Shown here in pieces: positions 1 through 64,000 of a stretch of DNA of 64,000 bases. How positions within the stretch are numbered: position 1 is the first letter of the stretch; every line of letters begins with the position of its first letter. Source of the DNA: Bacteroidota bacterium. Lineage in GTDB: Bacteria > Bacteroidota > Bacteroidia > Bacteroidales > Tenuifilaceae. The notes beneath the pieces were generated by a model that had not been told where the DNA came from, ran no database searches, and saw only the letters and a list, made by a program, of their open reading frames with translations. The DNA lies in the NCBI GenBank assembly GCA_029560875.1, contig JAKQKB010000173.1:124001-188000 (forward strand), in the 5' to 3' direction. A program made the translations under genes and the position numbers.

Positions 1-1012
1 CACCATAGTAATTTGCCTCGGGTAAAATTTCAGGGTCGTCAACCTTTTTATCGTTGTTTGAATTGCCATTGTTAAACCTGTCGACCATTAAAAAGTACAT
101 AATTTGGCTATTCTTATCGGCACGGGTTAATTGCGATGTGCTAACCACGGGCTTATTCCCTTCCAGCGGGATTAATAAATCGTTGGATTCGCCATACTCA
201 TTGAACGCCCAAACCCGAATGTAAGAACGCTTAAAACTTTCAGCGTTAGAAGGTATTGTCAATTTGATATCCTGGGCATCAATAACTATAAATTTTTCAT
301 TCAATAAATGATTCTGCCACAATACTATAACCTTATCTACAGAGTTTATCGCTTTAATATTTAAAACATTACCATTTGTTGATACGGCAACAAGATGTGG
401 CAGTTTTTCGGGCTGATTATTGCCCACAACAAGCACAGAGTTGAAGCCACCCATATTATTATCCTCCTTAACAGGATTGGCAGAGTCGAGCATCTGCTTC
501 CCATCAACAACAACCTGGTAGTGATACTTTCCGGGATTCAGCATCATTGTGGTTTTAAAAATGGTACCATCGAAAGATAGCGGTGTTGCTGCGGGGTTCC
601 AATCGTTTATTTGGCCAGTTAACTGTACAGATTTTACCTTTTTACCACTGGGATTATACTCAAAATTTACAGGTATTTTACGGCCTTTACGCAACACTAA
701 AGAATACTTTGCCTCCGACACCCATACATCCATTACGTTCAATTTAGGCAACTCTGAATTATTGCATTTAATGGTCAATTTTGACTTATCGCCCGATAAT
801 GAATAGGAAAATACATTTGGCATACAAACGGAGTCAATAACCGAAGGATTTGGGAAATAATCGGTCATTACAACCTCAGTGCTATCGCCAAGCAGCTGAA
901 CAACAGTAAGCAAATCGTTCACAGCAGGTTTTTCGGGTACATTTTTCAACTCGATACCCTTTTGGCAGGATATTGCCAAAACTGATAAGATAATTATTGA
1001 TATATTTCTCAT
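1..1012 (-). CDS. GH13 alpha-amylase family lipoprotein, 3' end missing
   Basis: About 337 residues are visible and the reading frame is open to the window edge, so the catalytic part is missing. The start at 1012 (an in-frame ATG also lies at 1018) gives a short charged N-terminus, a hydrophobic stretch and a lipobox (LAISC), indicating a membrane-anchored lipoprotein. Residues of about 100-200 look like an E-set/glycogen-binding domain (VQLTGQINDWNP, KYHYQVVVDG). Near residue 310 the GH13 barrel begins with IMYFLMVDRFNNGNSNND, the usual first strand and calcium-loop region of exported amylases. It starts 18 bases after the upstream GH13 gene and is certainly co-transcribed with it. By family it would cleave alpha-glucans or maltodextrins at the cell surface or in the periplasm; exact specificity cannot be told from this part. 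Confidence 0.85.
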   Translation of the reverse strand, partial: MRNISIIILSVLAISCQKGIELKNVPEKPAVNDLLTVVQLLGDSTEVVMTDYFPNPSVIDSVCMPNVFSYSLSGDKSKLTIKCNNSELPKLNVMDVWVSEAKYSLVLRKGRKIPVNFEYNPSGKKVKSVQLTGQINDWNPAATPLSFDGTIFKTTMMLNPGKYHYQVVVDGKQMLDSANPVKEDNNMGGFNSVLVVGNNQPEKLPHLVAVSTNGNVLNIKAINSVDKVIVLWQNHLLNEKFIVIDAQDIKLTIPSNAESFKRSYIRVWAFNEYGESNDLLIPLEGNKPVVSTSQLTRADKNSQIMYFLMVDRFNNGNSNNDKKVDDPEILPEANYYG

Positions 1013-1030
1013 AATCATTTATTTACACAT

Positions 1031-2872
1031 CTAATTCAATTCAATAATCATTGCCGAGCGGGGTGAAAGTTGAATTTTGGAAAGGTCTTCAACTGTTTTG
1101 TCAGTAATTATATCGACACCCGATTTCTTATCGCCTAAAAACTCATTGAATCTTACAGTATCCAGCACTTTTGGCTGATAGCCATTATTTAGTATTACCA
1201 TTACGGTTTGCTGCTGATTATGGCGGAAGTACACATAAACCTCATTCTCCGGAATAAAGTGCGTTAATTTACCACTATGTACAGCTGTGGCTGTTTTTCG
1301 CCAATTCAGAATTTTAGAGGTATAATCCCATATCTCACTCTGTTTCTTATTTCTTCCTTCAGAAGTAAACGCATTGTGTTTATCGACAACCCAACCACCA
1401 GGGAAATCTCTGCGGATATCGCCATGCCCTTTAGCATCATCGCCAGGAAGTAATATTTCAGTACCATAATACATTTGTGGAATACCTCTCATTGTCAATA
1501 AAAATGCTGTTGCAAGCTTTAACCTCCCAATAGCAACCGAGGAATCCTTATGGAAACGGCCATTATCGTGATTATCCAAGAAAATAAGGAGGTCGTTGGG
1601 ACTTTTGTAAACAAAATCGTGCGCCAGAATCTCATACAATCGAGCCAAGCCAGTATCCCATCCTTCTTTCTCGTCAAAAGCTTTTTGCATTGCAAACATT
1701 AATGGAAAATCCATTGCGGTTGGCAAGTTAGAATTGTAACCATCGGGATTATTGGCATCCTTTTGCCAGTATGCAACCCACGAAGGGTAATTAACCCAAG
1801 TTTCGCCCACAATATTGAAGTTTGGGTACTCTGCATTAACCTCGGCACACCAACGCGACATAAAGTGCTTATCGCAGTAAGGATGTGTATCCATTCTAAT
1901 TCCATCCAAATTGGCAAATTCAATCCACCAAATACTGTTTTGAATAAGATACTTGGCTAGATATGGATTACGTTGATTTAAATCGGGCATATGCTTATCG
2001 AACCAACCATCAGCCATTAAATCCCTATCCAGCTTAGATGCGTGAGGGTCAAATGTTGTTGGGATACGGTAGTTTGTTCTTGTAAATTCAGGGAACTGAT
2101 TCAGCCAGCTCTTCATGGGCAAATCCTTCATCCACCAATGCTCGTTGCCGCAATGGTTGAAAACCATATCTTTAATCACTTTAATGCCTTTGGAATGAGC
2201 AACATCCACATACTGCTTAAACAAATCGTTATCGCCAATCCTAGGGTCAACCCTGTAAAAATCGGTGATTGCATAGCCATGGTACGACCACGAGGGTTGA
2301 TTGTTTTCCAATACTGGGGTCATCCAAATAGCGGTTGCACCCAGCCGGTTGATATAATCGAGATGGTTAATAACGCCCTGCAAATCGCCACCATGGCGGC
2401 CATAGGGCTCCTTCCGGTTATGTTTTTCGGTCATCTCCTTAACCGAATCGATTTTTGAATTGCCATCGGCAAACCGGTCGGGTACAATGAGGTAAACCAC
2501 ATCGGAACTATTAAACCCTTTACGGTTTGCAGAACCTTGATTGCGCTGTTTTAACTCATAGCTTACAACCTGAGGTTTTTGCTTTGGTAACTTAAACTGA
2601 ATTTTGATAAAACCTGCCTTAGCACTCTCTGCAATACTAAGGTTAACGAACAGGTAGTTTGGATTTTCGACCTTTTCGGTGTTTTCGATTTTCACACCAT
2701 CAGCCTCGAGACTAACCTCGGCATTGGAAATGTTATGGCCGTATACCATTAGTTGAACATTTGGGTTTTTCATGCCAACCCACCAGTTCATAGGTTCAAT
2801 TCGTTTAACTATTTGAGCATTAGCAATCATAGCCAACAGAATTAAAGTAGATGTTAAGTTAAATTTTATCAT
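1031..2872 (-). CDS. Exported GH13 alpha-amylase / neopullulanase-like enzyme
   Basis: 613 residues with a Sec signal peptide (cleavage after IANA-Q expected), so periplasmic or exported. An N-terminal cyclomaltodextrinase-type E-set domain (about 20-120) precedes the GH13 barrel, which starts at VVYLIVPDRFADGNS. The catalytic residues are all present: nucleophile D328 in GIRMDTH, acid E357 in VGETW and transition-state D436 in FLDNHD. A C-terminal beta domain follows. The family hydrolyses alpha-1,4 (often also alpha-1,6) bonds in maltodextrin and pullulan, as SusA does. In this operon it would feed maltose to the transporter and phosphorylase genes upstream. A terminator 22 bases before its start suggests its transcription is partly uncoupled from the genes ahead. 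Confidence 0.93.
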   Translation of the reverse strand: MIKFNLTSTLILLAMIANAQIVKRIEPMNWWVGMKNPNVQLMVYGHNISNAEVSLEADGVKIENTEKVENPNYLFVNLSIAESAKAGFIKIQFKLPKQKPQVVSYELKQRNQGSANRKGFNSSDVVYLIVPDRFADGNSKIDSVKEMTEKHNRKEPYGRHGGDLQGVINHLDYINRLGATAIWMTPVLENNQPSWSYHGYAITDFYRVDPRIGDNDLFKQYVDVAHSKGIKVIKDMVFNHCGNEHWWMKDLPMKSWLNQFPEFTRTNYRIPTTFDPHASKLDRDLMADGWFDKHMPDLNQRNPYLAKYLIQNSIWWIEFANLDGIRMDTHPYCDKHFMSRWCAEVNAEYPNFNIVGETWVNYPSWVAYWQKDANNPDGYNSNLPTAMDFPLMFAMQKAFDEKEGWDTGLARLYEILAHDFVYKSPNDLLIFLDNHDNGRFHKDSSVAIGRLKLATAFLLTMRGIPQMYYGTEILLPGDDAKGHGDIRRDFPGGWVVDKHNAFTSEGRNKKQSEIWDYTSKILNWRKTATAVHSGKLTHFIPENEVYVYFRHNQQQTVMVILNNGYQPKVLDTVRFNEFLGDKKSGVDIITDKTVEDLSKIQLSPRSAMIIELN

Positions 2873-2893
2873 AATTCAGCTATTAAAAGTTAC

Positions 2894-2924
2894 AAAAAAA
2901 GAGGTTGCCAGAGCAGACAACCCC
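2894..2924 (-). terminator. Terminator between the aldolase and GH13 genes
   Basis: On the minus strand a 7-bp stem (arms 2901-2907 and 2918-2924, one G-U pair) with a 10-base loop is followed directly by seven T. It lies after the aldolase stop and just before the GH13 start, inside what otherwise looks like one operon. Confidence 0.7.
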
Positions 2925-2942
2925 TTTACAATTAGTTTAAAA

Positions 2943-4013
2943 TTAACCTCTACCAATGGCGTTAAGGTCGGCAAATGCCTCCTTAAGCCTAACCACTATC
3001 GACTCCTCGCCTTTGCGTAACCATACGCGTGGGTCGTAGTGTTTTTTATTTGGAGAGTCCTCACCTTCCGGATTACCAATTTGTCCTTGCAGGTAATCCT
3101 TTTTAGCGGTATAGTAATTCTTGATTCCATCCCAGAACGCCCATTGCAAATCGGTATCGAGATTCATTTTAATTACACCGTACCCTAGCGCTTCCTCAAT
3201 TTTTGCCTTCTCGGAACCACTTCCGCCATGAAATACGAAGTTTACTGGTTTTGCGGCTGTACCAAATTTCTTCTGAATTAATTCCTGTGAATTCTTAAGA
3301 ATAACGGGGTTTAGAACCACATTCCCGGGCTTGTAAACACCGTGAACGTTACCAAACGATGCTGCAATGGTGAAATTTGGGCTAATCTTCATTAGTTCCT
3401 CGTAAGCATAGGCAACCTCCTCGGGTTGAGTGTAAAGTTTAGAGCTATCAACACCAGTATTATCAACACCATCCTCCTCGCCGCCGGTTACACCAAGCTC
3501 AATCTCTAGGGTCATCCCCATTTTGGCCATACGGGTAAGGTATTTCTTACAAATCTCGATATTCTCGTGAAGAGGTTCTTCCGATAAGTCGAGCATATGT
3601 GAGCTGAAAAGCGGCTTGCCTGTCTCCTTAAAGTGCTTTTCGCCAGCATCGAGTAGACCATCAATCCAGGGTAGAAGTTTTTTAGCAGCGTGGTCGGTAT
3701 GAAGCACAACAGGAACTCCGTAAGCTTCTGCAAGTGTTTGAACGTGCTTAGCACCGCTAATTGCACCTAAAATACTTGCCTTTTGACCATCGTTGGATAA
3801 TGTTTTACCAGCAATGAATGATGCTCCACTATTCGAGAACTGAATAATTACAGGCGAGCCAACCTCTCTGGCAGTTTCCAAAACCGCATTCATTGTATTT
3901 GTTCCTGTAACGTTAACTGCAGGAAGAGCAAATTTTTCAGATTTGGCGTACTCGAATAGGTCGCTCAGCTGTTTGCCAGTTATAATTCCGGCTTGAAATC
4001 GTTTTGTAGTCAT
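2943..4013 (-). CDS. fbaA: Class II fructose-bisphosphate aldolase
   Basis: 356 residues, the length of the class IIA (E. coli FbaA-like) zinc enzymes. It cleaves fructose 1,6-bisphosphate to glyceraldehyde 3-phosphate and dihydroxyacetone phosphate in the cytoplasm. Zinc and active-site signatures are visible: VLHTDHAAKK near residue 105, LEIELGVTGGEED, ASFGNVHGVYKPGN and FHGGSGS near residue 260. It lies 48 bases after maltose phosphorylase. Placing a glycolytic aldolase in a maltose operon suggests that glycolytic flux rises with maltose use (inference). A terminator follows its stop. Confidence 0.96.
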   Translation of the reverse strand: MTTKRFQAGIITGKQLSDLFEYAKSEKFALPAVNVTGTNTMNAVLETAREVGSPVIIQFSNSGASFIAGKTLSNDGQKASILGAISGAKHVQTLAEAYGVPVVLHTDHAAKKLLPWIDGLLDAGEKHFKETGKPLFSSHMLDLSEEPLHENIEICKKYLTRMAKMGMTLEIELGVTGGEEDGVDNTGVDSSKLYTQPEEVAYAYEELMKISPNFTIAASFGNVHGVYKPGNVVLNPVILKNSQELIQKKFGTAAKPVNFVFHGGSGSEKAKIEEALGYGVIKMNLDTDLQWAFWDGIKNYYTAKKDYLQGQIGNPEGEDSPNKKHYDPRVWLRKGEESIVVRLKEAFADLNAIGRG

Positions 4014-4061
4014 AGTTGATTATGTTAAATGCACCGTAAAGGTAACACTTTCAATTGTAAC

Positions 4062-6386
4062 CTAGGCAAAAACTTGCTTTTGAACAGGTACAGTTATTGA
4101 GCTATTCGGAAGCACCTTTTGCTCCCTTCCATAAATCTTAAAGATTAATGAATCGCCAACCTCATTGAAAATTGTTACATCGCTGTTTGTAACATTAATC
4201 TTTAAGGTATTCTCGCGATACCAAACCTTGAAGCTGTAGGATTTCCATTCCGTAGGAATTAATGGGTTGAAACTCAACATATCCTCACGAATACGCATTC
4301 CACCAAATCCTTCAACAATTGAAATCCAGGTGCCGGCCATACTTGTAATATGTAAACCTTCCTTAACCTCGTGGTTATAGTCATCCAAGTCCAAACGGGC
4401 TGTGCGAACATAAAGTTCATAAGCTTTGCTCCCATTTCCAATGCGTGATGCTAGAACACTATGTACGCAAGGAGAAAGCGATGACTCGTGAACAGTGCGA
4501 GCCTCGTAGAACTCGTAGTTTCGTTTGATTGTATCGGTATCGAATCTATCCTCAAGGAAATACATACCCTGCAAAACATCGGCCTGTTTGATAAAGCAAG
4601 AGCGTAGAATGCGGTCCCAGCTCCACTTTTGGTTCAATGGGCGTTCCTTAACATCCAAATCCTTCACAAGAATTTGCTCCTTATCCATATATCCTTCTTG
4701 CTGAAGATAAACACCTAATTTCTTATCTTCCGGATAGAACATATTACCGCGAATCTCGCGCCACTTAGCAATCTCCTTGCTATCGTCGAACTTGATACGG
4801 CTAACTAGTTCAGCATACTTAGCAGAATCCTGCGATTTAACGTACTGAGCAGCCTCATCGGCATACTCCATACACCAGCAAGCAATAAAGTTGGTATACC
4901 AGTTATTATTTACGTTATTCTCGTACTCATTTGGACCAGTTACACCAAGCATAACATACTTGCCCTTTTCGGCTGAGAAATTGATACGTTGCGCCCAAAA
5001 ACGAGCAATACCAATAAGCAGTTCAAGACCAAAGTTTACAAGATAACTCTTATCGCCAGTATAACGAACATAGTTGTAAACTGCAAAGGCAATTGCACCA
5101 TTACGGTGAATCTCCTCGAAGGTGATTTCCCACTCGTTATGGCACTCCTCGCCATTCATTGTTACCATTGGATACAATGCTGCTCCATCCTTAAATCCTA
5201 GTTTTGCAGCGTTATCAATGGCTTTATCGAGTTGCTTGTAGCGATACAGGAGTAACTGACGAGCAACTTTTTGTCCGTGTGTAACCATATAGAATGGCAA
5301 GCAGTATGCCTCTGTGTCCCAGTAAGTTGAACCACCATACTTCTCGCCAGTAAAACCTTTAGGGCCAATATTCAAACGTTCATCCTTGCCTGTGTAGGTT
5401 TGGCTAAGCTGGAAAATATTGAAACGTATACCCTGCTGAGCAGCCACATCGCCCTCAATGGTGATATCACTATGCAGCCAAATTTCAGCCCAAGCTTTTT
5501 TCTGCTCCTCAAACATTCTATCGAAACCCTTTGCAATTGCTGCATCCATCGATTTCTCAAGAACCTTAGGGAAAGTTCCTTTCTCGTGATTCAAGCTTGA
5601 AATAACTGCAGCAAACTTATAAAGAGTAACCTCATCGCCAGATTTTAGGTTGACAGAGAAACGGTTATCAACGTACTTCTCAGAGGTATTAACCTGAGGA
5701 TTTACGTTTGCCCGCTGACCATTAACATAAACAAAATTACGCATTGCGTGCCCTACGTGAAAATCAAGTTTCTTAGTGCGACAAACAATGTAATTTAAAG
5801 TATTCCCTTTGATATCAATAATATCCCAGAACTTTTCGCCGTAGTTAGAATCCTCGTTATGCACATCGGCATCGAGGTATGGCCTTAATTCTACAGTAGC
5901 ATCGGAGTTAAGCACCTTTACGCTATAGCGAATAGCACCAATCTCGCTATCTTCCATACTTAAAAAGCGTAACGCTTTAACTGCAACTTTTATACCCGAT
6001 TGCAACTCGCAAATAAACGAACGCTCAAGGTATCCCTCCTTCATATTGAGTACCCTGCGGAAATCGTTCACCTTACATTTAGCCAAGTCTAGCGCCTCAT
6101 TGTTGATATAGACATCAATACCAATCCAATTGGTTGAATTTATTACTTTTGCAAAATACTCAGGATAACCATTTTTCCACCAACCTACGCGGGTTTTATC
6201 GGGATAGTAAACTCCACCAATATAGCTTCCCTGTAGGGTACTACAGCTAAACTTCTCCTCAAAGTTTGCTCTCTGCCCCATTGCACCATTACCAATGCTG
6301 AAGATACTCTCCGAAGCACGGGTGTTCTCAGGAACAAAACCTTCCTCAATGATGCACCATTCATCGTGTTTTAAGTATGAGTTCAT
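4062..6386 (-). CDS. GH65 maltose phosphorylase
   Basis: 774 residues, the usual length for GH65 phosphorylases. No signal peptide, so cytoplasmic. The family converts maltose and phosphate to beta-glucose 1-phosphate and glucose. The segment from about residue 410, NGEECHNEWEITFEEIHRNG, is the GH65 active-site block that carries the general acid; VTGPNEYENNVNNNWYTN is a further family motif. Kojibiose or trehalose phosphorylases share the fold, but the neighbouring beta-phosphoglucomutase and maltose-type MFS transporter favour maltose. The start at 6386 is supported by a conserved N-terminus (WCIIEEGFVPENTRASESIFSIGNG would be expected near the beginning and is found there in shorter form). 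Gap to the upstream gene is 55 bases. Confidence 0.93.
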   Translation of the reverse strand: MNSYLKHDEWCIIEEGFVPENTRASESIFSIGNGAMGQRANFEEKFSCSTLQGSYIGGVYYPDKTRVGWWKNGYPEYFAKVINSTNWIGIDVYINNEALDLAKCKVNDFRRVLNMKEGYLERSFICELQSGIKVAVKALRFLSMEDSEIGAIRYSVKVLNSDATVELRPYLDADVHNEDSNYGEKFWDIIDIKGNTLNYIVCRTKKLDFHVGHAMRNFVYVNGQRANVNPQVNTSEKYVDNRFSVNLKSGDEVTLYKFAAVISSLNHEKGTFPKVLEKSMDAAIAKGFDRMFEEQKKAWAEIWLHSDITIEGDVAAQQGIRFNIFQLSQTYTGKDERLNIGPKGFTGEKYGGSTYWDTEAYCLPFYMVTHGQKVARQLLLYRYKQLDKAIDNAAKLGFKDGAALYPMVTMNGEECHNEWEITFEEIHRNGAIAFAVYNYVRYTGDKSYLVNFGLELLIGIARFWAQRINFSAEKGKYVMLGVTGPNEYENNVNNNWYTNFIACWCMEYADEAAQYVKSQDSAKYAELVSRIKFDDSKEIAKWREIRGNMFYPEDKKLGVYLQQEGYMDKEQILVKDLDVKERPLNQKWSWDRILRSCFIKQADVLQGMYFLEDRFDTDTIKRNYEFYEARTVHESSLSPCVHSVLASRIGNGSKAYELYVRTARLDLDDYNHEVKEGLHITSMAGTWISIVEGFGGMRIREDMLSFNPLIPTEWKSYSFKVWYRENTLKINVTNSDVTIFNEVGDSLIFKIYGREQKVLPNSSITVPVQKQVFA

Positions 6387-6441
6387 ACAGATATTATTTA
6401 CTTATTACTTAATTCAAATCGTTAAATTAATTATATATCAA

Positions 6442-7107
6442 TTATTTATGAGATAAAAAATAATCTTTCAAATTATCATATGTGAATTGCTTTAGATTTG
6501 GAATAACAAGGTTGGCCCTACCCAAATTGTCGGGACTACCAATGCCTACGCATCGCATACCTGCACTAATGGCGGCATCAATTCCTGCCTCTGCATCCTC
6601 AAACACAATACAGTGCTCAGGCAATTCCCCTAAAGCCTTTGCTGCAACTAGAAAAATATCGGGAGCAGGCTTGGCAACTGAAACGCTGTTTCCATCAAGA
6701 ATTGCATCGAAATGGTTTGCTAAACCTATCCTCTCTAAAATTAATGGAGCATTCTTACTGGCCGAACCAAGCGCAACCTTAATATTATGTAGTCTTAACT
6801 CCTCCAGAAGTTCCTTTGCACCAGGGAGAATCTCATCGGGAGTCATTTTACGGATATACTCCAAATACCACTCATTTTTTTGGGTAGCCATCTGCTCCAT
6901 TCTTTCCAACGGAAAGGAAAGACCTCCAACCTCAAGCAGTATCTCAAGAGAACGCATACGGCTTACACCCTTTAAGCGTTCGTTATGTATCTCTTTAAAC
7001 TCAAATCCTAACTCGTGCGCCAATCGCTTCCACGCCAAGTAGTGATACTTTGCAGTATCAACTACAACACCATCCAAATCGAAAATACAAGCCTTAATAG
7101 GATTCAT
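6442..7107 (-). CDS. pgmB: Beta-phosphoglucomutase
   Basis: 221-residue HAD-superfamily enzyme that converts beta-glucose 1-phosphate, the product of the adjacent phosphorylase, to glucose 6-phosphate. Visible motifs are FDLDGVVVDT at residues 9-18 (nucleophile Asp and acid-base Asp two residues later), GSASKN (motif II), KPAPDIF (motif III lysine) and FEDAEAGIDAA (motif IV metal ligands). The helical cap lies between about residues 18 and 85. It sits 8 bases after the transporter gene and 55 before the phosphorylase, so one operon. The pairing of GH65 and PgmB is a well-established maltose-phosphorolysis module. Confidence 0.95.
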   Translation of the reverse strand: MNPIKACIFDLDGVVVDTAKYHYLAWKRLAHELGFEFKEIHNERLKGVSRMRSLEILLEVGGLSFPLERMEQMATQKNEWYLEYIRKMTPDEILPGAKELLEELRLHNIKVALGSASKNAPLILERIGLANHFDAILDGNSVSVAKPAPDIFLVAAKALGELPEHCIVFEDAEAGIDAAISAGMRCVGIGSPDNLGRANLVIPNLKQFTYDNLKDYFLSHK

Positions 7108-7115
7108 ATACAGAT

Positions 7116-8447
7116 TTAACTATGAGATTCTTTTACAAACGATACTGAGAATGCAGCCAATAACATAGAAACACCAGCCATAATTATCATAAAAATTGCG
7201 CTCTCGTTAAAAACAAACTTCAACAAAGTGCCCGATAGAATTCCGCTTATAATCTGAGGAACAACTACAGTTATATTGAATAATCCCATATAAACTCCAG
7301 TTTTACCTGCAGGAAGTGAACGAGCCAGAATTGCGTATGGCATAGCAAGAATAGCAGCCCAAGCAATACCAACACCAACCATCGAAAAAATTAGCGCATA
7401 GTGATTCTTAAATAGGTATATTGAGAGGAATCCTAAACCACCAAGCAAAAGCGAAAATGCGTAGGTTTTCTTTCTGCCAAACTTATCGGCTATCTTATTC
7501 ATAAAGATTGCGAAAATTGCAGCGAATACGCTATAAAGCCCGAATAGAACACCAACCCAGTTAGCCGCCTCATTGTATGCCTCTGATGTTGAATCGCCAA
7601 TAGCAGTTCCCCATATATGCTGCGATACGGCAGGAGTAGTGTAAACCCACATTATAAACAACGCAAACCAAGAGAAAAACTGAACAACAGCAAGTTGTCC
7701 CATAACTTTTGGCATACTGAATAGGGTTTTAAAGAATCCTACATGCTCGGCGGCTTTCTCTTCCTCCAAGGTTTTACCTTGATATTCAGCAAACTCTTTG
7801 GGTGGATACTCCTTTGTTCTGAATACAGTCCAAAGAACCGAAATTAGTAATATTGAACCACCAATGTAAAACGACCAAATTACGGAGTCAGGCACTTGAC
7901 CTTCCGGTGCTGTATTTGAAATACCTATGTAATTAGTAAGCACAAATGGTAGGAACGAACCTATAACTGCACCCAAGTTAATTAGCAAAGTTTGAATGGA
8001 GTAACCTTGATTTGTTTGCTCATCGGGGGTCATATCGGCAACTAGGGAGCGGAATGGTTGGAATGTTACATTGAACGATGCATCCATAAAAGCAAACATC
8101 AATGCTCCAAATAGTATAGGAGGAATAATTGCTACAGCCCAGTTTGCATTGGGTAGGAAAAACATACCAATTGCAGCGGCAATTGCACCACCAAAAATAA
8201 ATGGACTCCGACGACCTAAACGATTCCAAGTTCTATCGCTGGCGGCTCCAACCCAAGGCTGAATAACCAACCCCATTATTGGTGCTAAAAGCCAAAAGAA
8301 AGATAAATGGTGCAAATCGGCACCAAGGTTTGATAATATACGTGAAACATTGGCATTTTGAAGTGCAAATCCTGCTTGAACTCCAAGGAATCCAAAGCTG
8401 AGATTCCAAATTTGCCAAAAGTTAAGTTTAGGTTTCTTTATCATCAT
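7116..8447 (-). CDS. MFS sugar transporter, SLC45/maltose type
   Basis: About 443 residues with 12 predicted membrane segments. It belongs to the proton-coupled disaccharide branch of the MFS/GPH group (SLC45-like): NLSFGFLGVQAGFALQNANV near the N-terminus, the loop 2-3 signature GAASDRTWNRLGRRSPFI and KIADKFGRKKTYAF in the second half. By context it imports maltose for the phosphorylase. ATG codons at 8447 and 8444 are the likely starts; a longer reading from 8474 adds nine residues not expected for the family. It is first in the maltose operon, and its upstream region holds a LacI-type palindrome at 8647-8662. Confidence 0.9.
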   Translation of the reverse strand: MMIKKPKLNFWQIWNLSFGFLGVQAGFALQNANVSRILSNLGADLHHLSFFWLLAPIMGLVIQPWVGAASDRTWNRLGRRSPFIFGGAIAAAIGMFFLPNANWAVAIIPPILFGALMFAFMDASFNVTFQPFRSLVADMTPDEQTNQGYSIQTLLINLGAVIGSFLPFVLTNYIGISNTAPEGQVPDSVIWSFYIGGSILLISVLWTVFRTKEYPPKEFAEYQGKTLEEEKAAEHVGFFKTLFSMPKVMGQLAVVQFFSWFALFIMWVYTTPAVSQHIWGTAIGDSTSEAYNEAANWVGVLFGLYSVFAAIFAIFMNKIADKFGRKKTYAFSLLLGGLGFLSIYLFKNHYALIFSMVGVGIAWAAILAMPYAILARSLPAGKTGVYMGLFNITVVVPQIISGILSGTLLKFVFNESAIFMIIMAGVSMLLAAFSVSFVKESHS

Positions 8448-8646
8448 CAATAAATTATTTTTGATAGAATTCAAAAGTATGGTAAAAAAATGTTAAAAAA
8501 AACACATTTACATCACCAAACCCTTGTAAATAAATGAGTTTAGATGCTACAAGTCGCATTTCAATCGTTTTCGAAGCACTGGAAAAAATTTTCACTTTTC
8601 GTAAAATATTTTTGCCTTGAAACCCTTGAAAAGTCGAATAAATAGG

Positions 8647-8662
8647 CCGTAAACGTTTGCGG
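8647..8662. promoter_or_regulatory. LacI-family operator-like palindrome
   Basis: ccgtaaacgtttgcgg is a 16-bp palindrome with one mismatched pair (positions 4 and 13). The central AAACGTTT is the typical core of LacI/GalR-family operators, including those of maltose regulators. It lies about 200 bases upstream of the transporter start, on the promoter side of the maltose operon. No LacI-type gene is in the window, so the regulator would be encoded elsewhere. A weaker AANCGNTT core occurs near 8563. Confidence 0.55.
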
Positions 8663-8670
8663 AATTTTTG

Positions 8671-8704
8671 AAAACAAAAAAGGTTATCCATTTTTGGATA
8701 ACCT
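8671..8704 (-). terminator. Strong hairpin terminator, minus strand
   Basis: A perfect 10-bp stem (8681-8690 and 8695-8704) with a 4-base loop is followed on the minus strand by six T. No coding gene ends just upstream of it on this strand, because release factor 3 already has its own terminator at 9065-9097. It would end any transcript from the inverted-repeat region, or insulate the maltose operon. Confidence 0.65.
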
Positions 8705-8809
8705 ATATTAAAGTTAAATGAAAAACAATTACAATTTGATTACTAGCAACTATATACAAATAAAGTATCTAAACCATTCACTATCAGAATTACAATTGCA
8801 TTAGAAACT

Positions 8810-8970
8810 CTTACTTTTTCCATGATGAAAAAGTAAGCAAAAAATCTAGGCAAAACTATGCTTCTACCCGCTCTGCATAAAGTTAAGAATTTCTGCAAAA
8901 GTAGGCAAGCCCCTTTTGCGAAATTCTAAGACTTCATGAATTCACGCCTGCTCTGGCGCGCAGTTTTGCC
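8810..8970. repeat. Nested inverted-repeat structure
   Basis: Two parts. First an 11-bp perfect hairpin, arms 8810-8820 and 8827-8837 with a 6-base loop. Then an outer 9-bp inverted repeat (8849-8857 with 8962-8970) that encloses an inner one (about 8884-8900 with 8912-8929, sharing agaattt and gcaaaag arms). The whole could fold as one long branched hairpin. It has no ORF and lies between two minus-strand terminators. Bacteroidota genomes carry dispersed noncoding repeats of this general look, but I cannot confirm a copy number from one window. Confidence 0.55.
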
Positions 8971-9059
8971 AATCCCACCCGCTCACTTTTACAATCTTCA
9001 TCTTGAAGTTCAAACTTTTTTACATCAATCGGTAGACTTCTTCTACATACTCTAATTAT

Positions 9060-9097
9060 ACAAAAACGCTGTCAGGATTCTAAACTCTGACAGCGTT
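9060..9097 (-). terminator. Terminator of prfC
   Basis: A perfect 11-bp stem (aacgctgtcag at 9065-9075 with its complement at 9087-9097) and an 11-base loop, followed on the minus strand by TTTTTG. It lies 17 bases after the release factor 3 stop. Confidence 0.85.
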
Positions 9098-9113
9098 AAA
9101 TGAAACCTAGTAT

Positions 9114-10691
9114 TTAAAATTCCGATGTGAAATGGAATTTGATATCTGGGAATTTCTCTATGGCCATTTGCAGTGAATAAGGAGAATCGGCTAAGAAAAC
9201 CTCGCGTCCTTGCTTATCGAGTGCCAAGTTATTGTACTTGCGGATACGAAAATCGTCCAACTGCGATTTGTTGGTGGTTTCCATCCAACAGGCTTTATGA
9301 AGACTAAAATTCTCGTATCGGCATTTGGCTCCGTACTCGTGCTCCAACCTGTACTGAATAACATCGAACTGTAGTGCTCCTACTGTGCCAATAATTTTAC
9401 GACCATTGGATTTTTGAGTAAAAAGCTGCGCAACGCCCTCATCGGTTAACTGGTCTATCCCTTTTGCCAACTGCTTAAACTTCAACGGGTCGGCATTCTC
9501 CACATACCTAAAAAGTTCAGGCGAAAAACTTGGAATACCTTTGAAGTTAAGGATTTCGCCCTCAGTCAGGGTATCGCCTATTTTAAAATTACCAGAATCA
9601 GGTAATCCTACAATATCGCCAGGATAGGCAAACTCAACAATCGACTTTTTATCGGCCAGGAATGCGTTTGGACTGGAAAAACGGAATGTCTTATTGAGTC
9701 CTACATGCAAATAAGGCTTATTGCGCTCAAATTTTCCTGAGCAAATCTTTAGGAATGCTATTCTATTTCGGTGATTTGGGTCCATATTGGCGAAAATCTT
9801 GAACACAAACCCTGTCATTTTATCCTCGAAAGGCGAAATAGTTCTAACATCCGTTACCGTTGGCCGTGGGTATGGTGCAATCTGCACAAAACAATCGAGC
9901 AACTCCTTCACACCAAAGTTGTTTAACGCACTACCGAAAAATACTGGAGCCACCTCACCTGAAAGATATGTGTTGATATCGAACTCAGGGTAAACCTCGT
10001 TAACCAGTTCAATTTCCTCTAAAAACTTCTGAGTATAGGGTTTTGTATACTTATCAAGTTCAGGTGAGTGAATATCTTTAATTTCAATAATATCATCGGA
10101 AACGGTTTGCTTATCGTCGCCCGAGAAAAGGAAGAGCTTCTGCTCAAACAAATTATACACACCCTTAAAAGTTGGACCTTGACTAATTGGCCAGCTTAAT
10201 GGACGAACCTTTATTTTCAATTCTTTTTCAATCTCATCGAGCAACTCAAAGGGGTCGTTTCCGGGGCGGTCGAGTTTATTGACAAATACAATTACGGGAG
10301 TTTTCCTCATCCTACAAACCTCCATAAGTTTGCGGGTTTGGGTCTCAACGCCCTTGGCGTGGTCAATAACAATAATTACGCTATCAACTGCTGTTAAGGT
10401 ACGATATGTATCCTCTGCGAAGTCCTGGTGACCAGGTGTATCGAGAATGTTAACCTTATAGCCATTATGCTCAAACTCCATTACCGATGTAGAAACCGAG
10501 ATACCACGCTGGCGCTCAATTTCCATAAAGTCGGATGTGGCTGTTTTCTTTATTTTATTGCTCTTTACAGCACCCGCCACGTGAATAGCACCCCCAAAAA
10601 GTAGCAACTTTTCGGTAAGAGTCGTTTTTCCTGCATCGGGGTGACTAACAATGGCGAATGTTCTACGGCGTTTTACTTCATCTAAACTCAT
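9114..10691 (-). CDS. prfC: Peptide chain release factor 3
   Basis: 525 residues from the chosen start, the normal RF3 length. A translational GTPase that removes RF1/RF2 from the ribosome after termination. G-domain motifs are visible: [15 protein letters not shown] (G1), [15 protein letters not shown] (switch I), DTPGHQDF (G3) and NKLDRPG (G4). RF3-specific C-terminal domains follow ([17 protein letters not shown]). An upstream in-frame ATG at 10745 would add 18 hydrophobic residues; the ATG at 10691 ([12 protein letters not shown]) matches the family start and is preferred. It lies 74 bases after the symporter gene on the same strand. Confidence 0.96.
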
Positions 10692-10765
10692 TGAACTCAA
10701 ATTTGGGAGTGCAAAGATACAAAAGTAAAAGGCAAATATGAACAACTTGTGGTAAGAATGGCAAA

Positions 10766-12058
10766 CTAATCTACCACAGCAAGTTTTCCCTCTCGCTTAG
10801 CAATAAGAGTTGCAATCATGGCATCGCCAGTGACATTTACTACGGTACGTAGCATGTCCAATGGACGGTCAATGGCAAGAATTAGTGCCAACCCCTCTAT
10901 TGGCAAACCAACAGAATTGAGCACAATTATCAACATAACCATACCTGCGCCGGGTACACCAGCAGAGCCAATTGATGCGAGTGTAGCAGTAATAAGAATT
11001 GTAAGTAACTGTCCAAAGGTTAAATCGATACCAAAAACCTGAGCAATAAACACAGTGGCAACCGCCTGATAAAGGCTTGTACCATCCATATTTATTGTTA
11101 CTCCAACAGGCAGCACAAAACTGGAAATATCGTTATGAACACCTAACTTCTTCTCCACCTGCTCCATGGTTACAGGCAAAGTAGCTGCGCTGGAACTGGT
11201 TGAGAAAGCCACAAGCTGGGCAGGAAAAATTGAGATGTAAAACTTCTTAAAATCAATACCAACAAACACTTTCAGGAAAAGAGGGTAAAAGCCAAAAATA
11301 AGAATAAGTAAACCCAGAACAACCGAAATTGCATATACTCCAAGCGTAGTAAATAGATGTATTGATGACGAAATGTCATCGCCAGCAAAATCTACAACCA
11401 ATGCTGCCATTAGGGCAAAAACACCAAAAGGAGCAAAATGCATTATGATGTCCACAATTTTGAGCACCACGAGGTTGAGCCCTATTATTATATCCTTAAT
11501 AATTTCCACCTTGGAATCCTTTACCATAATTAACGCAACACCAAAAATTAATGCAAAGAATATAACTTGTAGCATAGAAGTATTGCTAGTTGCAGCTTGT
11601 ACCACATTTTCAGGGACAATATCAACCAAAAATTGAATTGGCGAACGCTCCTTAATATTTTCAGCGGCTTGTTGTTTGGCAGCTAGGTCAACTGAATACT
11701 TCGAAACAAATTCGACCCTTTTTTCATCGGGGAAAAAGTTTCCTGGTTTAATAACATTAACAATTACCAACCCTAGCGAAACAGCTATTAGCGTTGTTAA
11801 AATGTAGAGTGATATGGTTTTAAGCCCTATCCTCGAAAGTTTAGTAATATCCGATAAACCAGCAACACCAGCCACCAACGAGGCAAAAATCAACGGCATC
11901 GCCACTAATTTAAGTAGATTTAGAAATATTGTACCAAAAGGCTTTATATAATCTGAAACAAGTTGATTGGCTCCCAGCAAAACGGCCACCACTCCTACAA
12001 TGAAACCAAAAAGCATTCCTAGTAGGATTTTTGAGTAAAGGGGTAATTTCTTAAGCAT
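10766..12058 (-). CDS. Dicarboxylate/amino acid:cation symporter (DAACS, GltP/DctA type)
   Basis: 430 residues from the ATG at 12058, in line with glutamate/dicarboxylate symporters. The family carries glutamate, aspartate or C4-dicarboxylates with sodium or protons across the inner membrane. Signatures are the serine-rich hairpin [13 protein letters not shown], the sodium-binding [12 protein letters not shown] in TM7, and the second hairpin [14 protein letters not shown] segment of about residues 105-150 between TM3 and TM4 is longer than in GltP. The upstream in-frame start at 12109 adds a non-family extension and is rejected. Substrate is not resolvable from sequence alone. Confidence 0.92.
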
Positions 12059-12113
12059 ACAAATAGGGATATTTTTTCGTAAAAATAGAAAATGATTGGA
12101 ATGGCACAAAAAA

Positions 12114-12132
12114 AACCGGCATAAAGCCGGTT
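12114..12132 (-). terminator. Terminator after the 12155-12679 lipoprotein gene
   Basis: A 7-bp stem (aaccggc, 12114-12120) with a 5-base loop. On the minus strand it is followed by a run of eight T. It lies between the lipoprotein stop and the symporter start. Confidence 0.8.
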
Positions 12133-12154
12133 TATATATTTTTCATATCGTAAC

Positions 12155-12679
12155 TTAATCAATAGTTGTTATCGGTCCTCTAAAAATTCCATCAAAAAGG
12201 ATTGTATCGGCCTGAATGCTTATCTCATATTTCATAACACTTCCAAGATTCTCAACATCAAAAGTTCCTGCATTAATGTAATAAACATCACCGGTATCCT
12301 CATCAAAATCAAAATTATAGTATACCTTACAATTTCCAGCATAACCAATGGAATCGTTTGAATAAGGATCAATAGTATAAAAACCTGGCTTAATTTCAAT
12401 GCTATTCTCGGAATAGACTAAAAAACTTATTAGAGAACCAATTCCAGACAAATCGTCCTCAGATTGATTATAACTAACCCCTTCTCCTAATAGGAATATT
12501 GAAAAAGGAGTACTTCCTGTTGGAAGTGTTTCTCCATCATTAAATTGATATCCCTTATAAAGTTTAAACTCTCCTAACTCAAAACTAATTATATTATCAA
12601 TACTCTCCTCCTCGCTCTTACATGCACTCACTAAAAGTAAGAAAAGAAAGGAATATCCGAGTAATTTTAAATATTTCAT
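12155..12679 (-). CDS. Lipoprotein of unknown function
   Basis: 174 residues. The N-terminus has two lysines, a leucine-rich core and a lipobox (LVSAC) with Cys near residue 20, so it is exported and lipid-anchored. After an acidic stretch (KSEEESIDN) the mature part is rich in beta-strand-forming and acidic residues, with no catalytic motif I recognise; it resembles many small Bacteroidota lipoproteins with a single beta-sandwich domain. It is flanked by terminators on both sides, so it is probably transcribed alone. Confidence 0.8.
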   Translation of the reverse strand: MKYLKLLGYSFLFLLLVSACKSEEESIDNIISFELGEFKLYKGYQFNDGETLPTGSTPFSIFLLGEGVSYNQSEDDLSGIGSLISFLVYSENSIEIKPGFYTIDPYSNDSIGYAGNCKVYYNFDFDEDTGDVYYINAGTFDVENLGSVMKYEISIQADTILFDGIFRGPITTID

Positions 12680-12761
12680 AATTGTAAGGTTTAAATGTTT
12701 AGTAAAATGCTAAATTAGAAAAAAATGATAAAGACACTATACAATACGAAATAAAAAAAGA

Positions 12762-12778
12762 GAGGTTATAAAAACCTC
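12762..12778 (-). terminator. Terminator of slyD
   Basis: 6-bp stem gaggtt/aacctc with a 5-base loop; on the minus strand it is followed by TCTTTTTTT. It lies 23 bases beyond the slyD stop. Confidence 0.6.
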
Positions 12779-12801
12779 CCCTTAAATTATAATGAAATAT
12801 T

Positions 12802-13341
12802 TTAGTGGCATCCACAACCGCAACCACCTTCTTCGTGATCGTGTCCTTGATGCTGGTGACCATGCCCATGAACATGCTTGTGCATTAACTCTTCAGCAGA
12901 AGCTTCTCTAACATTAACAACATTTCCTGTGAAGAATAAATCTTGACCTGCAAGTGGATGATTAAAATCCATAACAACAGCAGAATCGTTAACTTCAACA
13001 ACAGTACCATCAAGAGCATTGCCTTCAGAGTCTCTCATAGGAAGTCTGTTTCCAATTACCAATAAATCCTCCTGAAGTTCACCTTCAACCATGAAAATCT
13101 CCTTAGGAAGTTCAACAATAGCCATATCGTTAACTTCACCGTAACCATCCTTAGAAGGTACCATAAACTCAAAGGAATCACCAACAGATAACCCATTTAA
13201 GTTGTCTTCAAAAAGTTGTAATAACTGACCGTGGCCATATAAAAAAACCAATGGATTCTCTGCAGCAGCAGTATCTACCAACTCACCATTAACCTTTAAT
13301 TCGTAGCTAATGGAAACTACTTTATCCTTTGTAACAACCAT
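12802..13341 (-). CDS. slyD: SlyD-like FKBP peptidyl-prolyl isomerase with metal-binding tail
   Basis: 179 residues, cytoplasmic. The FKBP domain begins immediately (VSISYELKVNGELVDT, VFLYGHGQLL) and is interrupted by the insert-in-flap chaperone domain (about residues 70-125), the typical SlyD order. The tail from about 150 is extremely His/Cys rich (HVHGHGHQHQGHDHEEGG, CGCGCH), a nickel- or zinc-binding tail as in E. coli SlyD. The family catalyses prolyl isomerisation, acts as a folding chaperone and can supply nickel to hydrogenase assembly. No hydrogenase gene is nearby, so a metal-delivery role is inference. Confidence 0.93.
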   Translation of the reverse strand: MVVTKDKVVSISYELKVNGELVDTAAAENPLVFLYGHGQLLQLFEDNLNGLSVGDSFEFMVPSKDGYGEVNDMAIVELPKEIFMVEGELQEDLLVIGNRLPMRDSEGNALDGTVVEVNDSAVVMDFNHPLAGQDLFFTGNVVNVREASAEELMHKHVHGHGHQHQGHDHEEGGCGCGCH

Positions 13342-13487
13342 GTAATTGTGTGTTTAATTTATTAGGGTTCAAAATAACAAGATAATTTCGTGATAAACAA
13401 ATAAACTATCAATATGTTCGAAAGTTTTTCGGCTTGTCTAATTTTAGTTCATTTTAAAGATTATTAAACATTTTTTTGAAAAAAGCG

Positions 13488-13517
13488 TTGTTATGTAAAT
13501 AATAAACACCATATTTG
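13488..13517 (+). promoter_or_regulatory. Promoter of the cold-shock gene
   Basis: TTG at 13488-13490 and CATATTTG at 13510-13517, 19 bases apart. This matches the Bacteroidetes pattern TTTG, 19-21 bases, TAnnTTTG, with one mismatch. It predicts a leader of about 30 bases before the ATG at 13557. Confidence 0.6.
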
Positions 13518-13556
13518 TACCGTAAATTATTTATTCACCATTATTTAATTTTTAAC

Positions 13557-13757
13557 ATGAAAGGTAAAGTAAAATGGTTTGATGCAGCTAAAGGTTTTGG
13601 CTTTATTCAAACTGAAGAAGGTAGTGATGTTTTTGTACACTACACAGGTATTGTAAGAGAAGGTTTCAAACGTCTTGATGAAGGTCAAGAGGTAAGTTTC
13701 GAAATTACTCAAGGCAAACGTGGTCCACAAGCCACCAATGTTGAAGTGTTAGAATAA
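13557..13757 (+). CDS. Cold-shock protein, CspA family
   Basis: 66 residues, one cold-shock domain and nothing else. RNP1 (KGFGFIQ) and RNP2 (DVFVHYTGI) nucleic-acid-binding motifs are complete. It binds single-stranded RNA/DNA and acts as an RNA chaperone. The ATG at 13557 (MKGKVKWFD) is the family start; the longer reading from 13515 runs into the promoter and is rejected. It has its own promoter and terminator, so it is monocistronic. Confidence 0.96.
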
Positions 13758-13779
13758 CAGGTTATTCCTAACATAAATA

Positions 13780-13810
13780 AAGGCCTCATAGTGAGGCCTT
13801 TTCTTTTTGT
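13780..13810 (+). terminator. Terminator of the cold-shock gene
   Basis: Perfect 9-bp stem aaggcctca/tgaggcctt (13780-13788, 13792-13800) with a 3-base loop, followed by TTCTTTTTG on the plus strand. Confidence 0.9.
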
Positions 13811-14410
13811 CTAAAACGTTATACTAAACCGCATTATTGGGTTGCTGCTATAAGGCGAATAACGACTGTTGGATAAATCCCATAAAAGTAAAATGTTTAT
13901 TGCAGCCCTATCGCCTATACGTTGACGCCAACCACCTCCAACAAGGTACATATGCACCCAACCTTTCCCTTCCGATGCAAGTGAATCAAAAAATTTCTTA
14001 TCCATATACAGTCCTTCGTACTCGCCATGAAGCACAATTCCTCCGCGAACATCAATGTTAAAAGTTTCATGGAAATCGGGGATTGGCAAGATTTGAGTAA
14101 AACCTGAAACACCCCAAATATGGGTTTTTAGGCTTTGAGATTCTCCAGATATTACATTAAAACGCTCCTTACGGAACGAATACCTACCACCAACACCTAG
14201 GGACCATTGTGGTAAGACCCACATGCCAACCATTGGAACAACGTCTACCTGAGTTAGATGATTTCCAACAGCAAGACCAATACTTCCTCCAAAGAATAAC
14301 CTATCAGAAAAACGCTGAAAATCACCATGCCTACGCTGAGCATAAGCCTCAATTGATAATATACTGAGAGTGACAAAAAATGTCATCAATAATATTTTTG
14401 CCTTTGCCAT
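13811..14410 (-). CDS. Small outer-membrane beta-barrel-like protein
   Basis: 199 residues with a signal peptide (cleavage near SIEAYA-Q). The mature part is made of alternating aromatic/glycine strands (LFFGGSIGLAVGN, SLGVGGRYSFR, WGVSGFTQI, FNIDVRGGIVLHGEY) and ends in IMRFSITF, with a terminal Phe as in many outer-membrane proteins recognised by BamA. No specific family recognised. It is transcribed against the cold-shock gene and convergent with it. Confidence 0.75.
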   Translation of the reverse strand: MAKAKILLMTFFVTLSILSIEAYAQRRHGDFQRFSDRLFFGGSIGLAVGNHLTQVDVVPMVGMWVLPQWSLGVGGRYSFRKERFNVISGESQSLKTHIWGVSGFTQILPIPDFHETFNIDVRGGIVLHGEYEGLYMDKKFFDSLASEGKGWVHMYLVGGGWRQRIGDRAAINILLLWDLSNSRYSPYSSNPIMRFSITF

Positions 14411-14541
14411 ACTGTTTATTAAAATAGTAACACATTATAGATACTGTAAAAGTATTAATTTTAATTTTACAACGCTTACCTTGTGATATTGTTTTACTGC
14501 CCACAAAAAATGTGCAGCAAAGTTTAATTAAGATTGAAAAT

Positions 14542-15942
14542 ATGAGAAATTTGATTTTAATATTATCCATATTTATAGTTCCCTACACACTTATCGCTCA
14601 GAACGAGCAAGACTTTGACACCAACCCTATTATTTTTAATAGAATTGATGAGTGGCAAGACCTTAAATTTGGCTTTATGATGCATTGGGGTTTTTACTCA
14701 CAGTGGAGTGTTGTGGAATCATGGTCGATATGCAACGAACCATGGATTGACCGAGGAGGTGTTCCATACAACGAGTATGTGACTAAATACCAAGCACTAA
14801 ACAAAACCTTCAATCCAACTCAGTTTAATCCTGAATTCTGGGCTAATATAGCATATGAAGCAGGTATGAAGTATTTTGTTTTTACCACAAAGCATCACGA
14901 CGGTTTTTGTATGTACAATACAAAACAAACCGCCTATTCAATTACTGACGAAAGTTGTCCTTTCTCATCGAATCCAAAAGCAGATGTTACAAAGGCGCTA
15001 CTCGAAGCTTTCAGAGCCAAAGGCTTTTGGAGTGGACTTTACTTCTCTAAGCCCGATTGGCATCACACCGATTACTGGGCGCCAGAATGGGCAACACCCG
15101 ATAGAAACGTAAACTACAATCCGAAGGATTACCCTGAACGTTGGCAACGATTTGCGGATTTCACCTTCAAGCAAATTGAGGAATTAACTACAAATTACGG
15201 GGATATTGACATTCTTTGGCTCGATGGTGGTTGGGTTCGACCTGAATGGAGTCTTACCGACGAATCACGTCCTTGGTTAGGATGTAAAGGATGGATTCAG
15301 GATATCAATATGCCCAAAATTGCCAGTATGGCAAGAAAGAATAATCCAGACTTACTGATTGTTGACAGGTCGGTTCATGGAAAGTACGAGAATTACCGAA
15401 CGCCGGAGAAACAAGTGCCAGACTCTATACTACCCTATCCCTGGGAAACCTGTATGACAATGGGGAACTCGTGGTCGTATGTGGAGGATGATGTTTATAA
15501 GTCGACAAACACACTTATTCATATACTTATTGACATTGTATCGAAAGGTGGAAATTTCTTGCTAAATGTTGGTCCATCGCCACTAGGAACGCTTCCAGAG
15601 CCAGCAATAATTAGAATGAAAGAAATTGGCAGTTGGATGAAAATCAATGGAAAAGCGATATACTCAACTCGACCAATCTATCCTTACAAGCAGGACAAAA
15701 TGCGATTCACTAAAGCCAAAAATGGTACTATTTACGCGTTTTATTTGCTCGAGGAGAACGAATCGCTACCCAAAGCAGTTAACCTTGGAAAAATAGGCTT
15801 TAAATTAAATTCTGTTGCGATTCTAGGAGCAAATGTAAAGTTGAAATTCAAGCAAACTAACGATGGCTACGAAATAACAATCCCTCAATCGGTTATCACA
15901 AACAATCAATTAAAACATGCAGTTGTATTCGAAATAAAATAG
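14542..15942 (+). CDS. Alpha-L-fucosidase, GH29
   Basis: 466 residues from the ATG at 14542, with a signal peptide ending near TLIA-Q, so periplasmic or exported. GH29 retaining fucosidase: FGFMMHWGFYSQWSV, the conserved TTKHHDGFCMYNT strand, and the nucleophile Asp in LWLDGGW at residue 228, close to its position in known enzymes of this family. It releases terminal L-fucose from glycans such as host mucin, fucoidan fragments or xyloglucan. The next gene, a GH3 glycosidase, starts 6 bases later. The upstream in-frame start at 14512 precedes the signal peptide and is rejected. Confidence 0.93.
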   Translation: MRNLILILSIFIVPYTLIAQNEQDFDTNPIIFNRIDEWQDLKFGFMMHWGFYSQWSVVESWSICNEPWIDRGGVPYNEYVTKYQALNKTFNPTQFNPEFWANIAYEAGMKYFVFTTKHHDGFCMYNTKQTAYSITDESCPFSSNPKADVTKALLEAFRAKGFWSGLYFSKPDWHHTDYWAPEWATPDRNVNYNPKDYPERWQRFADFTFKQIEELTTNYGDIDILWLDGGWVRPEWSLTDESRPWLGCKGWIQDINMPKIASMARKNNPDLLIVDRSVHGKYENYRTPEKQVPDSILPYPWETCMTMGNSWSYVEDDVYKSTNTLIHILIDIVSKGGNFLLNVGPSPLGTLPEPAIIRMKEIGSWMKINGKAIYSTRPIYPYKQDKMRFTKAKNGTIYAFYLLEENESLPKAVNLGKIGFKLNSVAILGANVKLKFKQTNDGYEITIPQSVITNNQLKHAVVFEIK

Positions 15943-15948
15943 CTCAGA

Positions 15949-18165
15949 ATGAATTTTAGTTCAAAAATTATCATCTTTTTAGCTTGCGTTATTCTACTTC
16001 CTAAAGTTAACGCTCAATCGTATCAGTATCCCTTTCAGAACCCTGATTTAACTTTAGAAGAACGATTGAACGATGTTATATCCCGTTTAACATTAGATGA
16101 AAAGGTGCTTTTGATGCAACACAATGCTCCAGCAATTGCAAGGCTTGGTATTCCGGCCTATAATTGGTGGAACGAAGCACTTCATGGGGTTGCTCGTACC
16201 AAAGAATATGTAACGGTATTTCCTCAAGCAATTGCATTGGCTGCAACTTTTAATCCTGAAGGATTGCGCAAAACAGCCGATATTATCTCAACCGAAGGCA
16301 GAGCAATATTCAACGATGATTTTAAGAATGGGAAAACTGGCGAGAATTACCGAGGTTTAACCTACTGGACTCCAAATATCAATATATTTCGCGACCCACG
16401 TTGGGGACGAGGACAGGAAACCTATGGCGAAGACCCTTACCTAACCTCAATAATGGGGGGTGCAATGGTTCGTGGGCTTGAGGGTGATAATCCAAAATAC
16501 CTAAAAGCAGTTGCTTGTGCCAAGCATTTTGCGGTTCACAGCGGGCCTGAGCACAATAGGCATTCATTCAACGTCAACGTTTCGGCTTACGATTTATGGG
16601 ACACATATTTACCGGCATTTAAGCACCTGATAGTTAACGAAAAGGTTCATGGTGTTATGTGCGCTTACAATAGATTTGCTGGTACTCCGTGCTGTGCAAA
16701 CGATACACTGCTCAACAATATTCTCCGCAAAAAATGGGCTTTTAATGGATATGTTACAACTGATTGCTGGGCAATTTCCGATTTTCTAAACTTCCACAAT
16801 ACGCATTCATCTGAAATTGAAGCAATAAGCGATGCTCTACTCTCGGGCTCTGACCTAGAGTGCGGCTCATTATACCATAAATTAATTGATGCAGTAAAAT
16901 CGGGAAGCATTACCGAAGAACAACTAAATGTATCGTTAAAGAGATTACTCAAAATACAATTTCAACTTGGAATATTCGACCCACAGGAAAAGGTTCCATA
17001 CGCTAGTATCGACCGTTCAAAACTCGATTGTGATGAGCACAAACAACACGCTTACTTAATGGCTCAACAATCGATAGTACTCCTTAAAAATGAAAACAGA
17101 GTACTCCCTTTGGATGAAAACAAGGTTAAAAATATTGCCATAATTGGTCCGAATGCGAATAATCCAAAAACACTTCTTGCAAACTATAACGGCACTCCAT
17201 CATCATGCACAACTCCATATCAAAGCCTACTAAATAGATATGGCGATAAACTGAAAATAACTTTCTATCAGGGTGTAGGAATTGTTGACACATTAAACAA
17301 TGCTCCATCAATTTCTGAGATATCAAAAAGTGTTAGCAGTGCCGATGTAATCCTTTTTATTGGAGGAATTTCAGCCGATTATGAGGGTGAAGCAGGCGAT
17401 GCAGGCGCAGGTGGTTATTATGGTTTTGCCAGCGGCGATAGAACCACAATGGCTTTACCAAAAATTCAAACTCAACTGCTTAAGGAGTTGAAAAAGGCAA
17501 ATCGTCCCATTATGCTCATAAATATGTCGGGTTCTGCCATTAGCTTTGAATGGGAAAGTCAAAATGTTGATGCAATCCTTCAGGCTTGGTACGGAGGGCA
17601 ATCTGCTGGCGATGCAATAGTGGATGTCCTATTCGGGAAATACAATCCCGCTGGCCGAATGCCCATTACAACATATAAAAATGATGCGGATTTACCCGAT
17701 TTTGAAGACTATTCAATGGAAAACCGCACATATAGATATTATAAAGGTGAGGTCAGATATCCTTTTGGTTATGGTCTTAGTTATACTGAATTCAAGTATT
17801 CGAATCTAAAGTTCAATCAAGAAATTAATACGGGTGAAAATTTAGAGGTAGAAGTTGAAGTCCAAAATACTGGTAAAATATCGGGTGATGAAGTAGTTCA
17901 ACTCTACATATCACATATAAATAGCACCACTCCAACACCTATATGCGCCCTCAAGGCTTTTAAAAGGGTGTCATTAAATCCACAGGAAAAACAAAAGATT
18001 AAATTTGTACTTAAACCCTCCGATTTTGCCAAAATCGATTTAAACGGTAACAGTATAGAAACATCTGGAAAGATTGATATTTTTGTTGGTGGAGGTCAAC
18101 CAAAATATGCGAATGGAGAAAGCGACACATTAACAGTAAGCGGAAATCCCGTCATAATAAAATAA
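15949..18165 (+). CDS. GH3 beta-glycosidase (beta-glucosidase/beta-xylosidase)
   Basis: 738 residues with a signal peptide ending near KVNA-Q. Domains in order: GH3 barrel (to about 350), GH3 C-terminal alpha/beta sandwich (about 380-600) and a fibronectin-III-like domain (about 640-725). The nucleophile is Asp272 in VTTDCWAI; YNWWNEALHGVAR and KHFAVHSGPEHNRH are substrate-pocket motifs typical of the xylosidase/glucosidase branch. It removes terminal beta-linked glucose or xylose. Together with the fucosidase, it suggests trimming of a fucosylated plant or mucin oligosaccharide in the periplasm (inference). Confidence 0.93.
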   Translation: MNFSSKIIIFLACVILLPKVNAQSYQYPFQNPDLTLEERLNDVISRLTLDEKVLLMQHNAPAIARLGIPAYNWWNEALHGVARTKEYVTVFPQAIALAATFNPEGLRKTADIISTEGRAIFNDDFKNGKTGENYRGLTYWTPNINIFRDPRWGRGQETYGEDPYLTSIMGGAMVRGLEGDNPKYLKAVACAKHFAVHSGPEHNRHSFNVNVSAYDLWDTYLPAFKHLIVNEKVHGVMCAYNRFAGTPCCANDTLLNNILRKKWAFNGYVTTDCWAISDFLNFHNTHSSEIEAISDALLSGSDLECGSLYHKLIDAVKSGSITEEQLNVSLKRLLKIQFQLGIFDPQEKVPYASIDRSKLDCDEHKQHAYLMAQQSIVLLKNENRVLPLDENKVKNIAIIGPNANNPKTLLANYNGTPSSCTTPYQSLLNRYGDKLKITFYQGVGIVDTLNNAPSISEISKSVSSADVILFIGGISADYEGEAGDAGAGGYYGFASGDRTTMALPKIQTQLLKELKKANRPIMLINMSGSAISFEWESQNVDAILQAWYGGQSAGDAIVDVLFGKYNPAGRMPITTYKNDADLPDFEDYSMENRTYRYYKGEVRYPFGYGLSYTEFKYSNLKFNQEINTGENLEVEVEVQNTGKISGDEVVQLYISHINSTTPTPICALKAFKRVSLNPQEKQKIKFVLKPSDFAKIDLNGNSIETSGKIDIFVGGGQPKYANGESDTLTVSGNPVIIK

Positions 18166-18185
18166 AAATCAATCAATTGAAAGAC

Positions 18186-18893
18186 ATGAATATAGTTATT
18201 ACAGGAGCATCGAGAGGAATTGGGTTTGAAGTGGCTCGCCTATTTGCCGCCCGCGAGAACAACAATATAGTAGCAATTGCTCGAAGCGAGCAAAAGTTGA
18301 AGGACTTAAAAAATGCCTGTATCAAGGAGAATATTCAGGCACACCTCTACCCTATTGTATTTGACTTGGAGCAAACAGACCAAATTGGTAAGACTTTAAT
18401 CCCTCATATAAAACAGCATATTGGAATGGTTGATATCCTTATCAACAATGCTGGTTTTCTAATAAACAAACCATTCGAGCAACTTACCACCGAAGATATT
18501 GATAGGATGGTAAAAGTAAACTATTCATCTGCAGTAAACCTGACAAAAGAATTAATGCACTCGATGAATCAAGGTGGGCACGTTATTAACATAAGCAGCA
18601 TGGGTGGTTTCCAGGGAAGCCAAAAATTTAGTGGATTATCGGTTTACGCATCAAGCAAGGCTGCTCTAGCATCAATAACAGAATGTCTTGCAGAGGAATA
18701 CAAACAAAAAGGTATCTACTTTAATTGCCTTGCACTTGGTGCAACTGACACTGAAATGCTCCGTCAGGCTTTTCCTGGCTATAAAGCCCCAATAAATGCA
18801 ACCGAGATGGCCGAATTCATTGTTGATTTTGCTGTTAACGGGAAAAAATACTTTAATGGAAAAATATTGCCTGTTACTACAACCAATCCATAA
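18186..18893 (+). CDS. SDR-family oxidoreductase
   Basis: About 235 residues. Classical short-chain dehydrogenase: the nucleotide-binding TGASRGIG lies near the N-terminus, NNAG in the fourth strand, the catalytic Ser in VINISSMGG and YASSK with catalytic Tyr and Lys. It reduces or oxidises a small carbonyl or alcohol with NAD(P). The ATG at 18186 is preferred over an in-frame TTG at 18177. It follows the GH3 gene by 20 bases, so it may act on the released sugar, but the substrate is unknown. Confidence 0.9.
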   Translation: MNIVITGASRGIGFEVARLFAARENNNIVAIARSEQKLKDLKNACIKENIQAHLYPIVFDLEQTDQIGKTLIPHIKQHIGMVDILINNAGFLINKPFEQLTTEDIDRMVKVNYSSAVNLTKELMHSMNQGGHVINISSMGGFQGSQKFSGLSVYASSKAALASITECLAEEYKQKGIYFNCLALGATDTEMLRQAFPGYKAPINATEMAEFIVDFAVNGKKYFNGKILPVTTTNP

Positions 18894-18920
18894 ATACAAG
18901 CAACTTATACCTCATAAAAA

Positions 18921-18940
18921 AAGGAGCCAAAAGGCTCCTT
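18921..18940. terminator. Bidirectional terminator
   Basis: 8-bp stem aaggagcc/ggctcctt with loop AAAA. A-rich before and T-rich after, so it can serve the SDR gene (plus) and butyrate kinase (minus), which converge here. Confidence 0.85.
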
Positions 18941-18960
18941 TTCCTTTTATTATGTGATGA

Positions 18961-20037
18961 TTATCTGTATTCTCTAGGCATTACTTCGCCTTTAAGAACC
19001 ATAAGGCCATTCATTGCAAGTGCTTGCATTTCGTCCTCGCCAGGATATACTGCTACGGGAGCTATAAATCCTACCATCTCCTTAACATACTCCACAAGGT
19101 AAACATTGTGAGCAATACCTCCAGTAAGAATAATGGCGTCAACCTTTCCTTTAAGAGTACCTGCCATTGCAGCAATTGCTTTACCAACGTTATAAGACAT
19201 GGCATCCTGCAACAATTTTGCTTTAGCATCACCGCTTCGTGCTTTTAACTCTATCTCGTAAGCATCGTTGGTTCCAGCGTGAGCCACTAAACCACCTTTT
19301 CCGGTGAGCATCTTTTTTACCTCATCCAAAGTTACCTCTCCGCTAAAGCAAAGTTTTGCTAGCTGACCTGCAGGAATTGTTCCTGCACGCTCTGGTGAAA
19401 ATGGACCATCGCCATCGAGGGCATTGTTCACATCAACAACACGTCCCAGACGATGAGCGCCAACGGAAATACCGCCACCCAGGTGAGCTACGATGATATT
19501 CATCTCCTCGTACTTTCTATCGAGCGATTTTGCGTGTAAACGCGCAATCGCTTTCTGGTTAAGTGCATGGAAAATTGACACACGTTTGAACTTTGGATGA
19601 CCGGCAATACGAGCCACTTCATCCATCTCGTCTACCACAACAGGGTCTGCAATGTAGGCCTTAGCCGATGGCAACGATTTTGCAATATCATCGGCAATTA
19701 ATGCGCCCAAGTTGCTGGCATGTTCGCCCATAATGCTATTCCTAAGATCATTTTTCATCTGATCGTTCACCTCGTAAACACCAGACTCAATTGGCTTAAG
19801 CAAACCACCACGACCAACAATAGCGGAAATCTTGTTAACATCGATTCCAGCCTCTTTTAACTCTCTAAGGATAATTTCCTTACGAAAGCCAAACTGATCG
19901 GTAATAGTCTTAAACTGAGCAATCTCCTCAGCAGTGTGCTTAATGTTCTTAAGAAATACAGATTTGTTGTTTCGGTAAACAGCAATTTTGGTTGATGTAG
20001 AACCAGGGTTAATTGCCAGTACTTTGAACTCTTCCAT
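18961..20037 (-). CDS. buk: Butyrate kinase
   Basis: 358 residues, ASKHA superfamily. NPGSTSTKIAVY (phosphate 1) at the N-terminus, HLGGGISVGAH and the C-terminal ILTGGIAHN motif identify the butyrate kinase branch. It converts butyryl phosphate and ADP to butyrate and ATP; branched-chain acyl phosphates are accepted by some family members. Last gene of the ackA-ptb-buk run, 21 bases after ptb. The start at 20037 matches the family (MEEFKVLAINPG). Confidence 0.94.
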   Translation of the reverse strand: MEEFKVLAINPGSTSTKIAVYRNNKSVFLKNIKHTAEEIAQFKTITDQFGFRKEIILRELKEAGIDVNKISAIVGRGGLLKPIESGVYEVNDQMKNDLRNSIMGEHASNLGALIADDIAKSLPSAKAYIADPVVVDEMDEVARIAGHPKFKRVSIFHALNQKAIARLHAKSLDRKYEEMNIIVAHLGGGISVGAHRLGRVVDVNNALDGDGPFSPERAGTIPAGQLAKLCFSGEVTLDEVKKMLTGKGGLVAHAGTNDAYEIELKARSGDAKAKLLQDAMSYNVGKAIAAMAGTLKGKVDAIILTGGIAHNVYLVEYVKEMVGFIAPVAVYPGEDEMQALAMNGLMVLKGEVMPREYR

Positions 20038-20058
20038 TCTCTTTATTGTGGTTTAAGA

Positions 20059-20964
20059 TTATTTTGCAGCGTTAGCAGCTAATGCAATTGAATACATTTT
20101 TGATTTAACACTGTCGCCACGTGATGTTAATACACATGGAACTTTTGCACCCATAACCATTGCACCAAGTTCTCCGTTAGCAAGTTTTGTACAAGCCTTG
20201 AAGAATACGTTACCTGACTCAATATTTGGGAAAAGGATACAGTCAGCATCGCCAGCAACACCACCACCAACTTTTTTAATCTCGGCAGATTCTTTGTCAA
20301 TAGCAACATCCAATGCTAAAGGACCATCTACAAATGCGCCCTTAATTTGACCGCGATCGGCCATTTTTGAGATAATTGCAGCATCAACGCAAGCCTGCAT
20401 ACCAGCCGACATTTGCTCTGTTGCAGCATTCAGGGCAACTTTTGGTTTTTCAATACCCAAAGAGTGTGCAGTTTGAATTAGATAGTTGGTAATCGCAATT
20501 TTTTGATTCAAATCTGGTGCAGGAATAATAGCAACATCACCTACAATAAGAAGTTTTGGATAAGTTGGAACTTGAACAACTGTAACGTGAGTTAAAACTG
20601 CTTTGGGAGGAAGTAACCCTTTTTCCTTGTCCAAGATAGCACGCATATACTTGTCGGTGCTAACAAGACCCTTCATAAGTACATCGCCATCGCCATTATT
20701 GATAAGTTCAACCGCTTTACGGGCAGCTTTCATCTCATCGGCTTCCTGAACAATTTTAAACTTTTTAGGATCAATATTGTGCTCAGCACAAACTTTCTTC
20801 ATTGTAGCTTCATCGCAAACCAATGTGGCTTCAACAATACCCATATCAACAGCCATACTAACAGCCTCAATGGTATGTGCATCGTTTGCAAAAGCAGCAA
20901 CCAAACGTTTACGTGGTTTGCTACGAAGAATATCGAATAGTTGGTCTAATTTATCTACTTTCAT
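20059..20964 (-). CDS. ptb: Phosphate butyryltransferase
   Basis: 301 residues, PTA/PTB family. It transfers an acyl group from CoA to phosphate, giving butyryl phosphate for the next gene. The C-terminal block has VGDADCILFPNIESGN and VPCVLTSRGDS, characteristic of the family. Positioned between ackA and buk with gaps of 23 and 21 bases. The length and motifs fit phosphate butyryltransferase better than phosphate acetyltransferase, but some members accept acetyl-CoA, so it might supply both kinases. Confidence 0.92.
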   Translation of the reverse strand: MKVDKLDQLFDILRSKPRKRLVAAFANDAHTIEAVSMAVDMGIVEATLVCDEATMKKVCAEHNIDPKKFKIVQEADEMKAARKAVELINNGDGDVLMKGLVSTDKYMRAILDKEKGLLPPKAVLTHVTVVQVPTYPKLLIVGDVAIIPAPDLNQKIAITNYLIQTAHSLGIEKPKVALNAATEQMSAGMQACVDAAIISKMADRGQIKGAFVDGPLALDVAIDKESAEIKKVGGGVAGDADCILFPNIESGNVFFKACTKLANGELGAMVMGAKVPCVLTSRGDSVKSKMYSIALAANAAK

Positions 20965-20987
20965 TGTGTTGGTCTCCTATAGTTTAA

Positions 20988-22196
20988 TTACTTTTTTCCT
21001 TTTACAATATTTGCAGTATCGGTAGCTATTACTAACTCCTCGTTGGTGGTAATTGCCATAACCTTAACCTTGGAGTTTGGTTTGGTTAATAACTTATCTT
21101 TACCACGAACACCACGGTTAGCCTCTACATCAAAATCGATACCCATAAAATCAAGTGCACAAGACACTTTCTCGCGGAGTAGGAAATCGTTCTCGCCAAT
21201 ACCACCTGTGAAGATTACTAAATCAACACCATCCATGGCTGCAGCATAAGCTCCAACGTATTTTTTAACACGGTAGTAGTACATATTCAACGCTAACTGA
21301 GCGCGCTCGTTGCCTTCGGCAGCAGCATTCTCAAGATCGCGCATATCTGATGATAAACCAGAAATACCGCAAACACCACTTTTCTTGTTAATTACATCGT
21401 TAACCTGCTTAATGCTTAGGTTTTCCTTTTCAGCAATGTAAAGCAAGATGCCTGCATCGAGGTCGCCACTACGAGTTCCCATAATCAAACCTTCTACAGG
21501 AGTGAAACCCATGGAAGTATCAACCGATTTTCCGTTCTGAATTGCAGCAATTGATGCTCCATTACCTAGGTGGCAAGTGATAATTTTTTGAGTGTTAAAA
21601 TCAACACCAAGAATTTTACAAGCTTTTTGAGCTACAAACTTATGACTTGTACCGTGGAAACCATATCTGCGGATTTTGTAATTCTCATAGTACTCATATG
21701 GCAAAGCGTATAGGTAAGAGTGCTTTGGCATTGACTGGTGGAAAGAAGTATCGAAAACTGCAACCTGAGGAATACCTGGAAGCAACTTCTCCATAGAGGT
21801 AATACCTTTTAGGTTTGCAGGGTTGTGAAGTGGAGCAAGCTCAATGCACTTTTCAATTTCACTCTTAACATGGTCGGTAATTAAACTGCTTGTAGTAAAA
21901 AACTCACCACCATGAGCAACACGGTGTCCTACAGCCTTAATCTCATTCAAACTAGAAATTACACCGTGATTTTTGTCAACAAGAGCCTCCAAAATAAGAT
22001 TAATACCCACTGTATGGTCAGGAATATTGGTTACAATCTCGTACCTATCCTTTCCCTCGGGTTTATGGGTTAGAATTGCATCGGTAAAACCAACGCGTTC
22101 AACAAGCCCTTTTGCTAAAAGTTGGCTTTCGTCAGCCATGTTAATTAGCTGGTACTTTATTGATGAGCTTCCGCAGTTTAAAACAAGTACAACCAT
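20988..22196 (-). CDS. ackA: Acetate kinase
   Basis: 402 residues from the ATG at 22196 (MVVLVLNCGSSSIKYQL), the usual length. The longer reading from 22223 starts with TTG and adds nine polar residues that the family lacks. Motifs: NCGSSSIKYQL, GHRVAHGG, HGTSHKFV, HLGNGASI and the catalytic region MGTRSGDLD. It makes acetate and ATP from acetyl phosphate. A consensus promoter lies 52 bases upstream of the ATG. First gene of an acid-producing kinase operon. Confidence 0.96.
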   Translation of the reverse strand: MVVLVLNCGSSSIKYQLINMADESQLLAKGLVERVGFTDAILTHKPEGKDRYEIVTNIPDHTVGINLILEALVDKNHGVISSLNEIKAVGHRVAHGGEFFTTSSLITDHVKSEIEKCIELAPLHNPANLKGITSMEKLLPGIPQVAVFDTSFHQSMPKHSYLYALPYEYYENYKIRRYGFHGTSHKFVAQKACKILGVDFNTQKIITCHLGNGASIAAIQNGKSVDTSMGFTPVEGLIMGTRSGDLDAGILLYIAEKENLSIKQVNDVINKKSGVCGISGLSSDMRDLENAAAEGNERAQLALNMYYYRVKKYVGAYAAAMDGVDLVIFTGGIGENDFLLREKVSCALDFMGIDFDVEANRGVRGKDKLLTKPNSKVKVMAITTNEELVIATDTANIVKGKK

Positions 22197-22247
22197 TTGA
22201 TTAGTATTTTGATTATCAGACAATTAATTTAGTTTTAAGAAACTATG

Positions 22248-22279
22248 CAAAATTAACAATAAAAGTACTGTATTACAAA
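22248..22279 (-). promoter_or_regulatory. Consensus Bacteroidetes promoter of ackA-ptb-buk
   Basis: On the minus strand TTTG (22279-22276), a 20-base spacer, then TAATTTTG (22255-22248). Both elements match the consensus exactly. Transcription should begin near 22241, leaving a leader of about 45 bases. Confidence 0.75.
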
Positions 22280-22531
22280 GCTAAAGAATGCTTATAGAAC
22301 ATATAAAATGTTGATTTAAAACGAAACCTTTCAAAAGTTACTCACAATTATTTGATTATACAACTTTTAACAAATAAAATGTTCTTCAACAGATTAATTT
22401 ACAGAGAGGTTAAAGTAACTATTAAGAAGTTTTTAAATTAGACTAAAAAATATTTGTTTTCTATTGACTTTCCGAACCAATTATTTTAATATGCCTAAAA
22501 TTTGATTTAAATAACTTCAACTCAACAAACA
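22280..22531. other. AT-rich spacer between divergent genes
   Basis: Together with the ackA leader this makes a gap of 335 bases. Very AT-rich. Apart from the ackA promoter I see only a loose plus-strand TAAAATTTG near 22494 that might serve the caspase-like gene (one base too long in the spacer of the -7 element). Confidence 0.4.
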
Positions 22532-24808
22532 ATGAAAACCGTTTTTAAAATACTTCAAGTTACTTTATTACTTGCTATTCAAAATTTAAACACAATAGCG
22601 CAAGAGAACAAGGCGTATAATTTTTACGGCTATCTCCAATCCGAAAAAACCTTATTTTTTTCGGATGATTTTAACGACGATGGAAACGGATGGAAAAATG
22701 CTACCACTCAAAACGGCGAAACATTCATACAAAATGGATATTTAATTTTCCAATCGACTGTAGAAGATGGCGCTGCTGGTTGTGTTCGCTCTCTACTCCA
22801 TATAGACCAACGCAAAGATTTTGAGTTTGAAACAAGAATGAAATGGATCGATGGCGATGACAATAAATCCTTTTATTTTGTTTTTGGCAAAAAACCAAGC
22901 GAATGGAGTCGCTTTAACTTTGGATTAAGCGGCAATGGTTACTATTTAATCGATAAAAGTTTTCAGAATGAATACACTACCATTGTTGATTGGACAAAAT
23001 CTAGTTTTGTAAACATTAAAGATTATAACACTGTAACTATAAGAAAAGTAGCCAGTACTATTTATTACTTTGTTAACGGGAACTTGGTTCACTCCCAACC
23101 ATTTGAATCGTTCTATGGCGATGAGATTGGTTATCAAATATCGGCAAAAGTTAATATCTCAATAGATTACATCAAGGTTTACTATTTGGGTAATAGTATA
23201 AACAGCAAAGCTGATTACAGCTTTTACAATTTGGCACAAAAAAACACTTTCTTCCTCGATGATTTCAATAGCGACAACAATAATTGGGCAAACGCAGTAT
23301 CTACCAATGGTTATGCCTATGTTTCAAAGGGCTACCTTAACTTCAAGTCAACCAGCCCCGACGGAGCGGCTGGATGCACAAATACCATATCGGGCTTTGA
23401 TTCAAATAAAGATTTTGAGATTGAGTCATCGATGAAGTTCCTAAACGGAAATGAGAATAAACAAATTTCATTGGTATTCGGAAAAGACCCTAGCGTTTGG
23501 AGCCGCTACAATTTTGGTTTCAGTGGCAATGGCTACTATACTATTGATAAAAGTTATAACAATGAAAATTCGGATATAGTTAACTGGACTTTCTCAAAAC
23601 TGATAAGAATTGGCGATTTTAACAAGTATACTGTTCGAAAAATCAGCAACACCCTCTACTTCTATGTAAATGAAACGCTAGTTTACTCCATGCCATTTGC
23701 CCCATTCTACGGTAATGCATTTGGCTATCAAACCCCTCAGGGCACAGAAATAGCAGTTGATTACCTTAAAATATCTTACTTAAGCAAACCACATCAAACA
23801 CAACTAGATATAACTGCACCAGAAATCACAATGACTGAGCCTTACATAAAAAAAGAACAGAAAATAACCGAAACAAATAAGCAAATAATTGTAAAAGGCA
23901 GAGTTGCTGATGCTAGTGGGATATACGAAGTTGTAATAAACGGGAACGAGGCTGCTTTAGACCAAAGCGGTAACTTTCAGCAGGTTGTTAAACTTGCAGT
24001 TGGCGATAATACCATATCGGTTAGAGCAACCGACACAAAAGACAACTCATCATTCTACACTTTTTATGTTAACCGCGAAGTTACCAATGCAACTCAACTT
24101 CAACCGCAAGAAATTAAGCCTATGTTCGACCCAAACGAAAAGCGTATTGCTTTGGTTATTGGAAATTCCACATACGAAGGAGGACAATTTTTGAAAAATC
24201 CCGAAAACGATGCAAACCTAATGATACAAGCTTTAAAAAATCTAGGTTTCGAAGTAATTAGCCGAACAAACGCCGATAAAAAAAATATGGAAAGGGCTAT
24301 AAGGGAGTTTAGTGAGAAATTACCCAACTACAACGTTGCATTATTTTATTATGCCGGGCATGGTGTTCAGGTTGATGGAATGAACTACCTTATTCCAACT
24401 GATGCTGAGTTAAACAAAAAGGAGGATTGTAAGTGGGAGGCTATATCGGTTAACTTTGTTGTAGAAGAGTTCGAAAAATATCCCAACAACACGAATATAG
24501 TTATTCTTGATGCATGCCGTAACGACCCATTTAAATCATGGTCAAGAGGCGGAGAAAGAGGTTTTAAAGCTATTCTTCCAACCAGCGGAACAATAATAGC
24601 ATTTGCAACCTCCGAGGGTGCAACTGCTTCGGACGGAGATGGTGTTAATGGTCTTTTCACGCAGGAATTGGTAAAGCAACTTCAAATACAGCAACCCATT
24701 GAGAGTGTTTTCAAGAAAACTAGGGTTGAAGTTGAAAAACTGAGTAAAGGAACACAAAGTCCTCAGGAATGGTCAAAACTCAAAGGCGATTTTTGGTTTA
24801 AAAAATAA
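22532..24808 (+). CDS. Secreted caspase-like (C14) protein with duplicated lectin-like domains
   Basis: 758 residues with a signal peptide (cleavage near NTIA-Q). Two copies of a domain of about 190 residues follow (about 36-230 and 238-430); both contain FxDDFNxDxNxW, DGAAGC, WSRxNFGxSGNGYYxIDKS and end in a strand pair with IDYxKxxYL, a concanavalin/LamG-like beta sandwich. Residues of about 440-530 form an Ig-like/E-set domain. The C-terminal caspase-like domain (about 535-758) has the catalytic His610 in YYAGHGVQ and Cys662 in ILDACRNDPF. The family are Asp/Arg/Lys-specific cysteine proteases of the metacaspase/paracaspase type. Its target and role are unknown; the domains before it suggest binding to a glycan or surface. 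Confidence 0.9.
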   Translation: MKTVFKILQVTLLLAIQNLNTIAQENKAYNFYGYLQSEKTLFFSDDFNDDGNGWKNATTQNGETFIQNGYLIFQSTVEDGAAGCVRSLLHIDQRKDFEFETRMKWIDGDDNKSFYFVFGKKPSEWSRFNFGLSGNGYYLIDKSFQNEYTTIVDWTKSSFVNIKDYNTVTIRKVASTIYYFVNGNLVHSQPFESFYGDEIGYQISAKVNISIDYIKVYYLGNSINSKADYSFYNLAQKNTFFLDDFNSDNNNWANAVSTNGYAYVSKGYLNFKSTSPDGAAGCTNTISGFDSNKDFEIESSMKFLNGNENKQISLVFGKDPSVWSRYNFGFSGNGYYTIDKSYNNENSDIVNWTFSKLIRIGDFNKYTVRKISNTLYFYVNETLVYSMPFAPFYGNAFGYQTPQGTEIAVDYLKISYLSKPHQTQLDITAPEITMTEPYIKKEQKITETNKQIIVKGRVADASGIYEVVINGNEAALDQSGNFQQVVKLAVGDNTISVRATDTKDNSSFYTFYVNREVTNATQLQPQEIKPMFDPNEKRIALVIGNSTYEGGQFLKNPENDANLMIQALKNLGFEVISRTNADKKNMERAIREFSEKLPNYNVALFYYAGHGVQVDGMNYLIPTDAELNKKEDCKWEAISVNFVVEEFEKYPNNTNIVILDACRNDPFKSWSRGGERGFKAILPTSGTIIAFATSEGATASDGDGVNGLFTQELVKQLQIQQPIESVFKKTRVEVEKLSKGTQSPQEWSKLKGDFWFKK

Positions 24809-24812
24809 TTAT

Positions 24813-25643
24813 CTAGAGCCTAACGCCAACTATGCAAACATCATCGCTTTGCTTGTTTTTACCTTTCCACCGAAAAAACTCCTTCTCTAACTCTGTTTTT
24901 TGGACTGTTAAAGGTAGGTGCGATAAAGAACGAATATAACGTTGTAAGCAAACTCCCCGATACTTCGTATCGGTAAGTTCGCTTACTTGATCCTGAAAAC
25001 CATCTGAACCTAGGTATAGCATATCGTTATCGTTATAGCAAAATGAAACCGATTCGAAACTACTCGGCCTATCTACCTGCCAGGAACCAACAGGGTTAAA
25101 AACACCCTTAAACACTTTAAAGTAATCGTTGCCCGAAAGGTATATTTTATGATGTGCTCCTGAAAAATGAATTTGCTTTTTTCGTCTATCAATACAGCAA
25201 AGCGAAATATCGACCCAATCATTATTAAAAACCTGATTTTGTTCTACAGAGGTAAAACTCTCAGCAAAGCGCTTATCAATCTCTTTCAATATTTTACAGG
25301 TTCGCTTTATTCGTTTATTCAGAATTGCGTAATCGAGCAAATTATAAACCAACACCGAAAGTAAAGCAGCAGGCACGCCGTGCCCCATACAATCACCCAC
25401 TGCAATGTATACTAAATCGTCAACTTCAGCAAGCCAATAAAAATCGCCCGATACAATTTCCTTGGGCATATAAAGCACGAACGATTCTTTGAAAATTCGA
25501 TCAAAATGGCGTTGTTTAGGAAAAATTCCTTGTTGTAAAAAAGCGGCATACTTTAGGCTGCTGTAAAGCTGATTATCGGAGTTAAAATAATCGTTCAAAT
25601 TTAATGGCAATGTGGTTAGTTCGGCTATTGTATCGGTTGTCAT
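24813..25643 (-). CDS. SpoIIE-type (PP2C-like) serine phosphatase
   Basis: 276 residues from the ATG at 25643. A single SpoIIE phosphatase domain: PKEIVSGDFYW (metal-binding Asp), VGDCMGHGVPAALLS (second metal motif) and LYLGSDGFQDQ near the C-terminus. No sensor, receiver or HAMP domain is attached, unlike many family members. It dephosphorylates Ser/Thr in partner-switching systems, but no anti-sigma or STAS antagonist gene is next to it. It converges with the caspase-like gene, with only 4 bases between stops. An upstream in-frame start at 25679 would add 12 hydrophobic residues. Confidence 0.88.
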   Translation of the reverse strand: MTTDTIAELTTLPLNLNDYFNSDNQLYSSLKYAAFLQQGIFPKQRHFDRIFKESFVLYMPKEIVSGDFYWLAEVDDLVYIAVGDCMGHGVPAALLSVLVYNLLDYAILNKRIKRTCKILKEIDKRFAESFTSVEQNQVFNNDWVDISLCCIDRRKKQIHFSGAHHKIYLSGNDYFKVFKGVFNPVGSWQVDRPSSFESVSFCYNDNDMLYLGSDGFQDQVSELTDTKYRGVCLQRYIRSLSHLPLTVQKTELEKEFFRWKGKNKQSDDVCIVGVRL

Positions 25644-25766
25644 ACTAAATAATGTTGTACCTGCAAATAAACAAACCAAATAAGAATTGAACCTTTAGCG
25701 AATGTGAAATAAATATTAACAAGTGTTTTTTTTTACGACAACATTCAATCATCAAAATAAATAATT

Positions 25767-25774
25767 TAGGTTTG
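25767..25774 (+). promoter_or_regulatory. Promoter -7 element of the FAD/Fe-S dehydrogenase gene
   Basis: TAGGTTTG matches TAnnTTTG exactly; no clear -33 TTG at the proper distance. It predicts a start site near 25781, which makes the ATG at 25798 more likely than that at 25783. Confidence 0.45.
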
Positions 25775-25782
25775 TACTATAA

Positions 25783-28725
25783 ATGTTTAGCACAATGACT
25801 AACAATAATAAACTCCGATTTGATAATTTAAAGCATTTGATGGAAGGTGATTTGAAGTACGATACCTCCACCCTACTTCAATACGCTACCGATGCATCGG
25901 CATACCGTGAAGTACCTTTAGCGGTAGCACTTCCCAAAACAAAAAACGATATTATAACTCTCATCAATTTTGCAAAAGACAACAATCTATCGCTTATTCC
26001 TCGTGCAGCAGGAACATCGCTTGCAGGACAAGTTGTTGGTAATGGAATAGTTTTAGATATATCAAAATACTGGGGAAAAATCATTGAGATAAACACAGAA
26101 AATCATTGGGTTAAAGTTGAACCTGGAGTAATTCTCGATGAGTTAAATATGGCTCTTAAGCCCTACGGGCTTTTCTTTGGACCTGAAACATCAACATCGA
26201 ACCGATGCATGATGGCCGGAATGGTTGGCAACAACAGCTGTGGCTCCCACTCCTTGATATACGGTAGCACTCGCGACCACCTTATATCACTAAAAATGAT
26301 TCTTGATGATGGAATTGAGTATGAATTTGGGGATGTAACAAAAGACGAATTTGAAACTAAATGTGAACTCAACTCAAAAGAGGGTGATGTTTATAGATTT
26401 TTTAAGGATATTCTTAGTAACGAGAATAATAGGACTGTAATTATTGAGAATTCACCTAATCCATCAATAAAAAGAAGAAACACAGGTTATGCATTAGACC
26501 TACTGGTAACAGATTCTTTTTTTGGAAGCGATAATCAAACATTCAACCTAAGTAAATTAATTGCAGGTAGCGAGGGAACTTTAGGCATTATCACAGAAAT
26601 AAAGTTGAACTGTGTTCAACTCCCACCAAAGGAAAAGGCTGTAGTTGCAGTTCACCTTAAAGAGCGAAACCAAGCATTTAAAGCAAACCTTATTGCCTTA
26701 AAATACAATCCATCCGCTGTTGAGATGATGGACAATGTTATTCTCGATTGTACAAAAGGAAACATTGAGCAACAAAAGAATAGATTCTTTGTGCAGGGCG
26801 ACCCTGGTGCAATTTTAATAGTGGAGTTCTACAGGGAAACAAAAGAAGAGATTGAAATTGCTGCAAAAGCAATGGAGACTGAGCTTATGGCAACCATTAT
26901 GGGCTACCATTTTCCAATTATTTGGGGTTCAGAAACAGGTAAAGTATGGGCTTTGCGAAAAGCTGGACTTGGCGTTCTCTCCAATGTTGAAGGTGATGCA
27001 AAACCTGTATCGTTAGTTGAAGATACCGCTGTTGCTGTAGATAAACTTCCTGAATATATGGAGGAGTTTGCACAAATAATGGCAAAGTACAACCTCGATT
27101 GTGTTTACCACGCCCATATTGGAACGGGCGAACTCCATTTGAGACCTGTTCTAAATTTAAAAGACCCCAAGGACGTTGACCTATTCCGCAAAATTGGCCT
27201 AGAAGTAGCACATCTTGTAAAAAAGTACAGGGGCTCCTTGAGCGGTGAGCATGGAGACGGACGTTTGCGTGGCGAATTTATTCCAATAATGGTTGGCGAC
27301 AAGGTCTATAGCCTAATGAAAGAAGTAAAGCAAACATTCGATCCGAAAAACATTTTCAACCCGGGCAAGATTGTTGACACACCTACAATGAATACCAACT
27401 TAAGGTATACACCCGGTCAACAACCCCGTGAAATTGATACTATTTTCGATTTTAGCTCTGTAATGGGCATTCTGCGTGCCGCAGAAAAATGCAATGGTTC
27501 TGGCGATTGTCGCAAAACGCACCTTTCTGGTGGAACTCTTTGTCCAAGTTACATGGCAACCCTTAATGAAAGCAATACAACCCGAGCTAGAGCCAACCTG
27601 ATACGCGAATATCTTACAAATAGTTCAAAACAAAATCCATTCGATCATAAAGAACTCTACGAAATACTCGACCTCTGCTTATCGTGTAAAGGATGCAAGA
27701 ACGAATGCCCATCAAGCGTTGATATGGCTAAACTGAAGGCCGAATTTTTACAGCATTGGTACGATTCCAATGGAATTCCTCTACGCAGTAGAATGATAGC
27801 ATATATCACGCACATTAACCGTTTGGGAAGTATCACTCCTCACGTAACCAACTTTGTGCTGTCAAACAAAATCACATCAAGAATACTTATGAAAAGTTTG
27901 GGTTTTGAGCCCAAGCGCACATTGCCGCTACTAAGCAAAACCACGATTAAAAACTGGCATAAGAGAAATAAAACTAGCCAGCAATTCCCCAACGGATTAG
28001 TATATCTTCTCCCCGATGAGTTTACAAACTATAACGATTCTCACATTGGAATAAATGCAATTGAACTACTGAACTCATTGGGCTACGAGGTTATTTTAGC
28101 CGATGTTTTTGAGAGCGGACGGACATACATCTCAAAAGGCTTAATCAGAACTGCGAAAAGAATTGCTAACAGGAACATCGAAAAACTAAAAGATTTTATA
28201 AGTGATGAAACTCCACTAATTGGAATTGAGCCATCGGCAATACTTAGCTTTAGGGATGAATACCCCGATTTGGCTTTGTCACATAATAAGCAAACAGCCA
28301 TTAAGTTAGCAAAAAACGCATTGCTATTCGAGGAATTCTTTATGCGTGAGGTTGAAAAGGGTAAAATCAAAAAAGAACAATTCAAGGAGCAAAACATCAG
28401 TATAAAACTACACGGACACTGCCAACAAAAGGCTGTGGCATCAACTATACCAACCAAGGCAATGTTATCGTTTCCAAATGGACATAGTGTAACCGAAATC
28501 CCTAGCGGATGCTGCGGAATGGCTGGTGCTTTTGGCTACGAGAAGGAACACTACGAGCTCTCCATAAAGGTTGGAGAACTAGTTCTCTTTCCCGAAGTAA
28601 GGAAAACACCCGAAAATTTTATTATTGTTGCCCCAGGAACAAGTTGTCGCCATCAAATAGCCGATGGAACAGGAAGAAAAGCCTACCACCCTATAGAAAT
28701 TATGGCAAATAGTTACAAATCTTAA
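25783..28725 (+). CDS. FAD-linked oxidase fused to Fe-S reductase (GlcD-GlpC type)
   Basis: 980 residues (975 if translation begins at 25798). Order: PCMH FAD-binding domain (PRAAGTSLAGQVVGNGIVLD), FAD-linked oxidase C-terminal domain (about 300-550, with HAHIGTGELHLRP and SGEHGDGRLRGEF), two 4Fe-4S clusters at about 590-660 (CNGSGDCRKTHLSGGTLCP, CLSCKGCKNECPSSVDM) and a C-terminal CCG domain (HGHCQQKA, SGCCGMAGAFGYE). Members oxidise a 2-hydroxy acid such as D-lactate, D-2-hydroxyglutarate or glycolate and pass electrons to quinone. No transporter or lactate racemase sits beside it, so the substrate cannot be fixed. No signal peptide; peripheral membrane association is expected. Confidence 0.92.
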   Translation: MFSTMTNNNKLRFDNLKHLMEGDLKYDTSTLLQYATDASAYREVPLAVALPKTKNDIITLINFAKDNNLSLIPRAAGTSLAGQVVGNGIVLDISKYWGKIIEINTENHWVKVEPGVILDELNMALKPYGLFFGPETSTSNRCMMAGMVGNNSCGSHSLIYGSTRDHLISLKMILDDGIEYEFGDVTKDEFETKCELNSKEGDVYRFFKDILSNENNRTVIIENSPNPSIKRRNTGYALDLLVTDSFFGSDNQTFNLSKLIAGSEGTLGIITEIKLNCVQLPPKEKAVVAVHLKERNQAFKANLIALKYNPSAVEMMDNVILDCTKGNIEQQKNRFFVQGDPGAILIVEFYRETKEEIEIAAKAMETELMATIMGYHFPIIWGSETGKVWALRKAGLGVLSNVEGDAKPVSLVEDTAVAVDKLPEYMEEFAQIMAKYNLDCVYHAHIGTGELHLRPVLNLKDPKDVDLFRKIGLEVAHLVKKYRGSLSGEHGDGRLRGEFIPIMVGDKVYSLMKEVKQTFDPKNIFNPGKIVDTPTMNTNLRYTPGQQPREIDTIFDFSSVMGILRAAEKCNGSGDCRKTHLSGGTLCPSYMATLNESNTTRARANLIREYLTNSSKQNPFDHKELYEILDLCLSCKGCKNECPSSVDMAKLKAEFLQHWYDSNGIPLRSRMIAYITHINRLGSITPHVTNFVLSNKITSRILMKSLGFEPKRTLPLLSKTTIKNWHKRNKTSQQFPNGLVYLLPDEFTNYNDSHIGINAIELLNSLGYEVILADVFESGRTYISKGLIRTAKRIANRNIEKLKDFISDETPLIGIEPSAILSFRDEYPDLALSHNKQTAIKLAKNALLFEEFFMREVEKGKIKKEQFKEQNISIKLHGHCQQKAVASTIPTKAMLSFPNGHSVTEIPSGCCGMAGAFGYEKEHYELSIKVGELVLFPEVRKTPENFIIVAPGTSCRHQIADGTGRKAYHPIEIMANSYKS

Positions 28726-28826
28726 GTAATGAATAAATTTTTGCCAAAACCCTAATATAATTGACAAAAAAATGTAAATTGCTTTGATTTTCTACTAACC
28801 ATTTGTTAAACTTAAACACTAACCAA

Positions 28827-29426
28827 ATGAAATTAAAAATTAAACATCAGGAAGAATACTCTCGCTTAGAGTTAATTCTTAGAAGTTTTTTTGGAGCCCT
28901 CTACATTATGCTTCCACATGGCTTCCTTTTACTTTTTGTAGGACTTTGGGGTCAAATATTACAAATTGTTGCTTTTTGGGCAATCCTTTTCACCGGAAAA
29001 TACCCTAAGAGTTTATTCGATTTTCAAGTAGGTCTATTACGTTGGGGTATTAGGGTAAATGCCAGATACTATAACCTATCCGATGGTTATCCTGCTTTTG
29101 GAATAAAAGGTACCGATGAGTTCACCTCATTAGAAGTTGAATACCCTGAGAATGTTAGCCGTGGTTTAATGCTTGTACGTTTACTATTTGGTGGCATCTA
29201 TGTATACATCCCTCACTTTTTTATTCTTTTCTTCCGTGGTATTTTTGTAATGATTCTTGCATTCCTAGCTTGGTGGATTGTTCTATTTACAGCTAATTAT
29301 CCTGAATCGTTCCATAACTGGGTAGTAGGACAACTACGTTGGGGTACTCGCGTTAGCCTATACATGAACTATATGACTGACACTTATCCAGCATTTACTG
29401 GCGACGAACTTCCTGAAGAGGTATAA
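28827..29426 (+). CDS. DUF4389 membrane protein with internal duplication
   Basis: 199 residues from the ATG at 28827 (the reading from a TTG at 28803 is rejected). Two similar halves: each has an arginine-led amphipathic helix, two membrane segments containing (M/I)P H and F(A/L)xW, then YPxSxxxxxVGxLRWGxRV and a terminal xYPAF. This repeat is the DUF4389 pattern. Function unknown. A terminator follows directly, so it is separate from the next two genes. Confidence 0.85.
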   Translation: MKLKIKHQEEYSRLELILRSFFGALYIMLPHGFLLLFVGLWGQILQIVAFWAILFTGKYPKSLFDFQVGLLRWGIRVNARYYNLSDGYPAFGIKGTDEFTSLEVEYPENVSRGLMLVRLLFGGIYVYIPHFFILFFRGIFVMILAFLAWWIVLFTANYPESFHNWVVGQLRWGTRVSLYMNYMTDTYPAFTGDELPEEV

Positions 29427-29445
29427 AAACATTATAAATACTGAT

Positions 29446-29478
29446 AAAGAGAAGTATTACACATACTTCTCTTTTCTT
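29446..29478 (+). terminator. Terminator after the DUF4389 gene
   Basis: 11-bp perfect stem (29446-29456 with 29464-29474), 7-base loop, followed by TCTTATG. The T-run is short, but the stem is long. Confidence 0.65.
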
Positions 29479-29503
29479 ATGTCAAATAACTAAAATTTTA
29501 ATT

Positions 29504-29992
29504 ATGGAATTTCATCCAATACCACAGCCTGAAGAGGTTAGTGAAAGAGAGAAACAAGATGCAATGGGTGCATACCTTATGATGTTTGCAACAACTGCTT
29601 TAGGCTTACCATTGCCAATTGTTAACATGATTGCATCGGTGGTGTATTTTTTCGTAAACAAATCGAAAGGTCGTTTTGTGCAATTCCATTCACTACAATC
29701 GATGTATTCCCAAATACCAGTATCGTTGCTAAATAGTTATCTTATTGTTTGGGCTGTTTACATATTTGCTAACGATGCTGCCTTCACTAATGTATTTTGG
29801 GGGTTATTGATTACTGCAGGTATCTTCAACCTTTTTTACTTTATATTTAGTATTATTGGCGCAGTTAAGGCTTACCATGGTCGTTTCTACTATTTCTTGT
29901 TTTTTGGTAAAATAGCATATATCCAAGCATACAAAATAAAAAACGAAACAGAAGTTAAGCAACAGCAAATGAATATGCCCCCTAAAATGTAA
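29504..29992 (+). CDS. DUF4870-like membrane protein
   Basis: 162 residues with about four membrane segments. KSKGRFVQFHSLQSM and the charged N-terminal ...EREKQDAMGAYLMMF fit the DUF4870/Tic20-like small membrane family. A polar tail (KQQQMNMPPKM) follows the last helix. Function unknown. The M48 protease gene begins 5 bases later, so the two are co-transcribed and may act together at the membrane. Confidence 0.8.
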   Translation: MEFHPIPQPEEVSEREKQDAMGAYLMMFATTALGLPLPIVNMIASVVYFFVNKSKGRFVQFHSLQSMYSQIPVSLLNSYLIVWAVYIFANDAAFTNVFWGLLITAGIFNLFYFIFSIIGAVKAYHGRFYYFLFFGKIAYIQAYKIKNETEVKQQQMNMPPKM

Positions 29993-29997
29993 TTGCA

Positions 29998-30780
29998 ATG
30001 AAAAAAGTACTTATTGAATTGCTTATTCTGCTTGGTATTGGAGGTGTCCTCTGGGCAGTATTTGCAATATTTATTAAGATGCCCGAACGCCCTACTTTAA
30101 TTTCAATTGAGAATGAGCAATCTATTGGCGAACGTTATGCTAACAGTATTCTACAACTTAATGGATTCACTGAGAAGAACGATTTGTATATTGATTCTGT
30201 TCTCGCCGTAACCGCTGATACCTTAAAAAATATTCAGGATGATGCAAAGTACGACTATAAGTTTATTTTGGTTGATAACGAAATGGTTAATGCCTTTGCA
30301 CTACCAGGAGGTTACATAATTATCACCACCGGATTAATCAAATTCTGCGAGACACCAGAAGAATTACTATCGGTTATATGTCACGAAATTGGACATATCG
30401 AAAAACGTCACGTAGTTAGTAGATTGGTTAAGGATATTGGATTAACTCTTTTAACGTCTAACGACCCTTATGTTTCAGGTGAAATTGCTAAAGAGTTACT
30501 TTCGCAAGGCTATAACAGAGAGCAGGAGGAGGAGTCAGACCTATTCGCCTGCGAGTTACTATTAAAATGCAACCTTGAGCCCCGTGCAATGGCATCGTTC
30601 TTTAGGCGGTTAAAAGAGAAGAACGAGAATGGCATTTACGACAATTTTGAGATACTCTCGTCGCATCCCAATATGAATAAACGGGTTAAAAACGTATTAG
30701 CTTTCAAAGTTCCTGATGGTTTTACAGCAAAGGAATCGTGGATAAATATTGACGAAATGAAAAAAAGGGTGGAACAATAA
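29998..30780 (+). CDS. M48-family zinc metalloprotease
   Basis: 260 residues: one N-terminal membrane anchor (residues 5-25), then an M48 catalytic domain. HEIGHIEKRH holds zinc ligands H129 and H133 with the general base Glu130; the third ligand is in the REQEEESDLFA segment about 60 residues later. The family degrades misfolded or membrane-associated proteins (HtpX, BepA/LoiP types). The single anchor and short length are closest to BepA/LoiP-like periplasmic forms without the TPR repeats. Its stop codon lies inside the following terminator. Confidence 0.92.
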   Translation: MKKVLIELLILLGIGGVLWAVFAIFIKMPERPTLISIENEQSIGERYANSILQLNGFTEKNDLYIDSVLAVTADTLKNIQDDAKYDYKFILVDNEMVNAFALPGGYIIITTGLIKFCETPEELLSVICHEIGHIEKRHVVSRLVKDIGLTLLTSNDPYVSGEIAKELLSQGYNREQEEESDLFACELLLKCNLEPRAMASFFRRLKEKNENGIYDNFEILSSHPNMNKRVKNVLAFKVPDGFTAKESWINIDEMKKRVEQ

Positions 30781-30797
30781 TCCACCCTTATTTTTTT
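30765..30797. terminator. Bidirectional terminator overlapping two stop codons
   Basis: 9-bp perfect stem aagggtgga/tccaccctt (30765-30773, 30781-30789), 7-base loop, with A-run before and T-run after. The M48 stop is in the loop and the kinase stop starts in the second arm, so both convergent genes end within the hairpin. Confidence 0.85.
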
Positions 30798-32839
30798 GAT
30801 AAAATCTCCTTAAATATATCGTACAACTCACCGGATTTTATTGGTTTTGTGATATAGTAATTGCAACCCGCTTCAATGGCCAACTGCCGCTCCTCAGTCA
30901 TAGCATAAGCTGTTTGGGCTACAATTGGTATTCTGGTATTATTTTCACGAATTATTTTAACTGCTTCGTAGCCGTTCATTACTGGCATTTTAATATCCAT
31001 CAAAACAAAGTCAACATTATTTTGATAAAAAATATCAATAGCCTCCTGTCCATTATTAGCCCTAAGTAAATTAGCATTGGTACTTTCTAACAACTTCTGC
31101 AATAACAGGTAGTTATAGTAATCGTCCTCAGCAATAAGAATGGTTTTATCCTTTAAATCGATATGGTTTGATTCTACAATTTCATTCTCAACAGAAGAAT
31201 GCATTTGCTCATATGGTAAGGTAAAGAAAAAAGTTGAGCCTTTATTTGGCTCAGACTCAATCCATATTTCGCCTCCCATCATCTCGATAATAGATTTACA
31301 AATCGACAAACCCAACCCTGTTCCGCCATAGCCACGAGACAACTTATCATCAACCTGCCTGAACCGTTCAAAAATTAAATCGTGAAACTCCTTGGGAATT
31401 CCAATACCAGTATCCTTAACGTAAAACTCCAGATGAGTATTCTTTAACTTATAGCCAAACCCAACAGAACCTTCATTGGTAAACTTAATGGCATTGCTTA
31501 GCAGGTTATTTACTATCTGTGTTAACCGATGCTCGTCGGTATTAATAGAGTCAACAGTATCGGGTAATCCATAGCCTACATTTAACCTTAAACCTTTGGG
31601 TTTAGCATTATTGCTATGCAATGAATAAATATTTTCGAGTAATCTGTTGAGTTTAACAGTATCATAGATGATTTTAAGTTGACCTGCCTCAATCATCGAA
31701 ATATCAATAATATCGTTAATAACATTCAATAATTGCTTAGAGCTATTATTAATGATTTCGATAAAATCGTAAGTTGATTTCTCGCTCAAATTCCCTTTTA
31801 GGATAACCTCCGAAAAACCCTGAATGGCATTCATTGGCGTCCGAATCTCATGACTCATATTGGCCAAAAAGGCTGTTTTAACCCTATTAGCCTCCTCTGC
31901 GGCTTCCTTAGATTTTTTTAATTCAATTTCAATTTTCCTTCGTTCCTGTATTTCGAGAGCCAATAAGGAGTTGTTCTGCCTAATGTTATGGTTCTTGTAT
32001 ATTAAAGTTGATAGAAAAAGTACGATGAGCACAGTAATAATTATCGATAACAAAAAATACTGGGAATGAAAAGCCGACTCGTTAATCCAACCAGTACTTG
32101 GGATTGCAATTAATCGCCATTTACCACTAGGAATAATTACCTCTACAATAACTGGATTCTCACTTAGCAAGGCAGAGTCGCCATAAAACACTTTTCCCAG
32201 TTCGCCTTTTCCGTCGTCACCCTGGATTGCAATCTTTAATTCATCATTCTTAGAAACACCTGATTCATCTAAGATTTTATCGTAATGGGCTACAATTGAT
32301 GCCATACCCCAATACCTTTCTGTACTATCTTTGCATATTAAGTATATTGGGGACCTATTGATAAGGCCAATACCCCCTTGAACAAGGTTAACGGGACCTG
32401 CTAACAATGGTCGTTTTTCCTGCATTGCCCTCACAACAGACTCTCGCTGTTGTTCATTTTTCATATACTCAAGCCCGACAGCCTTTTCGTTTCCTTTTAG
32501 CGGATAAACCAATTGAACTATATTGTTGGGCGCTACAGCAACATTTCTAATATTTGGATTCTCGCTAATTGCAAGAGCACACAAGGCTTCAAATTGTTCC
32601 TTAGAAATGTCTCCCTGATAACGAATTAAATGAACCATCCCCTGAGTGAGGTTAAACGTTGAACGCACAACTCCCTCAAGCCTATTTCCAATGGTTGTTA
32701 TTTCTTTCAAAACAGCCAACCTCTTTACTCCATTTTGTTTTTCAATATCGAGCCTACCTATTAAATAACTTACTGCTAATAGCACTAATGTTATTAGCAC
32801 TATTATTAATTGCGACAAATGAAGTCGAAACTTATTCAT
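30788..32839 (-). CDS. Hybrid sensor histidine kinase with CHASE domain
   Basis: 683 residues. Membrane segment (about 10-28), periplasmic CHASE domain (about 50-240), second membrane segment (about 255-275), coiled coil, HisKA with phospho-accepting H330 in MSHEIRTPMN, HATPase_c (DTGIGIP, GGTGLGLSI boxes), then a receiver domain with phospho-acceptor D615 in FVLMDIKMPVMNG. CHASE domains sense small extracellular ligands. No separate response regulator or Hpt gene is adjacent, so the output must be elsewhere. It is transcribed alone and converges with the M48 gene. Confidence 0.93.
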   Translation of the reverse strand: MNKFRLHLSQLIIVLITLVLLAVSYLIGRLDIEKQNGVKRLAVLKEITTIGNRLEGVVRSTFNLTQGMVHLIRYQGDISKEQFEALCALAISENPNIRNVAVAPNNIVQLVYPLKGNEKAVGLEYMKNEQQRESVVRAMQEKRPLLAGPVNLVQGGIGLINRSPIYLICKDSTERYWGMASIVAHYDKILDESGVSKNDELKIAIQGDDGKGELGKVFYGDSALLSENPVIVEVIIPSGKWRLIAIPSTGWINESAFHSQYFLLSIIITVLIVLFLSTLIYKNHNIRQNNSLLALEIQERRKIEIELKKSKEAAEEANRVKTAFLANMSHEIRTPMNAIQGFSEVILKGNLSEKSTYDFIEIINNSSKQLLNVINDIIDISMIEAGQLKIIYDTVKLNRLLENIYSLHSNNAKPKGLRLNVGYGLPDTVDSINTDEHRLTQIVNNLLSNAIKFTNEGSVGFGYKLKNTHLEFYVKDTGIGIPKEFHDLIFERFRQVDDKLSRGYGGTGLGLSICKSIIEMMGGEIWIESEPNKGSTFFFTLPYEQMHSSVENEIVESNHIDLKDKTILIAEDDYYNYLLLQKLLESTNANLLRANNGQEAIDIFYQNNVDFVLMDIKMPVMNGYEAVKIIRENNTRIPIVAQTAYAMTEERQLAIEAGCNYYITKPIKSGELYDIFKEILSKK

Positions 32840-32933
32840 AAAATACAGTAAGTTAAATAATTAAAAAGACAACAGACATAAGTCTGGCAAATACAATTTA
32901 GTAAAACTAATATGAACTTCAACTTTTTTTGAT

Positions 32934-32966
32934 AAAAAAAACAGCCTGATATTATAAATCAGACTG
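32934..32966 (-). terminator. Terminator of sucD
   Basis: 9-bp stem with one G-U pair (32942-32950 with 32958-32966), 7-base loop; eight T follow on the minus strand. Confidence 0.8.
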
Positions 32967-32990
32967 CTTGATAAATCTATTAATTATAAT

Positions 32991-33863
32991 CTACTTTAAA
33001 GCACCTAGCATTGTTTTTCCAATATCGGCAGGCGATTCAACAACGTGTATCCCGCACTCGCGCATAATCTTCATTTTTGCAGCAGCTGTATCGTCGGCAC
33101 CGCCAATAATTGCTCCAGCATGCCCCATCCTACGACCCTTAGGGGCGGTTTGTCCTGCAATAAAACCTACAACAGGTTTTGTTCCATTCTCCTTAACCCA
33201 CAGAGCAGCATCGGTCTCCATGCTTCCACCAATCTCACCAATCATAACAATACCATGAGTATCGGGATCTTTCATGAAAAGTTTAATAGCATCAAGTATT
33301 GTTGTTCCTATTATTGGATCACCACCAATTCCAATACCAGTACTTTGCCCTAGCCCTAACTTTGTAAGTTGGTCAACAGCCTCATAAGCCAATGTTCCAG
33401 AGCGGGATACCACTCCAATGTGTCCCTTTTTGTGAATAAACCCTGGCATAATCCCAACTTTTGCCTCGTCGGGAGTAATAATGCCGGGGCAATTAGGTCC
33501 AATTAAACGGGTTTGGGGATAATCAACTAAAATATGCTTAACTTTAATCATATCTGCAGTCGGTATTCCTTCGCTAATGCATACAATCAATTTTATTCCT
33601 GCAGCTGCAGCTTCCAGAATACCATCAGCCGCGTAAGCAGGCGGAACAAATATTATAGAAACATCAGCCCCCGTTTTTCTTACAGCATCATCAACAGTAT
33701 TAAAAACAGGTAAATCAAGGTGCATTTCACCACCTTTTCCTGGCGTTACCCCCCCAACCACATTGGTTCCATACTCAATCATTTGTGTTGCGTGGAAAGT
33801 ACCTTCGCCTCCAGTAAATCCTTGTACTATTACTCGTGAGTTCTTATTAACAAGTATGCTCAT
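32991..33863 (-). CDS. sucD: Succinate-CoA ligase subunit alpha
   Basis: 290 residues, the standard length. The CoA-binding Rossmann domain ([31 protein letters not shown]) precedes the ligase domain with the phosphohistidine in GHAGAIIGG. It interconverts succinyl-CoA and succinate with formation of ATP or GTP. The beta subunit gene sucC is normally adjacent but is not found on either side here, so it must be located elsewhere. Divergent from malic enzyme, 220 bases apart. Confidence 0.95.
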
Positions 33864-33923
33864 GGGTTCTTTTTTTACTGATTATCAATATGCTAAAAAA
33901 CTATGTTGTTCGGCATGTTTTTA

Positions 33924-33931
33924 CAAATATA
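33924..33931 (-). promoter_or_regulatory. Promoter -7 element of sucD
   Basis: TATATTTG on the minus strand matches TAnnTTTG exactly, about 60 bases upstream of the sucD start. No TTTG at the expected spacing; the nearest is 31 bases away. Confidence 0.4.
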
Positions 33932-34083
33932 AGCTAAACCTAACATTTTTTAAAGAAAAATCCAAAGAACAAATGGGTTTAAAAACATAATAATTTAGAT
34001 GAATATAATCGTGGCTTTTAGTAACTTGTGATTCGAAATAATTATTTCCGGTGAATTTATAATTCTTTAAAAACTAAGCCAAT

Positions 34084-35544
34084 ATGAGCAGAGTGAACCT
34101 TAAACTTGAGAAGCTTGGCGATATGTTTCCAGATAATTGGACTGAGGAGCAAAGAGCCAAAGGCAAAACCCTATTCTTGAAATACCTGAGCGAGAAGGCT
34201 CATAAATTCTATGGAGGCAAGGTACAAATTGCCCCAAAGGCACCAGTACTAGGCTTTAACTGGTTCAATGTTTGGTACACTCCTGGTGTATCCAAAGTAT
34301 CTACAACCATTCGAGATAATAACGACACATCGTTCGAACTAAGCAACCGTGGAAATTTGGTGGCAGTGGTAAGTGATTCAACTCGAGTACTTGGCGATGG
34401 CGACTGCACCCCCGCTGGTGGACTTGGTGTTATGGAAGGAAAGGCATTCCTTATGAAATACCTTGGCGGTGTTGATGCTGTTGCTCTTTGTATAGATAGT
34501 AAAGGAAAAGACGGCAAAAACGACCCCGAAAAAATTATCGATTTTGTAAAAATGTGCCAGCACAGCTTTGGAGCTGTTAATCTTGAAGATATTTCTCAAC
34601 CTAACTGCTATAGAGTACTTGATGTTCTTCGCGAAGAGTGCAATATTCCCGTTTGGCACGACGATGCTCAAGGAACCGCTTGTGTTACATTGGCAGGTAT
34701 ACTTAATGCACTTAAACTGGTGAATAAAAAGTTGAGCGAAGTAAAAATTGTTTACTTTGGCGCAGGTGCCTCAAACACAACCATTGCAAGACTTATTATT
34801 ACCGACGGTGGCGATCCCAAGAAAATGATTATGTTCGACTCGCACGGTGGATTACATAAAAACCGCGAGGATATTAAGGCTGACAAACGTTTCTACCGTA
34901 AATGGGAGATTTGCGAGCAAACCAACCCCAATTGCATCGACACCATGGAAGAGGCCATGAAAGATGCAGATGTGCTAATCTCATTATCAACCCCAGGTCC
35001 CGATACTATTAAGCAGGATTGGGTAAGAGCTATGGGTAATAAATCCATTGTTTTTGCCTGTGCAAACCCAGTTCCAGAAATTTATCCCTACGCAGCAAAA
35101 GAGGCTGGTGCCTACATTGTAGCTACAGGTCGTGGTGATTTTCCAAATCAGGTAAATAACTCAATAGGTTTCCCCGGCATTCTAAAGGGAGCGTTAATGG
35201 TTCGCGCATCGAAAATTACAGATGCTATGGCCATTGCAGCAGCACACTCATTGGCAAATTACGCCGAAAAGCGTGGAATTACCATCGACAACATTGTTCC
35301 AACAATGGACGAAGCCGATGTATTCCCTGTTGAGGCTGCCGATGTAGCAATGCAAGCCATTAAGGATGGTGTAGCTCGTACTAAAATGACCTGGGACGAG
35401 GCTTACCAAATGGCCAAGAAAGACATTGAGTACTCACGCTCAATGGCAAAATCGTTACACGACAATGGATTTATAGCCGACCCTCCAGTTGAAATGCTTG
35501 AGGATGCACTGGATTGGACTGTAAAACAAATAGAAGACAAGTAA
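34084..35544 (+). CDS. Malic enzyme (oxaloacetate-decarboxylating malate dehydrogenase)
   Basis: 486 residues; a stand-alone malic enzyme without the phosphotransacetylase-like C-terminal domain found in MaeB. N-terminal and NAD(P)-binding domains are complete: DSTRVLGDGDCTPAGGLGVM, NLEDISQPNCYRVLD, VWHDDAQGTACVTLAGILNA and YFGAGASNTTIARL. It converts malate to pyruvate and CO2 with reduction of NAD(P). Its neighbour sucD also acts on a C4 metabolite, but the two are on opposite strands. A clear terminator follows. Confidence 0.93.
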   Translation: MSRVNLKLEKLGDMFPDNWTEEQRAKGKTLFLKYLSEKAHKFYGGKVQIAPKAPVLGFNWFNVWYTPGVSKVSTTIRDNNDTSFELSNRGNLVAVVSDSTRVLGDGDCTPAGGLGVMEGKAFLMKYLGGVDAVALCIDSKGKDGKNDPEKIIDFVKMCQHSFGAVNLEDISQPNCYRVLDVLREECNIPVWHDDAQGTACVTLAGILNALKLVNKKLSEVKIVYFGAGASNTTIARLIITDGGDPKKMIMFDSHGGLHKNREDIKADKRFYRKWEICEQTNPNCIDTMEEAMKDADVLISLSTPGPDTIKQDWVRAMGNKSIVFACANPVPEIYPYAAKEAGAYIVATGRGDFPNQVNNSIGFPGILKGALMVRASKITDAMAIAAAHSLANYAEKRGITIDNIVPTMDEADVFPVEAADVAMQAIKDGVARTKMTWDEAYQMAKKDIEYSRSMAKSLHDNGFIADPPVEMLEDALDWTVKQIEDK

Positions 35545-35566
35545 AAACGAATACTTTAATAATTTG

Positions 35567-35595
35567 CCCCTCGATATTTTCGAGGGGTTTTGTTT
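35567..35595 (+). terminator. Terminator of the malic enzyme gene
   Basis: 7-bp stem cccctcg/cgagggg with a 7-base loop, followed by TTTTGTTTT. Confidence 0.9.
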
Positions 35596-35663
35596 TATTA
35601 TTTGGCAAACTTTTATAACATGTCGATTAAACTTTAAAAAAACATATCATTCAAATGTCATAA

Positions 35664-35695
35664 TTGCAAGTTTTTAATTTAAAAAACTATTTTTG
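35664..35695 (+). promoter_or_regulatory. Promoter of the NSS symporter operon
   Basis: TTG (35664-35666), 21-base spacer, TATTTTTG (35688-35695), an exact -7 match. Predicted start near 35702, about 29 bases before the ATG. Confidence 0.7.
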
Positions 35696-35730
35696 AGAAA
35701 ATTTAACCAAACTATCCTAAACCAAACCAA

Positions 35731-37554
35731 ATGAGTAGTAACTTAAAACCAGGAACCGAAGCTTGGGGGTCGAGGGTTGGCCTTGTCCTTGCTATGGCAG
35801 GAAATGCCGTGGGCTTTGGTAATTTCTTGCGCTTTCCTGTGCAAGCCGTGCAGAACGGAGGTGGCGCGTTTATTATACCCTACCTAGTAAGTTTAGTTTT
35901 ACTTGGGCTTCCACTTCTTTTAATTGAATGGTCATCGGGAAGGTATGGCGGTAAATACGGGTACCATACAACCCCTATGATTCTCCAAAAAATGAGCAAC
36001 CGTAAGTTCTGGATGTACATTGGCGTTTTTGGTATTTTCAGCAATATTGCCATTGCATCGTACTACTGCTACATGGAGAGCTGGACAATCTCATACGTTT
36101 ACCACTCCATAGTAGGTACGTTCAGTGGAATGGACCAGCATCAGGTTGCATCGTTTTTTAGTGGATACTTAGATGTTACAACATCTAGCACAGGAATACC
36201 CTTTGAGGCAATTCTATTCTTCCTGCTTTGTTTAGGATTAAACATTTGGATTTTGAGTAAAGGATTAAGCGAGGGCATTGAAAAGGCTGCAAAGATTGGT
36301 GTTCCGCTACTAATATTTTTTGGAATATTCTTAGCAATTAAAGGCATTTCATTAAAAGCAGGTACCGATGGAGCTTCGTTCGATGGAGTTTTAGGACTTA
36401 ATTTCCTTTGGACTCCAGAATTCGATTCATTAACAAATCCTAAAGTATGGCTAGCTGCTGCAGGCCAGATATTCTTTACGCTATCGGTTGGTATGGGATG
36501 TATTCACGCTTACGCATCCTACGTTGGGTCGAAAGATGATATTGCTTGTAACTCAATGTCGGCTGGGTTTATGAACGAGTTTGTTGAGATTGTTTTGGGG
36601 AGTTCAATTATTATCCCTATTGCAATTGGTTATTTTGGAATTGATAAGGTTGTGGAGCTAACCAATCTTGGTGGTTTGGGTCTTGGTTTCAGAACAATGC
36701 CTTTCTTATTTGCTCAGTGGGGCGAAGTGATGTCTGCTTTAGCAGGTGTAGCTTTTTTTGGATTGCTATTCTTTGCAGGTATTACATCTTCTTTAGCAAT
36801 GGGAACACCTGTTGTTGGCTTTTTTAGGGATGAATACGGATGGAGTAGGAAAAAGGCTGCAATTGGATTTGGATTATCAATACTAATACTTGGTTTACCA
36901 ACTGTACTATTCTTCCAAGAAGGCGTTTTCGATGAGTATGACTACTGGGGAGGAACTGTAGCGCTCTTTGTTTTCGCAATGTTTGAATCGATTATGTTTG
37001 CATGGGTATTTGGTTTGGATAAAGGTTGGAAGGAGATAACAGAAGGAGCCGATATTAAACTACCAAGAATATTTATTCCTATTCTAAAATACGTAACCCC
37101 TGTAATTTTGATTGTTGTCTTCGTGAGTTCACTTATTCGTCCTGAGAATGATGAATGGTCGAAACTAAGTTTTACTGGATGGAAAGTCCATAACGAGAGT
37201 ATAATTGGACAGATAACCCACAAGGGCATTGGCCCAAATAAAGACTACTTTGTCAATGAATTCTATTCCGAGGGCTCAGGTATTGTACAAGGTATTGTTA
37301 AGGAAAACTCTAGGGACTTCTTGCAAGTAGACAACAATGGCAACTCAAGGCTATATCTTGTAAAGAAAAACTACGAGGTGGTTGTGAAGCAAGGTGAGGT
37401 TGTTGAAGTTGGCACTCCTATTTTTAAAGGAAACATCATAAATAGGGTTTTCTATATAGATATGGCGCGAATACTGCTTCTGAGCTTATTCATTGGAATT
37501 GCTATTATGGTTTACTTTGCATACAACCGTAGGAAAAAACTAAATCTACTTTAA
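35731..37554 (+). CDS. NSS-family sodium symporter with an inserted soluble domain
   Basis: 607 residues; ordinary bacterial NSS proteins (LeuT, MetP) are about 450-550. TM1 carries the sodium/substrate signature GNAVGFGNFLRFPVQAVQNG with the unwound glycine region; about 11 membrane helices follow up to residue 465. Then comes an extra soluble segment of about 105 residues (470-575) before a last helix (575-600). Its end, VVVKQGEVVEVGTPIFKGNI, resembles a barrel-sandwich (biotinyl/lipoyl or M23-like) hairpin but without the modified lysine. The family imports amino acids. A MetS-like small gene follows 2 bases later. Confidence 0.92.
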   Translation: MSSNLKPGTEAWGSRVGLVLAMAGNAVGFGNFLRFPVQAVQNGGGAFIIPYLVSLVLLGLPLLLIEWSSGRYGGKYGYHTTPMILQKMSNRKFWMYIGVFGIFSNIAIASYYCYMESWTISYVYHSIVGTFSGMDQHQVASFFSGYLDVTTSSTGIPFEAILFFLLCLGLNIWILSKGLSEGIEKAAKIGVPLLIFFGIFLAIKGISLKAGTDGASFDGVLGLNFLWTPEFDSLTNPKVWLAAAGQIFFTLSVGMGCIHAYASYVGSKDDIACNSMSAGFMNEFVEIVLGSSIIIPIAIGYFGIDKVVELTNLGGLGLGFRTMPFLFAQWGEVMSALAGVAFFGLLFFAGITSSLAMGTPVVGFFRDEYGWSRKKAAIGFGLSILILGLPTVLFFQEGVFDEYDYWGGTVALFVFAMFESIMFAWVFGLDKGWKEITEGADIKLPRIFIPILKYVTPVILIVVFVSSLIRPENDEWSKLSFTGWKVHNESIIGQITHKGIGPNKDYFVNEFYSEGSGIVQGIVKENSRDFLQVDNNGNSRLYLVKKNYEVVVKQGEVVEVGTPIFKGNIINRVFYIDMARILLLSLFIGIAIMVYFAYNRRKKLNLL

Positions 37555-37556
37555 CT

Positions 37557-37664
37557 ATGAATACATCAGCACTAATAACAATAATTCTGGTATGGGGAGT
37601 AGTTTTTTACTTTACCGGATACTTTTTCTACAAAGTGTTAACCAATAAGAAAAAGGAAGATTAA
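37557..37664 (+). CDS. MetS-like small subunit of the NSS transporter
   Basis: 35 residues: MNTSALITIILVWG, one membrane helix through about residue 27, and a Lys-rich cytoplasmic tail (TNKKKED). It starts 2 bases after the transporter stop. This is the size, topology and position of MetS, the accessory subunit first known from the methionine importer MetPS. Its partner here is the NSS protein upstream. No other function is suggested by the sequence. Confidence 0.8.
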   Translation: MNTSALITIILVWGVVFYFTGYFFYKVLTNKKKED

Positions 37665-37690
37665 CAAAGATTATGCAATAGATAAAAATA

Positions 37691-37710
37691 AAACCCCAAC
37701 ATTGGGGTTT
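37691..37710. terminator. Bidirectional terminator
   Basis: Stem aaacccca/tggggttt (37691-37698, 37703-37710) with a 4-base loop, A-rich on one side and T-rich on the other. It can end both the symporter operon and the convergent ABC-F gene. Confidence 0.85.
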
Positions 37711-37726
37711 TATTTTTATGAGTTAT

Positions 37727-39364
37727 TTAGTTTTTTCGTTCAATCTCCTTCAGGTTATCCAACTTCTTAGTTTCGAGGAAGTACTGAATATCGCCCAAGT
37801 ACTCCTTCACACGCTTATTACCAAACTCGTAAACCTTATTGGCCAATCCATTTAGGAAATCGCGGTCGTGCGATACCACTATTAATGTACCATCGTAATT
37901 CTGTAGCGCCTCTTTCAGAATATCCTTGGTGCGTAAATCTAGGTGGTTGGTTGGCTCGTCCAGAATAAGCAGGTTAACTGGCGCAAGCAAAAGCTTTATC
38001 ATTGCTAAACGTGTACGCTCTCCACCAGAAAGAACTTTCACCTTTTTAGTCCAGCTATCGCCACCAAACATAAATGCGCCCAGCAAATCCTTTATTTTAG
38101 TACGAATATCGCCTACTGCAACATCATCAATGGTTTGGTATACGGTTAGCTCCTCATCCAGAAGCGATGCCTCGTTCTGGGCAAAATAGCCCACCATTAC
38201 GTTGTGACCTAAACTTAGATTACCATCGTGGTCAATCTGCTTCATTATTGCCTTAACAAGGGTCGATTTACCCTCGCCATTCTTACCCACAAAGGCAATC
38301 TTATCGCCACGTTCAAGGGTGAAAGTGGCGTTCTGGAATACCAAATGGTCCCCGTACGATTTTCCAACCCTATCAACAATTACAGGGTGATTTCCAGAGC
38401 GTGGCGATGGCGGGAAACGCAACTTTAGTGCAGATGTATCCTCCTCGTCAATCTCTACCATATCAAGTTTATCCAGCATCTTAACCCTGCTCTTAACCTG
38501 ATTGGTTTTGGAGTAAGTTCCCTTAAAGCGCTCAATGAACTCCTCGGTTTCGGCAATCATCTTTTGTTGCTCCTCCCAAGCCTTCTGCTGCTGAATGCGA
38601 CGCTCCTTGCGCAACTCAAGGTACTTTGAGTAGTTTACTTTATAATCGTATATCCGTCCAAGCGTAACCTCAATGGTACGGTTGGTGATATTATCAACAA
38701 AAGCACGGTCGTGCGATATCACAATTACTGCCTTGGCGCTATTAACCAAGAAATCCTCCAACCACTGAATCGACTCAATATCCAAGTGGTTTGTGGGCTC
38801 ATCGAGCAGAATTAAATCGGGTTTCTTGAGCAGAATTTTAGCCAACTCAATACGCATACGCCAACCTCCGCTGAAATCGCTTGTGGGGCGATTAAAATCC
38901 TCGCGTACAAAGCCTAAACCTATCAGAATTTTCTCAACCTCGGCCTGGTAGTTCACCTCCTCAATGGAGTAAAACTTTTCGCTTAATGTGGTAACATCCT
39001 CAATCAGCTTATAGTACTCTGGTGACTCGTAGTCGGTTCTGCTGGCCAGTTCGGCATTCATAGCCTCAATTTTGGCCTCCATTTCAAATATGTGGGCAAA
39101 CGCCTGCGATGTCTCCTCAAAAACCGACATCTTGTTATCGGTCATCAAATGCTGAGGCAGATAGGCAATAACAGCATCGTTGGGAGCTGAAACCACTCCG
39201 CGGGATGGCGTCCTCTCCCCTGCCAAAATCTTGAGCAGGGTCGATTTTCCTGCACCGTTCTTACCCATCAGCGCAATTCTATCCTTCTCGTTAATTGCAA
39301 ACGAGATATCCTTAAAAAGCGTAGTACCGCCAAACTCTACTGCTAATCCGTCAACTGAAATCAT
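37727..39364 (-). CDS. ABC-F family ATPase
   Basis: 545 residues, two ATP-binding cassettes on one chain and no membrane segment. Walker A: GKNGAGKST and GKNGEGKST; signature loops SGGWRMRIELA and SGGERTRLAMI; Walker B LLDEPTNHLD and LILDEPTNHLD. The linker between the cassettes (about 240-320) is highly charged and helical, the P-site tRNA interaction motif region. ABC-F proteins act on the ribosome in translation (EttA, Uup, YbiT) or antibiotic protection; the exact subgroup cannot be assigned here. Confidence 0.94.
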   Translation of the reverse strand: MISVDGLAVEFGGTTLFKDISFAINEKDRIALMGKNGAGKSTLLKILAGERTPSRGVVSAPNDAVIAYLPQHLMTDNKMSVFEETSQAFAHIFEMEAKIEAMNAELASRTDYESPEYYKLIEDVTTLSEKFYSIEEVNYQAEVEKILIGLGFVREDFNRPTSDFSGGWRMRIELAKILLKKPDLILLDEPTNHLDIESIQWLEDFLVNSAKAVIVISHDRAFVDNITNRTIEVTLGRIYDYKVNYSKYLELRKERRIQQQKAWEEQQKMIAETEEFIERFKGTYSKTNQVKSRVKMLDKLDMVEIDEEDTSALKLRFPPSPRSGNHPVIVDRVGKSYGDHLVFQNATFTLERGDKIAFVGKNGEGKSTLVKAIMKQIDHDGNLSLGHNVMVGYFAQNEASLLDEELTVYQTIDDVAVGDIRTKIKDLLGAFMFGGDSWTKKVKVLSGGERTRLAMIKLLLAPVNLLILDEPTNHLDLRTKDILKEALQNYDGTLIVVSHDRDFLNGLANKVYEFGNKRVKEYLGDIQYFLETKKLDNLKEIERKN

Positions 39365-39482
39365 CTACCTCTAAAAATTTAAGCCGCAAAGATAGGGATT
39401 TCGTGAGAAGTTAAACGTGAATCGTTAAAAGAAAGAGTTAAAGTTTGTTGAAGGCGTAAATGAAGGCTAATGAATAAATTAT

Positions 39483-39513
39483 AGAAGCACGCGATATAAT
39501 CGCGCGCTAGCAA
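39483..39513. repeat. Palindromic repeat, copy A
   Basis: 31-base unit whose core is cgcgat, ata, atcgcg with an A-C mismatch (39489/39505) and outer pairs beyond it. 30 of 31 bases equal the unit at 41121-41151, in the same orientation. It lies 26 bases beyond the stop of the AT-rich gene 39540-40922. Belongs to the palindrome family also found near 60-63 kb. Confidence 0.85.
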
Positions 39514-39539
39514 AAGACTCACAATTTTGATAAAGAATT

Positions 39540-40922
39540 TCAACAAGATTCGCTGTCTTGTATTATTTTGCACAACCATTGATAACCGGGGTTTTGTTTT
39601 TCCAAATCCAAAAAGAATTCTTCATCTGTGAGTTTTTCAAAAGCATTATTAAGAACGGAAGAGTTTATTTCATTAGTATAATGAAAATTAAACCTTTCAT
39701 TATACATATTTTTGCAACCAATAATTCTTTCTAAATAATCCTTAACTTTATCTAAAAACCACGCCTTTGGAACTTTATCAATATTCTTCTGAATCTTAAT
39801 AAGTACAGAATGATTTAACATAGTAAAATGCTCTGCAATAGGACAGGATTCATAACTATCATTATTCTTTAAAAATTGAAACCAATTTCCAATGTTAAAA
39901 AGCATTCTATTTACAGCACATTGATACAAATTTGTTGGATTATTACTTTCATTATAATAATTAATCTCTGGAGCAACATTTAAAAGTTTGTCAGTCCAAG
40001 TTGAATAAAGGAAAAAACCACCAACTGTTGCTTTTGTAATGATTACTTGATGCCAATAGCAATCTACTAATTGAATGAAATAGAAAGGAATAAGAAACTT
40101 AGGCGCAACTTGTTTGAAGGAATTATCAGATGGTTTAAGAAGAAAAATTGACTTGTCTTTATCTATAAACTGAATAGAATTGTAGTATTCATCAGCAACA
40201 ATATTTATCAAAGGAATAAAGATATTCTTATTTCTATTAGTTTCAATATCTTTAGGACTTGACAAAAATATATTTAAAATTGGTGTTTGTTCTGACAATA
40301 CAATACCATTATTCTGCAAATTAAGTTCTTCAGTAATTTGAGAATTGGGAATGTTAGACAATTGTGAAAAAAGCAATGATCTCAAAACATCCTCATTCAT
40401 ATCATAAAAACGTGAGGAATGCTTAAAAACTAAATCTTTGAAATAATTTGAAGCAATAAGCCACCATTTTTCGTTTGTCAGTAACATACTATATGGTAAC
40501 CAAACTTTTTCATCATTCGATTCAAAAAAATAAGTTTCATACTTCCTGAATAATGATGAAAATTTTGAAGGCTCATAATTATCTAAGTAATCAATATACT
40601 TTTTAATTAACTTATTAGAAGGCTTGGTATTTGTAATTTTTTTCCACTTTATAAAAGAACAAACAAAAAAAGCAATTATCAAAATAATTGACCAAACACC
40701 AGGTTGCAACCCTCTACTACACCAAAAAAAATTTAACCAATTAGGATGCGGGTTAGAATGAAAAAATGCAGAAAGTCCACTAAGAATTAGAAATATAAGC
40801 GGTAAAACAATATACCTCTTTTTTAACTTTAAGCGAATTATTTCCCATTCATCAAATTTAAATATTGCAATAATCAAAGCTAGTAATATTGAAATTACTG
40901 TTATCCAATCTGAAAAACTCAT
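39540..40922 (-). CDS. AT-rich orphan membrane protein, unknown function
   Basis: 460 residues. Three hydrophobic helices in the first 110 residues (about 7-21, 37-53 and 75-92), then a soluble part of about 350 residues, probably cytoplasmic, with no motif I can assign. It is rich in Asn, Lys, Ile, Phe and Trp. Base composition differs sharply from its neighbours: the 60 bases from 40561 hold 11 G/C, against 33 in the 60 bases from 41641 in mnmE. It sits between two near-identical palindromes (39483 and 41121), consistent with a recently acquired accessory gene. Function is unknown; a defence or stress role is only one possibility. Confidence 0.75.
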   Translation of the reverse strand: MSFSDWITVISILLALIIAIFKFDEWEIIRLKLKKRYIVLPLIFLILSGLSAFFHSNPHPNWLNFFWCSRGLQPGVWSIILIIAFFVCSFIKWKKITNTKPSNKLIKKYIDYLDNYEPSKFSSLFRKYETYFFESNDEKVWLPYSMLLTNEKWWLIASNYFKDLVFKHSSRFYDMNEDVLRSLLFSQLSNIPNSQITEELNLQNNGIVLSEQTPILNIFLSSPKDIETNRNKNIFIPLINIVADEYYNSIQFIDKDKSIFLLKPSDNSFKQVAPKFLIPFYFIQLVDCYWHQVIITKATVGGFFLYSTWTDKLLNVAPEINYYNESNNPTNLYQCAVNRMLFNIGNWFQFLKNNDSYESCPIAEHFTMLNHSVLIKIQKNIDKVPKAWFLDKVKDYLERIIGCKNMYNERFNFHYTNEINSSVLNNAFEKLTDEEFFLDLEKQNPGYQWLCKIIQDSESC

Positions 40923-41092
40923 TGTATAGTGTATTTAGTGATTACTTATTATTCGACAATAAACAAGAATACTTTAATCATAAGTTACAAAAAAATTTTC
41001 ATAAAACCTACATTTTCAACATTATAGTTATCAACAACCCTTAGTATTAAAAACCATAGTTTATTCTATAAAAGTTAAACAAAACCTTCGCT

Positions 41093-41151
41093 GCCGTACG
41101 ACTCCTGTCGTGTGGCCGAAAGAAGCACGCGATAAAATCGCGCGCTAGCAA
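41093..41151. repeat. Two-hairpin palindromic element, copy B
   Basis: First hairpin: 10-bp stem with two G-T pairs, arms 41093-41102 and 41107-41116 around loop TCCT. Second: the 31-base unit at 41121-41151, 30/31 identical to copy A, with the same A-C mismatch. The element lies in the 285-base gap between the orphan gene and mnmE, and ends 30 bases before the mnmE promoter element. Confidence 0.85.
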
Positions 41152-41181
41152 CCTAGTTAAACAACTATCAACTAAAGACAC

Positions 41182-41189
41182 TATCTTTG
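41182..41189 (+). promoter_or_regulatory. Promoter -7 element of mnmE
   Basis: TATCTTTG matches TAnnTTTG exactly, 18 bases before the ATG at 41208. At the expected -33 distance there is only GTTAA. It argues against the upstream TTG reading that would start within this element. Confidence 0.55.
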
Positions 41190-41207
41190 CAGAAAATTCA
41201 GATTTTG

Positions 41208-42608
41208 ATGCTCGACGATTCCACCATAGTTGCCATTGCCACACCCGCAGGAATGGGCGCCATTGCGGTTATCCGCCTTAGCGGTAAGGATTCTATTGCC
41301 ATTGCCGATAGTGTTTTTCAATCATCGAACAAAGGCAAGAAACTTGCCACTCAAAAGCCTTACACCATTCATTACGGCTCAGTTGTGGATAACGTTAGGG
41401 TGTTGGACGATGTGCTGGTGAGTATATTCAAAGCACCCCACTCCTACACTGGCGAGGATAGCATTGAGATATCGTGCCACGGCTCGGTGGTTATTCAGCA
41501 GCAGATTCTGGAGTTGCTCATAAAAAGCGGTGCACGGCTTGCCAAACCTGGCGAATTTACACTGCGCGCTTTCCTAAACGGAAAAATTGACCTATCGCAG
41601 GCCGAAGCCATTGCCGACCTTATTGCATCGTCGAGCGAGGCTGCACGCCGAGTTGCTCTGCAGCAGATGCGTGGAGGTTTCTCCGATAAACTTAAAGCCC
41701 TTCGCGAACAACTGGTAAAATTCACTGCGCTCATTGAACTGGAACTTGATTTCAGCGACGAGGATGTTGAATTTGCAGATAGAAGCCAACTGGAACAGCT
41801 AATCAATGGTATTCTTGCAGAAATAAACCGATTAATCGACTCGTTCAGTCACGGTAATGCCATAAAATCGGGTATTCCAGTTACCATTGCGGGTAAACCC
41901 AACGTGGGTAAATCCACACTACTAAACCGTTTGCTCAACGAGGAAAAGGCCATTGTATCGGAAATTGCAGGTACAACCCGCGATTCCATTGAGGATACAA
42001 TCCATTTAGGAGGTATAAACTTTAGGTTTATTGATACCGCTGGACTACGCCACACCTCCGATACCATTGAGTCCATTGGAATTGAGCGTGCGCTCAACAA
42101 AATAGAACAGGCCAAAGTGGTGCTTTACCTGCTAGATGCCCAGGAAACTATGACCGATTGCCTTGAGGCAATATCGGAGTTTAGGCCCAAACTAACCAAC
42201 GAGCAAAGCCTGATTGTGCTTGTTAATAAGGAGGATAAATCCAACCCACAACATACCGACGATTTGGTAACCGCCATTGGCAAGCAGTTCAACTGCAAAA
42301 CCTTATCGATATCGGCAAAAGCAGGGCATAATATCGACAAGCTAACGCATCTGCTAATAGAGATTGGGCTAAGCGGCCAGCCCGAAAACGAGGATGTGGT
42401 AGTTACCAACGCCCGCCACTACGATTCGCTTATAAACACCCAGAAAAACCTAAACCAGGCACTTGCTGGGCTAAAATCCAATATCTCGGGCGATTTATTG
42501 GCAATTGATATCCGCCAGTCAATATACCATTTAGGTGAGATAACTGGCGAGATAACTAACAATGAGGTGCTTGGGTATATTTTTTCGAAGTTCTGCATCG
42601 GCAAGTAA
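41208..42608 (+). CDS. mnmE: tRNA uridine-5-carboxymethylaminomethyl GTPase MnmE
   Basis: 466 residues from the ATG at 41208. N-terminal formyl-tetrahydrofolate-binding domain (STIVAIATPAGMGAIAVIRLSG), helical domain, then an inserted G domain (GKPNVGKSTLLNRL, DTAGLRHT, NKED) and the C-terminal FCIGK with the catalytic Cys. Together with MnmG it modifies the wobble uridine (mnm5/cmnm5) of several tRNAs. mnmG is not in the window. Its stop overlaps the next start by one base, so the pair is translationally coupled. Confidence 0.97.
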   Translation: MLDDSTIVAIATPAGMGAIAVIRLSGKDSIAIADSVFQSSNKGKKLATQKPYTIHYGSVVDNVRVLDDVLVSIFKAPHSYTGEDSIEISCHGSVVIQQQILELLIKSGARLAKPGEFTLRAFLNGKIDLSQAEAIADLIASSSEAARRVALQQMRGGFSDKLKALREQLVKFTALIELELDFSDEDVEFADRSQLEQLINGILAEINRLIDSFSHGNAIKSGIPVTIAGKPNVGKSTLLNRLLNEEKAIVSEIAGTTRDSIEDTIHLGGINFRFIDTAGLRHTSDTIESIGIERALNKIEQAKVVLYLLDAQETMTDCLEAISEFRPKLTNEQSLIVLVNKEDKSNPQHTDDLVTAIGKQFNCKTLSISAKAGHNIDKLTHLLIEIGLSGQPENEDVVVTNARHYDSLINTQKNLNQALAGLKSNISGDLLAIDIRQSIYHLGEITGEITNNEVLGYIFSKFCIGK

Positions 42609-43093
42609 TGTACAACGATGAATCAATGAATCCTGCCGTAAGCCTTCCTATTTACAAAAAAGGAAAGGAGATACTTGATGTAGTAATGAGTATCTGTGAT
42701 TTGTTTCCCGAGGAGGATGAGCACCTACAGTTTTTAAAAGACCAACTTATTGCAGATGCCGCTACTCTCACTGTAAAAGTTGCAGGAGCCGAAGCGGCTG
42801 GTCTGTACGATTTGAAAATGGAAAATGCCACAATAATCCGCAAAGCAGCAAGAGATTTAATGGTACAATATCATTCGCTGAAATTCCATGGGTTTGAGCA
42901 CACGGACTACTACATAATTGTACGCGACCTAATTGAAGAGTACCGCCTACTCTTCATCGATTGGGTGGCTGGTTTCGATAAGTGGGACTATATAATTGAC
43001 CGCTGGGGTCTATTTAACCCTCCGGGCGTTGGTCCATTCGACAAAGACCCCGATGAGGGGCTTCCCTTCGATTTTGATGAAGATGATTTGTAA
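42608..43093 (+). CDS. Conserved-looking hypothetical protein coupled to mnmE
   Basis: 161 residues, soluble, no family I recognise. Mostly helical in its first 110 residues (ILDVVMSICDLFPEED, HLQFLKDQLIADAATL, AARDLMVQYHSL), then a Trp-rich stretch (FIDWVAGFDKWDYIIDRWG) and an acidic, proline-rich tail ending DFDEDDL. The start ATG at 42608 overlaps the mnmE stop by one base; an in-frame ATG at 42626 is an alternative. The coupling suggests a link with tRNA modification or simply shared expression. Confidence 0.8.
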   Translation: MYNDESMNPAVSLPIYKKGKEILDVVMSICDLFPEEDEHLQFLKDQLIADAATLTVKVAGAEAAGLYDLKMENATIIRKAARDLMVQYHSLKFHGFEHTDYYIIVRDLIEEYRLLFIDWVAGFDKWDYIIDRWGLFNPPGVGPFDKDPDEGLPFDFDEDDL

Positions 43094-43164
43094 TAAGTTT
43101 AAGTAAGTTTTATTTTATCTTACTCAATTAATGACGTTTAAAAGACAAAACAACCACCAAAACA

Positions 43165-44289
43165 TCAATCAATATGATACCCTTGGCTTACCATTTCTAA
43201 ATTTCTGAAGGAATCGTACTTCTCCTCAATAAATGGGTAATCCCAACATCCTAGACTATGGTAGATATTACCCCCAAAACCTATCTTAAACTTATACAAA
43301 CCGTGCAGCGGATGCGATGGATTTGGATTTGGAGCAATGCCAAACATATCGTACTCTAAACATCCCTTTTGTTTGGCAATTTGCATTGCTTCCCACTGTA
43401 ATGCATAGGTAGCCATATAGTTCCGATTGTAGTTCGAAGATGCACCGTATAGGTAAGAACCCCGCTTACCTGAAATTATCAGAAACATTGCTGCAAGCGG
43501 AACGCTTTCCAGTTCAGCAATTAACAGAATTACCTCAGCTGGCGAGTTTGTATTATCGGCCCTTGCGGTTAGCAATGCTTCAAAGTATCTCATATCATTT
43601 AAGAATATCCTATTCCTATTCGCCGTTTCGGTGTAAAGTTTATACCAAACATCAATGTTGCTAATATCGGCTCTTCGAACTGTTACTCCTTTTTTATAAG
43701 ATAGATTAATGTTGTACCTCGTTTTAGGCTTCATATTGCCTAAAATAGACTGAACAGTAGGCTTTAAATCGAGATAAATTGTATTTGTAGGCAAAATATT
43801 GGTACTTGGCTTCCTAAAATTCCTATTAAAAGTATTGCAGTTAAACCTAATTTCCTGGGCAAACACCTCAGGTTCCCCTAGCCAATTTCCATAGCTATCG
43901 AAATAATTGTCGGAATTTGCCCAGTACGACTCCCAGCACAAATCGTACCTAACCATAATACAGTTTAACGGTAAAAACGAGCGAATGCTTTCCGATAGTT
44001 CCTCCAAAAATTTACCCTGATACTCAAAATCGGGCTCCAGCTCTGGGCCATAAGGTACGTAGGCAATACAATCGGAATCGTTTATTTGTTGCACTAAAAC
44101 CAGCAAATCAGAATCAATAACCGAATCGGAACCAGTATTATGGTACAAATTTGAACGGCTACTTTTGAAGTTTACAGCCAATGTATTAGTTCCCAACCGA
44201 TTCTTTACCATCGACCAAAAAGCAGTTTGCTGAACTATTGGTGTTTTATAGAGCTCGGCAATATTTTTCTTGTAAATATCAGTAAGCAT
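43165..44289 (-). CDS. FemAB-like peptidyltransferase (GNAT fold)
   Basis: 374 residues from the ATG at 44289. Sequence features of the Fem/BacA-type aminoacyltransferases with a double GNAT fold: KTRYNINLSYKKGVTVRR, ALLTARADNTNSPAEVILLIAELES, TYALQWEAMQIAKQKGCLEYDMFGI and LYKFKIGFGGNIY at the C-terminus. Family members add amino acids to lipid II side chains or act on related envelope substrates. Most Gram-negative bacteria lack interpeptide bridges, so the substrate here may be different. The terminator of the upstream gene falls inside the longer reading from 44364, which is why the ATG at 44289 is used. Confidence 0.88.
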   Translation of the reverse strand: MLTDIYKKNIAELYKTPIVQQTAFWSMVKNRLGTNTLAVNFKSSRSNLYHNTGSDSVIDSDLLVLVQQINDSDCIAYVPYGPELEPDFEYQGKFLEELSESIRSFLPLNCIMVRYDLCWESYWANSDNYFDSYGNWLGEPEVFAQEIRFNCNTFNRNFRKPSTNILPTNTIYLDLKPTVQSILGNMKPKTRYNINLSYKKGVTVRRADISNIDVWYKLYTETANRNRIFLNDMRYFEALLTARADNTNSPAEVILLIAELESVPLAAMFLIISGKRGSYLYGASSNYNRNYMATYALQWEAMQIAKQKGCLEYDMFGIAPNPNPSHPLHGLYKFKIGFGGNIYHSLGCWDYPFIEEKYDSFRNLEMVSQGYHID

Positions 44290-44314
44290 TCCCTTAAATT
44301 TTTGATTATCAAAA

Positions 44315-44344
44315 AAAGAAAAAAGCCGGAATTTACTCCGGCTT
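44315..44344 (-). terminator. Terminator of the GreA/Rnk-like gene
   Basis: 8-bp stem aagccgga/tccggctt (44323-44330, 44337-44344) and a 6-base loop, followed on the minus strand by TTTTCTTTTTTT. Confidence 0.9.
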
Positions 44345-44389
44345 GCAGCAGAAACCAATTCCAAAACTCATTTGATATTAACCTAAATA

Positions 44390-44830
44390 CTAAACTAAAT
44401 CTTCGCCGTTGGCTTCTGGCTGATATATAACTTTTTCGATTTTTACTTGCTGCTCACCTTTGGGAACTTTAAATGAAACCACATCGCCCGATTTGTAGCC
44501 TAAAAGAGCACAACCTAAGGGAGAAAGTATAGAAATTGAACCCTCAGAAAAATTGGCATTGCGCGGATAGGCTAAACGCAACTCCATGGTTTTGTTAGTT
44601 CCCAAAAAACTGATATGAACAATGGAGTTCATAGTTACAAAATCGGGAGTTATTAACTTGGAATCAACCTTACTAGCTTTTTGCAACTCAAGCTCCAAGT
44701 AATCTAAGTAAATCTTATCGACACTTTTGTTCCCACGCAGAGTTTGAATAAGATTGGTTAATCTCATATAATCTACCTCTGTAACTGTTAAAGTTACTAT
44801 TTCCTGATTACCTTTACCCTTTGATATCAT
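44390..44830 (-). CDS. GreA/GreB family (Rnk-like) elongation factor
   Basis: 146 residues. The N-terminal part EIVTLTVTEVDYMRLTNLI is a short helix like that of Rnk rather than the long coiled coil of GreA. The C-terminal domain (about 70-140) is the FKBP-like RNA polymerase binding domain, with SILSPLGCALLGYKSGDVVSF as the family signature. It binds the secondary channel region of RNA polymerase; Rnk competes with GreA. The start at 44830 is chosen because AAGGAG lies 9 bases upstream; the ATG at 44839 sits right against this site. Confidence 0.9.
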   Translation of the reverse strand: MISKGKGNQEIVTLTVTEVDYMRLTNLIQTLRGNKSVDKIYLDYLELELQKASKVDSKLITPDFVTMNSIVHISFLGTNKTMELRLAYPRNANFSEGSISILSPLGCALLGYKSGDVVSFKVPKGEQQVKIEKVIYQPEANGEDLV

Positions 44831-44985
44831 GTCAATCATCTCCTTTCATATAATCAATGAAAACACTTAATTGCCTAAATTTGTATGTTTGTAAAATAAA
44901 ATATCCGACATAACAATAAAACGGTTACGATTTATATTTATATCGGATTCGATGCAAAGTTATAATAACTTTTTTGATTAAAAAA

Positions 44986-45684
44986 ATGGGTACCAACTAT
45001 CAATCAATAAAAAGATTAATCGATTTATGGGAAACCTACGAAGAGGAAACCTCGCAGCAGGAATTATTAGGTTTTGCCGATTGGTTAAACAATAAAATAA
45101 AGCAAAATCCAGAACTAAATATTAAGCAAGCAAAACGAAGATTAGGGAACGATGAACCAGATAACATACTAATAATAAACAACCTAGATGAACCTACGCG
45201 ATTTTTAGAATACATATCGCGAATATCTAAACTCCACGATTTCTACATAAAAAAGTTCTTTACTGATATATCAATAAATAATCGACTGGAGTTTTTTTTC
45301 CTTTACACTGTGAATGAGAAGAAAAGAGCAAAAAAAACAGAGCTTATTAATACCCACCTGGTCGACTACACCACAGGCATGGATACCATTAAAAGATTAG
45401 TAAACAATGGCTTGCTCGACGAAACAAACGACGAAACCGATAAGAGAGCCAAGCAGCTAATTATTACTGATGAAGGAAAAAGAGTGCTCGAAATAGCATT
45501 AAAAAAGGTAAACGACGAGGTACATATGTTTTTAGCGTGTATCAGCATGAACAAATGGAAGAAAACACTGTCGGTATTTGAGGAAATCAATAACTTCCAT
45601 TCAAAAATATACCAAACACATAACGATAAAAACTCAGCAGAGTTATTAAACCTAATGGATTCACTTAAACATCTCCACAAGTAA
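44986..45684 (+). CDS. Winged-helix transcriptional regulator, MarR-like
   Basis: 232 residues from the ATG at 44986 (the TTG at 44974 is rejected). The first 95 residues are helical and charged, with no family assigned. The central part (RLEFFFLYTV, INTHLVDYTTGMDTIKRLVNNGLLDE, DKRAKQLIITDEGKRVLE) is a MarR-like winged helix: recognition helix, then the wing with its DKR-x-KxxxxTxxG pattern. It is longer than usual MarR proteins (about 150). Divergent from the GreA/Rnk-like gene. Two exact -7 elements (44876-44883 and 44884-44891) lie about 100 bases upstream. Confidence 0.85.
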   Translation: MGTNYQSIKRLIDLWETYEEETSQQELLGFADWLNNKIKQNPELNIKQAKRRLGNDEPDNILIINNLDEPTRFLEYISRISKLHDFYIKKFFTDISINNRLEFFFLYTVNEKKRAKKTELINTHLVDYTTGMDTIKRLVNNGLLDETNDETDKRAKQLIITDEGKRVLEIALKKVNDEVHMFLACISMNKWKKTLSVFEEINNFHSKIYQTHNDKNSAELLNLMDSLKHLHK

Positions 45685-45838
45685 ATTTGATGTCGAAAAT
45701 ACTACCTTAAAATAGAGTTAAACCACTAAACTATCAGTCTGTAAAATCAATTATTTTACAATTATTTCGACATAAATAGTCAATATCAACATAACAAATC
45801 AAATTTAGTAGTATTTAATTCTATTTTTATGCAAATTA

Positions 45839-45870
45839 TTGCAACTAATTAATACGATTTTGTATCTTGG
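45839..45870 (+). promoter_or_regulatory. Possible promoter of the molybdenum hydroxylase genes
   Basis: TTG (45839-45841), 21-base spacer, TATCTTGG (45863-45870), one mismatch from TAnnTTTG. The start site would be near 45877, close to the ATG at 45891. Confidence 0.45.
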
Positions 45871-45890
45871 TGGAATTTAATTCCAACAAA

Positions 45891-47273
45891 ATGATTACTT
45901 TTCTGCTAAATAATCGCACTATCAAAACCGATAAGAACCCTGGAATGCCTTTGCTCGATTTTATTAGGTATAGCGAGGAGCTGCCGGGCACAAAAATTGG
46001 CTGTAGGGAGGGCGACTGTGGAGCTTGTACTGTTCTGGAGGGCGTTTTAACCGATAATCAGGTAGTTTACAAAAGCATAGTATCGTGCCTTACCCCGCTT
46101 GCCAATGCGCATGGAAAGCATATTGTTACCATTGAGGGTATCAACCTCGATAATCAGCTTTCGCCGGTGCAAAAAGCGATGGTTGATAATGCCGCAACTC
46201 AATGCGGATTCTGTACGCCGGGCTTTGTGATGTCGTTTACAGGTCACTGCTTGGACAAACAAGCATCCACCGCAAAGGGTGCTATAGCATCGGTAAGTGG
46301 AAATATTTGCAGGTGCACTGGCTACAAATCTATCGAAAGGGCTGCTGAGGATATTGCCAAGTATATGCAGAACAAGGATATCGAGAATCCAATTAAATGG
46401 ATGGTTGAAAAGGGATATCTACCTCAGTATTTTCTTCAAGTGCCGAGCAAACTAAGGGATATTGAACCTATCGGCATATCAACAAATAATGCAACAGTTA
46501 TTGCTGGCGGAACCGATTTAATGGTTCAAAAAGCCGATACAATCTATGAATCCAACATACATCCTGTACTTCACAAAAAAGAGTTCAAGGGAATTACTAT
46601 TGATAATGGCCGATGCCGCATTGGTGCATCAACCACTGTAAATGAACTAATGCAATCGGCTCAAATACAGGAACTACTTCCAAACCTGAAGGAGCAGCTA
46701 ATGCTTATATCATCGGAACCTATAAGGAATATTGGAACAGTTGCAGGAAATATCGTGAACGCCTCTCCAATTGGCGATTTAAGCATTATTCTACTTGCAT
46801 TGAATTCCGAAATAACCATCCTTGACGGCGATAGAAAAAAGGGTCAACCGCTTAAGGATTTCTACCTAGGATACAAGAAGTTAAACCTACAGAAGGGCGA
46901 ACTGGTTGAATCGGTCAGCTTCCCTATTCTTAATAAGCCATACCACTTCAACTTCGAAAAGGTTAGTAAGCGTACACACCTCGATATTGCTAGCGTTAAC
47001 TCAGCAGTACTGATTAAGGTTGAAAACGATAAAATTGTGGAATGTCACTTATCGGCCGGTGGAGTATCGCCAATTCCTTTGTACCTGAAGGAGACATCCA
47101 AATTCTTGGTTGGAAAAACCATATCAACGGAAACTTTAAATCAGGCCAACGAAGTGCTTCAAGCTGAGATATCACCTATTGGCGATATCAGGGGTAGCGT
47201 TGAATACAAAAGATTACTGCTAAAACAGTTGGTTTTTGCTCATTTTTTAAAACTTTTTCCTGATAAGTGTTAA
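45891..47273 (+). CDS. Xanthine dehydrogenase-type small subunit (2Fe-2S and FAD)
   Basis: 460 residues from the ATG at 45891. N-terminal 2Fe-2S ferredoxin (CREGDCGACTVL, residues about 40-51), second 2Fe-2S domain (QCGFCTPGFVMSF and CRCTGYKSIE), then FAD-binding domain (VIAGGTDLMVQ near residue 210, IRNIGTVAGNIVNASPIGDL) and the CO dehydrogenase flavoprotein C-terminal domain. It passes electrons from the molybdenum subunit to FAD/NAD. The fused FeS and FAD form is that of bacterial XdhA. Separated from the next subunit by 94 bases containing a palindromic repeat. Confidence 0.93.
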   Translation: MITFLLNNRTIKTDKNPGMPLLDFIRYSEELPGTKIGCREGDCGACTVLEGVLTDNQVVYKSIVSCLTPLANAHGKHIVTIEGINLDNQLSPVQKAMVDNAATQCGFCTPGFVMSFTGHCLDKQASTAKGAIASVSGNICRCTGYKSIERAAEDIAKYMQNKDIENPIKWMVEKGYLPQYFLQVPSKLRDIEPIGISTNNATVIAGGTDLMVQKADTIYESNIHPVLHKKEFKGITIDNGRCRIGASTTVNELMQSAQIQELLPNLKEQLMLISSEPIRNIGTVAGNIVNASPIGDLSIILLALNSEITILDGDRKKGQPLKDFYLGYKKLNLQKGELVESVSFPILNKPYHFNFEKVSKRTHLDIASVNSAVLIKVENDKIVECHLSAGGVSPIPLYLKETSKFLVGKTISTETLNQANEVLQAEISPIGDIRGSVEYKRLLLKQLVFAHFLKLFPDKC

Positions 47274-47276
47274 TTG

Positions 47277-47339
47277 TCATTCCGGGCGAAGACCCGGAAT
47301 CCATTTCTACATATTGGATTCCTGCTTTCGCAGGAATGA
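47277..47339. repeat. Palindromic repeat between the xanthine dehydrogenase subunits
   Basis: A 63-bp imperfect palindrome. Left hairpin: attccggg/cccggaat (47279-47286, 47293-47300); right hairpin: attcctgc/gcaggaat (47318-47325, 47330-47337). The outermost tcattcc and ggaatga also pair, as do ggaatcca (47296) and tggattcc (47315), so it can fold as a cruciform. On the minus strand it reads as the IPAKAGIQ...SGSSPGMT peptide typical of widely dispersed bacterial palindromes. Confidence 0.85.
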
Positions 47340-47367
47340 AAAATTCAAAACAGATAAGTTCAACTAA

Positions 47368-49620
47368 ATGAAAAACATAGATTCCATAGGTCACGTAACA
47401 GGAAAATCGGTTTATCTGGACGATATACCCACACTCAGGGGTACTCTACACGCATCGATACTTGGCTCAACCGTTGCAAGCGGAAAAATAGTAAGGTTTG
47501 ATGCAACAAAGGCATCGGAACTAGAAGGTGTTGAGCGAATTATCACCTACAAGGAAATCACTGGCGAAAACCAAATTGGCGGAATTATTCCGGACGAACC
47601 ACTTTTTGCCGACCACGAGGTTCATTTCCACGGACAACCTATTGCCATTGCAGTTGCAACAAGCGAGTTTATTGCTCGTAAAGCAGTTTCGCTAATTGAG
47701 GTTGAATACGAGGAGCATACTCCTGTTGTAAACCCACGCGAAGCTCAACAAAAAGGTTTACTACTAATCCCTCCACGAACCTTTAAAATGGGTAATATTG
47801 ATGAAACGTGGAGTAAATGCAAGTACATCTTTGAGGGAAGCGTTGAAATGGGCGGACAAGAGCATCTGTATATCGAAACCCAGGGTTCATACGCCTATCC
47901 TATTGAAGGTGGATATATAAAGGTTCACTCTTCAACTCAAGGGCCAACTGCTGTGCAAAAAACCATATCGCGAGTGCTTGGTATTCCAATGCACCTTATT
48001 GAGGTTGATGTGGTACGTTTAGGCGGTGGATTTGGTGGGAAAGAGGACCAAGCATCGGGATTTGCTGCTATGGCAGCATTGGCAGCGCATATTCTGCAAA
48101 AGCCAGTAAAACTCGTTCTTCCCCGTCACGATGATATGCGAATGACCGGAAAGCGTCACCCTTACAGCGCCGATTTTAAAATCGGATTATCAGCCGATTA
48201 CAAAATACTTGCCTACCAAACAACGCTTTACCAAAATGGTGGCGCTGCAGCCGACCTATCGCCTGCTATTATGGAGCGTACGCTATTCCATTCAACTGGC
48301 GCCTACTTTATTCCAAATACACAGGTTACAGTTTACAGCTGCAAAACAAACCTTCCGCCTAATACCGCATTTAGAGGTTTTGGTGGGCCTCAGGGAATGT
48401 TTGTAATTGAATCGGCCATTGCAAAGGCCGCCAACGAGCTTGGTGTTCCAGTTACTGCAATTCAGGAAGCAAATCTCCTAAAGGAGAAGGATGAGTTCCA
48501 GTACGGACAAATTGCCGAGAATGTTAATATTGGCGAATGCTTTAGAACTGCAACCGACAAGTATGAGTTGAAGAAACTACAGAGCGATATCGATAACTTT
48601 AACAATCAAAACAAATACCAAAAACGCGGTTTGGCATTGATGCCATTGTGCTTTGGGATATCGTTCACCAATACATCAATGAATCAGGCTCGCGCATTGG
48701 TACATATTTATCAGGATGGTAGCGTATCGGTTAGCACTGGTGTAATTGAAATGGGACAAGGCGTAAGCACTAAACTTGCCCAAATTGCATCAAAAACCTT
48801 CGGCATTAACATTGAAAAAGTAATAATTCACTCCACCAATACTTCTAGAGTCGCAAACACATCCCCCACTGCGGCCAGTAGTGGAGCCGATTTAAATGGA
48901 AACGCCCTCTTAGTTGCTGCAAATGCATTGCTAAAAAGGCTAAAAGAGGTTGCGGCAGAAATTACGGATAGCAAACCGGAACAAATTGAATTCGTTAATA
49001 ACAATGTGCTGTTAAACGGAGAATCTACTGGAATAAGTTGGGAAAAACTAATTATGACAGCCTATCTAAAGAGAGTTTGTCTTAGCGAGAATGGCCATTA
49101 CGCTACTCCAACTATACACTTCGATAAAATCAAGGAAAAAGGGCATCCATTTGCTTACCACGTTTACGGGACAGCAGCAATTGCTGTTACAGTTGATTGC
49201 ATTAGGGGCACTTACGAAATTGACGATGTGCTTATTGTACACGACTTTGGCAACAGCATTAACCCAACCATTGACCTAGGTCAGGTTGAAGGTGCAGTGG
49301 TACAAGGCATTGGCTGGGCAACACTGGAGGAGTTAGCTTATAACGAAAAAGGTAAATTACTATCCAATAGTTTATCAACCTATAAGGTACCCGATATCTA
49401 CTTTGCCCCAAAAACGCTGAAATGCGAAGCATTAAATACCAAAGGCCCCGAACTTGCTGTGTTTAAGTCGAAAGCAGTTGGCGAACCGCCGTTTATGTAT
49501 GGTATTGCAGCTTACTTCGCAATTCAAAATGCGATAAAATCGTTCAATCCGAACTACAAACCTGACTTTAATTTACCAATGACTCCTGAGAAGGTTTTGA
49601 TGAGGCTTTATGGAAATTAA
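47368..49620 (+). CDS. Xanthine dehydrogenase-type molybdenum subunit
   Basis: 750 residues. Aldehyde oxidase/xanthine dehydrogenase a/b hammerhead domain first (GKSVYLDDIPTLRGTLHA), then the molybdopterin-binding domains: RLGGGFGGKED, FRGFGGPQGMF (with the substrate-arginine region) and VIEMGQGVSTKLAQIA, and the C-terminal FKSKAVGEPPFMYG, with the catalytic Glu in VGEPP. Members hydroxylate purines (hypoxanthine, xanthine) or related heterocycles. Residue-level specificity is not certain; the YgfK and MocA neighbours fit the purine-degradation type. Confidence 0.93.
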   Translation: MKNIDSIGHVTGKSVYLDDIPTLRGTLHASILGSTVASGKIVRFDATKASELEGVERIITYKEITGENQIGGIIPDEPLFADHEVHFHGQPIAIAVATSEFIARKAVSLIEVEYEEHTPVVNPREAQQKGLLLIPPRTFKMGNIDETWSKCKYIFEGSVEMGGQEHLYIETQGSYAYPIEGGYIKVHSSTQGPTAVQKTISRVLGIPMHLIEVDVVRLGGGFGGKEDQASGFAAMAALAAHILQKPVKLVLPRHDDMRMTGKRHPYSADFKIGLSADYKILAYQTTLYQNGGAAADLSPAIMERTLFHSTGAYFIPNTQVTVYSCKTNLPPNTAFRGFGGPQGMFVIESAIAKAANELGVPVTAIQEANLLKEKDEFQYGQIAENVNIGECFRTATDKYELKKLQSDIDNFNNQNKYQKRGLALMPLCFGISFTNTSMNQARALVHIYQDGSVSVSTGVIEMGQGVSTKLAQIASKTFGINIEKVIIHSTNTSRVANTSPTAASSGADLNGNALLVAANALLKRLKEVAAEITDSKPEQIEFVNNNVLLNGESTGISWEKLIMTAYLKRVCLSENGHYATPTIHFDKIKEKGHPFAYHVYGTAAIAVTVDCIRGTYEIDDVLIVHDFGNSINPTIDLGQVEGAVVQGIGWATLEELAYNEKGKLLSNSLSTYKVPDIYFAPKTLKCEALNTKGPELAVFKSKAVGEPPFMYGIAAYFAIQNAIKSFNPNYKPDFNLPMTPEKVLMRLYGN

Positions 49621-49673
49621 TGGGGATTAGGTTGCAGATATTCTACTAATCTCTAATTATAAGACATATAAGA

Positions 49674-49701
49674 AAAGCGTGAGACAAAAATCCCACGCTT
49701 T
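49674..49701. terminator. Terminator between convergent xdh and ygfK genes
   Basis: 8-bp stem aaagcgtg/cacgcttt (49674-49681, 49694-49701), 12-base loop, with AT-rich runs on both sides. It serves the convergent genes. Confidence 0.75.
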
Positions 49702-49721
49702 AATTTTATCTGTTGATTTAA

Positions 49722-52700
49722 TTATAGCTGCTTAGCACCTTGCAATATTATACTCATTTCGGCTGCGTGCTGGAACTGTATTTGTTTAACGCAGGGTGTT
49801 TTTGCTTTTGCCTCAAGCAATTTAAAATCGGCTTGGTTGAAACGGGCAAAAACATGGTCGGTTTCGTAAATAAACTCATCACCTATTTCTGATAGAGTTT
49901 TGAAACCACCGGGTTGTTTGTAAATCAAATTTACCCTGTCTTTTAGATGGACAACCATATAGCCCTCCTCGCACTTATTGAACGATTCAGTTGTAATATG
50001 AATTTTTGGCTTAGCCATATAAGGTGCGCTGTCAGTTGGACAGAATGTTCCACAGTTGCCACACTCGTTACAGAAATTGGCGATGTTTAGTATTTGGTAC
50101 CTTTGATTTATTACAAAATCCTTATCGGGTTGATACTCCAATGCTCCATTCTCTCCAACAACTACTTTTTGGAGTTTCAAACTAATAGGTTCAACTTGGT
50201 AGGAGTAATTCGCAAGGTTTGGACACACTGTTGTGCAGATATTGCAAATCTCGTCGCAGTTTAGGCAGCGCTTGGCCTCTTCAACAATTGTGTTTTCATC
50301 GAGGGTTTGGCTAACCAACTTAAACGTTTTACTATCCTCCAGCGAGATTGAGTGAACCTCTGGAGCAAACTTGCGCTGCGAGCGCATTTCCATTAACTCT
50401 TTCTTTGAGTGATTTTTACCTTCAACTTTAACAGTATTTACGTTAAAGCCCGATTGCTTAATGATTTGCTCAGCAGCCTTTCGTCCATCGCCGATAGCAT
50501 TAATAGCGGTTGACGCGCCACGTAAAGCATCGCCACCAATATATACATTGCCCAGCAGGGTTTTATAGGTTCTGGTATCGGCCTTTAAAAGTTCGCTTGG
50601 AACAAAATCAATATCCAAAGCTTGACCTACTGCAGGGATTATTACATCGCAGTCTATTTCGTACTCCGAATTAGCAACTTTTACAGGATTTGGACGACCT
50701 TTGGCATCAACTCCCTTTAGCTCCATTCTGCTGCAAAGCAAGGATTTAACCTTACCATTGGCCGAGATAACCTTTTCGGGTGCTGTTAACTCAACAATCT
50801 GAATTCCCTCCTCAATAACAGCGCTTATTTCGCCCTCGTCGGCTGGCATTTCATCAATGGTTCTTCGGTAAACAACAGTAACCTTTCCGTTATTTCCAAC
50901 CAAACGATGCGCTGTGCGCGCAGAGTCCATTGCGGTGTTTCCACCTCCAATAATCACTACGTTTTTGCCTAGTTCCTTAATACTACCGTCTTTAACACCG
51001 AAAAGTAGCGATAGCGGGTCAATAACACCTGATGTTTCAATTCCTTCGATATTCAAATCGGCCGACTTTTGCGCACCGGGCGATAGGTAAACGTAATCGT
51101 ATGTAGATTTTAGCTTTGTAAACTCATCCTTATCAACCTTGTGGTTGTATGCTATTTTAACTCCAAGTTGCTCCAATCGGCTGAAATCGCGATTAATGGC
51201 CTCATCCGTCAATCTAAATCCAGGAATTGCGTATTTAACCATACCTCCGGATTTTGTGTGAGCCTCAAAAACATCAACCTTAAAGCCATTAATGGCAAGG
51301 TAAAATGCACAGGATAAACCCGATGGACCAGCCCCAACAATTGCAGCCGATTTTCCATTGGCAGTTTTTGTATTTAACTTGATATCGGAGTTCTCCGCAA
51401 TAAAGCGCTTTACCTCACGAATAAGCAACGAATCGTCGTAATTAATCCTAGAACACTTATTCTGACATTGATGGTCGCAAACCATACCCGTAATTGATGG
51501 GAATGGGTTGGTTTTAAGAATCACCTCAAGTGCTTTATCGTACTGTTTTGTGGCTGTGAAGTATAGGTAATCTGGAATATCCTGATTGGTTGCGCAAGTA
51601 TCGCGACAAGGTGCCGAAATACAATCGAAGTAATCCAACTCACGCTTTGTCTTAATGGATGGCTCACGCAAATGGTCGCGGGTGTAAAGTTTATTCTTCA
51701 GAACATCGTCGGCATACTTTTTAAGGAATTGATGTGTCGATTCCTTTTCAACCATCTCAACAATATTATTACACTTGCCTTTAGCAATATCGTTGGTGAT
51801 ATTCTCTACATATTGATTTAACCTTGTGTAACCACCTGGCTTGAGTAAATCGGAACAAACCGTGATAGTTCTGAATCCGCACTTTAAGGTATCGGTTACG
51901 TTGAATGCATTTACACCAGCCGAGAACGACAGCAGGAGTTTGCCGTTAAACTCGTTCTGCAACTTCCGTGCAACGTTTATTGATACTGGATGCAACGCTC
52001 TTCCGCTCATATACATCATCTCAACATCGGACTTAAAGGCATTCTTTGTGTTCACCGATTCAAGCGTGTTTGTCAACTTTAAACCAAAGGTTAAACCTTG
52101 CTTATCGGCAGTTTGCTGCAACGAGTTGATAATTTTTACTGCATCGGGATACTTTAGGTCGTGCTCAAAGGCGATATCAGGAACGTTTGTCTTGAATTTT
52201 AACTCCTTGTTAAGAATTCGTCTTAGCTCCTCAGGCCCCAATAGGGTTGGATTTAACTTAACGAAAGTATGCAGTTTTTTCTCGGTAAGCAGATATTTTG
52301 CAATGTCCTCAATCTCGTTGGCAGGGCATCCGTGCATTGTGGATAGCGTGATATTGTTTGAGAGTTGATGCGGAATACTGATTTTTTCCACATCAGGGTA
52401 AAGCGACTTAACTCTCTCTACTTTCTCTGCCAATTCAGCCTTGCAGCTGTTCATCTTATCGAAAAACCATTGAACGTTGGGTTGCTTAATCCCCTCAAGG
52501 TTGTAGCCAACGCTCATATTGAAAATGGTGTTTGGGCCAGCACCAAAGCCTAATTTATGGTTTAGTATGTGGATAATAACCCAGGCATTGAGGTACTCGT
52601 TAAAACTCTGCTCAATCTTTAGCTCCTGCGACCACTCACAGTTATAGCCCTCGTCCTGCATATCGATACAGGGCTTGGAAATTTCTAGTTCATCTAAAGT

Positions 52701-52964
52701 CTGGATAGTTTTTAACTCAATGTAACGACAACCCATTAACCACGACACAATGATGTTCTGCGCCAATTGGGTGTGAGGGCCTGCAGCAACGCCTAGGGGC
52801 GTATCTATTTTTTGTCCGAAAATCTCGGTATTTAACTTACTATTTTGCGATGGATTGAAAAATAAATCCTTGTTGATACCAAATATTGATTGATTTTTCT
52901 GAAATTCGTTCAAAATCATTTGGAGCATCTGCTCCACGGGAATTGTGTAGAATTTATCGGTCAT
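49722..52964 (-). CDS. ygfK: YgfK-like putative selenate reductase / flavin oxidoreductase
   Basis: 1080 residues. Order: dihydroorotate dehydrogenase-like N-terminal domain (about 30-430), Cys-rich 4Fe-4S linker (CISAPCRDTCATNQDIP, DHQCQNKCSRI), glutamate synthase beta-like FAD/NAD(P)H domains (VGAGPSGLSCAFYLA, VIIGGGNTAMDSARTA), then two ferredoxin-type clusters (CLNCDEICNICTTVCPN, CNECGNCGTFCPT). E. coli YgfK has the same design and is encoded in the ygfK-ssnA-ygfM-xdhD-mocA purine cluster. In this window it lies between a xanthine dehydrogenase and a MocA gene, the same association. Its reaction is not established. Confidence 0.9.
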   Translation of the reverse strand: MTDKFYTIPVEQMLQMILNEFQKNQSIFGINKDLFFNPSQNSKLNTEIFGQKIDTPLGVAAGPHTQLAQNIIVSWLMGCRYIELKTIQTLDELEISKPCIDMQDEGYNCEWSQELKIEQSFNEYLNAWVIIHILNHKLGFGAGPNTIFNMSVGYNLEGIKQPNVQWFFDKMNSCKAELAEKVERVKSLYPDVEKISIPHQLSNNITLSTMHGCPANEIEDIAKYLLTEKKLHTFVKLNPTLLGPEELRRILNKELKFKTNVPDIAFEHDLKYPDAVKIINSLQQTADKQGLTFGLKLTNTLESVNTKNAFKSDVEMMYMSGRALHPVSINVARKLQNEFNGKLLLSFSAGVNAFNVTDTLKCGFRTITVCSDLLKPGGYTRLNQYVENITNDIAKGKCNNIVEMVEKESTHQFLKKYADDVLKNKLYTRDHLREPSIKTKRELDYFDCISAPCRDTCATNQDIPDYLYFTATKQYDKALEVILKTNPFPSITGMVCDHQCQNKCSRINYDDSLLIREVKRFIAENSDIKLNTKTANGKSAAIVGAGPSGLSCAFYLAINGFKVDVFEAHTKSGGMVKYAIPGFRLTDEAINRDFSRLEQLGVKIAYNHKVDKDEFTKLKSTYDYVYLSPGAQKSADLNIEGIETSGVIDPLSLLFGVKDGSIKELGKNVVIIGGGNTAMDSARTAHRLVGNNGKVTVVYRRTIDEMPADEGEISAVIEEGIQIVELTAPEKVISANGKVKSLLCSRMELKGVDAKGRPNPVKVANSEYEIDCDVIIPAVGQALDIDFVPSELLKADTRTYKTLLGNVYIGGDALRGASTAINAIGDGRKAAEQIIKQSGFNVNTVKVEGKNHSKKELMEMRSQRKFAPEVHSISLEDSKTFKLVSQTLDENTIVEEAKRCLNCDEICNICTTVCPNLANYSYQVEPISLKLQKVVVGENGALEYQPDKDFVINQRYQILNIANFCNECGNCGTFCPTDSAPYMAKPKIHITTESFNKCEEGYMVVHLKDRVNLIYKQPGGFKTLSEIGDEFIYETDHVFARFNQADFKLLEAKAKTPCVKQIQFQHAAEMSIILQGAKQL

Positions 52965-52987
52965 AGTTTTAGTGAAAAGTTATATCA

Positions 52988-52995
52988 CAAAACTA
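52988..52995 (-). promoter_or_regulatory. Promoter -7 element of ygfK
   Basis: TAGTTTTG on the minus strand matches TAnnTTTG exactly, 24 bases upstream of the ygfK ATG; a -33 element is not evident. Confidence 0.4.
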
Positions 52996-53060
52996 AAAAT
53001 AAACGCCGGAAGAATTACATTTGTCATTAAAATTATTAATTATTTGGAAAAATATTATAG

Positions 53061-53663
53061 ATGCAAGTTGTAACGCAGAAAAATATATCAGCAATTATTC
53101 TTTCGGCTGGAAAATCTGAACGAATGGGTGTGCCAAAATTCTCGTTACGATTCAATACTGAAACAACATTTCTGGAAAAACTGATTGACGAATACCACTC
53201 CTTTGGTTGTAATGAGATTATAGTTGTGCTTAACGAAACCAGCGCAGTTCTTTATCATCAGCTAAAATTAAGCGTTCCAAGCAATCTAAGGGTTGTTATT
53301 AACCATCATCCCGAATGGGAAAGGTTTTACTCGCTTAAGTTGGCCGCTTTGGCTTTGAATGAGGTAAAGCCTGTGTTTGTTAGTAATATTGACAATCCGT
53401 TTCTAAATCAAGAAACTCTAGACATTCTATTCAAAGAGGTTGATAATTTCGACTATATCAGCCCCAGTTTTAAAGGAAAAGGGGGACATCCATTCTTACT
53501 GTCTGCAAAAGTTATAAATGAATTAAAAACCGAAAAACAGGACCAAATTCACCTAAAAGAGTTTTTAGGAAAATACTCTAAAAAACTGGAAGAGGTAAAT
53601 GATGAAAAAATTTTATTGAATATCAACACAATGGAGGATTATAGCCGATTTTTCAATTTATAG
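53061..53663 (+). CDS. mocA: Molybdenum cofactor nucleotidyltransferase, MocA type
   Basis: 200 residues. A MobA/MocA nucleotidyltransferase: the NTP-binding LSAGKSERMGVPK lies at the N-terminus, NIDNPFLNQETL is the metal-binding second motif and GKGGHPFLL the MocA-type GHP loop. MocA transfers CMP to molybdopterin for xanthine dehydrogenase-type enzymes. Divergent from ygfK and near both xanthine dehydrogenase genes, so the cofactor partner is clear. MobA or another nucleotidyltransferase is the alternative. Confidence 0.9.
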   Translation: MQVVTQKNISAIILSAGKSERMGVPKFSLRFNTETTFLEKLIDEYHSFGCNEIIVVLNETSAVLYHQLKLSVPSNLRVVINHHPEWERFYSLKLAALALNEVKPVFVSNIDNPFLNQETLDILFKEVDNFDYISPSFKGKGGHPFLLSAKVINELKTEKQDQIHLKEFLGKYSKKLEEVNDEKILLNINTMEDYSRFFNL

Positions 53664-53720
53664 CCAACAACTATTGCGCAAAAAATCAATATATTAGCAA
53701 GACAATTACATCATTGCTAA

Positions 53721-55706
53721 ATGGAACTTTCGCTACTAAAGGATATTGTAATAATTTTTGCCCTATCAACCCTTGTAAACCTTATTTTCACAAGGATTAA
53801 GGTACCTACAGTTGTTGGTTACCTTATGACCGGTATCATTGCAGGCCCTCACCTACTGGGTTTAGTTCACACGGAGCATCAAATAGAATTACTTGCCGAA
53901 ATTGGAGTAATACTTCTACTTTTCACCATTGGCATGGAGTTCTCACTCAAGCATCTCCTTAAAATTAGGCGCATTGTCTTCTTCGGCGGATTAATCCAGG
54001 TAACCATTACCGCAGGAGTATTCTACATTGTATCAACTTTCTACGAACTCGATTGGCACTCAGGGCTATTTATTGGTTTCCTCGTAGCGCTTAGCAGTTC
54101 CGCACTTGTACTAAAACTTTTACAGGAACGCTCTGAGTTAACCTCAAACTATGGACGTACCACGCTTGGAATACTCATTTTTCAGGATTTAATGCTTGTC
54201 CCCCTACTCCTATTCACAAATTTACTTGGCAACAAAGAGGTTGATTTATCTAGAGAACTAATTGTGATTTCCATTAAAGCAGTTATAATAATTGCAGTGG
54301 TTTATGCTGGTAACAAATGGCTTTTCCCAAAACTACTACATCATATTGCTCTGAGTAAAAATCAGGAACTTTTCCTGATGAGTATTTTGTTGATTTGTTT
54401 ATCCATAGCCCTTTTAACCTCGCAAATGGGCATGTCGCTTGCTTTTGGTGCATTCCTGGCAGGGTTAATGATATCGGAATCGCATTACAGCCATAACGCC
54501 TTCTCAAACCTAATACCCTTCAAGGATACCTTCACCAGTTTCTTCTTTGTTTCTATTGGAATGCTGTTGGATTTGGGTTTTGTAATTGAAAATTTGCCCA
54601 TAGTTATCCTTAGCGTTTTCCTTGTAATTTCAATAAAATCGATAATTGGTGCATTTACTGGATTTATTCTGGGTCATACTTTCCGTGGATTTGTAGTAAT
54701 TGGTATTGCGCTTAGTCAGGTTGGAGAATTCTCCTTTATTCTGGCTAAAATTGGGGTCAATAACTCAATAATTACAAACTATTACTACCAACTGTTCTTG
54801 GCTGTAGCTGTAATTACAATGGCCTTATCGCCATTCTTAATGAGGGCCTCATTACCATTTGCTAACTTACTCCTCAAGTTAAATCCACCTAAGTTTTTAG
54901 TTGATGGGCTTTTCCCTTTGCAGGAGATGGAGATTCCAAACTTTAAGAACCATTTAGTGATAATTGGTAAGGATGCAAGCTCACTAAAGCTATCCAAAAT
55001 GGCACAGAATAGCAATATTCAGCATGTATCCATAATCTTTGACCCGCTTACAGCCAAGGAGAAAATGGATGGTGGCGATACTGTTGTATATGGCGATGCC
55101 GTGAACGAGCCAATACTTATGAAAGCTCACGTTGACACAGCTGATGTGGTTGTGGTTTCAGTAGGTAGCCTTATTCCTTGTATGGCAATTATTGAGAAAG
55201 TACGAAGTATCAATAAGAAGGTCTATATTATTGCCCGCTCCAAGTATATAGCCAATGTAAAACAACTCTACGAGATAGGTGCAGACCAAGTATTGCCCGA
55301 GAAATTTGAAATAGCTATAGACCTATTCAACAGAATATTGGTAAATAAACTATACCCGCAGAGAGAGGTTAACCGAATTTTAAACCATATCCGCAGTGAG
55401 AATCTCGGAGTATACACCGAGATGGACATCGTGAACCAACCCACCATTATGGATGAACTGCCCAATATGAACATTACGGCAATTAAGGTAGACTCTAACT
55501 CCCTGCTCGATGGTAAAACTCTAGCTGAAAGTCAGCTACGAAACAAAACGGGCGTAACGTTACTTGCGATTAAACGAGGCGATGAAATTATTGAACACCC
55601 ATCGCCAACCACAATTTTTCAGGGTAACGATATTGTTTACGTATTGGGAAATCCGGAGCAGGTAAATTTGGCGGTAGAACAATTTACAAAAGAAGAAGCC
55701 AACTAA
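53721..55706 (+). CDS. CPA2 cation/proton antiporter with TrkA domains (KefB/C type)
   Basis: 661 residues. Sodium/hydrogen exchanger domain with about 12 membrane helices (residues 5-380; VPTVVGYLMTGIIAGPHLLG, LLFTIGMEFSLKHLL), then RCK N-terminal domain (about 415-530; NHLVIIGKDASSLKLSK, VVYGDAVNEPIL, VSVGSLIPCM) and RCK C-terminal domain (about 570-655). KefB/C-type efflux of potassium in exchange for protons, gated through the RCK domains by nucleotides or metabolites. The Rossmann glycine motif is degenerate (IGKDAS), so NAD binding may be altered. The stop overlaps the convergent cold-shock-domain gene by 4 bases. Confidence 0.92.
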   Translation: MELSLLKDIVIIFALSTLVNLIFTRIKVPTVVGYLMTGIIAGPHLLGLVHTEHQIELLAEIGVILLLFTIGMEFSLKHLLKIRRIVFFGGLIQVTITAGVFYIVSTFYELDWHSGLFIGFLVALSSSALVLKLLQERSELTSNYGRTTLGILIFQDLMLVPLLLFTNLLGNKEVDLSRELIVISIKAVIIIAVVYAGNKWLFPKLLHHIALSKNQELFLMSILLICLSIALLTSQMGMSLAFGAFLAGLMISESHYSHNAFSNLIPFKDTFTSFFFVSIGMLLDLGFVIENLPIVILSVFLVISIKSIIGAFTGFILGHTFRGFVVIGIALSQVGEFSFILAKIGVNNSIITNYYYQLFLAVAVITMALSPFLMRASLPFANLLLKLNPPKFLVDGLFPLQEMEIPNFKNHLVIIGKDASSLKLSKMAQNSNIQHVSIIFDPLTAKEKMDGGDTVVYGDAVNEPILMKAHVDTADVVVVSVGSLIPCMAIIEKVRSINKKVYIIARSKYIANVKQLYEIGADQVLPEKFEIAIDLFNRILVNKLYPQREVNRILNHIRSENLGVYTEMDIVNQPTIMDELPNMNITAIKVDSNSLLDGKTLAESQLRNKTGVTLLAIKRGDEIIEHPSPTTIFQGNDIVYVLGNPEQVNLAVEQFTKEEAN

Positions 55707-55716
55707 ACAGTTGGCT
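55697..55716. terminator. Hairpin over two convergent stop codons
   Basis: 8-bp perfect stem agccaact/agttggct with loop AAAC. The antiporter stop begins in the first arm and ends in the loop; the cold-shock-domain stop is also within it. On the minus strand TTCTTCTTTTG follows; on the plus strand no T-run is seen. Confidence 0.6.
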
Positions 55717-56173
55717 CGCTACTCTTAAAACGCTTAACTTTTATGGCATTAAGGCCTTTTAATCCTCGCTCAGTTTCGAACGTAACCTTATCGCCCTCCT
55801 GAATATCTTCCATAAAATTATTGATATGCACAAAAATGCTATCGTTATTATTCAAATCCCTAATAAAGCCGTAACCTTTAGATTTGTTGAAGTTTGTTAG
55901 TACGCCTGTTCTCTCGGTAATTACGGGGATAGTATCGTCCTGCTTAGCAACGCCAATTTGAATATCCTCCACGTTGATTTTCTCTTTTTTTGAGGGATCG
56001 GGCGGAGTATCGGTAATATTGCCGAATTCATCAACGTAGGCAATCATATCATCGAGGCTTTTACCGCCTTTATTGGCCTTACGATCTTCCTTCTTTTGAA
56101 GTTTGTCCTGTTGTTTCTTTATTCTTTTTTTTTCGTTTTCGCGCTTGTTGAACGATTCCTGCGATCTACCCAT
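55703..56173 (-). CDS. Cold-shock-domain protein with basic N-terminal arm
   Basis: 156 residues. The first 45 are very rich in Lys/Arg/Gln/Glu (KRIKKQQDKLQKKEDRKANKG), likely a coiled or disordered RNA-binding arm. The linker at about 46-85 is acidic. The C-terminal cold-shock domain (about 88-150) has RNP1 (KGYGFIRD) and RNP2 (SIFVHINNF). It is larger than the 66-residue CspA at 13557 and likely acts on RNA; its specific targets are unknown. The arrangement is common among Bacteroidota. Confidence 0.88.
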   Translation of the reverse strand: MGRSQESFNKRENEKKRIKKQQDKLQKKEDRKANKGGKSLDDMIAYVDEFGNITDTPPDPSKKEKINVEDIQIGVAKQDDTIPVITERTGVLTNFNKSKGYGFIRDLNNNDSIFVHINNFMEDIQEGDKVTFETERGLKGLNAIKVKRFKSSEPTV

Positions 56174-56379
56174 AATTTACTTTAAGTTGATAATTGATTA
56201 CTATGATACCGGGAAAAGTGGTGTAAATTGAATTTAAACTAAACGAATAAATACGAAGAACTACAGGCTAATTGCAGACTATGAATTCAGTGCGTTCACT
56301 TTTCCTTTGGGACAAAGATATAAAAAAAAGGGTAAAATTCACTATTAAATCTTATCGGTTCAATTAATTAGTAGGTTTT

Positions 56380-57666
56380 TCAATTAAAATCAACATACAT
56401 ATACTTAAAATTCATTATCATCTCGTCGAATTGCACAAACACATCCTGACCTAAATTACCGTCGAAATCCTTGATAAAGTTTAACTCCGTTGTTAAAACA
56501 GAAATGGTTGAAAGCACATTACTTTTAGTCCCAATTTTATATTCAAAGTTTGAGATAACATACTCCTCCGATTCAACAAATCCTCCGCCACCTCCCCTCT
56601 GAGAAGTTTGCAATTTACCATTTTGCTCTACGTAGGCTTTGTGGTTATTATAATATTTGCAGGATAATTCGGATGTTTTTGCGCCTGTATCCAATGTTAA
56701 AAGCAAAGTATAGGCATTGGATATAAACTGTACAACCGGATTAAGTCCTTCCATAAACACATTGTTCAGCTTTAAATCCTGAGGCGAAACAGGCACAAAA
56801 ATCGTCCCATCTTTTCGCATTCGCACCTCGCCCATTTGACTAATAACAGGATAGCCAACAATTCCATGAATTTCGTAATTAATTGAAGGAAAATTCATTT
56901 GCGAATCGGGAACAACCAAGAAAATCACATTTTTGAAAAGTATTTCGCCTACATAAACACTATCGGAAACAGCCAATTTTGTTTTCAACTTTATATCGGT
57001 AGATGTACCAACCTCAACATCCGATTCAAATATTCTACAACCCAACTTTACTGCACTACTTTCAGAAATGGTGGATATATTGGCACCTGTATCAAAAATA
57101 AACTCATCGTCTATACCTCCTAGCTTTACTGGAATCATCAAGTGATTGAACTTATTTCGGTAAGCAGGAATGGTTACATCGCTCTTTAAGCACATTGTTT
57201 GAGGAGCAACTTCTGAAAGGGTTCCAAAAAGGCTCTTCACATTCTTGAAATCAGCAATCTCAGCACTATCTGAAATCGACTTATAGTCATTCAACAACAC
57301 AGAGTATAACTCTGAAACCTTAGCGTACTGGTAGCTATGGATATAATTATTGGCCTTTATGACCAATAATTCAGCCTTAACCGAATCCGAGATCTGATGC
57401 TCATGCTCTTTAAGCAGAATATCAGCGTACTCATTGGATTCGCTACCACGATTAAATGCTTGAGCAATATATGTCTTATAATACAATTGCTTTTCGATAG
57501 GAAGTTTTTCAAAATTTTGAAAGAGTTCGGAACGTAACTTAAAATAGTCTTTACTTTTAAGCAATGACAATAATCTTCTATCCAATTCTTCATCATCAGT
57601 TTTAAGGCTACAGCCTTGAAAGGCTAGCGCTGCAACAAAGCAGAGCAAAAAGTTGGATGTTTTCAT
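56380..57666 (-). CDS. Lipoprotein with two retropepsin-like aspartic protease domains
   Basis: 428 residues from the ATG at 57666. The signal ends in a lipobox (AFQGC), so it is lipid-anchored. A helical N-terminal part of about 110 residues (possibly TPR-like) precedes two retropepsin-like domains, each with a DTGA active-site motif: FIFDTGANISTIS (near residue 190) and LLTLDTGAKTSELS (near 335). Two catalytic Asp motifs on one chain suggest a pepsin-like internal pseudo-dimer. The reading from 57729 overlaps the glycosyltransferase stop and is rejected. Confidence 0.83.
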   Translation of the reverse strand: MKTSNFLLCFVAALAFQGCSLKTDDEELDRRLLSLLKSKDYFKLRSELFQNFEKLPIEKQLYYKTYIAQAFNRGSESNEYADILLKEHEHQISDSVKAELLVIKANNYIHSYQYAKVSELYSVLLNDYKSISDSAEIADFKNVKSLFGTLSEVAPQTMCLKSDVTIPAYRNKFNHLMIPVKLGGIDDEFIFDTGANISTISESSAVKLGCRIFESDVEVGTSTDIKLKTKLAVSDSVYVGEILFKNVIFLVVPDSQMNFPSINYEIHGIVGYPVISQMGEVRMRKDGTIFVPVSPQDLKLNNVFMEGLNPVVQFISNAYTLLLTLDTGAKTSELSCKYYNNHKAYVEQNGKLQTSQRGGGGGFVESEEYVISNFEYKIGTKSNVLSTISVLTTELNFIKDFDGNLGQDVFVQFDEMIMNFKYMYVDFN

Positions 57667-57728
57667 TTTTAACAATTTAAATCTATCATATTTCAAATTA
57701 GTCAGCCTGTTAGGATAATTGTAAAACA

Positions 57729-59174
57729 TTACTTACGTGGCTCAAACACTGCAACAACAAAACACTGAGGGAAAAATACGCTATCGGTCTTTACCATGGT
57801 GCTATCCAAATACCTATAAATCGCTGTGTCGTATAAGTCGCCATTGTGTACATAAATAACACGGCTATTGCCTGGTTTATTTTTATCATGTTGAAAATGG
57901 TTGGAATCCCAATACCGAACAAATCCCTTAGCCTCAAGTAGCGAGTCAAAATTAGCATAATCCTCAAATATACTCCTATCATAGTAGTACATGAATCCCA
58001 AATCGGTCCAGTAAGGGTATAGTAACACCTTCGTGCTATCAGTTTTATGCTGCTTAACCGCTAAAACGGAGTTTTTAACCTCGCGGTAGTAAAAATCCTT
58101 GGAGTTTATTTGAAGTTTCAAAAATAGCATTCCCAGCAATGCACATCCAACAATAACTGCAACCCTTTCCCGAAAAAGGTAGTTAATAAGTATTGCGGCA
58201 AACAAGTAAAGCCCAATGGTATTAAAAAGTATATAGCGGTTAATAAACATAGGCACCTTAAACGATACAAGGAACATTATTGTGTAAGGAACAAACCACC
58301 AAAGAGATATAACTACTAACTGACGCCATGCTGGAATTTTTCGCTTTGTGTAAATTGTATAGGTTAAGCCAACTGCTACGGCTAGTAATAAAAAAAACAA
58401 TATCTTCTTGGTGTTAAAAAACCAGTATAACTGATGCACATACTCGAAACGCGATGGTGGTAAAACCCAGGTTCCCTGGCTCGAATTAAAAAATTGTTTT
58501 ATAAATACCACAGCCATTGGAGTAAAAAGAACTGCAGTGGTAATAATTGCAATAAATACTCTGCGGAACACAAGCCTTTCCTTTAAATATAGCAAACCAG
58601 CAATAAACTGCACAAAAACCACAAACCAACCAAAGTAGTGGGTATACACTAAAACAAAATTCCAAACCACTAAAGTTATTAGGTATCGAATACTTTCGGG
58701 CTTAGCAATGAGTGATTGAATGTAGTACAACGATGCTGCTGTGGCCAGCGAAAGCAAAGAGTATGCGCGGGTTTCGAGCCCAAAGTAAAAGTGATAAGTT
58801 GACAGAATAAACATGCCCGAGGCAAGCAACGCTGTTGGAAAACTATAAAACTTTTTACCGATAAGGTATATAAAAACTGCTGTTAAAGCGTTGAAAATAA
58901 GTGGTAATATCCTTACCGAACCAGCCTCAATACCAAACAGTTTTATCCAAAAATGGAGCAAGACCATAAAAAGCGGAGGATTTGGCTCGTTATTGGCCGG
59001 TAGTTTAATTATATCCCATAAACTATGCTGAGCATGGAAGATGGTGAATGGCTCATCCAAGCAAATATCGCGCGTATCGATATAGTAAAACTTCCAAAAG
59101 AAGGCTATTAGGAATAAAATAATAGGTAGATAAACATTAATGAATGCTTGCAGGGCTTTGCTTTGGTTGTTCAT
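57729..59174 (-). CDS. GT39/ArnT-like membrane glycosyltransferase
   Basis: 481 residues with about 10-11 membrane segments. The first periplasmic loop has DTRDICLDEPFTIFHAQHS, with the catalytic-type Asp-Glu pair, and NNEPNPPLFMVLLHFW, characteristic of the PMT/ArnT (dolichyl-phosphate or undecaprenyl-phosphate sugar) superfamily. It would transfer a lipid-linked sugar to an exported acceptor. The soluble C-terminal domain (about 375-480) is typical of family members. The gene lies 62 bases before the lipoprotein start, same strand, so a target among exported proteins is conceivable but unproven. Confidence 0.88.
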   Translation of the reverse strand: MNNQSKALQAFINVYLPIILFLIAFFWKFYYIDTRDICLDEPFTIFHAQHSLWDIIKLPANNEPNPPLFMVLLHFWIKLFGIEAGSVRILPLIFNALTAVFIYLIGKKFYSFPTALLASGMFILSTYHFYFGLETRAYSLLSLATAASLYYIQSLIAKPESIRYLITLVVWNFVLVYTHYFGWFVVFVQFIAGLLYLKERLVFRRVFIAIITTAVLFTPMAVVFIKQFFNSSQGTWVLPPSRFEYVHQLYWFFNTKKILFFLLLAVAVGLTYTIYTKRKIPAWRQLVVISLWWFVPYTIMFLVSFKVPMFINRYILFNTIGLYLFAAILINYLFRERVAVIVGCALLGMLFLKLQINSKDFYYREVKNSVLAVKQHKTDSTKVLLYPYWTDLGFMYYYDRSIFEDYANFDSLLEAKGFVRYWDSNHFQHDKNKPGNSRVIYVHNGDLYDTAIYRYLDSTMVKTDSVFFPQCFVVAVFEPRK

Positions 59175-59294
59175 ATTCTTTTAAGGTTATCGGAAACACT
59201 TAAGTTAACTGAAAAGTAAATGTAGACCTAAAGTAGTATATAATCCTTAATCTGCATTATAGGCTAAAACATCGTAAAATATAGTAAGTATAGA

Positions 59295-59888
59295 CTATTC
59301 AACTTTTCTATCTTTCTCCAATTTTAGAAATCTATAGCTCAAAAATATCGACCAAACCGACCATCCCAAGTACAAAAATCGTTGCTTAAGGCCAAAATAA
59401 TCACTTAAAGTGTCGGGAAAGAAAACTAGGAAACCTAACATCATTATAGCAAAACTAAGAATTGCAACCCAACGTATTTTAAGCAACTGCTCCTGCTTCC
59501 TCCATTGTACCAAAGCAAAAAAAGGCGCTACCATAATTAGCATAAAGCCAAACCAAACTCCATGTAGTTTATGGGGCATTGCAAAAATGGCTGGCCCAGA
59601 CAAAAATGAGTAACAAAAAATTAGTACAATAGGAATTATTGTCAAGTTTAACGCCTTACCCATTCGCCATAAGCCAATACCGAAAAAAACATTCAGGATT
59701 GACGATAGAACTAACCCTGCTGTAAAAATGTACTGGGTTTTTGTACCCATTGCGCCTAATTCGCTTACCATGTTCGATAAATGGCTATAATTTTCCAGAA
59801 TTATACCACAAACCAACGTTGTAAACCAAAATAGCAGTGGACTTACAATACCAAACATTAAAAGTGTTTTTGTTTTCATTCCTACCAT
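59295..59888 (-). CDS. DUF998 membrane protein
   Basis: 197 residues, about six membrane segments. YSHLSNMVSELGAMGTKTQ between TM1 and TM2 is the DUF998 signature (conserved Ser, Glu, Gly). No enzymatic activity is established for the family. An in-frame ATG at 59879 is an alternative start. Followed 118 bases on by the next minus-strand gene. Confidence 0.83.
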   Translation of the reverse strand: MVGMKTKTLLMFGIVSPLLFWFTTLVCGIILENYSHLSNMVSELGAMGTKTQYIFTAGLVLSSILNVFFGIGLWRMGKALNLTIIPIVLIFCYSFLSGPAIFAMPHKLHGVWFGFMLIMVAPFFALVQWRKQEQLLKIRWVAILSFAIMMLGFLVFFPDTLSDYFGLKQRFLYLGWSVWSIFLSYRFLKLEKDRKVE

Positions 59889-60030
59889 TTATAAAATGCT
59901 AATTGTTAATGAAATTCAAACTATAAAACCAAAGTGTTTCACAAAGATAACAAAGTCCTTTTTGTTATCTAAAATAGAGTATTCCCAGTAATTGCAGAGT
60001 ACACATAATACGATAGACCTGCGTTTCATT

Positions 60031-60067
60031 ACAAAAAACAAACGCGTCCTGTAGACGCGCTCGAACA
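60031..60067. repeat. Palindromic repeat, copy C
   Basis: 37-base unit, core stem cgcgtc/gacgcg with a 5-base loop, A-C mismatch at its foot (60042/60060). 36 of 37 bases equal copy D at 60967-61003. It begins 14 bases beyond the stop of the SIMPL gene; on that strand the hairpin is followed by GTTTGTTTTTTG, a terminator-like signal. Confidence 0.88.
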
Positions 60068-60081
60068 TTGACAATTAGTTT

Positions 60082-60786
60082 TTACTTTAACTCAAACTTA
60101 CAAAGTATAGAGTACTCTATCTTAATCTTCTCAAAGTCCACGTTCAGTGGTTGCGAATTGGTGTTTGAACTAGAAATACTCGACATACCCCGAATCATTA
60201 TGGAGTTTGATGCACCAGGTGCATATCCAACTCTTGGTTCAATCTCCTGAATAAAAATTGCCTTACCAATTGTTTGACCAATGGCGCTAGTGAGCGATTC
60301 TGCCTTTTCCTTTGCTGCTTTTATAGCATTTACTTTAACCTCTCGTCGGAAATCCTCTATTTTACTGTGGTCTACCCTATCAATCGATACATTTGATATA
60401 CCTATCTCCTCCAAACCTATTAGAACTTTACTGGCAGTTTTTGCATCGTTAACCAGAATTTGATACTCTTTAGTTAAAAGTATTTCTGTTTTTGAAATTA
60501 CGTAGAACTTGTAGTTGCTCGAGAAATCCTTAATTTCCAGGTTCTTTGAAATATCTATACCAATCTCCTTTAGTTTTGCCACCATTTTTGCTTCCAAATC
60601 CGATACTGAAATCTTGTTCTTTGTATCTTTCTCGTTAAGCAGAACCTTAAGGTAAATCATATCGGGCGTAATTTCCATTTCGGCTTTGCCTGTTACCTCA
60701 ATAAAGTTAGTGTCAATAAAATTCTTTTGTCCAAATGCAAAAGTTGATGAAATCATTATTACAAAAGCAACAATTAGATTTTTCAT
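60082..60786 (-). CDS. SIMPL-domain (DUF541) exported protein
   Basis: 234 residues with a signal peptide (cleavage near AFG-Q). One SIMPL domain: FIEVTGKAEMEITPDMIYL and the repeated helical sheet pattern ending EFRREVKVNAIKAAKEKAESL, AIGQTIGKAIFIQE. Periplasmic or secreted. Members (YggE in E. coli) are linked to oxidative-stress resistance; mechanism unclear. It is bracketed by palindromic repeats C and D. Confidence 0.88.
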   Translation of the reverse strand: MKNLIVAFVIMISSTFAFGQKNFIDTNFIEVTGKAEMEITPDMIYLKVLLNEKDTKNKISVSDLEAKMVAKLKEIGIDISKNLEIKDFSSNYKFYVISKTEILLTKEYQILVNDAKTASKVLIGLEEIGISNVSIDRVDHSKIEDFRREVKVNAIKAAKEKAESLTSAIGQTIGKAIFIQEIEPRVGYAPGASNSIMIRGMSSISSSNTNSQPLNVDFEKIKIEYSILCKFELK

Positions 60787-60966
60787 GATTTTTAATATTT
60801 ACAGTGTTATAAGTTCAATTTTACATATAAAATTTCAACAACTGAGCAGTTAAAGGCTTAATTAATGCTAAACGGCGAATTATAAAAAGCATATTTGGAA
60901 ACATTCTTAACTGAGTATCCTTGATTAATGAAAGCTTTGAATGCTAAAATAGTATTACGTAAAATC

Positions 60967-61003
60967 ACAAAAAACAAACGCGTCCTTTAGACGCGCTCGA
61001 ACA
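60967..61003. repeat. Palindromic repeat, copy D
   Basis: 36/37 identical to copy C. It lies directly beyond the terminator of the oligopeptidase gene and upstream (minus-strand sense) of the SIMPL gene; same A-C mismatch and conserved tail ctcgaaca. Confidence 0.88.
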
Positions 61004-61029
61004 AAAAAAGAGGCTTAAAAAAGCCTCTT
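61003..61029 (-). terminator. Terminator of the oligopeptidase gene
   Basis: 9-bp stem aagaggctt/aagcctctt (61008-61016, 61021-61029), 4-base loop, seven T following on the minus strand. Directly adjoined by repeat D. Confidence 0.9.
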
Positions 61030-61046
61030 AATTTTCAGAACCAATG

Positions 61047-63152
61047 TTATTCCTTTATGCCCAATTGCTGGAAAATAAAAGCGTATTCCATTGCAATTTC
61101 TTCCAATGCCTTGAATCGTCCGGATGCTCCACCGTGGCCAGCTTCCATATTTGTATGCATTAACAGCAAATTTTTGTCGGTTTTTAAATCGCGTAGCTTA
61201 GCCACCCACTTTGCTGGCTCAAAGTACTGTACCTGTGAGTCGTGCAAACCAGTTGTAACAAGCATTGCAGGATAGTCCTGTGCTTTTACTTGGTCATAAG
61301 GCGAGTACGATAGCATATACTTATAGTAAACTGAATCCTTAGGATTTCCCCACTCATCAAACTCGCTGGTAGTTAATGGAATAGTTTCGTCGAGCATTGT
61401 TGTAACCACATCTACAAACGGAACTTGGGCAACAATTCCTTTATATAAATCGGGACGCATATTGGCAATGGCACCCATAAGTAAACCACCTGCACTTCCG
61501 CCCATAGCAAATAATTTTTCATTGCTGGTATAGCCTTGCTCAATAAGATACTCGGCACATGAATTAAAATCGGTAAAGGTATTCTTCTTGTTTAGTAGTT
61601 TACCATCCTCGTACCATTGCCTTCCGTAGTATTGACCTCCACGAACATGTGCAATAGCATACACAAAACCCCTATCGAGCAACGATAACCTAGTTGAGCT
61701 AAAACCGGGATCTATTGTTGCACCGTACGAACCGTAAGCATATATTAAGGCTGGGTTTGAACCATCGAGTTTGATTCCTTTCCTGTAAACTATGGACATT
61801 GCCACCTTTTTACCATCCTGTGCGGTTGCAAATATTCGTTTCGATTCGTAGTTCGACTTGTCGAATCCACCCAAAACCTCCTGCTCCTTTTTAACTGTTT
61901 TTTCACGGGTTACCATGTTGTAATCGATAGTTGAGCTGGGGGTTGTTAGCGAAGAGTACCCGTAGCGTAAAATTTCGGTATCGAACTCACGGTTAACTGA
62001 AGTGTAAGCAGAATATGCTTCCTCGCCAAAATCGAGATAATGCTCAGAATTGTCGCTCCATTTAATAATACGAATTTTACTCAAACCATCTCTACGCTCC
62101 TCGGCTACAAGAAAATCTTTAAAAATTTCAACACCCTCAAAGTACGAATTTTCGTCGTGGGCAATAACATCTTTCCAGTTTTCCTTGGATGTTTTATTTA
62201 CTGGGGTTTTAACCAGTTTAAAGTTCTGTGCATTAAGGTTTGTACGTATGTAGAAATAGTCGCCATAATGCGAAACGCCATACTCAAGCCCTTTTTCGCG
62301 GGGTTGAATAACTTTAAACTCGCCGTTTGGTTTGTCTGCATCCAAAAATCTATACTCATCGGATAGGGTACTACTTGAGCCAATTAATAGGAATTTATTG
62401 GATTTCGATTTTGTGACAAACACGCTAAAGGTCTCATCGTTTTCCTGATAAACCAAGTAATCGTTGGGCTGACCTAACTCATGCCTGTGTATTTGATAGC
62501 TACGTAAAGTAACTTCATCCTTTTTTACATAGTACATGGTTTTATTATCGTTGGCCCAAACAGAGTAACCTTCGGTATTTGGAATCGATTCGGTTAAAAG
62601 CTCTCCTGTTTCAAGATTTTTAACGTAGATAGTGTACTTACGTCGGCTCACTGTGTCGACCCCGTAGGCTAACAGCTTATTATCGGGGCTAACGTTTAAG
62701 CCACCTACCTGAAAGTAGCTGTAACCCTCTGCAAGTGTATTAACATCGAGCATAACTTCCTCAGGTGCATCAAGGCTTTCCTTTTTACGGCAGAAAATAG
62801 GATACTCCTTGCCTGTCTCGAATCTGTTGTAGTAAAAATAGCCGTTACTTTTGTAAGGTACCGACTCATCACTTTCTTTTATCCTCCCCTTTAGTTCGGC
62901 AAATAATTTATCCTGTAACTGTTTGGTTGGTTTCAGAATAGTTTTGGTATAGTTGTTTTCAGCTTCCAAGTATGCTATTACCTCGGGGTTTTCGCGCTCG
63001 TTTAACCAGTAGTAGTTATCAATACGGGTATCGCCATGTATGGTTAGTTCCTTTGGTACTTGCTTAACATCGGGTGGTGTAACTGATGTTTGGCACGATG
63101 CCAAAACAAAGAATGCAAAAAGAATTGCTAATCCTTTAAGGCTAATTTTCAT
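61047..63152 (-). CDS. ptrB: Oligopeptidase B (S9A prolyl oligopeptidase family)
   Basis: 701 residues. N-terminal lipobox (VLASC), so it is exported and lipid-anchored, unlike the cytoplasmic E. coli enzyme. Beta-propeller (about 70-410) then alpha/beta hydrolase domain. Catalytic triad: S553 in GGSAGG, D638 in GLHDSQV, H673 in AGHGG; the spacings (85 and 35) equal those of characterised oligopeptidase B. It cleaves short peptides after basic residues. Its N-terminus DNYYWLNERENPEV is the family's start signature. Confidence 0.94.
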   Translation of the reverse strand: MKISLKGLAILFAFFVLASCQTSVTPPDVKQVPKELTIHGDTRIDNYYWLNERENPEVIAYLEAENNYTKTILKPTKQLQDKLFAELKGRIKESDESVPYKSNGYFYYNRFETGKEYPIFCRKKESLDAPEEVMLDVNTLAEGYSYFQVGGLNVSPDNKLLAYGVDTVSRRKYTIYVKNLETGELLTESIPNTEGYSVWANDNKTMYYVKKDEVTLRSYQIHRHELGQPNDYLVYQENDETFSVFVTKSKSNKFLLIGSSSTLSDEYRFLDADKPNGEFKVIQPREKGLEYGVSHYGDYFYIRTNLNAQNFKLVKTPVNKTSKENWKDVIAHDENSYFEGVEIFKDFLVAEERRDGLSKIRIIKWSDNSEHYLDFGEEAYSAYTSVNREFDTEILRYGYSSLTTPSSTIDYNMVTREKTVKKEQEVLGGFDKSNYESKRIFATAQDGKKVAMSIVYRKGIKLDGSNPALIYAYGSYGATIDPGFSSTRLSLLDRGFVYAIAHVRGGQYYGRQWYEDGKLLNKKNTFTDFNSCAEYLIEQGYTSNEKLFAMGGSAGGLLMGAIANMRPDLYKGIVAQVPFVDVVTTMLDETIPLTTSEFDEWGNPKDSVYYKYMLSYSPYDQVKAQDYPAMLVTTGLHDSQVQYFEPAKWVAKLRDLKTDKNLLLMHTNMEAGHGGASGRFKALEEIAMEYAFIFQQLGIKE

Positions 63153-63317
63153 AGTAGTATTTTTAAATAGTTAGTAATTTGTTCGACTATTCGAAGTACA
63201 AAAAGTTATAATTGAGAGTAAAATTATTTTAATTATTCTGATTTAGGATATCTGCTTACCAAATTACTTAACCAAGAGCAAAACATTAAGCGAGTTTGTA
63301 GAGGCCCTTTGCTGGTG

Positions 63318-63386
63318 CGGACTTATAGTCCGTGACAATTACTTTTTATACTTTATTAGAAATAGCCCGCACGGATTACAAATCCG
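63318..63386. repeat. Inverted pair of palindromes (F1 and F2)
   Basis: F1: cggact, tat, agtccg (63318-63332). F2: cggatt, aca, aatccg (63372-63386). Read on opposite strands, both have the same frame: A before the stem, C after it (an A-C mismatch), 6-bp stem CGGAYT and a 3-base loop. Same architecture as copies A to E, but different arms. Confidence 0.75.
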
Positions 63387-63425
63387 CGCGAGAAGAGAAC
63401 GAGGGGGCTTGTAAACTCTAGAAAA

Positions 63426-63460
63426 AGACGAACGCGTCTTTTGAACGCGCTCGAACAATG
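63426..63460. repeat. Palindromic repeat, copy E
   Basis: Variant of copies C/D: core acgcgtc, tttt, gaacgcgc, with the A-C mismatch (63432/63450) and the same tail ctcgaaca. It lies 1 base beyond the stop of the partial gene at 63462; on that strand TTCGTCTTTTTC follows. Confidence 0.8.
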
Positions 63461-63461
63461 C

Positions 63462-64000
63462 TTACTCCATATCCTGCAATTTAAGTTTTTCGCCAATTGT
63501 ACTCATTTTAGGTTTAAGGTATGGTGTATAATTACTGTTTGGATACTCAACTATAAATGATTCAAAAAGCGACAGCAACTCCTTTGTTGCACGAAACGAA
63601 TTGAGATGTAAGTAAGCCGCCTTGTAAAACTCCAATAAATCGCCTTGTAAATACATTCGCGCAAGGCTAAGGGTGTGGGTATGGACTAAATTCTTTTGAC
63701 GGAACTCTTTTCTTACTGAATTAAACTCATCGATATTTTGGTGCGTATAAATCTGACACCATATGTAAATATCCAAAAAATCGTAGGCATAGGTTGAATG
63801 CAGAAAATTTAGATTTGTTAAGGAAATACTTGACACAGCATCAACCCAAAGCTTCATCATTTCAGATGACACCACCTCTTTACCATTTTGTGTAACTAAA
63901 AGATTCTTTGATGCAAGATTTGCCAACGCTATTTTGTAATAAACTTCCCTATCGAATTTAACCAACTCATAAACATCTTTTGAAATTGACCCGCTACTAT
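63462..64000 (-). CDS. Partial helical protein, 5' end beyond the window
   Basis: About 179 residues of C-terminal sequence; the frame stays open to the window edge (codons before a TTG at 63965 continue without stop), so the true start lies outside. The visible part is helical and soluble, with few charged clusters; the end has FESFIVEYPNSNYTPYLKPKM, a pattern seen in helical or TlpA-associated domains (YPNSxY). No thioredoxin motif appears. Function not recognised. Repeat copy E follows its stop. Confidence 0.7.
   Translation of the reverse strand, partial: SSGSISKDVYELVKFDREVYYKIALANLASKNLLVTQNGKEVVSSEMMKLWVDAVSSISLTNLNFLHSTYAYDFLDIYIWCQIYTHQNIDEFNSVRKEFRQKNLVHTHTLSLARMYLQGDLLEFYKAAYLHLNSFRATKELLSLFESFIVEYPNSNYTPYLKPKMSTIGEKLKLQDME

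Follow-up and report, generated by a model that had tools for sequence, protein, structure and literature searches.

Organization of the locus

The window, a stretch of 64,000 nucleotides from a draft genome of 4.0 Mb (G000; 237 contigs, 91% complete), contains an AT-rich orphan gene between the genes for an ABC-F ATPase and the tRNA modification GTPase MnmE (Table 1). The two flanking genes are transcribed divergently, and the insert therefore sits in their shared promoter region; for mnmE, a longer frame with TTG from 41187 also exists. The near-identical repeats that the initial annotation had placed around the orphan, copies A and B, agree at 30 of 31 positions in the same orientation, with a single mismatch (T at 39497, A at 41135) and a spacing of 1638 bp from start to start. 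The runner-up repeat family in the surrounding 4-kb region extends over 24 nt at 79%. Exact identity between the two copies extends for at most 16 bp, compared with a mean of 12 and a maximum of 16 in 300 shuffles, and since shuffled DNA also reaches this length, the case against chance is made by the agreement over all 31 positions together with the family copies found elsewhere. The copy A hairpin ends 26 bp 3' of the orphan stop codon and bears a terminator-like pattern on the minus strand, the number of such patterns being no greater than expected by chance. A search of Rfam with 39300–41300 returned nothing. The palindrome R next to copy B (GCTGCCGTACGACTCCTGTCGTGTGGC) is present also in congener G001 and absent from congener G002 at the ABC-F/mnmE site; similar short matches to it occur in several other genomes of the taxonomic family.

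Table 1. Features of the ABC-F/mnmE intergenic region and its flanks, in window coordinates.
Feature	Position	Strand	Remarks
ABC-F ATPase gene, left flank	37727–39364	-	divergent from mnmE
Left intergenic unit U1	39394–39482		runs straight into copy A
Copy A, REP-like hairpin	39483–39513	-	REP-sense strand -: TTGCTAGCGCGCGATTATATCGCGTGCTTCT
AT-rich orphan gene, 460 aa	39540–40922	-	three predicted membrane helices, then ~360-residue soluble part
Second palindromic element R	41086–41120		abuts copy B
Copy B, REP-like hairpin, mnmE side	41121–41151	-	anchor copy common to G000, G001 and G002
mnmE, tRNA modification GTPase gene, right flank	41208–42608	+	likely start ATG at 41208

The orphan gene and its product

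The GC content of the orphan gene is 27.3% (21.9% at third codon positions), compared with 45.1% for the ABC-F gene and 46.4% for mnmE, in keeping with the compositional contrast to the flanks noted initially, and an open frame of this kind is very unlikely to arise by chance (ln P about -40). Hydrophobic stretches at residues 1–29, 35–57, and 70–97 precede the large soluble part, and no confident match to the protein is found in Pfam, NCBIfam, PADLOC, PHROGs, or PDB sequences, so the description of three helices and a soluble domain of no recognized family holds. Against the known defence families of PADLOC there is no match up to E = 0.1. A Pfam match to DUF5976 (E 0.012, under the cut-off) and PDB matches to FANCD2 (E 0.07) were treated as chance. 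AlphaFold prediction from the single sequence yields a mean pLDDT of 40.6 and no usable model.

None of the 98 other genomes in the relatives search, congeners included, has the gene, and no homologue is found in plasmids, phages, IMG/VR, or GTDB r220 contigs. Among 395 genomes of the class, a single partial homologue is detected, in genome G368 (34% identity over residues 1–135), where it is cut off by the contig end; 42 genomes of that genome's order hold no further homologue. Because this match covers residues 1–135, the membrane-anchored N terminus is also present in another family of this class. The orphan product probably serves as an accessory protein anchored in the membrane. It may possibly be of toxin-antitoxin or defence type, a suggestion drawn only from the genes in equivalent segments, which include a HepT/MntA pair, AbiEii-like and caspase-like genes, and a DUF2971 gene with a PADLOC candidate match.

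The ABC-F/mnmE junction in congeners

The genus sample (g1) comprises three genomes, the drafts G000 and G001 and the complete G002, and the three carry three different cargos at this site: the orphan in G000, a DUF2971 gene in G001 (26.9 bits, cut-off 22), and a pair of HepT-like and MntA-like genes in G002. On the mnmE side, G001 agrees with G000 in flank, R palindrome, and repeat, after which come the DUF2971 gene and the contig end. The order in G002 is ABC-F, a diverged unit with a hairpin, the HepT-like/MntA-like pair, U1, one repeat, and mnmE; its intergenic region holds cargo between ABC-F and U1 and hence is not empty overall. The U1-repeat-mnmE stretch of G002 aligns to 39394–39513 and to 41121–42608 of the window, the two alignments overlapping by exactly the 31-bp repeat, with 119 of 120 positions identical over 39394–39513. 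In G002, then, U1 is joined to the mnmE flank through a single repeat with nothing between, which is the junction, with one repeat and no gene, that the initial annotation had named beforehand as the sign of insertion to be sought in relatives. The high identity of U1 might have pointed to recent transfer; the adjoining ABC-F and mnmE ends are similarly conserved (94–100%), however, and this reading was rejected. The ABC-F/mnmE adjacency is not found in other genera, and the other mnmE loci of the family have no ABC-F gene upstream.

In close relatives the site is thus unoccupied or differently occupied, and acquisition at a hotspot is well supported by these sequence comparisons. Of the earlier proposal of an acquired cargo or defence-type gene, acquisition is upheld by the absence of the gene from 98 relatives, the other genes at the site, and the one-repeat allele; assignment to a defence type finds no PADLOC match. 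Since G000 and G002 share ABC-F, U1, one hairpin, and mnmE, gain in G000 would be simpler than loss in G002, a direction judged among congeners rather than by an outgroup. An old, vertically inherited gene that became AT-rich by drift between chance repeats would have the weak exact-match statistics alone in its favour and can be dismissed, being contradicted by the absence from 98 relatives, the other genes at the site, and the single-repeat allele.

A hairpin family linked to RAYT transposases

In its own genome the repeat has just one further close copy, on contig C226. The pattern CACGNNNTNNAANNNCGCGCYA, in which the stem is left free, detects the hairpin family more widely: of 27 genomes in the taxonomic family, 14 contain it, and strict copies number 22 in G002 and 4 in G000. 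The hairpin consists of an 8-bp stem and a 5-nt loop, its opposite-strand form being GCTRG-CGCG-NNN-TTNNA-N'N'N'-CGTG, and it folds better on that strand than on the other. Among 28 distinct variants, standard pairs fill 95.1% of the pair cells, one G-T pair never changes, and both sides vary at three stem positions; covariation scores 0.392, compared with 0.138 in shuffles, and none of 500 shuffles reaches the observed value. The family therefore has the character of a short extragenic palindrome that folds as a hairpin in several copies, as do REPs, whereas the foot is CT[AG]G in nearly all copies instead of the canonical 5' GT[AG]G.

At 1.49 Mb in G002, two tandem Y1-transposase genes are bordered by this hairpin family, in the form of GGACT-stem variants, so that the link of the family to a RAYT gene is seen in the congener rather than in G000. 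Scored with the NCBIfam model for REP-associated tyrosine transposases (NF047646), the G002 RAYT reaches 94 bits, above the cut-off of 80, and it carries the WQ and YIHNNP motifs, both of which are among the motifs of TnpA-Y1 subclass 2.6 (PMC6006769). This subclass is found mostly in Bacteroidetes and has atypical flanking hairpins, its REPs being reported to lack the GT[AG]G consensus (PMC6006769). In vitro, TnpA-REP proteins cut and recombine REPs in single-stranded form, with cleavage at CT dinucleotides, and for one of them a change to CTAG lowered cleavage without abolishing it (PMC8266576). Given a foot of CTRG instead of GTRG in a family that is nevertheless linked to a RAYT, the elements are best named atypical REP-like elements, and the repeats of the window match the 'atypical' REPs reported for subclass 2.6. 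No clear cognate RAYT is found in the G000 draft, in which the closest candidate scores 53.9 bits, below the cut-off, and has no hairpin nearby.

The second RAYT copy of G002 (L131) ends early, and a hairpin of another stem type lies inside its 3' part (L131, 2967–2988). Genome G008 has a 34-aa RAYT-like remnant with a CGTTACAAACG-type hairpin ~50 bp away.

Compared with REP/RAYT group 5 (TnpA-Y1 subclass 2.6; PMC6006769), the present family is alike in its extragenic hairpin, foot tetranucleotide, covarying stem, and RAYT-bordering copies, as is the G002 RAYT in its motifs and NF047646 match. It differs in the sequence of the foot, in its low copy number, and in forming same-orientation pairs around accessory genes, REPs usually occurring in inverted pairs.

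Hairpin pairs around other genes

In G002 there are 10 adjacent hairpin pairs within 3 kb, compared with 0.35 expected, and none of 20,000 random placements reaches 10; when the RAYT and 2.83-Mb clusters are removed, 4 pairs remain, compared with 0.11 expected. The same-orientation pairs of G002 enclose an AbiEii-like nucleotidyltransferase with a DUF6922 gene, a caspase-like peptidase, and orphan secreted proteins, and direct-repeat identity around the hairpins extends from about 26 bp to over 130 bp. At one such locus (L137, 2146–4602), three hairpins lie in ~130-bp near-identical repeats around the AbiEii-like/DUF6922 pair, and caspase-like peptidases are located just outside one hairpin pair (L138, 926–1810) and between or beside another (L139, 3897–5171). 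In G000, close and looser hairpin copies on contig C226 surround a 244-aa AT-rich orphan (L031, 5136–6266) adjoining an endonuclease III-type gene; this locus has a partial match in G001, where the gene joined to the left flank and hairpin is a different one (L133). For the other G002 pairs, neither G000 nor G001 yielded convincing matches to the flanks or a second clean empty site.

In genus g1, the cargo gene points along the REP-sense strand in every one of 8 cases (two-sided 0.008 if the cases are independent), and the downstream hairpin, where visible, lies 18 to 243 bp past the cargo stop codon. This polarity rule was noticed post hoc and is opposite in the GGACT-type pairs of genome G007, and it is a lead only. 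Elsewhere in G007 (L145, on contig C4, 2194–6437), two consecutive units of ~2.1 kb lie between three REP-like hairpins of GGATT type, each unit consisting of an Rhs-core-like fragment and a short AT-rich orphan.

Interpretation of the proposed insertion

The reading that best accommodates these observations, with a probability of roughly 0.7, is that the promoter region between the divergent ABC-F and mnmE genes is a variable hotspot and that the orphan is an accessory gene inserted there with REPs as its borders. Most likely, the ancestral junction held a single REP-like hairpin, to which the G000 lineage would have added the orphan, the R palindrome, and a second hairpin copy, giving rise to the direct repeat. 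Segments would probably enter, leave, and replace each other by recombination between direct REP copies, and a RAYT may assist by cutting and rejoining single-stranded hairpins. As at other integration hotspots for defence or accessory genes, unrelated accessory genes occupy one intergenic region of close relatives; here, the borders are REP-like hairpins, and no integrase, tRNA site, or long att site is seen at the junction.

The alternative that survives best, although it is distinctly less probable, is that the REPs are passive, that segments are deleted or inserted by host homologous recombination or replication slippage, and that the hotspot reflects nothing more than a tolerated, non-essential site. 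Direct repeats are known recombination substrates. The breakpoints lie within or at the repeat, and the G002 segments are bracketed by repeats in the range given above, as homology would predict. Passive recombination leaves unexplained, however, how unrelated genes arrive with a hairpin already in place and why hairpins pair so strongly around segments of 1–3 kb. This alternative overlaps the REP-bounded insertion described above and differs from it solely in assigning the REPs no role in acquisition.

A rather doubtful alternative is that the locus is a mobile cassette driven by a RAYT, in which hairpin, gene, and hairpin are excised and inserted as single-stranded DNA in the manner of IS200/IS605 elements. 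Like those elements, the segment has hairpins on the same strand at both ends; G002 has a RAYT with this hairpin family; and the 31-bp identity ends in ...GCTTCT on the REP-sense strand, in line with cleavage by TnpA-REPs at CT (PMC8266576). The consistent cargo orientation in genus g1 also speaks for such a cassette, whereas the opposite polarity of pairs of one hairpin type in G007 speaks against it. Moreover, excision of the IS200/IS605 type would take both hairpins, and the single-repeat allele of G002 retains one; the CT boundary is absent from other hairpin pairs; the guide tetranucleotide is CTRG, not GTRG; G000 yielded no cognate RAYT; and in contrast to IS200/IS605 elements, only the orphan and no Y1 transposase lies between the hairpins.

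Integron-like gene cassettes with the hairpins as attC-like recombination sites would match the order of gene then hairpin, the constant polarity in genus g1, and the better folding of one strand, and are nonetheless very improbable, given that no attC core (RYYYAAC...GTTRRRY) is visible by eye in the window copies, that the hairpin has 8 bp with a 5-nt loop, and that its copies are scattered and do not form one array.

REPs are usually regarded as short selfish or structural repeats. Here, under the reading of a REP-bounded insertion, close relatives differ in their accessory genes, several of them toxin-antitoxin or defence candidates, and REP-like hairpins lie precisely at the edges of those genes. 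What is new about the locus is the nature of its borders, REP-like hairpins that are associated with a RAYT and form borders at other loci of the genus too; in the open-licence literature, no description was found of REP pairs bracketing swapped accessory genes. If the same holds in more genomes, hairpin pairs would provide a simple signature for uncharacterized accessory or defence genes in Bacteroidota that lack an integrase or transposase, and the question would arise whether RAYTs move genes, beyond REPs alone. Speculatively, and with a low probability, such hairpins might be the borders of a general cassette system in this Bacteroidales lineage, in which single accessory genes or toxin-antitoxin pairs, each followed by a hairpin of constant polarity, are both inserted at REP sites and swapped between them by or with a RAYT.

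On the other side of mnmE, just 3' of the gene, contig C496 of G001 (L006, 2–1010) carries a tyrosine integrase (Phage_int_SAM_5) and an excisionase-type HTH gene, and this 3' side may be a separate integration site in the genus.
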